Assembly: GCA_005805375.1 (NCBI GenBank)
Contig: SYMT01000543.1
Coordinates: 1-32,747, forward strand
DNA from: Actinomycetota bacterium
GTDB taxonomy: Bacteria > Armatimonadota > SYMT01
Direction of reading: 5' to 3'
Length of the DNA: 32,747 bases
A model generated the notes under the pieces. That model saw only the letters and a list, made by a program, of their open reading frames with translations. It was not told the origin of the DNA and ran no database searches. This document shows positions 1 through 32,747 of this stretch, piece by piece (the first letter of the stretch is position 1; each line of letters starts with the position of its first letter). The position numbers were made by a program, and so were the translations under genes.

Positions 1-1
1 C

Positions 2-361
2 GCTGCCCGCGCCGCGTTCGAAGCAGCATTTGCCGGCGAACGGGATGAACTCCGCAAACGGTTGGACACAGGCACGGATCTGTTCCTGCCGGGGATTTCC
101 CAGGCGCTCTACCTCAGCAACAGCCCCGCGTTTACAAATCTCGTGAACAAGGGCGGCATGGCCGACCGCCTCGCCAAAACCGCCGAGGACCGGGAAGCCG
201 TTCGCCTCGCCTATCTCACTGTTCTGTCCCGCCCACCGGATGCCGACGAGTTGACGCAATTCGCCGGTTTCCTCGGCGCCCGGCGGGATCGGAGACCGGC
301 GGGGTTACGGCAGATGCTGTGGGCGCTGCTCGCGTCGACGGAGTTTCGCTTCGTCCACTGA
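2..361 (+). CDS. DUF1553 (PSD1/planctomycete-type) protein, C-terminal fragment, truncated at window edge
   Basis: Frame is open from the window edge (AARAAFEAAFAGERDELRKRLDTG...); C-terminal motif 'ALYLSNSPAFTNLV...LTVLSRPPDADELTQF...LLASTEFRFVH' is typical of DUF1553 C-termini; followed by DUF1501 as is usual for this pair. Confidence 0.85.
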   Translation, partial: AARAAFEAAFAGERDELRKRLDTGTDLFLPGISQALYLSNSPAFTNLVNKGGMADRLAKTAEDREAVRLAYLTVLSRPPDADELTQFAGFLGARRDRRPAGLRQMLWALLASTEFRFVH

Positions 362-438
362 GCATACAGATTCGCCCGGGCGGCGGGCAGGGACCTTCGT
401 TCCTTTCGGGGAACCAACTTTGGGGGTAGAAATAGCCG

Positions 439-1746
439 ATGGCGCAGCATCCGTACCGCTACTGTGGGTCCCGCGAACACGCCCGGTCGCGGCGTTCGTT
501 CCTCGGGGGCATTGCCTCAACAATGTTCTGCGGCGTGACTCTCGCCGCAGACAACGTACTGCTGTCCGAAGCACAGGCGGCCGAAGTGCGCCGCCAGGGG
601 AAGCAGGTCTTCATCTTGTACCTGGGCGGCGGCGCCAGCCAGTTGGAGACGTGGGACCCAAAGCCGGGCCGCCCGACCGGCGGGCCCTACGGCGCCATCC
701 CGACCTCTGCGCCGGGCGTGCAGATCGGTGAACTCCTCCCGAAACTCGCCCGCCGGATGCACCATATGGCGATTGTCCGCAGCCTGGACAATTCCCTGAT
801 GGGCCCCGACCACGACGGCACGGGCATGTCCATCGGCCGCCGCCGCGATCCGTTCGTGCAGTACCCTACGTTTGCCGAGATTGCCGCCCAGGAACTCGGC
901 CGCCGGGACACGAAGATTCCGGACCACGTGGAACTCCAGATGACGGACGTGTTCCGTTACGAATCTAAAAATCCTCCGAGCTTTCTCGGCACGGCCGTCC
1001 AGCCGCTGGTACTCACCGGCGGCAAGCGCCCCGAGAACCTGGACCGGCTGGCGGAAATCTCCGGGCTGGATCACGGCGACCGCGAGGCGCTGCGGAGCCT
1101 GGTCAGCCGGCGCTTCGAGCAGGGCCGCCAGGGAGCGGGTCTACAGGGCTACAACCGTACGTTCGAGCGCATGCGGGGACTGATGGCATCCGATGTGCTG
1201 TTCGATGTGGACAAGAGCCCGCAGAAGGACCTGGAACGATATGGGACCAGCGCGCTGGCCCGCCACTGCCTCCTGGGCCGGCGGCTCCTGGAGGCCGGCG
1301 TCCCGGTGGTCAAGGTGCGCCACACGTGGTGGGACACGCACGCCGACAACTTCGAGGGCCATCGTCCCCTCTGTGCAGAACTCGATCATGCGCTCAGCCT
1401 CCTGCTCCAGGATCTACACGACCGGAGTATGCTCGAACACACTCTGGTCCTGACAACCAGCGAGTTCGGCCGCACACCGGAGATCAGCAGCGAACTGGGC
1501 CGGAACCACTGGCCTCGCGCCTGGTCGGTGACCCTGGCCGGCTGCGGCATACGCGGTGGAGCAGTCGTCGGCGCCACGAATTCCGACGGCACCGACATCA
1601 CTGAGCGCCGCGTCTCACCTGCCCACCTGCACCAGACGTACTACCGCGCGCTGGGCATAGACCCGCGCAAGACCTACACAGTGGGTGCGCGTCCGGTCTA
1701 TCTGGCGGACGAGACGGCGGAACCAATTCTCGAGCTCTTCTCCTGA
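439..1746 (+). CDS. DUF1501 domain-containing protein, Tat signal (RRSFLGG)
   Basis: 435-aa ORF; twin-arginine N-terminus 'SRRSFLGGIAST', 'GGGASQLETWDPKPG', 'HTWWDTHADNF', 'LVLTTSEFGRTPEI...GRNHWP' are DUF1501 hallmarks. Confidence 0.92.
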   Translation: MAQHPYRYCGSREHARSRRSFLGGIASTMFCGVTLAADNVLLSEAQAAEVRRQGKQVFILYLGGGASQLETWDPKPGRPTGGPYGAIPTSAPGVQIGELLPKLARRMHHMAIVRSLDNSLMGPDHDGTGMSIGRRRDPFVQYPTFAEIAAQELGRRDTKIPDHVELQMTDVFRYESKNPPSFLGTAVQPLVLTGGKRPENLDRLAEISGLDHGDREALRSLVSRRFEQGRQGAGLQGYNRTFERMRGLMASDVLFDVDKSPQKDLERYGTSALARHCLLGRRLLEAGVPVVKVRHTWWDTHADNFEGHRPLCAELDHALSLLLQDLHDRSMLEHTLVLTTSEFGRTPEISSELGRNHWPRAWSVTLAGCGIRGGAVVGATNSDGTDITERRVSPAHLHQTYYRALGIDPRKTYTVGARPVYLADETAEPILELFS

Positions 1747-1814
1747 TCCTGCACCCGAATTGGAAGGATGCGCCTCGAAGAAGACGTGTGAGCAGATGAA
1801 CCGGAGCATCTGAC

Positions 1815-2894
1815 ATGGCGGAACAAGCGAAACTGACCCGAAGATCCGTCGGTACGGCGGGGTACTGGGCGGCGGCCCTCGACCCAGACCGCAAACGTCT
1901 CTACTGCGGGGCCACCGATGCCACGGTGCATGTATACGACATCGCCCGCCCCGGCGAGCCTCCGGTGGCCGCACTGGGCGGGCATTCCAGCTACGTCACT
2001 GCCGTTGCCTTTTCGCGCAGTGCTGCAATGTTGCTCTCCGCCGGCTACGATCGGCGGCTGGTCGGTCGCCGGCCGGACCAAGGCGAACCGGTGTGGACGG
2101 TCTCGCTCAACGCACCCGCGAAGTGCCTGACCGTCTCCCCGGACGGAACACAGGCCGCCGCGGCACTCGACGATCTGCGCATCGGCATCTGGGAGGTGGC
2201 GACGGGGAAACCAATCCGTCTGCTGGAGGGACAGCACGCGCCCCGCACGGAAATCGGTCGCCCCTCCACCGTCTATGCCGTCGCCTGGAGCCCGGACGGG
2301 GCACTGCTGGCCAGCGGCGATCGCACGGGCCAGATCTGCCTCTGGGAGGGCGTCTCCGGCCGGTTCGTAGCTCGCCTGGATGCAGGTTCCCTCTACTCCC
2401 AGGCGCTCTACCGCAACAAGCTCGGTGGGTCGGAGTATGAATGGGGCGGAGTGCGCTCACTCTGCTTCTCGCCCGATGGCCGGCTCCTGTTCGCCGGGGG
2501 CATGGGCCCCGCCGATCAGAACTCGGCCGGATTGGACGGGTTGATGGAAATCCTGGCGTTCGAGGTCGGCGCACGCAAGGGAGTGGCGAGGGCTCCCGTG
2601 GAGAAGGGCAAGGGCGTGCTGTACGCGCTCACGACACTGCCGGGAGGGCGCTGGGTGCTCGGAGGCGGAGGCGGAGGCGGGGCGGGCAACGGCGGGTCGG
2701 GCCTCCTGTGCCTGTGGGCGCACGCGGCCCGGGACTCCGGCGGTAAGCCCGTCTCGCCCGTGATGTTTCCTTCGGCAATGGTCGGACGCGATCTCGTCCT
2801 GGCGCCCGATGGGAAGCAGGCGTTCCTGGTGGGAATGGAGAAGTCGGTGACCGCGGGCCGCTTGGAGTGGTGGGACCTCTCCCCCGGAGCGTGA
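1815..2894 (+). CDS. WD40 repeat-containing protein
   Basis: 359-aa ORF with repeated 'GHSSYVTAVAFSRSAAMLLSAGYDRRLVG', 'TVSPDGTQAAAALDDLRIGIWE', 'AVAWSPDGALLASGDRTGQICLWE', 'SLCFSPDGRLLFAGG'. Confidence 0.88.
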   Translation: MAEQAKLTRRSVGTAGYWAAALDPDRKRLYCGATDATVHVYDIARPGEPPVAALGGHSSYVTAVAFSRSAAMLLSAGYDRRLVGRRPDQGEPVWTVSLNAPAKCLTVSPDGTQAAAALDDLRIGIWEVATGKPIRLLEGQHAPRTEIGRPSTVYAVAWSPDGALLASGDRTGQICLWEGVSGRFVARLDAGSLYSQALYRNKLGGSEYEWGGVRSLCFSPDGRLLFAGGMGPADQNSAGLDGLMEILAFEVGARKGVARAPVEKGKGVLYALTTLPGGRWVLGGGGGGGAGNGGSGLLCLWAHAARDSGGKPVSPVMFPSAMVGRDLVLAPDGKQAFLVGMEKSVTAGRLEWWDLSPGA

Positions 2895-2898
2895 ATCA

Positions 2899-4887
2899 CT
2901 ACTCAGCGGAGGCGTGCAGTCGGATGTCGAGGCGCACCACGGCGTAGGGGAGCAGGGAGAGCACGATGTCCTCCGGCCCCGGAGGGATGGCGGCCGGCTC
3001 TCGCGCCCGGAAGGCGACGGGATCGCGCATCGCCTCCATCGTCGTGGTTACATCCAGGCTGCGCATCACTCCGCGCGCTCCATTCACGCCGGCCACGGTG
3101 ACAGTCAGCGGGCTGCCCAGCAGGTTGGCCACCAGAATGCGCAGGCAATTGTCGCGCCGCAGGGCAAGGGCAGCCGCGCGGAGCGGCTCGGTGCTGGTGG
3201 TCCGGAGCACCTCGGCGCCGGGCCATTCCCCGACGTCGGCCAGCACGTGGTACAGCGGGAACACCTCCCCCGGTCCGGATTGGAACCGGTCCGGGTGCGG
3301 GCAACCGTGCTCTCGCTCCATCACTCCGCGCCAGCCTGTGGTCTCGTAGTATGTGACCGCCGACACGCCGGCAACGGCCAGCGCCGCAAGGCTGCCGACT
3401 GTCCACGCGGCGGCGGCGAGTGACATCTGACGCTCGTCCACCTCAAACGGCAATGTGTCGCCCGGCCGAGGCACAGCGGGAGCGGCCAGGTGCGGATTGA
3501 ATCGCGGCCGCAGGGTCACCGGACCCACAGCAAGCGGCAAATCTCCGCAGATTTGCCGGGCACTCTCCACCACAGCCGTCTGGCCCGCCAGGTTCTCCAT
3601 CAGGGTCCGCGTGTCGCACGAGTGTGCCTGCGGGTTGATGGAGTACGTGACGACGTGCAGTTCCCCCGACGGCGGCCGCCCCCGGTTCAGTTCGGCGAAG
3701 TAAGCCCGGGCGCCGCCGCCGAGCGGAATGGGCCGACCCATCCCCGCGAGCCAGTTCCGCATCCGCTGCGCCGTGGCGGCGGACGTGGAGTTCTCCCCCT
3801 CCGCAAACGCGAAGCAGACCTGGATCGGAACCGGCAGAGCGCGCGCTGCGGTCAGGAGCGCCGACAGGGCCCCATCCTGGCCGGTTCCCTCGCGTGGCAG
3901 GGTGAGGCAAAGCTGCACCTCTGCGCCGAGCGCCGCGGCTTCCCGGCCTGCCTGCGCCAATCGGGCCGGTGCGGACGGATCCACCGCCTCAAGTTCGACC
4001 CGCAGGTGATCCGGCCGCAGCACCTGGAGACGCTCGATCTCCGTTTCGGACAGCGGCCCGCCGTGGCTCGCGATCCCGAGGCCGATCCGGGGCAGCACGC
4101 CCGCGGGCTCGCCGATCCGAATCCACGCGTCGGTTTCGCCGCGAGTGGGACGCGCTGAAACCGGTTCGTCCTCTGAAGTCGGGCCGGGGCACAACTCCAC
4201 CGTCACAGCCTGGGCCACCCGCTCCCCTGCTTCGACCCGGACCGGAAACGGCAGGCGCAGCGGAGTGCAATAGGTCTTGAACGAGGCGTCCGTCCAGTTC
4301 CGGTGGTCCTCCATCTCGAAGACATCGCCCTCAAACCGCACCTGCATCCACATTCCGTTTCGCACGGGATGCGAGACGGCACGGATGTCGAAGAACGGCT
4401 GATGCGGCGAGATGAAGCGGGGGAACTCCCCCTCGGTCACCGATCCATCCGTATGCTCGACGCGGCAGGCCCGGCCCACACAGCCTTCCAGGGGGTGCAG
4501 CACACAAAAGCCGATCCGATTTCGGAGGAACGACGCGAGCGCCTCGCCACTCATCGTAAATCGGAAACGACCGTCCGCGTCACCGGTAATCTCCGCGTCC
4601 CACGCAAAGGCAATGTCACCGTCGCGATGCTGCGCGCGGTACGTGACGCGAAAGTGATCGGCGCCCGCGATCACCTGCACATCGGTAAGCGCCGCCGCCG
4701 CGGTGTCCCAATTCCGATCGCGCACCGCCACATAGACCCGCCGCAGGAGTTCGCGCCCATCCAGCGACACGCAGCGCAGGTCCCCCTCGTCGAAGAGCAC
4801 GGTGAGCGGGCCGGCCCGAAGGGGAACAGGGTCCGGTCGAACTTCCGGCGTCCCGGTATGCAGCGTAATCGGCTGGCGCAACAGCAT
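2899..4887 (-). CDS. D-apionate lactonase-like protein (N-terminal beta domain plus TIM-barrel-like region); ORF extends to 4944, likely start at Met 4887
   Basis: Sequence pattern 'LRAGPLTVLFDEGDLRCVSLDGRELLRRVYVAVRDRNWDT', 'FEGDVFEMEDHRNWTDASFKTYCTPLRLPFP' resembles ApnL-type D-apionate lactonases; function inferred from recalled family pattern only. Confidence 0.65.
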   Translation of the reverse strand: MLLRQPITLHTGTPEVRPDPVPLRAGPLTVLFDEGDLRCVSLDGRELLRRVYVAVRDRNWDTAAAALTDVQVIAGADHFRVTYRAQHRDGDIAFAWDAEITGDADGRFRFTMSGEALASFLRNRIGFCVLHPLEGCVGRACRVEHTDGSVTEGEFPRFISPHQPFFDIRAVSHPVRNGMWMQVRFEGDVFEMEDHRNWTDASFKTYCTPLRLPFPVRVEAGERVAQAVTVELCPGPTSEDEPVSARPTRGETDAWIRIGEPAGVLPRIGLGIASHGGPLSETEIERLQVLRPDHLRVELEAVDPSAPARLAQAGREAAALGAEVQLCLTLPREGTGQDGALSALLTAARALPVPIQVCFAFAEGENSTSAATAQRMRNWLAGMGRPIPLGGGARAYFAELNRGRPPSGELHVVTYSINPQAHSCDTRTLMENLAGQTAVVESARQICGDLPLAVGPVTLRPRFNPHLAAPAVPRPGDTLPFEVDERQMSLAAAAWTVGSLAALAVAGVSAVTYYETTGWRGVMEREHGCPHPDRFQSGPGEVFPLYHVLADVGEWPGAEVLRTTSTEPLRAAALALRRDNCLRILVANLLGSPLTVTVAGVNGARGVMRSLDVTTTMEAMRDPVAFRAREPAAIPPGPEDIVLSLLPYAVVRLDIRLHASAE

Positions 4888-5095
4888 TTCTCGTCCTCGA
4901 ACAGTCCTCAGCGCGGCCTTCAGGCGCCCCCGCGAAGTAGCCACGAAAAGGAACCGAGGAAGGCGGGAAGAGCCTGGCTGCAGCTCTTCCGGTACTCTCT
5001 ACTCCTTCGTGCTGAGTCTGCCGTGGATACGTGAGCGGGGGCCAGACACGCAGGATCCGAACGGGGGAGCTTGCCGGTGCGCACCCGGAGATGCG

Positions 5096-5263
5096 CCCGG
5101 GCGATCACGGCCTACCCGGCAGTCGCGACGGATGCTCGGGCAGTCACAGCGGGTCACCCGAGCAATCCCGGCGGATCGCGGACAATCACCCGGGGGCCCC
5201 GGGCCATGATGAGGATGGCCCGGGACAATCACGAGGGATGGCCCGGGCGATCACGGGGGATTT
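5096..5263. repeat. Degenerate approximately 21-bp tandem repeat array, about 8 units (consensus approx. CCCGGGCAATCACGGGGGATGG)
   Basis: Unit starts near 5096, 5115, 5135, 5157, 5177, 5198, 5219, 5242; e.g. 'cccgggacaatcacgagggatgg' followed by 'cccgggcgatcacgggggattt'. Confidence 0.85.
5198..5224. terminator. Perfect 10-bp GC-rich hairpin (CCCGGGCCAT gatgagg ATGGCCCGGG), possible terminator for the DUF3500 gene
   Basis: Exact inverted repeat 5198-5207 / 5215-5224 with 7-nt loop, about 43 nt downstream of the minus-strand stop at 5268; no clear T tract. Confidence 0.55.
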
Positions 5264-5267
5264 GCCC

Positions 5268-6320
5268 CTACTTTGCCGCTACCCGATGGGGCTCGGCGCG
5301 GTAATGCATCGCCAGCAGGTCCAGCCCCCAGTCTCCGGCGAAGTCACGCCAGACGGCGTGGATGTGGTTCGCATTGTTCTGGGTGTTGTCGTATTCAATC
5401 AGGAACGTCTTGCCCTGCACCCGGTAGTAATGGCCCATGTTCCGGTCGGTACTGCCCATCCAGGCGAACTTGATCTCATCCATTCCGGCCCGGCGAATCT
5501 TGCTGAGGCGTTCCTTCGCCAGGTCCGCCGGCTGCCGCCGGGCGTATTCCTCAATGAGCCGGTTGAACAGTTTCTTCTGGTCTCCTTCGAGACGGCTGTA
5601 CGGGAGCCCCTTGTCCTCAAGCATCGTGACGCGCGCGTTCTCCCGGGTCAGGATATCCGCCGGCGCCTTGGGATCGAGGATTGCGATCCGGCGCTGCTCG
5701 TCCGTGAGGGACTGGAGCAACTGGCGGGCGAGATCTTCCTCCGCCGCCAGCACGCGAGTCCCGCGGCCCGGAGCGTTTGCAACGTCCACCCGCACTTCCG
5801 CCGGATTGGAGCCATAGAACTGCGGGCTGCTGGCCACCGCCTTGCCGCGCACCACCGTCCAGTTGAGGGCGCAGTGATGTCCTTCATAGCGCCAGCCCCA
5901 GGTGCCGCTGGCCGAGGGTTCACCGAACACACTGAAGAAGTACAGTTCGGGATCGCGCATGGGTCCGCGGCCCTGTTCGACGCTCCGAAGGATCACTTCC
6001 AACTCGCGAACCACCCCGGCCTTTTCGAATCCACTCTTGCTCACGGAAACACGGAGGAGGTCCAGCGCCGCCTTCCGTTGGGTCTCATCCATTTCTTTGA
6101 GCGGGACACCCTTGCGCGGCACAGGGGTGAAGTGATAATTGAGGCGCTCGGCGTCCTGAAACGAAAACACCGCGCGCGCGCGCTGCTCCGGTTTCAGCGT
6201 CCCCAGGAACGCCTGGGCAGCGTCGGCCATCATGGCGGACTGCTTCGCGCCCCGGCCGGAAATAGCCAGACCGCCGGTGGCCACCAGTGCGGCGGCGAGA
6301 CAGAGCACAGATCGTTGCAT
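5268..6320 (-). CDS. DUF3500 domain-containing secreted protein
   Basis: 350-aa ORF with signal peptide; 'MADAAQAFLGTLKPEQRARAVFSFQDAERLNYHFTPVPRKGVPLKEMDETQRKAALDLLRVSVSKSGFEK...GHHCALNWT...FLIEYDNTQNNANHIHAVWRDFAGDWG' matches the DUF3500 pattern. Confidence 0.88.
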   Translation of the reverse strand: MQRSVLCLAAALVATGGLAISGRGAKQSAMMADAAQAFLGTLKPEQRARAVFSFQDAERLNYHFTPVPRKGVPLKEMDETQRKAALDLLRVSVSKSGFEKAGVVRELEVILRSVEQGRGPMRDPELYFFSVFGEPSASGTWGWRYEGHHCALNWTVVRGKAVASSPQFYGSNPAEVRVDVANAPGRGTRVLAAEEDLARQLLQSLTDEQRRIAILDPKAPADILTRENARVTMLEDKGLPYSRLEGDQKKLFNRLIEEYARRQPADLAKERLSKIRRAGMDEIKFAWMGSTDRNMGHYYRVQGKTFLIEYDNTQNNANHIHAVWRDFAGDWGLDLLAMHYRAEPHRVAAK

Positions 6321-6498
6321 GGCGAACGATTCTCCTTCCGATAGATTCCACCAGGGGAGTTCGTCTCAATGACGCCGGTTCCCTGCTGCACCTGCGCGCG
6401 CAGTTCCGGCATATTTCTCCCGGCGACATTCGCCACCGCGCTGGGCCAACAGCTACAATGCAGCGAGCACTCCGATTGCCTGAAGGATCCCTCACGCC

Positions 6499-7428
6499 AT
6501 GCGCACTGCCATCCTGGATCGTGATCCCGTCGCCACACCATTTGCCCCGGCCGAGGTTGCTCGAGCGCCGCGGGTGCTCGATCCCACGTCCGCCCTGCCG
6601 CATGATCCCGACGCCACCTGGACCGCGGCGGAGGCGGCCGCGTGGGAGAAGTTTATGGAGGAGGTGCGAGCGTACCATCGCGACCATGTAGAGATGAGCT
6701 GGGTTCCTTTGGAAGCCCCCGATTACCCGCCGCGCACCCCCGAACAACTCGAACAGTACGAATTGTATTACCACCACCACCCGGAGGAATCAGTGTCGCG
6801 CCACTACTCCGAAGATCAGAATTGTGGGTACGTGCAACGAGTCATCGAACTGCGCCGCCCTTTCGGGTGTGTCTTCAACGACCTTCCGTGTTACCCGCAC
6901 CCGGGGCGCAACACGCTGTATCTGGTCCCGGACGTGGGCGTGTGCGATGCGCCCGGCATCCACGACGGGCAGCGGAGCTACCGCAAGTGGGAGCACGGAG
7001 CACTGCGCTTCGTAATGGAGGTTGCGTCCAATGACAGCCGCGCCCGCGACCGGGGACCGAAACGTCAGGAATACGGCGCCTTGTTCGGCCCGGATGAGTA
7101 CCTCTACTATGATCCGGTGCAGCACGTCCTGAAGTTGTACTCCGGCTGGGACGGAGTGCGGTACTACGAAGCGCCGCCCGACGCCCGTGGCTGGATCTGG
7201 AGCGAAGTGACCCAGGTGTACTTCGCCCACGACCCCGAGCGCCCCATGCGCCTCCGGCTCTATGACCGCGACGGCACGCCGCAGCGCACCTATGAGGAAG
7301 CCGAGGCTGCCGTGAGAACCGAAACCGCCCGCGCCGAGCACGAAGCGGCCCGCGCCGCGGAAGCCGAAGCCCGCGTGGCCTCGCTTCTTGCCGAACTGGC
7401 ACAGCTCAAAAATGTCTCTCCATCCTGA
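6499..7428 (+). CDS. Uma2 family (DUF820-like, PD-(D/E)XK-fold) protein with C-terminal coiled coil
   Basis: 'PDVGVCD...LRFVMEVASNDSRARDRGPKRQEYGALFGPDEYLYYDP' typical of Uma2; Ala/Glu-rich coiled-coil tail. Confidence 0.85.
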   Translation: MRTAILDRDPVATPFAPAEVARAPRVLDPTSALPHDPDATWTAAEAAAWEKFMEEVRAYHRDHVEMSWVPLEAPDYPPRTPEQLEQYELYYHHHPEESVSRHYSEDQNCGYVQRVIELRRPFGCVFNDLPCYPHPGRNTLYLVPDVGVCDAPGIHDGQRSYRKWEHGALRFVMEVASNDSRARDRGPKRQEYGALFGPDEYLYYDPVQHVLKLYSGWDGVRYYEAPPDARGWIWSEVTQVYFAHDPERPMRLRLYDRDGTPQRTYEEAEAAVRTETARAEHEAARAAEAEARVASLLAELAQLKNVSPS

Positions 7429-7540
7429 ACCGGAGTCCGGGACGCACGCACTCCCTTCCCGCCCGCGGGCGGCGCACCCAGCCGCCCGGCACTCGTCAAT
7501 CCTCGACCCTCGCATCGAAATCCGAACCTGGAGGCATCGC

Positions 7541-8494
7541 TTGACCCGACGTACATTCCTTGCGGCCGGCGCCGCCGCTCTTTCTGCCGGTGCGGCCCAC
7601 TCCGCCGAACAGAAGTCACTCCAGGTCCGCCTCGGGCATGGTCCGAACGACCGTCTGTTGATGATCCATGCGGATGACATCGGCATGAGTCACTCGGTGA
7701 ACGCGGCGTCCATCCGGGCGATGACCGAGGGTGTTGTCAGCAGCGGCAGCGTGATGGTCCCCTGCCCCTGGTTTCCCGAAATCGCGAAGTGGCAGCGAGA
7801 GCATCCCGACGCCGATCTCGGGCTGCACCTGACACTCACGAGCGAATGGAGCCTCTACCGGTGGCGCCCCGTGGCGCCGCCTGACCGAGTGAAGGGTTTG
7901 TTGGATTCAGAGGGATTCATGTGGCGGCAGGTCGAGGACGTCGTCCGCCATGCCCGGCCGGAGGAGATTGAGATTGAGATCCGGGCGCAGATCGCACGGG
8001 CGCGCCAGTTCGGCATGAAACCGACTCACGTCGACTCGCACATGGGCACGCTGTTCGCTCACCCACCGTTCTTCGAGGTGTACACCCGGGTGGCGCAGGA
8101 GGTTGGCCTGCTGCCGATGCTGATGGAGCCGTCACCCGAGACTCTGGATTCGGCTCGCTCGGTCGGAGTGGACTACGCACCGCTGGCGGCGAGACTGAAG
8201 GGGCAGGGATTCACCCTCCTGAGCCGCCTCTCGACGGGCCTGTCGGGCGACACTCTTGAGAAGCGCCGGGCCGTGTTCCAGGAGTTTGCGCGCGGCCTGA
8301 AGCCGGGAGTCACCGAACTCATCGTGCATCTCGCTTCCGACGATGAGGAGATCCGGCACATCACCGGGAACTGGCGCAACCGGTACAACGAGCTGGTGCT
8401 CTTTACGGACCCGGCGACGCGCGCGTTCCTGGATGCCGAAGGCATCAAGCGGGTGGGATACCGGGAACTGGCGAAGCTCTGGAAACCGGCCTGA
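7541..8494 (+). CDS. YdjC/ChbG-HpnK family carbohydrate deacetylase, Tat-exported; start corrected to TTG 7541
   Basis: 'LLMIHADDIGMSHSVNAASIRAM', 'HVDSHMGT', 'ELIVHLASD' motifs; Tat signal 'LTRRTFLAAGAAALSAGAA' begins at TTG 7541 preceded by GGAGG, whereas the tracked ORF start (7388) overlaps the Uma2 gene. Confidence 0.88.
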   Translation: MTRRTFLAAGAAALSAGAAHSAEQKSLQVRLGHGPNDRLLMIHADDIGMSHSVNAASIRAMTEGVVSSGSVMVPCPWFPEIAKWQREHPDADLGLHLTLTSEWSLYRWRPVAPPDRVKGLLDSEGFMWRQVEDVVRHARPEEIEIEIRAQIARARQFGMKPTHVDSHMGTLFAHPPFFEVYTRVAQEVGLLPMLMEPSPETLDSARSVGVDYAPLAARLKGQGFTLLSRLSTGLSGDTLEKRRAVFQEFARGLKPGVTELIVHLASDDEEIRHITGNWRNRYNELVLFTDPATRAFLDAEGIKRVGYRELAKLWKPA

Positions 8495-8495
8495 G

Positions 8496-9158
8496 CTACT
8501 CGACCGGCGCCGGCGGAGGGCGAAACATCCGCAGGCAGCGAGCAGCCGCCTCCGGATCGCCTTCAACGCGGGCACGGCCGGTACACACGGCTTCTTCGGC
8601 GGACAGTCTGCCTCCGCCGATCGCCAGGAACGTCTCAGCATCCATCGCCATCCGGAGCACCGGCGCCACCGCAGGCCCCGGAAGCACCCGGAGCACGCCG
8701 TTTTCCACCTCCGCATGGAGGCGGCTGCCCCCGAGATCAAACTCGTACGTCTCCGTGACTCCCGCTGCTGCGTCCGCCTGAAACACAAACCGGAGCGCGA
8801 GCAATGCCCACTCCGGCTGAAACAGGTCCTCGGGCCCACCCGTGCCGACAAACTGCAACCCCCAACGGCCCAGAGCGAGAATTGCCGGCTCCAGGCCCCG
8901 CCCCGCGCCGGTCAGTTCGTAGACGGCCGACGCCGCGGGAGGTGGAAGGTAGCCGCGGCGCACCAGACCCTCTTCTTCCAATTCCTTCAGCCGCTGCGAG
9001 AGCAAGTTCGGCCCGATGCCGCGCAGGCCCCCGAGCAGATCACTGAACCGCTTCGGGCCCGGAAGGAGCTCCCGAATCAGCAGGAGGACCCACCGATCCC
9101 CTACCCGATCCAGCGCCCGCGCCACCGCGCAGTGCTGTCCATAATTGCGTCGCGCCAT
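8496..9158 (-). CDS. HxlR-family winged-helix transcriptional regulator with SCP2-like C-terminal domain; start corrected to Met 9158
   Basis: 'HCAVARALDRVGDRWVLLLIRELLPGPKRFSDLLGGLRGIGPNLLSQRLKELEEEGLVRR' is a canonical HxlR wHTH; upstream residues of the tracked ORF lie over the promoter region. Confidence 0.9.
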   Translation of the reverse strand: MARRNYGQHCAVARALDRVGDRWVLLLIRELLPGPKRFSDLLGGLRGIGPNLLSQRLKELEEEGLVRRGYLPPPAASAVYELTGAGRGLEPAILALGRWGLQFVGTGGPEDLFQPEWALLALRFVFQADAAAGVTETYEFDLGGSRLHAEVENGVLRVLPGPAVAPVLRMAMDAETFLAIGGGRLSAEEAVCTGRARVEGDPEAAARCLRMFRPPPAPVE

Positions 9159-9186
9159 TGTCCCTGCCCGCGCCACTGCGCGATAC

Positions 9187-9214
9187 TTTACTACATGTTT
9201 CTGTAGTATATGAT
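9187..9214 (+). promoter_or_regulatory. Sigma70-like promoter (TTTACT-N16-TATGAT) overlapped by palindromic operator TACTACA-N6-TGTAGTA
   Basis: Perfect 7-bp inverted repeat at 9189-9195/9202-9208 in an AT-rich island between the divergent HxlR gene and a small ORF. Confidence 0.6.
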
Positions 9215-9259
9215 ATATGTTTCTTATCCTGACCCATGCTGTATCCGGAAGGAGCCACC

Positions 9260-9394
9260 ATGACCACTTCGTACTGTCCCCACCCTGTCCCCCCGGACTG
9301 GATTCCGGGCGAGGCGTGCCGCATCGTGGAGGCTCCATCCGAGGAGAATCCGGCGCCTATCCTCGGGCTCCCGACCCCCATCCTGATCGGCTGA
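9260..9394 (+). CDS. Candidate 44-aa small protein (not in supplied ORF track)
   Basis: ATG 9260 preceded by GGAAGGAG; translation MTTSYCPHPVPPDWIPGEACRIVEAPSEENPAPILGLPTPILIG*; downstream of the palindromic promoter. Could also be a decayed gene remnant. Confidence 0.45.
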   Translation: MTTSYCPHPVPPDWIPGEACRIVEAPSEENPAPILGLPTPILIG

Positions 9395-9481
9395 TCGGTG
9401 CTCGTCAGCCCGGGACCAGTCGCAATCCGCTGAGCCGGACAGCCTCACCGGGAGCCGCGGGCGAAACTCCTCGGGGCCGGT

Positions 9482-10279
9482 GTGGTCTCACCGGTCGGGG
9501 GGAACAACACCGTGGGTTTGACGCAGCATCAGGTGGAGCAGTTCGCGGATCAGGGGTACCTGATCCTGCCCGGTTTGATCGCCGAGGAGCGCCGAACGCG
9601 CTACGTCGCGCTGTTCGACGGACTCGTCGAACGGAGCCGGTCGCTCACGGCCGCCGACGGGGGATTCCACCTCGCCTTCGATGACGCGGGCCAGCCGATT
9701 CCCGGACGCCTGCACAAGGTGCAGGGGGTCGCGGTGGTGGAGCCCCGCGTCCTCGAAATCGCCGCCGAGCCAGGGATAGTTGCGGCGGTCTCGGCGCTGC
9801 TCGGACCGGATCTCGACGTGTTCGGCACCAAGTTCTACCCGATGAACGTGACGGGCGCAACCTCTACCGGCTGGCACCAGGACAACCACTATTTCGGCAC
9901 CCGCTCCGACCGCGTGGTGAGTTGCGCCATCTACTTCCACGATACTGATGCCGCGAACGGCTGCCTCCGCGTGGCGCCGGGAACGCACCGTGCCGGCGAA
10001 CTGGTGCAGCACAAGCGGGGCGACGGGATCTATTCCCACGGGGCGTGGACCCCCGTTGCCGATAGCGATGCAGTGGACGTGGTTTGTCCGGCCGGCACCG
10101 TGGTGCTCTTCTCGGCGAATCTCCTGCACGGCGCCCGCCCCAATTGTTCCGGACGCCCGTCCTACCGCACCGCCTGGCACTACATCCCCGCCGACCTCGA
10201 CCTGGAACTCTTCCGCCGTGGAGAGTACGAAGATCGCCACTGGTTGGGCGCCTGCAAAAGCAGTCGCAGCGAAAATTGA
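9482..10279 (+). CDS. Phytanoyl-CoA dioxygenase (PhyH) family Fe(II)/2OG oxygenase
   Basis: 265-aa ORF; 'TGWHQDNHYFGTRSDRVVSCAIYFHDTDAANGCLRVAPGTHRAG' with HxD facial-triad motif and distal 'LLHGARPNCSGRPSYR'. Start may be GTG 9482 or GTG 9512. Confidence 0.9.
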   Translation: MVSPVGGNNTVGLTQHQVEQFADQGYLILPGLIAEERRTRYVALFDGLVERSRSLTAADGGFHLAFDDAGQPIPGRLHKVQGVAVVEPRVLEIAAEPGIVAAVSALLGPDLDVFGTKFYPMNVTGATSTGWHQDNHYFGTRSDRVVSCAIYFHDTDAANGCLRVAPGTHRAGELVQHKRGDGIYSHGAWTPVADSDAVDVVCPAGTVVLFSANLLHGARPNCSGRPSYRTAWHYIPADLDLELFRRGEYEDRHWLGACKSSRSEN

Positions 10280-10353
10280 GGCGAGGAGGCGCCGCACCGC
10301 GATCTTGAAGGCAGGCGCGTATGGTTCGAATGAGCCAGAACTCACGTGCTGTT

Positions 10354-10430
10354 CTCTGAAAGACGAGTACGCGCTCCGCCTGACCGATGTTCGGCCGGTT
10401 CAGGAAATCGTCGCGCAGGGGAAGCCGCAA
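10354..10430 (+). pseudogene. Decayed partial copy of the epimerase N-terminal region
   Basis: 'LKDEYALRLTDVRPVQEIVAQGKPQG' vs 'LQDHYTLRLTDVRPIEEIAAQGKPQS' 207 nt downstream (10561-10637); 10 differences in 62 nt, most at third codon positions. Confidence 0.75.
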
Positions 10431-10487
10431 GGAACCCTGCGCTCCACGGCGAACCTATGTGAAACCGTGGGGGAGAGGGAGTTCGGG

Positions 10488-11291
10488 ATGCCGCCAGTTC
10501 TGTCGGGAAAAATCGCCATCTACGGGGCAGGAGGACCGGTCGGGGCCGCTGCCGCCCGTCATCTGCAAGACCATTACACGCTGCGCCTGACCGACGTCCG
10601 GCCCATTGAGGAGATCGCTGCGCAGGGGAAGCCGCAGTCGCCCGGCGCACCGGTGCCGGAGGTCCTGCCGGCGCCGCACGAGTGCCGCGTGGTGGATGTG
10701 TCCGACTACGGCCAGGTACTGGAATCCGCCCGGGGCATGGACGCCCTCATCAACGTGACCGTGGTCCGGCCACACCTCACGCCTGCGTTTCACGTCAACC
10801 TGATCGGCGCGTACAACGTGGCCAAGGCGGCCGCGGAGCTGGGGATTCGGCGTATCATCCACACAGGCCCGTACCACCTGAACCTGAACCACAACGCCGA
10901 TTACTGGTGGGACTACACCGTGCCGGACGAGGTCCCACTGCATCCCGGCAGCGACCTTTACGCCCTGTCCAAGTACCTCGGCGGAGAAGTCACGCGGGAG
11001 ATGGCGGAACGGCTCGGGCTGGAAGTCATCACCTTCCTCTACTGCAATTTCTCCCCCAACGACGGGGGTGACCGGCCGTCCGGCCAGGGCTGCGGCCCGT
11101 TCACCACAGCCTGGGACGACTGCGGCGAGGCGTTCCTGTACGGCCTCCGGGCGCCGGACATGCCGTCATCCTACGAACCATTCTTCATCTGCGCGCCGGC
11201 GCCGCACGGGAAGTACCCGCCGCTCAAAGCGAAACGGCTTCTCGGCTGGGAAGCGCGACACCGGTTTGAACGGCTCTGGACCCGGTGCTGA
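10488..11291 (+). CDS. NAD(P)-dependent epimerase/dehydratase (extended SDR); tracked ORF start at 9948 is too long
   Basis: 'KIAIYGAGGPVGAAAARHL' Rossmann motif, 'ALINVTVVRPHLTPAFHVNLIGAYNVAKAAAELGIRRIIHTG', 'YALSKYLGG' YxxxK; ATG 10488 preceded by GAGAGGGA. Confidence 0.85.
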   Translation: MPPVLSGKIAIYGAGGPVGAAAARHLQDHYTLRLTDVRPIEEIAAQGKPQSPGAPVPEVLPAPHECRVVDVSDYGQVLESARGMDALINVTVVRPHLTPAFHVNLIGAYNVAKAAAELGIRRIIHTGPYHLNLNHNADYWWDYTVPDEVPLHPGSDLYALSKYLGGEVTREMAERLGLEVITFLYCNFSPNDGGDRPSGQGCGPFTTAWDDCGEAFLYGLRAPDMPSSYEPFFICAPAPHGKYPPLKAKRLLGWEARHRFERLWTRC

Positions 11292-11311
11292 CACCCGCCA
11301 TAGGACTCAGC

Positions 11312-11340
11312 GGAGCGCTCGCGGCTCACGCGAGCGCTCC
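11312..11340. terminator. Perfect 12-bp hairpin GGAGCGCTCGCG-gctca-CGCGAGCGCTCC
   Basis: Exact inverted repeat with 5-nt loop, 20 nt after the epimerase stop; no T-tract. Confidence 0.7.
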
Positions 11341-11372
11341 ACACCGCGCCCCCCATCACCCAGTACCCAAGC

Positions 11373-11459
11373 CACGCCGGGCGCCCTCTGGGCGCAGCGA
11401 GTGGTCCCCACCGTACCCGAGGACACGCCGGGCGCCCTCTGGGTGTAGCAAGTGGTCCC
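11373..11459. repeat. Two direct repeats of 36 nt (period 51): CACGCCGGGCGCCCTCTGGGYGYAGCRAGTGGTCCC
   Basis: Copies at 11373-11408 and 11424-11459 differ at only 3 positions; each has an internal GCGCCC-TCT-GGGYGY mini-hairpin. Confidence 0.85.
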
Positions 11460-11521
11460 AGGGGTGTCGCCGAGGCGAACCAAGCGACCCCGCGCCGGCG
11501 CCCGCCGCAGGAATCAGCTAA

Positions 11522-12880
11522 TTACGCGAGGGCTCCAGCCAGCGCCTCCTGCATCTCCAACGCAGATTGGAAGCGCTTGTCCGGATCCAGTTGCAGCGCC
11601 TGATGGATCACCCGCGCGAGCCCCGCGGCCGTTTGTGGTCGCCAACGAAACACGGGTACGAGATTCCCCTCCAGTACATCACTCACCTCCAGGTGCCCGC
11701 CGGCAACCTCGGCGGGCACGGCGCCGGTCAGCAGCCAGTACAGGGTCGCACCCAGGCCGTAGATGTCCGACCGGCGATCCGCACTCTGAGGATCGGCGAT
11801 GACCTCGGGGGCCAGGAAACCCCAGGTATAGCGGGCCGCGTGCGCGGGCACCGTCTTCAGATTCCGTACCTCGCCGAAGAAACGGCTCTGCCCGAAGTCC
11901 GTCACGAGCACGTCCAGGTTCGGCACATTCCGTATCAAGAGGTTCGATGGTCGAAGATTGCAATGGATTACCCTGCGGCTGTGAGCGTACTGGAGTGCCT
12001 CACACACCTGCACGCCCACCCTCACGACCTCCGCATCGCTGAACAGGTGCCCGCTCATCCGCAGGCCTTCGGCACTCGGTCCATCCACGTACTCCATCAC
12101 GATGCAGAAGTAGTCCCGGGTCGGCGTTCCCCCCAGAAACTGGACGATACGGGGATGGTCCAGCAGGTGCAGCGGAAGAATCCGGCGGAAGACAAGATCG
12201 CCGTACTGGTCACTCGGCATTCCCCGGGCGAGCCCGGATACATACCACACTTTCACGAGACACAGGCCTCCCGTCTGATCCCGGGTCGCCTTCCACACAT
12301 CCACGCCGGTATCGCGGTGGGTCACCAGGCATTCGAGGAATTGGTAACCGGGAATGTCCGGAATTCTCCCCGCGATTTCTTCGGTGTCATGCTGATGCAC
12401 GAGCGCGACGGCCGCCAGCGACGGGTCGTCAAACTGTGCGTGCGAGATTGCGCTCGGAGCCGGGTCGGCTGACTTCGGGAACGGGAGTTCGGAAACAGGC
12501 TGACGGGGCAGCAACTGTGTGAGTGTGATCGGCGCCACAGCCTCGACCGGGGCGACGGCGGGCTCCCCGGCGAGTGAGGGAGCCCACACTTCGAGTTCCG
12601 TGGTCTCACCGATCTGAATGCGATCAAGGTGGGACAGGAGGGAGCCGCGGGTTTGCTCACCGTTGACGAGCGTGCCGTACCGGCTCCCGACATCCAAAAG
12701 ATAGAGACCGATCGGGCGAAGTTCCACCAGGAAGTGACAGCGCGACACACACGGATCATCTCCCACCTGGAGGTGACAGAAAGCCCCACGTCCCACCAGG
12801 AGCTGCTCTCCCGGGGTGAGCTGTGCGCTCGTTCCCTCGCCGGGCCCCTGCCGGATGGTGAGCGTGATCTCCGTCGTCAT
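11522..12880 (-). CDS. FHA domain plus Ser/Thr protein kinase-like domain, predicted pseudokinase; start corrected to ATG 12880
   Basis: FHA: 'LLVGRGAFCHLQVGDDPCVSRCHFLVEL...DVGSRYGTLVNGE'. Kinase-fold: 'CLVKVWYV', 'IVMEYVDG', 'VIHCNLRPSNLLI', 'VTDFGQS', 'WGFLAPEV', 'SDIYGLGATLYWLLTG'; catalytic HRD is HCN and the Gly-rich loop is degenerate. Confidence 0.88.
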   Translation of the reverse strand: MTTEITLTIRQGPGEGTSAQLTPGEQLLVGRGAFCHLQVGDDPCVSRCHFLVELRPIGLYLLDVGSRYGTLVNGEQTRGSLLSHLDRIQIGETTELEVWAPSLAGEPAVAPVEAVAPITLTQLLPRQPVSELPFPKSADPAPSAISHAQFDDPSLAAVALVHQHDTEEIAGRIPDIPGYQFLECLVTHRDTGVDVWKATRDQTGGLCLVKVWYVSGLARGMPSDQYGDLVFRRILPLHLLDHPRIVQFLGGTPTRDYFCIVMEYVDGPSAEGLRMSGHLFSDAEVVRVGVQVCEALQYAHSRRVIHCNLRPSNLLIRNVPNLDVLVTDFGQSRFFGEVRNLKTVPAHAARYTWGFLAPEVIADPQSADRRSDIYGLGATLYWLLTGAVPAEVAGGHLEVSDVLEGNLVPVFRWRPQTAAGLARVIHQALQLDPDKRFQSALEMQEALAGALA

Positions 12881-12899
12881 AACAACGCGCCTCCGCCGG

Positions 12900-13817
12900 T
12901 CAGGAGGCTGGGCGCCCGTCGTCCTTGGACGGACGCGGCCGGGGAATCGGGCCGGTCTCCCGGGACTGCCAGTTGGGAGGTAGATCCCACTTCTGTGTGA
13001 ATTCGGGGCCGCCCTGGTCCGGAGACAACGGCGCATGGCTGATCAGACCAACCTGGACCAGCGTACGCGGCCCCAGCCGGATCATGCACGGGAAGGTAAG
13101 CTCCTCCTGGTCCCCGCGCCGGAGTTCGCGCGTACCGACGTACGATGCAGGCAGATCCTGCTCCCCGCCCACCTGCACAAAAACGCGCCGCCGTCCCGCA
13201 CGCACGATCTCGGCGTGCCGGCGCAGCACCGTCAGATCGCTGTCGAGGGACACGTGCTGATGCACGGAGAGGCCCCGCCCGATGGTCACCCGCGGTCCTC
13301 GCAGGTCAAACTGCTTGCCCTGGCTCGGTCCGTTGTGGACCAGGAGCCACCCCCAGGGCCGGCGTACACGGTAGATCACATACCCGGTCAGGCCCACGGC
13401 TCCGAGGCCGACGAGCAGCAGGACGACCCCCTGAGTCCAGCCGATCGGCTTGAGCAGGTAGTCCATCCGGCGACTATTGACGAGGAGTTTCCCGTCCGAT
13501 GTGCGCGAAACGGCGCCGGTAACCACTACCTGCCGGCCCATCATCGGGAAGTCCTGATCGGTTTGGACCCAGACCTCGGCGCCATAGTCGTCGCGCAGGG
13601 TGAATACCTTGCGGCCCGCTTGTTCCTCCGCCCGGATCCGTACGCCGGTCCGTCCCTGAACGGTTACTTCGGAGCCCACCCGCGCCGGGAGTTGGTCCAC
13701 CAGAATCGGGGTCTCCCGTCCTCCGCACCCGGCCAATCCGACGCATACCAGGAGCATGACGATCCAACGCAACAGCGCCGGCCCGACCCTCCAGGCTACT
13801 GTGCGTTCACGATGCAT
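12900..13817 (-). CDS. Membrane lipoprotein-like protein: OB-fold-like region, TM helix, C-terminal FHA domain
   Basis: 'WIVMLLVCVGLAGCGG' lipobox, 'VVLLLVGLGAVGLTGYVIYRV' TM, 'LVHNGPSQGKQFDLRGPRVTIGRGLSVHQHVSLDSDLTVLRRHAEI' FHA. Confidence 0.8.
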   Translation of the reverse strand: MHRERTVAWRVGPALLRWIVMLLVCVGLAGCGGRETPILVDQLPARVGSEVTVQGRTGVRIRAEEQAGRKVFTLRDDYGAEVWVQTDQDFPMMGRQVVVTGAVSRTSDGKLLVNSRRMDYLLKPIGWTQGVVLLLVGLGAVGLTGYVIYRVRRPWGWLLVHNGPSQGKQFDLRGPRVTIGRGLSVHQHVSLDSDLTVLRRHAEIVRAGRRRVFVQVGGEQDLPASYVGTRELRRGDQEELTFPCMIRLGPRTLVQVGLISHAPLSPDQGGPEFTQKWDLPPNWQSRETGPIPRPRPSKDDGRPAS

Positions 13818-16570
13818 AGCTTCCCGCCCGCGCCTCTCGCCGCCAGCTCAATGCGATCCCAGGGTGCGTCCAGTGCGAGCCAGCCCAGACGCACTCCCGG
13901 ACTTCCCGTCTGCTCCAGGCGCACCCGGTACTGATTGCGCCGGCTCCCCCGGTGTACCATCGCCAGGAGATCTGCCGGGCCGGCGGGGCCGGCGCCGGAC
14001 ACCAGTACCGGCAGCCGTCGCACGTCTCGACCTGCCGTCGCCGGCGCCAGGATCCGCGTGTCCGCGGGCGCCTCCGAACTCGCGAGAAACACCTCGGTGA
14101 CCGCCCCTCCCGTCCCCTGGACCCAGAGCAGTGCCGTTCCGACTCCCGCGTCGCGGGCGACGGAGTACGTCCCTTCGTACTTCTGCAATCCACTGCGATT
14201 CAATGGGACTTGCTGCGCCGGTCGCCCGTCCGGCAGACGAATCCATAGTTGCGGCGGCGCCGCCGCCGCACCGACACCAATCACGGAAATCGAGTGCGCC
14301 CCAGGGCCCCAGAGGGGATTGTCTCCCGCATCAATCGCGACGGTTTCGCCGCGCCCGGCGCGTAGTTGCACTGTCCGCTCATCGCCCAGACCGCGTCCGA
14401 TGGCCGCCGCAACCTGTAGGCGCGAACCCAGCGCCGGATCGCCGCTGATCCGGCCTAGCCAGGCGCCCGGCCAGGCCGGGTGACGGGCCAGAAGCACATT
14501 CTGTGGCGGGCGATTCCCGATGGCAGCCTCGATTCTGGGCTCGAGGCCCCCCGAGGATCCATTCAGGTCCACCTGGATGTCGAACTTCGCGGCCCGGCGC
14601 AGGCGCTCGGGCAGGATGGACAACGTCGGCGTCATCCCCCCCGCCGGAGCGCTGGTCCCAGAAGCGGCGCCCGGCTGGCGCTGCAGCGGAGCGTCCGGAC
14701 GCACTTCGATGTCGGCGAGCGGGATGCCCGTGCCGCCGCCCCGCGCATCCATCGCCACCGAATGCGTCCCAACCGCGGACGCGGTCCAGTAGAACAGTGC
14801 CGTGCGACCATCGGGCAACAACTCTACGGTGCGAACACTCTCGGCGCAGACACGGATTTCCGGTGCGGCGCCCCTGCGGGCTGCGAAGGTCACACAGCCG
14901 ATCACCGTCTCCCCGGGCCGCACGAGGCGGCTTGGGGAGATTCGGAAGTCCTCTACCGCAGCACTCGTCCCCGGTACCCAGATGCGAATCCCAGGGGCCG
15001 GGACACCCTCAATCTCTGCTCGTACGCGGGCCCAACCCGATGCAACTTCGGCGCCCCTCGGGAGAACAAACTCAACCGGGCCGTCGGTCGGACCGGCTGC
15101 CTCTCGCTCCAGGGAATGCTCCTTCCCATCCGCTGTGCGCATGGTCACAACCGCGCGTTCCGGAGCAAACGCCGGCTTTGACCACAGGAGCACGGCGACT
15201 CGCTGACTTCCGGGTGTGGTGGGAGCTGCCCGAACCGTTACCGTGCGGCTGCCCGGGACGGGGAGGGATGGATTGTCCGAACGGGATCGCTCGTCATTGA
15301 AGGTGAAGCTGTAGGTTACCGCAGCGACGTCGGACGCGGCCGCCGGGAGATCCGCGATGACTCGATAGGTGAAGGCGCGCGGTTCCCCATCCGGGCGAGG
15401 CAGCACGGGCCACTTGATCCGCGTGCCGTCAACGGTGAGGCTGGAGCGGGCGGTGTCCAGCGGTCGGGAGGTGCGCACAATCACCGCGACCTGATCGTCC
15501 CCCTCGCCCGCCTCCAGGCGCACATCGGCAGTCGGCGCCGGGTTGGCCACGGTCAGCGACACAGTCTTGAGCTGCGACTTCTCGGGTCCATTGGCCGGGG
15601 CCCACCGCGCCACAATGCGAAGCACCTGGGAGCCGTTTTTGACCGGCTCTGCAACAGTGTCCCACACCCAGGCAACCTGACGAGAACTCGCATCGGGGCC
15701 CGGCACGAGCTGCGAGCGCGCCTCCAGCGTCCACCGTGCCGCCGGCGCATCCGCTTCGCCGGCGCCCCACTCGGCCTGCACCCGAACCCGGCCCACCACC
15801 GGGCGCGCCGCATTTCCCCCGGCCATCGGCACGGGCCCGGAGTCGTCGGCCAACCGCACGCTGATTTCCGGATCGGCGGCAGGTCGTTCGGCCAGCGCCG
15901 TGCGCAGCGCAGCCACATCGAGCCCATTGCCGGCAGGCCGGACACCCCACTTCGGGCCATCCGCACCGAGCATGAAATGATCCCCCCGCTCCAACCGGGC
16001 GAAATCCGCTGCATGGGCGGCATCAAACGGTACCGACAGTTTCACCGTAGTCCGGTCGGGTCCGACCTCCACGGCCACCGTGGGAGCCCCTGCAGACACG
16101 CGCAGCACCTCGCTCTTCGCATTTTTGCGCAGGTCATCGCGAAAATCGAAGCCCGCGCTGGTCGGATTCTGGGTGAGCTGCTTCCACGCCGCCTGCCGGC
16201 TCGCGTCCGTCCGCAGGATCCGCTCGACCAGAACGAGGGCGGCGACGGTGGGACGGCTGGCAAACGAGGCCCCGGCCGCGGAAAGCGCCTGGTCGGTCAT
16301 CCCCATCCGCAAATAGACGTATCCCCGTCCCAGCAGCGGGTACGCAATGAGCGACACGCCCTCACTGTTCTTCTCCAGTGTGGCGCCCTCCCGTGCAGTG
16401 AAGCGGAGCAACGACTTGAGCGCTCCGGCCAGGTCTCCGCCGGCGATCCCCTGGCGGGCGCCGACGTAGTCGTCGTACGATTGGAACGCGGCCACAGGCG
16501 CAGGTGTGCGGAACACTCCTATGAGGAGAATCGCCGCGATCAGCACCGCTCCGCCCGACCGGCCCATCAT
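13796..16570 (-). CDS. Large secreted protein of unknown function with beta-rich/Ig-like segments
   Basis: 924-aa ORF, signal peptide 'GGAVLIAAILLIGVFRTPAPVAAF'; TPR-like N-terminal part then extended beta-rich sequence; overlaps the FHA-TM gene start by 22 nt. Confidence 0.75.
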   Translation of the reverse strand: MMGRSGGAVLIAAILLIGVFRTPAPVAAFQSYDDYVGARQGIAGGDLAGALKSLLRFTAREGATLEKNSEGVSLIAYPLLGRGYVYLRMGMTDQALSAAGASFASRPTVAALVLVERILRTDASRQAAWKQLTQNPTSAGFDFRDDLRKNAKSEVLRVSAGAPTVAVEVGPDRTTVKLSVPFDAAHAADFARLERGDHFMLGADGPKWGVRPAGNGLDVAALRTALAERPAADPEISVRLADDSGPVPMAGGNAARPVVGRVRVQAEWGAGEADAPAARWTLEARSQLVPGPDASSRQVAWVWDTVAEPVKNGSQVLRIVARWAPANGPEKSQLKTVSLTVANPAPTADVRLEAGEGDDQVAVIVRTSRPLDTARSSLTVDGTRIKWPVLPRPDGEPRAFTYRVIADLPAAASDVAAVTYSFTFNDERSRSDNPSLPVPGSRTVTVRAAPTTPGSQRVAVLLWSKPAFAPERAVVTMRTADGKEHSLEREAAGPTDGPVEFVLPRGAEVASGWARVRAEIEGVPAPGIRIWVPGTSAAVEDFRISPSRLVRPGETVIGCVTFAARRGAAPEIRVCAESVRTVELLPDGRTALFYWTASAVGTHSVAMDARGGGTGIPLADIEVRPDAPLQRQPGAASGTSAPAGGMTPTLSILPERLRRAAKFDIQVDLNGSSGGLEPRIEAAIGNRPPQNVLLARHPAWPGAWLGRISGDPALGSRLQVAAAIGRGLGDERTVQLRAGRGETVAIDAGDNPLWGPGAHSISVIGVGAAAAPPQLWIRLPDGRPAQQVPLNRSGLQKYEGTYSVARDAGVGTALLWVQGTGGAVTEVFLASSEAPADTRILAPATAGRDVRRLPVLVSGAGPAGPADLLAMVHRGSRRNQYRVRLEQTGSPGVRLGWLALDAPWDRIELAARGAGGKLCIVNAQ

Positions 16571-16777
16571 CTACTCTCTCCTTCGTGCCGCGCCCTGAAA
16601 GACTTCCGCCTCGCGGTCGGGCCTCCGACACCCGTCTGACGTCACAAAACTCCCCGGGGTCGTTGGGTTTACACCCGGCCGCTCATACCGCCACGCTGTG
16701 CCGAAGCCGCTGGCTCCGTGCCCGCGAAGGCGGCCTCCGTTCTCTCTCCTCGCACGCTACTCCGGTTTCGCACCCGG

Positions 16778-17716
16778 TTACTGCGCGCCGAACTTGGTCC
16801 TCGACTTCGCCGCACTGGCTGTCCCGAGACCACGCGAGCGTACTGCAGGCGCACCAGCCGAGCCGGGTGTTCGCGTGTTCCGGTCCAACCGCCGCAGGAC
16901 GGTTCGGACCTCATCTCCCGTAATCCGGTCGATTCCCAGAAAGATAACCAGGATGTCCGGGTCGTCCGGAAGGATGAAACCGAAGACCGGATCGGGCAGA
17001 TTTGCTGCATCAAATGCGAGCACATCGTCCACCGGAACCCGGACCTTCGTCGGCACCAGCCCGATCAGTGGAAAGCCATCCGTGTCGGTGAGTGCGGACC
17101 AGACGCCCTGAAACTCAAAAGCACCGAATTGCACTTCGGTCCCCTTCAGGATGAGGCGATTCCCTCTCAGGGTGAGACGAAAATCGTCTCCATCTTCACG
17201 AAATGCAGAGATCCAGTCGCCCTGCAAGTCCGCGTTTGCCTTCTCGTCCTGCGGGCGAAACAATGTAGCCTCCGCGAAGGGCCGGGACGGATAGGGAAAC
17301 ACGTCCGCCCTGCCGCTGATGCTGCCATTGTTGGCCTCAATACTCCCGGAGACACGTCCAAATGCGCGATTGCCGGCATCGTTCGCGCCATCCGGGTTCC
17401 GCACGCCGATCCGGAACGTGCCGCGACGGGCAGTCCCGCGGCCCACCACCAGGCTCTGACTCACTAGAGGAGTGCCATCCCCAGCATCCGCCGGATTTGT
17501 GAGAGTGATCCCTAGATGAATGGTGGAATTCCGAGTCCCGATCACTGCGAACTCGGCGGGCGCTCGGGCCACCCCTCCGGCGCCAAACCGTCCACCGCGA
17601 AAAAACACCGGGAACTGCGCTCCCTGCGCATCTGCCGGGCGCAGTGTGGGCGCCGATGCCGCCAGCACGATCACGCCGGCAGCGAGCATCCAGGGGTAGA
17701 GTTGTCGTCCTGTCAT
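16778..17716 (-). CDS. Secreted hypothetical protein; likely start Met 17716 (MTGRQLYPWMLAAGVIVLAASAP)
   Basis: Signal peptide followed by soluble beta-rich sequence; same strand as neighbours; no family recognised. Confidence 0.75.
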   Translation of the reverse strand: MTGRQLYPWMLAAGVIVLAASAPTLRPADAQGAQFPVFFRGGRFGAGGVARAPAEFAVIGTRNSTIHLGITLTNPADAGDGTPLVSQSLVVGRGTARRGTFRIGVRNPDGANDAGNRAFGRVSGSIEANNGSISGRADVFPYPSRPFAEATLFRPQDEKANADLQGDWISAFREDGDDFRLTLRGNRLILKGTEVQFGAFEFQGVWSALTDTDGFPLIGLVPTKVRVPVDDVLAFDAANLPDPVFGFILPDDPDILVIFLGIDRITGDEVRTVLRRLDRNTRTPGSAGAPAVRSRGLGTASAAKSRTKFGAQ

Positions 17717-17793
17717 TCGAGAACCTCTTCCGCAAACCCGTACATGACCGATCGGGCCGCCACGGGACCGGGTTTGGCTGCCGTGCTCCGGGC

Positions 17794-19191
17794 TCACTTC
17801 AAGTCGAGGCGAACCGACGTGGTAAACAGGGGATCGCCGGTGCGAATACTCTTCTCAGCGCCAAGGTCGAAGCGATAGGGTCCGCGCCTGTAGCCGAATC
17901 CCGCAGTGGCCATCCGATCGCTGAAAAAGAGGGCCTTGTCGGGACTGTTGCGGGTGAAGAACCCCGCCCGCACCGACCAGTAGGCTCGCGTGTCGGGACC
18001 CGGTGTCCCGTCGGCCTTCGCCTCGGGCGGCGCCCCCAGCGGGCGGAACTGGTACTCGACCCCAAAATGCCCGTCTGCAGTGTTGCGTCGCTGCTCCACC
18101 GCTGTCGGATCCAGGCCGGAGAAGTAGTATCGTCCCTCGGCTGCCAGCAACAGGCGCGCGCCCTTTTGCCAGACGTCGTTCATGCGATACGCTACTCCCA
18201 GGCTGGTGCGACCACTGATGCGGTCGCCGAAGAAGTCGCCGGCGGCATCGGAATCACCCAGGCGCGTGGGGTGAAGGTAATGCAGGCCCACCGTCAGCGG
18301 CCCCTGCTGCCCGCCCGGTTGGTATAGCGCTCCGACCCCGAAGGTCACCCCGTCGGCATTGTCGTTCAGATCCACGGGCGGGGTAACACCCCCGAGATCC
18401 ACAATATCCTGCGCGATGTTCAACTGCACGTAGTGCACCGCGCCGCCGAGCCGCAGCTTGTCGTTTGCGCGGTACCCATAACCGATCGTGTTGTACCAGT
18501 AACGGGCCAGATCGAGGCGCCGAGTGTTCCCGGGTTCGACCCGCGCGACCTGTTCGTAGCCACCCAACGTACGGCTGACACTCACTGTGCCGTAGCGTCG
18601 AGGCGCCACTCGTTCGAGAGCCTGGTTTCCTGCCGGAGGGGTGTCCTGGGCGGGCACCTCGACTTCGAGCAGTCCCTTCACCCTCCGGGTCTTGCTCGGG
18701 TCCGTCTCATCCGGGACCTCAATCTCCACCGGGATCTTCTCCTTCGTGAGCCGCGGAGTTGCGCCGGCTGCGGAGCTGCCGGTTCCCGCGTTCCCCGGGG
18801 ACGGGAGGCGCAGTCGGGCACCGCGGTACAGCGGATACGCAATTCCTCCGTAGCTGAACTGCAAGTTCGTAGAATTGATGTCACTCCGAACCGCGCCGCC
18901 CAGCAGCGTCTGATCGAACAGATTGGTTCGCGCAAGGGTACGGAAGTCCATCGCGATCTGCGTCCGGTCCAGAGTGGCCAGCCCGGCAGGATTCCAGAAC
19001 GACGCCGTGATGTCGTCCGCGATCGCAACAAATGCTCCCCCAAGCCCGATCGAACGTGCCCCGACGCCAATCGTCTGCAGCGAGTCCGGCCGACGACCGC
19101 GAGTATCCTGCGCCCAGGCTGCCTGTGGAGCACTGGCGACGACCGTGAGGCCGGCAATGCCGACGTGAACTATCCGGTTTCTCATCGTCAC
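17794..19191 (-). CDS. Outer-membrane beta-barrel protein (PorV/PorQ/UPF0164-like)
   Basis: 'TIGVGARSIGLGGAFVAIADDITASFWNPAGLATLDRTQIAMDF' typical of this barrel class; signal peptide; amphipathic strands through 'FDLGAEKSIRTGDPLFTTSVRLDLK'. Confidence 0.8.
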   Translation of the reverse strand: MTMRNRIVHVGIAGLTVVASAPQAAWAQDTRGRRPDSLQTIGVGARSIGLGGAFVAIADDITASFWNPAGLATLDRTQIAMDFRTLARTNLFDQTLLGGAVRSDINSTNLQFSYGGIAYPLYRGARLRLPSPGNAGTGSSAAGATPRLTKEKIPVEIEVPDETDPSKTRRVKGLLEVEVPAQDTPPAGNQALERVAPRRYGTVSVSRTLGGYEQVARVEPGNTRRLDLARYWYNTIGYGYRANDKLRLGGAVHYVQLNIAQDIVDLGGVTPPVDLNDNADGVTFGVGALYQPGGQQGPLTVGLHYLHPTRLGDSDAAGDFFGDRISGRTSLGVAYRMNDVWQKGARLLLAAEGRYYFSGLDPTAVEQRRNTADGHFGVEYQFRPLGAPPEAKADGTPGPDTRAYWSVRAGFFTRNSPDKALFFSDRMATAGFGYRRGPYRFDLGAEKSIRTGDPLFTTSVRLDLK

Positions 19192-19260
19192 CTCACCTCA
19201 CCTCCGTTGTGGGTGCCGTTTCCCGAGCAGACTCGAAACTGCCGGGTTCCGGCGATACTG

Positions 19261-22200
19261 TTACCTTGAGTTGACCCTGAACTGCCGCACATTCCCCGTG
19301 GGGGTCCGGTCGTTCACATCGGTGACGCCGGAGACCACCACTTCGTATCGGCGGTTTCTCCGGTAGCGCGCCGGGGAAAGCCGCAGCGGTTGCCGCAGCT
19401 TGAACAGCACCCCCCGCTGCACTTCAGCCGGGTTATCCGCGTCCCGTTCGCGGAACTCGAACGCGCTGCGGCCGAACTGGTCCGTCACCTGCCGCGTGAC
19501 GGCGTCCCGGACGGTCACTGAAAGCGAAGCGACGTTGAGACGGATCCCGCCGAGTTGACTGACGCGGAACTCAACCGGCAGCAGCCCGTTCACGTTGTAC
19601 GGACGGTCGGCAAACGGCAGGGTGAACCGCACAACCGGCGGATCGGGCGCCTGGAAACTCGTGATGTCGGACGTGCCGGCACCGGTGTTGCCCAGCGCAT
19701 CGAGCACCTCAACCCGGATGCGGATCGGACCATTCCTCGCAATTTCGGGCGACACATTGAGGGTGCCCGCCGTAAACGTGATCTCCCCCCCGCCGAGTAT
19801 TCGTGCCGCCCCGGCGTCCGGGAAGGTGAATACATCGCCGGTGATGTCGGTCGCACCCTGGGTGATCAACACCCGATAGAATCGCAGGCCTGATCCCCCG
19901 AAATCGTCCGTGCGGACCCGCAGTTCCAGGTCGCGACCGGGCGGCACGGTGGCGCCGGTCTCCGGCTGAACAATCGTGACCGCCGGAGCAGTGTTGTCCA
20001 CAAGCGCCGACACCGCGGTCGTCGAGGTGTTTCCCAGGTTATCCGTAGCTCGAACCGCAAACGTGTGACGCCCGTCCGTGATGACCCGGGTGTCCAGCGC
20101 AATGCGCACCGCCTGATCGGCACCCGCAGTCAGGAGCGAAGACGACACATGCGTCGTGCCATCCACGAGCAACTCCAGGCGGATGGGTGCGCTTTGCAGC
20201 TCGGTGACCCGCAACTGCACCGGAAATGCGGCGCCCTCGAAGTTGTTGATGAACTGGTCCGGCGTGGGCGACAGGATTGTCACGGCCGGGGCCACGCTAT
20301 CAATCGTGATGCCGCGCGTGAGATTGCTGCCGTTCGGGACCCGGAGGTGGTCCGGGCCGCCCGATGTCAGGTCGTTGGGATCAGAAGTCACCGCGTCGTC
20401 GTTGGCTTCGATCCGGATGGTGTGCGGACCCTGGCTTTCGTCCGCTGGAGTGGCGGGATTGTCCGCGAAGGTGCGGGTCACGCTGATCGCATCCACGCCC
20501 TTCGTTCCGCCGGTTGCGACCTGCACTCCGTCCACCAGCAGCCGCCAGGCGATCCCGTTCGCCTCCGTCAGATCCGCCCGAATCGGCACCTGCGTTCCCG
20601 GCGTCGCCGGATCGGCATCTCCGATGAAGCCCGTGGGAGGCGTCTTGAGGTTGATGATCGGCGCGGCGTTGTCCACCACGAAGGTGCGGGTTACCTGCCC
20701 GATCCGGTCGCTGTCGTCTACGGCCCGGAGCGTGAGCGCGTGCAGGCCGTCAGTGAGCCGCGTGGTGTCCAGATCGAACGGGTCAATGTCCTGCACCGTA
20801 CCGGACACGTCCCTGCTGACAATCTGATTCGCGGCTGCCAGCCCGTCCAGGTAAAGCTCGTAGCGTCTGAGCTGCCGCGCGTCGCGCACGACCCCCTTCA
20901 CCAACAATCGCCCGCGTCGCACCTGCCCGTCATTGATCGCCGGATTCAGCGGGTCGCGGTCCGGAACGGTGATTTCCGCCGTCGGACTTCCGCCGTCGAG
21001 CACGAACGGGCGCGTAGCGACGGCACTGTTCGGCGCCAGACTCGCCCGGTCCATCGCCATCACCACCAGCGTATGCGGTCCCTCGTTCAACAGCGGGAGA
21101 GTCAGGTTTACCGTGGCCGAGTTCCCCGGCACAAGCGCAGGAAGGGCGAGCGGCAACCCATCCAGAGTCGCCCGGACGGTCGTGACATCCAGATTGGCGT
21201 CCGTGACCAGGAAACTCGCGGCGACCGGATTGTTCACAAACCCGGCTGCGGACGGAGAAGTGATCGTGATCGCCGGCGCCGTGTTGTCGGTCACGAAGGC
21301 GGTCGAGACGGTTCCGGTGCGGCCCGCCTCGTCAGTCGCCCGCAGCACCAGCGTGTGCGGCCCGTCAGTCAGCGCAAAGGTATTCAGATTGGCGGCCACG
21401 GGAGCGGCCGTGCCGCTGACGTCCATCTGCGCGATCACATTACCGGGAAGCGTCCCATCCAGGAAGAGCTCCCAGCGACGCAGGCGGAGGCTGTCGGTAA
21501 CGCTGCCGCTCACCGCCACCACGCCGCTCCGCACCGCCGCCGCCGTGGGGGTCGTCAGCACCGCAACCGGGTCCTCGTTGTCTACAGTGAACGTCCGGGT
21601 GGACGCGCTCCGATTGCCGGCGCGGTCAAACGCGACCACGGTGAGCGTGTGAGAGCCCTGTGACACGTTGTTGAAGTTCGCCGTGAGGGTGTGCGTATTC
21701 GCCACGGATGCAATCGCCGGATTTACGGCGGCGCCGGCATCCAACTGGAACGTGGTGCGGCCCGCGTTCGTGTCGAGATTCGCGTCCACGACGGTCACAT
21801 TGGCTGCCAGCGGGGAGGTCGCGGTCGCTCCTGCCGCCGGTTGGTTGATCGTAATCGCCGGCGGAGTAGTGTCTACGACGAAGTTCAGCGTGGATTGGGT
21901 GACGTTCCCTGCGTTGTCCAGCACGGTGGATCGGAGCGCGAAGGGGCCATCGGCAGGGGTGACGCCCGTGGAGCGGAACTGCCCCAGGGCATCTATCGGC
22001 GTCTGCACCGTGTCCAGCGCGGTGTTCCCCTGCAGGAGTTCCACCATTGCAGATGCGGCCACCCCGGATCCTGTGAGGACGGGATTCACCACACCGGCGG
22101 CATCTTTGTGCCCCGGATCGAACGCGACGCCCCCAAACGAGAAATTACGGGCGGCGATGAATAGCGCCCCTCCAACATTTGCACTGGCAGCCACGCCCGT

Positions 22201-23172
22201 CCCGGTGATGCTGGGCGCCTGCGGGTCGAAAAACACGGCGCGCTGGTATTCCGCGGAGGCCACGCCGGCACGGTTTCTGACCTGTGTACTGAATACAAGC
22301 GGACCCCCCGCGGCGGATGGATGTCCAGTGAGATCCGCAACGTACGGCAAATCGAAAGTCAGGACACCATTGGGGGCAATGGTGAAGTTCCCGTTCGGCG
22401 TGGTGACGGCGCCCACCGCGTTTGGCGCAGGTCGCACGCTCTGGCCGGATCTGGCGCCGGTCAACGGATCCACCATTGCGATGGAAACGCTGTCCATTTG
22501 CTCGAAGAAGCTGCCGTTCTCCGTGATGGGCCGGGCAACACCCTGCATCCGTAACGCCGGAGTGTTCACAAAGGTGTATTGCGCCGCCGGAACCCCGAGT
22601 CCATCCGAAAACGGCGTGGGGCCGCCGGTGCTGGTGTCAAAACGACCGATTTCGAACGAAGCAACCGGCCGCTGATTCGCCGCGCCCAGGGCGGGAGAAC
22701 GGTCCTGGCGGAGCTGCACCACCTCGCTGTCTCCCGGCTCGCTGCCGCCATCCGAAAAAAGCGCTCGGGTGGAAATGGTCGCAGTCCGCACGACTCCGTT
22801 GCTCGTTGCCCCCTGCAGCGTCAAGAATGCCTGGAACGCCCCCCCGTTGGGTGGAACCGAAGCCGTGGTGACCTGCGCCCCATCCACAAAGATGAGCACT
22901 CCGGTGAGAGTCTTGTTCCCCACAACCGTGGCAATGCCGCGCACGCGGAGCACGCCGGGGAGCACCGCCCCGGCGCCGTCCGCGGTGTCCACGTCCACGT
23001 CGAAGGACGATACAAGCCCCCCGGTGGGCCGATGGTCCACCTCCGGACTAACCAGCAAGCTGCCGTCGCCGGGCGCGGCAGGGAGTGAACGGAAACTCGT
23101 GATCGCAGCCAGCGCGAACAGACCGAGCAGCCCCCCCCACGGAAGTGTGCGTCGCGTGACACCTCGAAGCAT
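19261..23172 (-). CDS. Giant secreted protein with multiple Ig-like repeats (surface/adhesin-like)
   Basis: 1303 aa; repeated units such as 'VDNTAPAITITSPSAAGFVNNPVAASFLVTDANLD', 'LTDGPHTLVLRATDEAGRTGTVSTAFVTDNTAP', 'LTDGLHALTLRAVDDSDRIGQVTRTFVVDNAAP'. Confidence 0.88.
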   Translation of the reverse strand: MLRGVTRRTLPWGGLLGLFALAAITSFRSLPAAPGDGSLLVSPEVDHRPTGGLVSSFDVDVDTADGAGAVLPGVLRVRGIATVVGNKTLTGVLIFVDGAQVTTASVPPNGGAFQAFLTLQGATSNGVVRTATISTRALFSDGGSEPGDSEVVQLRQDRSPALGAANQRPVASFEIGRFDTSTGGPTPFSDGLGVPAAQYTFVNTPALRMQGVARPITENGSFFEQMDSVSIAMVDPLTGARSGQSVRPAPNAVGAVTTPNGNFTIAPNGVLTFDLPYVADLTGHPSAAGGPLVFSTQVRNRAGVASAEYQRAVFFDPQAPSITGTGVAASANVGGALFIAARNFSFGGVAFDPGHKDAAGVVNPVLTGSGVAASAMVELLQGNTALDTVQTPIDALGQFRSTGVTPADGPFALRSTVLDNAGNVTQSTLNFVVDTTPPAITINQPAAGATATSPLAANVTVVDANLDTNAGRTTFQLDAGAAVNPAIASVANTHTLTANFNNVSQGSHTLTVVAFDRAGNRSASTRTFTVDNEDPVAVLTTPTAAAVRSGVVAVSGSVTDSLRLRRWELFLDGTLPGNVIAQMDVSGTAAPVAANLNTFALTDGPHTLVLRATDEAGRTGTVSTAFVTDNTAPAITITSPSAAGFVNNPVAASFLVTDANLDVTTVRATLDGLPLALPALVPGNSATVNLTLPLLNEGPHTLVVMAMDRASLAPNSAVATRPFVLDGGSPTAEITVPDRDPLNPAINDGQVRRGRLLVKGVVRDARQLRRYELYLDGLAAANQIVSRDVSGTVQDIDPFDLDTTRLTDGLHALTLRAVDDSDRIGQVTRTFVVDNAAPIINLKTPPTGFIGDADPATPGTQVPIRADLTEANGIAWRLLVDGVQVATGGTKGVDAISVTRTFADNPATPADESQGPHTIRIEANDDAVTSDPNDLTSGGPDHLRVPNGSNLTRGITIDSVAPAVTILSPTPDQFINNFEGAAFPVQLRVTELQSAPIRLELLVDGTTHVSSSLLTAGADQAVRIALDTRVITDGRHTFAVRATDNLGNTSTTAVSALVDNTAPAVTIVQPETGATVPPGRDLELRVRTDDFGGSGLRFYRVLITQGATDITGDVFTFPDAGAARILGGGEITFTAGTLNVSPEIARNGPIRIRVEVLDALGNTGAGTSDITSFQAPDPPVVRFTLPFADRPYNVNGLLPVEFRVSQLGGIRLNVASLSVTVRDAVTRQVTDQFGRSAFEFRERDADNPAEVQRGVLFKLRQPLRLSPARYRRNRRYEVVVSGVTDVNDRTPTGNVRQFRVNSR

Positions 23173-23271
23173 GCCGAAGCACTCCCTAACTACGCGCCTC
23201 TTCTCCGAATTGGAAGAAGGTGAGATTGCCGGATATTTGGAGAGGCGAAGCGCGTGACACCAGTGAGATGC

Positions 23272-23300
23272 TTGTTCGATGAGCCGGGTGGGCCTATCCT
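23272..23300 (+). promoter_or_regulatory. Possible sigma70-like promoter for the kinase gene (TTGTTC-N17-TATCCT)
   Basis: Motif match and 17-bp spacing in the divergent intergenic region; no other support. Confidence 0.3.
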
Positions 23301-23541
23301 CCTTCCGGAGATCCCTGACCTGTTTTGTCCGGGTTTGGCACCTGTCACGTCAGGAAGGACTCCGCGACGCCACGGGCGAACGGAAACGGTAGCCACGCGG
23401 CGGCTTCCTGCGCGCCTTGATTTCCTGGCCCCGGCCCGAGGGGGGCGGCATGGCGGCAGAGTCGTAACTTCCCCCGGCACAGTTCGCCTCCGGCCGGACG
23501 CAGCCGCCTCCAGATTTCAGCAATACTCCGGAATCAGAACG

Positions 23542-26112
23542 ATGCTTCAAAAAGGCCATGACCTCGGCCCTTATGTAATGGACGAACAGTTAGGCCGGGG
23601 AGCATATGGTATCGTCTGGAAGGCCCACCGGAAGCAGGGCTTGCAGGTACCGGTGGCGATCAAGATTCCGCTGGACGGCGAAGATAGTTCCACCGCCTAT
23701 CAGGCCGAAGCGGATACCTGGCTCCGTGTCACCGGACACCCAAACATCGTACCGGTGTTGGAGGCAGTCCAGTACGGCGAGTTCTTTGTCCTCATCAGCG
23801 AGTTTGTGCAGGGCGGCTCGCTCCGCACCCGTCTACGGGAGGTAACGGGAGGGCGGGTCGCCGCTGAGGAAGCCGTCAAGATTGCGGTCGGCATCGCGCA
23901 GGGCCTGGTGCATCTTCACTCCGCCCGGGTGGTGCATCGGGATCTGAAACCCGAGAATGTGCTGCTCCAGGCCGGAGTCCCGCGCCTCGCAGACTTCGGG
24001 ATTGCGCGCGTTGGAGGCGCCAGCCAGACCGGGCAGGTGGCGGGAACAATCGCCTATATGTCTCCGGAAACATTTCAGGGCAAGGTCTCGACCCAGGCGG
24101 ACCTGTGGGCGGCCGGGATCATCCTCTATGAGATGCTCACGGGGAAGGTGCCGTTCTACTCATCCAACGCGTATGAAGCCATGGATCAAATCCGGCAGGG
24201 TACGATTCCGGCACTGCCGGCTGACATCCCACAGTCGGTGGTCCAGGTAGTGCATCGCGCCCTGGAGCGGGACATCCGCCTGCGGTACGGGAACGCCGGC
24301 GAAATGGTGGAAGATCTGGAGGAAGCGCTTGCAGATCTGCAGACCCGGCCGGTGCGAGGGGCGGACGCACGCGTGTCTCTCACTCTCACCCGCGACCAGG
24401 CAGCCAGGGGGGGCTCATTTCTGCTCGCGGCGCAGGGTCGCCAGATTCCCGTGACGGTGCCGGCGGCGGCGCAGGACGGGACGGTACTCACCCTGGAAGG
24501 AAGGGGCCGCACCGGCCGGGCGGGCGGCCTTCCCGGCAACCTTCTGGTCGAGGTGCAAATCTCCGACGTGCCCCCACCCCCCGAGGACTTGCGGACACAG
24601 GTCCGTATTTCGCCCGACCAGGCACGGATGGGGGGTAGCCTGCGCATTGACGTAGAAGGGAGCTGGGTTACGCTCAACTTGCGACCCGGGACGCACGATG
24701 GGGAGGAAATCGTCGTACCGGGAGCCGGAAGAGCGGCACGACGCGACGGCGTGCCGGGCGACCTGCGGGTGCAGGTCCAGGTGACGGATGCCCCCATTCG
24801 GGGTGACGACGTGTCCGAACGCGCGGTGATCCCCCACGCACTGGCCCGCACCGGAGGAACGCACCCGCTGAACGTCCGAGGACGTACGGTGGAGGCCATG
24901 ATCCCGGCCGGAACCCGCACGGGTGATGTGGTCCGGGTTGCCCGGCTCGGGCAGCCCGGACGGTTCGGCGGTCCGCCCGGCGATCTCCAGCGTGAGATCG
25001 AGGTAGCCGCCGCCGACGGCCCCGCCCCATCCGCGTCGGACCTCTTCTGTGAGCTGAGTCTGACCGAGGCCCAGGCTCGGGCAGGAGGCGAATTTACGGT
25101 CTGGGCCGGCCGCCGCGAATTCACGGTCGCGGTCCCGAGAGGAGTGCAGGATCAGCAGGTGATCCGACTTCCCGGGCGCGGGGAACCGGGGGCGCGCGGC
25201 GGGGAGCCGGGCACGTTAGTGGTGACCGTGAATGTGCAGCAGGCGCCCGCACCAGGCGCCGACTGTTTCGAAACACTCTTCGTGACGCGGGCGCAGGCCC
25301 GCGATGGCGGTACCGTGGGTCTCCCACTCCCGGGTGGCCTCGTACCGGTCCCCGTGCCGCGCGGCGCGCGCACGGGAGCTCAGGTCGTCCTCGAAGGAAA
25401 AGGGGGCGAAGGCGTCCGTGGGGGCCGCCGGGGAGACCTGATCGTCACCCTGAGTGTCGAGGGCGATGAGCGAGCGGCCGGGGTCACCTCGCCGTCCGCC
25501 GGCGCCGGCGGGCCGCCGTTCCTCGAATGGATCCGGTCGCGACCGCACATCGCCATCGGTAGCGGTGTCGCGCTCGTTGCGCTCGTCTCAATTCCATTCC
25601 TCGTTCCCCCCCGGCAAGGCGCAGCAGGCGCAGCAGGCGCCGGCGCAGGCACAGGGGGCGCGACTCCGTGCGCCATCACCAGCACTTCCCTTCCCCAGGC
25701 CAGGATCGGGCAGCCCTATTCGGCACAGGTGACTGCCGACTGCACTCCCTCGAACTGGCAAATCCAGGGACTTCCCGAAGGACTTCAGGCCGACGCCTCG
25801 GGGAAGATCAGCGGTACGCCGAAACGCTCGGGCAAGTCCAGCGTAACCCTCGAAGCAACGGGGCCGGGAAACAAGCCGGTGCCCGGGGTCGGGGTGAGTC
25901 TGGTAGTCGAGACATCGGACGAAGCCCGCAAGGTCCTGATTGAGATCAGCGATCTGTACCGCCGAGTGAAAGCCAATAGTAAGGAAAGTGCATCGTCACG
26001 CCAGCTTGACGAAGCCGTGAAGCTGGCGGAACGTGCGGAGGCGCTGGAACCTCGGTGCCTCAAGCTGGATCCTGGTTTGCAGGATGAGATCAGCGCCGCA
26101 CGCCCGAAGTAG
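23542..26112 (+). CDS. Ser/Thr protein kinase fused to five tandem DnaJ C-terminal-domain-like modules, TM helix and C-terminal putative-Ig (He_PIG-like) domain; start corrected to ATG 23542
   Basis: Kinase: 'LGRGAYGIVWKA', 'VAIKIPL', 'VVHRDLKPENVLL', 'ADFGIARVG', 'GTIAYMSPE'. Five repeats of pattern '(D)QARxGGxxxxxxxGRxxxVxVPxGxxDGxxxxLxGxGxxGRxGGxPGDLxVxVxV'. TM 'HIAIGSGVALVALVSIPFLV'; 'LPQARIGQPYSAQVTADCTPSNWQIQGLPEGLQADASGKISGTPKRSG'. Confidence 0.9.
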   Translation: MLQKGHDLGPYVMDEQLGRGAYGIVWKAHRKQGLQVPVAIKIPLDGEDSSTAYQAEADTWLRVTGHPNIVPVLEAVQYGEFFVLISEFVQGGSLRTRLREVTGGRVAAEEAVKIAVGIAQGLVHLHSARVVHRDLKPENVLLQAGVPRLADFGIARVGGASQTGQVAGTIAYMSPETFQGKVSTQADLWAAGIILYEMLTGKVPFYSSNAYEAMDQIRQGTIPALPADIPQSVVQVVHRALERDIRLRYGNAGEMVEDLEEALADLQTRPVRGADARVSLTLTRDQAARGGSFLLAAQGRQIPVTVPAAAQDGTVLTLEGRGRTGRAGGLPGNLLVEVQISDVPPPPEDLRTQVRISPDQARMGGSLRIDVEGSWVTLNLRPGTHDGEEIVVPGAGRAARRDGVPGDLRVQVQVTDAPIRGDDVSERAVIPHALARTGGTHPLNVRGRTVEAMIPAGTRTGDVVRVARLGQPGRFGGPPGDLQREIEVAAADGPAPSASDLFCELSLTEAQARAGGEFTVWAGRREFTVAVPRGVQDQQVIRLPGRGEPGARGGEPGTLVVTVNVQQAPAPGADCFETLFVTRAQARDGGTVGLPLPGGLVPVPVPRGARTGAQVVLEGKGGEGVRGGRRGDLIVTLSVEGDERAAGVTSPSAGAGGPPFLEWIRSRPHIAIGSGVALVALVSIPFLVPPRQGAAGAAGAGAGTGGATPCAITSTSLPQARIGQPYSAQVTADCTPSNWQIQGLPEGLQADASGKISGTPKRSGKSSVTLEATGPGNKPVPGVGVSLVVETSDEARKVLIEISDLYRRVKANSKESASSRQLDEAVKLAERAEALEPRCLKLDPGLQDEISAARPK
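24367..25475 (+). other. Array of five DnaJ-CTD-like protein modules inside the kinase gene
   Basis: Tandem protein repeats of about 73 aa each ending in GRGxxGxxGGxPGDLxVxVxV, the signature of DnaJ substrate-binding domains ('VPAGVxxGxxLRLxGxGxxGxxGGxxGDLYVxVxV'). Confidence 0.8.
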
Positions 26113-26148
26113 CTTCGCGCGGCAACGGCCTGTGACGGAGGTCTGCTC

Positions 26149-27546
26149 ATGGCAAAACAATCGGTTCTCGGGGTCCCATCCGGAACACAACGTCCGAGGT
26201 TCGTCGCCGTCTGGATGAGCGCGGCCCTCGGAGGAGTGATGCTCCTCCAGCTACCCGGCGCCAGCCAGGAAGGGAAGTCGCCGAGTCAGATCCTCCGGGA
26301 GCGACGTGCGAGTCAAAGGCTCCGGGAGCGAGCAGAGGCGGCCCGTAAAGCGGAACAGGCGAAAAAGACGGTGGTACGGACGCCCCGGCCGTCGCAACCC
26401 CGTCCCAACCCGGCTGTTTCGGCACAGCGTCTCGCAGAGCAGCGCGCCGCCGCCAACCGACGAGCGCGGGAGCGCAGACAGCAGGCCCAGGAGCGGCAGG
26501 CGAGACTGGCCAGAGCCAATCCGGGAGCAGTTGTAGTATCTCGGGACCTGGATTGGCGGTCGGCACAGGCCGGCGGCGCTATCCGGGTGGACGTCGGAGG
26601 CAAGCAGTACGGAGTTACATTGCCTGCGGGAGCGTTGGATGAGCTGAAGGTGACCGCGCCGAACCTGATTCCGGCCGCCGCCGGCGGACAGAAACGAGAT
26701 CTGCTCGTGACCTTGAACGTCACGGCGGGCAAAGGCGACCAGTGGAGAAATCCGGTGGATGACGCAGGCCTGCGCTTCGTTCCCGAGGGCCTCGCGCCGG
26801 TGGGGCCGGACAACAACCTGCTTGACTCGCTCGGCGCCGTGCTGAAGGATTGGCCGTCAAGCTGGCTGGAGCAACTGCGCCGGGACATCACCGCGGGGTC
26901 AGCAGCCCCGGCGCGCGACGCGGGTGGGTACTGGATGTACGAGACTGAAGTCACTGTCGCCCAGTTCGAGCGATACTGCAAAGCCGCCAATCAGACACTC
27001 CCCCCGCAGCCGGGAACCGCGGACACCAGCGCGCCGGTCGTAAATGTACCGTTCGTCGCAGCAAAGCAGTACTGTGTGTGGCTCCAGGAGCGCCTTGAAA
27101 AGGAGCACCAGATCCAATGTGAAGTGGTGTTGCCCGCGATCGCGGACTGGCAGTACGCAGCCCTGGGGGGTGCGGCCGGCGGGCTCTTCGTGTGGGGCAA
27201 CGGCCTCCCCGGAGGCAAAGCGGGCAATCTGCCCGATCAGAAAGCCGGCGAGATGCACCCGGATTGGGAAGTGATCGAGAGCTATTCCGACGGATACGCC
27301 GGTCTGGCGCCGGTTCGTACTTCGTCCGAGAACGGGTTTTCGCTCTTCGACCTCGCCGGGAATGCGGCCGAATGGTGCGTGGACCGCGCGGCGAAACCGG
27401 CGACCCGCGGAGGGTCCTGGCGGAACCAGCCCCTCGCCGACTTCCTCATTTTCGCGCCGCCGGCCCCCGACGACGGTGAGGCACGGGATGATGTCGGATT
27501 TCGACCCATTGTTCGAAATCTGCGGGCCGCGGCGGAGAAGAAATAG
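26149..27546 (+). CDS. SUMF1/FGE-sulfatase-fold protein with N-terminal signal anchor, coiled coil and one DnaJ-CTD-like module
   Basis: 'GGYWMYETEVTVAQFERYC', 'YCVWLQERL', 'CEVVLPAIADWQYAALGG', 'NGFSLFDLAGNAAEWCVD', 'TRGGSWRN', 'DDVGFRPI'; module 'RDLDWRSAQAGGAIRVDVGGKQYGVTLPAGALDELKVTAPNLIPAAAGGQKRDLLVTLNV'. Confidence 0.88.
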   Translation: MAKQSVLGVPSGTQRPRFVAVWMSAALGGVMLLQLPGASQEGKSPSQILRERRASQRLRERAEAARKAEQAKKTVVRTPRPSQPRPNPAVSAQRLAEQRAAANRRARERRQQAQERQARLARANPGAVVVSRDLDWRSAQAGGAIRVDVGGKQYGVTLPAGALDELKVTAPNLIPAAAGGQKRDLLVTLNVTAGKGDQWRNPVDDAGLRFVPEGLAPVGPDNNLLDSLGAVLKDWPSSWLEQLRRDITAGSAAPARDAGGYWMYETEVTVAQFERYCKAANQTLPPQPGTADTSAPVVNVPFVAAKQYCVWLQERLEKEHQIQCEVVLPAIADWQYAALGGAAGGLFVWGNGLPGGKAGNLPDQKAGEMHPDWEVIESYSDGYAGLAPVRTSSENGFSLFDLAGNAAEWCVDRAAKPATRGGSWRNQPLADFLIFAPPAPDDGEARDDVGFRPIVRNLRAAAEKK

Positions 27547-27620
27547 TCGCTGCGGAAGCAGGAGAGTGGAGTCGCCGCGCACGCGGTCGGCCGGCGCCTC
27601 TGTCGTCCCGCGACGCAACG

Positions 27621-29141
27621 TTAGCGCTGCCCCACCTCGGCAAACGCATCCTTCAGACCGGCGTACAACTTTCGGTACACCGGATAGTAGCTCGCGTACA
27701 CCGCGGCGTCGCCCGGATCCGGGGCACACTGGGCCTTCACCCGGATCGTTTCCCGGCACGCTTCTTCTACGGATGACCAGACCCCGGTCCCGACGCCCGC
27801 CAGCAATGCAACCCCGAACGCCGGCCCCTCGTCCACGTTGACGGTCACATGCGTGCGGCCCGTCACATCCGCCTGAATCTGGCGCCAGAGCGGACTGCGG
27901 GAGCCTCCACCGCTCGCCCGCACCTGACGGATCGGCACCTGCATTTCGTCCAGGATCTCGAACGAATCCCGCAGTCCGTACGCAACTCCCTCCATGACGG
28001 CGCGGGCCATGTATCGGCGGTCACTCCGCAGCGTGAGCCCAAAAAACACGCCGCGCGCATGGGGATCGGGGTACGGGGTGCGCTCGCCCGTGAGGTAGGG
28101 CAGGAAGATCAACCCCTCGCAGCCCGCCGGGGCCTGTGCGGCCTCAGCAGCAATCAACTCGTAGGGGTCAACCCCCATTGCGGCGGCCACATCCTTTTCC
28201 GGCGCCGCCAGCGTGTCCCGATACCAGCGGAGCGAGCCGCCGGCCGAGAGCATCACCCCCATCTGATGCCACTTCCCCCGCACAGCGTGGCAGAAGGTAT
28301 GCAGCCGGAGCTTCGGATCTACCGTGGGTGCGTCCGAGAAGGCGAACACCACGCCGGAGGTGCCCACGGTGGACGAGATGATGCCGCTCTCCACGATACC
28401 GTTCCCCACAGCACCGGCCGCCTGGTCTCCCCCGCCCCCGACGACCGGAGTGCCGGCCTGCAACCCGGTGAGGGCGGCTACTTCTGCGCTGATGTGTGCG
28501 CTCGGAACTTCCGACTCAAAGCACTCCGGCAGCCAGTCCGGGGGGATGCCGATGGCATCAAGGAGTTCCGTGGCCCAGCGGCGCTCGCGGACATGGAACA
28601 TCGCCGTGCCGGACGCATCCGAGACTTCCGTGGCGAACGCGCCGGTCAGCCGGTAGCGGATGTAGTCCTTCGGAAGCAGCACCTTTCGCACCCGGGCATA
28701 GTGTTCAGGTTCCTCGTCGCGGAGCCAGATGACCTTCGGCGCGGTGAAGCCGGTCAGCACCGGGTTGGAGGTGAGTTCCACCACCCGGTCGGCCCCGACT
28801 TCGCCGGTGATCCAGTCGCACTGGGCCGCGGTCCGCTGGTCGCACCAGAGCAGCGCAGGACGGATTACCTGGTTGCCCGCGTCCAGAAAGACGGACCCGT
28901 GCATCTGCCCGGAGAGCCCGATCCCTCGTACGTCGCTGCCGTGGCAGCCCGCCTCACGCAGCGCGCGGCGCACCGTCTCCACCGTCGCCTGCCACCAGTG
29001 CTCCGGCTCCTGCTCCGCCCAGCCGGGCCGCGGCGTGCTCAACCGGTACTCAGCCGTCGCCGCCCCCAGTTTCCTACCGTCGTCTCCGATCAGGAGTGTC
29101 TTCGTCGCCGAAGTGCCGATGTCAATGCCCAGCAGGGCCAT
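27621..29141 (-). CDS. xylB: Xylulokinase (FGGY family)
   Basis: 'LLGIDIGTSATKTLLIGDDG', 'GIGLSGQMHGSVFLDAGNQVIRPALLWCDQRTAAQC', 'LPYLTGERTPYPDPHARGVFFGL'. Confidence 0.92.
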   Translation of the reverse strand: MALLGIDIGTSATKTLLIGDDGRKLGAATAEYRLSTPRPGWAEQEPEHWWQATVETVRRALREAGCHGSDVRGIGLSGQMHGSVFLDAGNQVIRPALLWCDQRTAAQCDWITGEVGADRVVELTSNPVLTGFTAPKVIWLRDEEPEHYARVRKVLLPKDYIRYRLTGAFATEVSDASGTAMFHVRERRWATELLDAIGIPPDWLPECFESEVPSAHISAEVAALTGLQAGTPVVGGGGDQAAGAVGNGIVESGIISSTVGTSGVVFAFSDAPTVDPKLRLHTFCHAVRGKWHQMGVMLSAGGSLRWYRDTLAAPEKDVAAAMGVDPYELIAAEAAQAPAGCEGLIFLPYLTGERTPYPDPHARGVFFGLTLRSDRRYMARAVMEGVAYGLRDSFEILDEMQVPIRQVRASGGGSRSPLWRQIQADVTGRTHVTVNVDEGPAFGVALLAGVGTGVWSSVEEACRETIRVKAQCAPDPGDAAVYASYYPVYRKLYAGLKDAFAEVGQR

Positions 29142-30291
29142 AGCCGTGTCTCCCCTCTCCCCGGCCCGCCAGGAAAATCTCCACCATCCGCCGCGCCGCG
29201 TCTTCCACCAGGCGGGGAGCGTCCGCCATCGCCACTTCCAACGACATCGGCCGGGGCAGAATACACCCCACCCCGGTCAGACCGGCGCTCCGGTAGTCGC
29301 CGAGATCGTCGCCCAGCGAACCCGCGAGCGCCAGCAGTGGGACCCCTTCGCGCTGCACGATCTCGCCCAGCCCGGAGAGGGTCTTGCCGAACGCAACGGT
29401 CTGCCGATCAATCCGACCCTCGCCGGTCAGCACAAGATCGGCGCCGCGAATCGTTTCGGCGAAACCGCTCGTCTCCAGCACCAGCGCGACGCCCCTTTCC
29501 AGACGAGCGCCAAGAAACGCCAGCAAAGCAAACCCCAGCCCGCCGGCCGCTCCCGCACCGGAATGCGCCCGCAGATCCACGCCCAGCGTAGAAGCGGCGA
29601 CATCCGCGAAGCGCGCGAGCGCAGCGTCGAGAACGCGGACGTCCTCCGGATCGGCGCCCTTCTGCGGGCCGTAGATCGCAGAGGCCCCTTCCGGCCCCGT
29701 CAGCGGGTTGGTGACGTCACACGCGGCGACGAGCTCAGCGCCGGTGGGTTTCCGGAACCCGGACAGGTCCAGACGATCCAGTTGGGCCAGTGCGGCGCCC
29801 CCTGGAGGCAGCTCACTCCCGTCGGTCTCGAGAAACCGTACCCCGAGCGCTGTCAGCAGCCCGGCGCCCCCGTCGGGGGTAGCGCTGCCGCCAATGCCGA
29901 TGAGGACGCGGGGCCGACCCGTCGCGAGCGCCGCCCGGAGGAGGGCGCCAGTGCCCCGCGTGTCCGCCCGGCGCGGGTCCCGCCGATCGGGGCTGATGCA
30001 GGAAAGCCCGGACGCCTCGGCCATCTCCACAAAGACGGTCTGCCCATCCCCCAGAATTCCCAGCCGCGCCGTCAAGGGATCTCCGAGCGGACCCGTCGCC
30101 GACACATCGGTGAACGAGCCTCGCGTCGCCGCAACGAGAGCCTCCAGCGTGCCCTCCCCGCCGTCTCCCACCGGCAGTTCCACCACCTCGGCCCCGGGGA
30201 CAGCCGCGCGCACGCCCGCAGCCATCGCGCGGGCGACGGCCGGGGACTTCAGGCTGCCCTTGAAACTGTCGGGCGCAACGATGATCTTCAT
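29122..30291 (-). CDS. Glycerate kinase (GlxK/GarK type)
   Basis: 'MKIIVAPDSFKGSLKSPAVARAMAAGVRAAVPGAEVVELPVGDGGEGTLEAL', 'IGIGGSATPDGGAGLLTALG', 'DLVLTGEGRIDRQT'. Confidence 0.93.
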   Translation of the reverse strand: MKIIVAPDSFKGSLKSPAVARAMAAGVRAAVPGAEVVELPVGDGGEGTLEALVAATRGSFTDVSATGPLGDPLTARLGILGDGQTVFVEMAEASGLSCISPDRRDPRRADTRGTGALLRAALATGRPRVLIGIGGSATPDGGAGLLTALGVRFLETDGSELPPGGAALAQLDRLDLSGFRKPTGAELVAACDVTNPLTGPEGASAIYGPQKGADPEDVRVLDAALARFADVAASTLGVDLRAHSGAGAAGGLGFALLAFLGARLERGVALVLETSGFAETIRGADLVLTGEGRIDRQTVAFGKTLSGLGEIVQREGVPLLALAGSLGDDLGDYRSAGLTGVGCILPRPMSLEVAMADAPRLVEDAARRMVEIFLAGRGEGRHGYGPAGH

Positions 30292-31571
30292 TTCGCCAGC
30301 ACCTCCATCATGACCAGGATGAAGTCATACAGGCCGTGCACCAGGCAGCAAACGGTCGTATTCGTTCGCTGCCGCAGCACTCCCAGCGCCAGACCGATGA
30401 GAAATACGGCGATGAGGCCATCAAATCCGTACTGGAGGGCGTGAATCGCGGCAAAGAGGAGGTTCGACAGGCCCAGCCCGAGGCGGGGCTGCAGCGCACC
30501 GCGAAACACCATCTCTTCGCCGACCCCCGCGGTGATCCCGATGAGCGCCGCGCCCGCCGGCGTCAGCAGCGGCTCCAGCAGCTTGCCGAACGCCTCGGTA
30601 TCAGTTCTCGGAATATGGAGCGCATGAAAGACGTGCCCCAGGGCCCAGTCGAGCGGGATGGACGCGCCCGCCAGGAGGATGGCGACCAGCACTCCGCCGG
30701 CTACCTGACGCCGGTTCGGAACCAGCAATCCGAGACGCATCAGCGCCTCGGGAAGGTTTCTCCGGGTCGGGAAGCCCGCACCGGCGAGCGCCACAGCTCC
30801 CGACCAGCAGAGCGCAAACACAATGGTCCCCAGCCCCAGTTCCTCCGGGGGAGCCAGCGCGATCATCCGGAGCAGGGCGGGCTTGCCTTCCGTCACCAGC
30901 AGTTGCCCGATGCTCCAGAACGCACTGATGCCGACCAGACTGAGCGCGGCTGCGTGGACGAAGCTGTCCGGGTTGATGGGCAGGCGCCGTGCCACCCGCG
31001 CGCGCACCGCCGGCAGGAACAGAATGACCGCCAGCGCGGTAGTCAGGATCCCGAGGAACGCAAACTCCACGCAGTTCGCCCAGAGCAAACCCATGTTCAT
31101 GTCCGGCGTTGTGGAGCCGGCGCGAGGGATGGCGGCAGCGCAAAATGCCAGCCCGACGGATGCCCCAACCAGCAGGACCTGCCCGAAGAGGAAGTACGCG
31201 GCGAGCAGCACTCCCCGTGCCCAGTACCGGCGCTCACCCGCGTGTGCCAGAAGGGCGAACACGATGAAGGGCAGATCCTGCACGCCCGCCAACCAGAAAT
31301 CTCCCAGCGACCGGACGCCGCGAAATCCGCAGGCGGTGGTGATCAGGAACAACAGACCGAACACACCCCACAAACCCCACGGGTAATGTGGCGACGGAAG
31401 CACCGGACCCGGGCCGACCGCCAAGCCGGGCTGCACACCCACCGCGTCCCGAGGCGGAGTGTCCAACGCAGGTTCCGGGTCCCTCTGTTCACCCTCAAGC
31501 AGAGGGATGGCGGTCTCGTCCGGCGGGGACTCGATCTCGGCGGCAGCCTCTCCCGATACCGGATCGCTCAC
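30288..31571 (-). CDS. CPBP-family intramembrane glutamic endopeptidase; start likely GTG 31571
   Basis: 'GVGEEMVFRGALQPRLG' (EExxxR), 'FAAIHALQYG', 'CLVHGLYDF'; multiple TMs; GTG overlaps the preceding TGA (GTGA). Confidence 0.88.
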   Translation of the reverse strand: MSDPVSGEAAAEIESPPDETAIPLLEGEQRDPEPALDTPPRDAVGVQPGLAVGPGPVLPSPHYPWGLWGVFGLLFLITTACGFRGVRSLGDFWLAGVQDLPFIVFALLAHAGERRYWARGVLLAAYFLFGQVLLVGASVGLAFCAAAIPRAGSTTPDMNMGLLWANCVEFAFLGILTTALAVILFLPAVRARVARRLPINPDSFVHAAALSLVGISAFWSIGQLLVTEGKPALLRMIALAPPEELGLGTIVFALCWSGAVALAGAGFPTRRNLPEALMRLGLLVPNRRQVAGGVLVAILLAGASIPLDWALGHVFHALHIPRTDTEAFGKLLEPLLTPAGAALIGITAGVGEEMVFRGALQPRLGLGLSNLLFAAIHALQYGFDGLIAVFLIGLALGVLRQRTNTTVCCLVHGLYDFILVMMEVLAK

Positions 31572-32566
31572 AGATGGACCGGACTTCCTGTGCGGGCGGA
31601 CTCGTACGCAGCGAGCGCCACTAACACATTGTGTCGCGCCTCCGCCCCGGTTACCGGAGGCTCCGTGCCGTTCTGCACCGCCTCGACAAACAGTCGCAGT
31701 TCCTTGCGCACCGGATTCTCGACCTGGATGTCCCGAATCGGCAGGCGCTCCCGTTCGCCTCCCTTTCGGGCCCAATGGATGTCGGAGCCATCCCCACCAA
31801 AACCGCCGGTATACAGGAGCGACCCTTCGGAACCTTCAATCTTCCCATTCAGGTCACCGATGCCGGACACATTGCTGGAATGGAGCATCCCGACGGCCCC
31901 ACTGCGGAACCGGAGCGACACGAACAGGAGGTTCGGGTAGTCGCATCCGTCGTCTCCGAAGTGATCCGCCTCGGCATAGACTCGTTCCACTTCGCCGGCC
32001 GCCTGAACCATGAAATCAATTTCATGCGCATTGACTTCCATCAGCAGCCCGCCGCACATCGCCAGGCTCTGACGCCACGGCTGACTCCAGCGGGTCCAGC
32101 CGCCGCCGGCACGCGTGACGGAGATCCCCCAAACTTTCCCGATGGTCCCCGCCCGCACCAGTTCGAGGCATTTCCACCAGCAGGGATAGTAGCGGAGCAC
32201 CTGGCCGACCATCAGAGTGATCCCCGCTCCTGCGGCTGCAGAGAGGATGGCATCGCAATCGTCCGCGGTCACAGCTATCGGCTTCTCGACGAACACGTGT
32301 TTCCCGGCCGCGGCTGCCTGTTCCACCACGGGACGATGCAGAAACCCGGGTGTGGCAATGACAACCGCCCCGATCTGTGGATCCGCCAGCAGCGCTGTGA
32401 CGTCTGGATGAGTGCTGGAGCTGAGTTCCTGTGCCGCAGCCGAAGCCGCGTCCGCATTGACGTCCGTAACCGCGATCAGTCGCGCCGACTCCACGGTGAC
32501 CAGTTGCTGTCCCAACGCCCGGCCCATGCCGCCGCAGCCGATCAGTCCCAACCCAAGTTGCGCCAC
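31568..32566 (-). CDS. Gfo/Idh/MocA family oxidoreductase; start likely GTG 32566
   Basis: 'LGLIGCGGMGRALGQQL', 'AVVIATPGFLHRPVVEQAAAAGKHVFVEKPIAVTADDCDAIL'; GTG 32566 preceded by GGAGGG. Confidence 0.9.
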   Translation of the reverse strand: MAQLGLGLIGCGGMGRALGQQLVTVESARLIAVTDVNADAASAAAQELSSSTHPDVTALLADPQIGAVVIATPGFLHRPVVEQAAAAGKHVFVEKPIAVTADDCDAILSAAAGAGITLMVGQVLRYYPCWWKCLELVRAGTIGKVWGISVTRAGGGWTRWSQPWRQSLAMCGGLLMEVNAHEIDFMVQAAGEVERVYAEADHFGDDGCDYPNLLFVSLRFRSGAVGMLHSSNVSGIGDLNGKIEGSEGSLLYTGGFGGDGSDIHWARKGGERERLPIRDIQVENPVRKELRLFVEAVQNGTEPPVTGAEARHNVLVALAAYESARTGSPVHL

Positions 32567-32720
32567 ATTGCCCTCCGGTTCGCCCTCTCCCGGACAGTTG
32601 GGGGGGGGTGACGATTCTTCCTTCCTGAAGGGTGTGACCAGGATTCGTAGGTAGGAAAAAGGAGTCATCATCCCCGGTTCCGGCGAACCTTTCGGTGTCA
32701 ACGACAAGGAGGAACCGGAG

Positions 32721-32747
32721 ATGACAGAAGTACTTTCGGCAGAACAG
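32721..32747 (+). CDS. Start of a divergent gene, truncated by window end (MTEVLSAEQ...)
   Basis: ATG 32721 preceded by AAGGAGG; frame open to end. Confidence 0.6.

Follow-up and report, generated by a model that had tools for sequence, protein, structure and literature searches.

A bacterial Ser/Thr kinase with five DnaJ C-terminal modules and no J domain, and a possible role of the modules in peptide docking

The window, by which we mean the whole stretch of 32,747 nucleotides that was analyzed, encodes an 856-aa Ser/Thr kinase in which the kinase domain is followed by five modules with the fold of DnaJ C-terminal domains (CTDs), without a J domain. The modules are related to CTD1 of Hsp40 proteins, and the protein belongs to a family that is expanded in this genome and whose C-terminal domains are interchangeable. 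We tentatively propose that the Hsp40-derived, CTD1-type modules are peptide-docking units placed between the kinase and an exchangeable sensor, a reading that we consider a serious possibility, if somewhat short of probable. Within this proposal, we infer that the modules bind peptides and cluster their targets, and which ligands they bind. The features of the locus are as follows.

23542..26112, plus strand: whole gene, 856 aa; kinase, five CTD modules, transmembrane (TM) helix, He_PIG domain, helical tail
23572..24291, plus strand: Ser/Thr kinase domain, catalytic motifs all present (Pfam PF00069, 1.9e-47)
24361..24573, plus strand: CTD module 1 (79 bits with the module profile, 37 bits with the DnaJ-only profile)
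24583..24795, plus strand: CTD module 2 (79 and 30 bits, respectively)
24805..25014, plus strand: CTD module 3 (71 and 40 bits)
25039..25248, plus strand: CTD module 4 (91 and 50 bits)
25258..25467, plus strand: CTD module 5 (70 and 36 bits)
25549..25605, plus strand: TM helix (Kyte-Doolittle 2.42 over 19 residues; helix in the AlphaFold model)
25675..25866, plus strand: putative Ig domain He_PIG (Pfam, 23.8 bits, just under the cut-off of 24)
26149..27546, plus strand: downstream gene; N-terminal signal/TM segment, Arg/Ala/Gln-rich stretch, one CTD-like module, FGE-sulfatase domain
26548..26727, plus strand: sixth, weaker CTD-like module, inside the downstream gene (33 bits, i-E 2.5e-9)

The gene coordinates given in an initial annotation of this DNA (23542-26112) proved correct. 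The reading frame could open earlier, at 23254; the ATG at 23542 is favored because the resulting N terminus, MLQKGHDLGPY, fits the MLxxGDxxGPY starts of the paralogs. The complete canonical kinase described there was likewise confirmed: the Pkinase match covers aa 11-250, and fold and catalytic residues (K41, E56, D134 of the HRD motif and D151 of the DFG motif) place the protein among the Hanks-type Ser/Thr kinases. Across the aligned kinase family, K41, D134 and D151 are invariant and the catalytic set as a whole is invariant or near-invariant. Matches of the gene to the defence systems PD-T4-6 and mad6 in a defence library search reflect generic kinase similarity and were rejected.

The initial annotation had also recognized five DnaJ-CTD modules after the kinase and no J domain, and both observations hold. 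Pfam DnaJ_C (PF01556) matched the window protein with 4.8e-50 and 170 bits (cut-off 26.6), in three stretches that jointly span all five modules, each about 70 aa long. A profile made exclusively from eight true DnaJ CTDs recovered exactly five domains (aa 275-341, 348-415, 430-489, 500-566 and 581-640; 30-50 bits), while the top score among 2000 shuffled versions of the array was 7.2 bits. AlphaFold prediction of the array, based on 16 aligned sequences, returned five equal strand-helix-strand modules (mean pLDDT 83, pTM 0.36), which appeared again in the full-length model. In a Foldseek search against the PDB, the top 30 or so rows consisted exclusively of Hsp40-type CTD structures. By profile score as well as by fold, the modules are thus members of PF01556. 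A J domain (PF00226) was not matched in the window protein by Pfam even at E = 1, so that the J domain with its HPD motif that defines Hsp40 co-chaperones is absent. An origin of the array by artefact or chance is ruled out by the shuffles, the DnaJ-only profile, paralogs on other contigs and a fusion in a sister genus.

Single modules superposed on Hsp40-type CTDs at 2.1-3.1 Å over 69-76 columns, whereas two-module stretches fitted the DnaJ tandem poorly (about 12 Å); the tandem geometry is therefore unlike that of DnaJ, or undefined. A tree of 38 modules and CTDs (72 columns, poorly resolved apart from this one clade) placed the four DnaJ CTD2s in a clade of their own with support of 100/99 and not a single module inside. 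The module profile, applied to a J protein that lacks the zinc finger, scored its CTD1 with 73.5 bits and its CTD2 with 41.3 bits. Because no module falls into the CTD2 clade and the profile prefers CTD1, the array is read, on sequence grounds, as five CTD1-like units in tandem. Match positions within Pfam are ambiguous in this respect, with the modules split between first-half and second-half PF01556 matches. A DnaJ-style CTD1-CTD2 pairing within the array is ruled out by the module-free CTD2 clade, and the window protein also lacks the CTD1-then-CTD2 order of Hsp40 proteins. Pairwise identity among the five modules is 27-42% and they do not cluster in the tree, which leaves a recent tandem duplication unsupported. 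The sole recent module pair in the family is found in paralog C9 (67% identical).

CTD1 of Hsp40 proteins holds the peptide site and binds clients. At the pocket positions, which we take to be the equivalents of Ydj1 I116, L135, L137, L216 and F249, strongly hydrophobic residues occupy 20/25 sites in the window protein vs 6/25 at neighboring control positions, a pattern that is partly expected for strand positions of the CTD fold alone. The same positions are strongly hydrophobic in 65/88 cases in the paralogs and 34/40 in DnaJ. The L216 equivalent is hydrophobic in all five window modules and in just 5 of 18 paralog modules, being mostly polar there, so the canonical pocket is not kept family-wide.

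The initial annotation had placed a TM helix and a putative Ig domain after the array. One clear TM helix is present (aa 670-688); the He_PIG match is only borderline, and a helical tail follows it. The downstream gene starts 36 bases past the kinase stop, behind a GGAGG ribosome site, and encodes a protein with a hydrophobic N terminus and an FGE-sulfatase domain (3.5e-19). To judge from its sequence, this module-bearing protein is probably exported, and we regard it as a candidate partner of the window kinase.

The genome contains 28 kinase matches, 26 of them over the cut-off. Modules are carried by 12 of these kinases, 22 modules in total and one to five per protein.

Several modules: C509 (the window kinase), five; C504 and C216, three each; C9 and C386, two each
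One module each: C190, C570, C631, C343, C52, C56, C521
FGE-sulfatase domain after the modules: C216, C190, C343, C52, C56, C521
TM helix and DUF1559 after the modules: C631
Several TM helices after the modules: C386
Nothing after the module (kinase and one module only): C570

The juxtamembrane position of the array, part of the initial reading, applies to the window protein. It is not general, since several paralogs are soluble: no TM helix follows the module in C570, C9, C190, C343, C521 and C56. The last of these (L011:920-3172, minus strand) combines kinase, J domain with HPD, one CTD module and FGE domain, and amounts to a near-complete Hsp40 within a kinase. Only one other kinase of the genome has a J domain, judged by the HPD motif, namely C113 (L139), in which a short, HPD-containing J-like stretch behind the kinase ends at a stop; it looks truncated.

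Across the phylum (n = 291 genomes), the number of DnaJ_C matches per genome is one to three almost throughout, the exceptions being two genomes with none and two with four; this genome has 18-19. We searched 20 genomes of the phylum with a profile comprising the kinase C-lobe and the first module, and full-length matches above 190 bits were restricted to this genome and one sister-genus case. In the sister genus, kinase C269 has one module, a TM helix and DUF1559, and in kinase L146 an FGE-like start comes straight after the kinase domain, with no module between them. Surveys of other phyla scored the best nine or so candidates per genome. Under this scheme, 3 of 399 Chloroflexota genomes gave full-length fusion matches (about 93 bits), and the genome of Ktedonobacter robiniae gave one of 76.7 bits. 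Chloroflexota fusions occur in at least four Ktedonobacter-type genomes, each with one module after the kinase, and the four proteins tested were all above the Pfam DnaJ_C cut-off. Among the best candidates per genome, kinase-module matches were found in 0 of 377 Myxococcota genomes, the single match in 393 Planctomycetota genomes was without a module, and matches in 386 Acidobacteriota genomes reached only the kinase part. In a scan of named genomes, ordinary kinases dominated and the 80 loci among the matches listed included no convincing module (best 14.9 bits, in a 141-aa ORF). The combination of kinase and DnaJ_C is thus not unique to the window protein, being present in the 12 paralogs, one sister-genus kinase and the one-module Chloroflexota forms. 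Plasmid-borne spread was rejected, as a plasmid search yielded six weak matches, the annotated ones DnaJ-type.

The module was also seen in other company. A 795-aa protein (L110:1106-3490, minus strand; genome G065) has an Hsp70-like domain, one CTD module, a TM-like hydrophobic segment and a probable coiled coil, and a protein without a kinase (L022:1489-2775, plus strand; genome G016) joins a CTD module, a TM-like segment and a DUF1559 (pilin-like) domain.

On the kinase tree, the window clade comprises 15-16 kinases of this genus and the sister genus, 10-11 of them with modules. C52 and C56 have kinases from other subfamilies, outside this clade. The C56/C113 pair has the Chloroflexota kinases as its sister group (100/85); these represent a different kinase subfamily in which the same domain order occurs. 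Module presence requires eight changes on this tree, at least five of them forced by well-supported branches. A single origin of the kinase-module fusion is therefore unsupported, and the history of the module includes several events of gain, loss or shuffling.

Some of the FGE domains are linked to diversity-generating retroelements. The kinase-CTD-FGE protein of C216 is a retroelement target: the end of its FGE domain is a variable region with 17 mismatches to a template repeat that lies about 280 bases further downstream (L010:4634-4741 and L010:5020-5127), 16 of them at template adenines (p = 6e-12). A reverse transcriptase is encoded at C319 (L127) with its own template/variable pair, where 18/19 mismatches are at adenines (p = 2e-12). 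The FGE regions of C56, C521 and C52 have this skeleton in common, and most of the columns that vary among them coincide with those adenines (19/24 columns, p = 8e-12); they probably carry variable regions of the retroelement type, although a template repeat for them was not found in the genome, which is 80% complete. In C52 (L018, around 3500-3700), the frame breaks within the FGE domain and the part with the variable region resumes in another frame. Scans of the window with two template repeats detected no variable region, and the window protein is not a target.

According to the docking proposal, the window protein would be a Hanks kinase of the receptor type, one of a family that has expanded in this lineage, and the CTD1-type modules right behind the kinase domain would serve as docking units. 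Each module could bind a short extended peptide by strand addition beside a hydrophobic pocket, as CTD1 of Hsp40 does. The docked segment might belong to a substrate of the kinase, to the FGE protein encoded downstream or to the tail of another receptor, and five modules would confer avidity and cluster the targets near the membrane-bound kinase. Signals would be taken in by the domain past the TM helix, in other members by an FGE, pilin-like or multi-TM domain instead. We favor docking because modules stand behind the kinase irrespective of the C-terminal domain, because C570 consists of kinase and module only and because the units are CTD1-like. The five CTD folds, the pocket positions, the shared domain order in Chloroflexota and the modules that adjoin an Hsp70-like domain or, without a kinase, DUF1559 also speak for it; the polar L216 equivalent of most paralogs, the partly fold-driven hydrophobicity and the low pTM speak against it. 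Among the functions suggested in the initial annotation, a multivalent docking scaffold fits best, given modules that appear CTD1-like and a pocket that is largely kept.

Since the inter-module geometry is undefined, the modules may instead be passive: rigid beta spacers or oligomerization units without ligands, forming a stalk between kinase and membrane. The range of one to five modules, the old and diverged window modules and a geometry unlike the CTD1-CTD2 tandem, if defined at all, would suit such a role, but soluble C570, with a single module and nothing more, needs no spacer, and a spacer would need the fold alone, whereas the glycine-rich GGxxGD signature and the pocket positions are kept. 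We consider this rather unlikely. The initial annotation had also suggested that the kinase senses unfolded polypeptides, that is, a stress receptor switched on by misfolded clients on its modules. Client binding is the textbook function of Hsp40 CTD1, the window protein keeps the hydrophobicity of the pocket, and C56 joins kinase, J domain, CTD and FGE in one chain. Several observations speak against it: modules accompany many unrelated C-terminal or sensor domains, C570 has only a kinase and one module, the L216 equivalent is polar in most paralogs, clients could not be handed over to Hsp70 without a J domain, and the downstream gene has its module in a probably exported protein. Such sensing therefore seems improbable to us.

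The retroelement-type variable regions in the FGE domains of C216 and probably C56, C521 and C52, together with the J domain retained in C56, raise the question of whether the modules fold or stabilize a variable, e.g., hypermutated, sensor in the same chain. Many module-bearing kinases, including that of the window, have no FGE domain, however, and the sister-genus kinase L146 reaches its FGE-like start without a module, which makes a built-in chaperone very doubtful. A wider extension of the docking proposal, unlikely in our judgment, is a receptor network built on Hsp40 parts, in which about half of the Ser/Thr kinases of the genome would use CTD1 modules as peptide readers and some sensors would be hypermutated by a retroelement. 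Recognition at the sensor end would then change quickly, and docking to the output machinery would stay fixed.

The substrate specificity of bacterial kinases is loose, and it has long been asked how they find their targets. Docking by the CTD1 modules is a prediction directly testable on isolated modules; if it holds, a chaperone client-binding domain would have been reused in signaling without its Hsp70 partner. Such reuse is unusual and apparently undescribed. Taken with the retroelement-diversified FGE domains, the 12 kinases with 22 modules, compared with about two DnaJ_C proteins per genome elsewhere in the phylum, suggest that this uncultured lineage has a fast-evolving family of receptors.

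With the CTDs of DnaJ/Hsp40 proteins (PF01556), specifically CTD1 of the zinc-finger-less DnaJ2/CbpA type, the modules share fold, signature, pocket positions and a match far above the cut-off; unlike those J proteins, the window protein has a CTD1-like tandem fused to a kinase and lacks J domain, zinc finger and CTD2. Bacterial receptor Hanks kinases such as PknB/PrkC, with PASTA repeats, also combine a cytoplasmic kinase, one TM helix, an outer domain and a repeated accessory module (PMC6213207). In the window protein, however, the repeats are DnaJ CTDs and lie on the same side of the membrane as the kinase, Pfam gave no PASTA match, and the PknB-PASTA equivalog score of 175 bits (cut-off 450) excludes membership. 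Among known proteins, the human DNAJ-PKAc fusion of fibrolamellar carcinoma comes closest; it likewise joins an Hsp40 part to a kinase and has a scaffold function, but contains the J domain and recruits Hsp70, whereas the window protein contains CTDs and no J domain (PMC6533061). A survey of prokaryotic kinase architectures by Krupa and Srinivasan in 2005 reports HSP70 and DUF323/FGE fusions without mention of DnaJ (PMC1262709), and work on cyanobacteria describes kinases with retroelement-diversified CLec domains, DnaJ again being unmentioned (PMC7517822); the paralogs described here share FGE and retroelement features with these proteins. We found no description of a kinase-DnaJ_C protein in the open-access literature, in keeping with the initial annotation, which knew of no characterized kinase of this architecture; one-module forms do exist in Chloroflexota.

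Two other genes of the window, both on the minus strand, were also noted. The product of the gene at 11522-13036 has an FHA-like part at its N terminus and a kinase-like domain in which HCN replaces HRD; it is likely a pseudokinase. The gene at 19261-23172, divergent from the kinase gene, encodes a protein of 1303 aa that contains several bacterial Ig-like domains (Big_13, Big_7).
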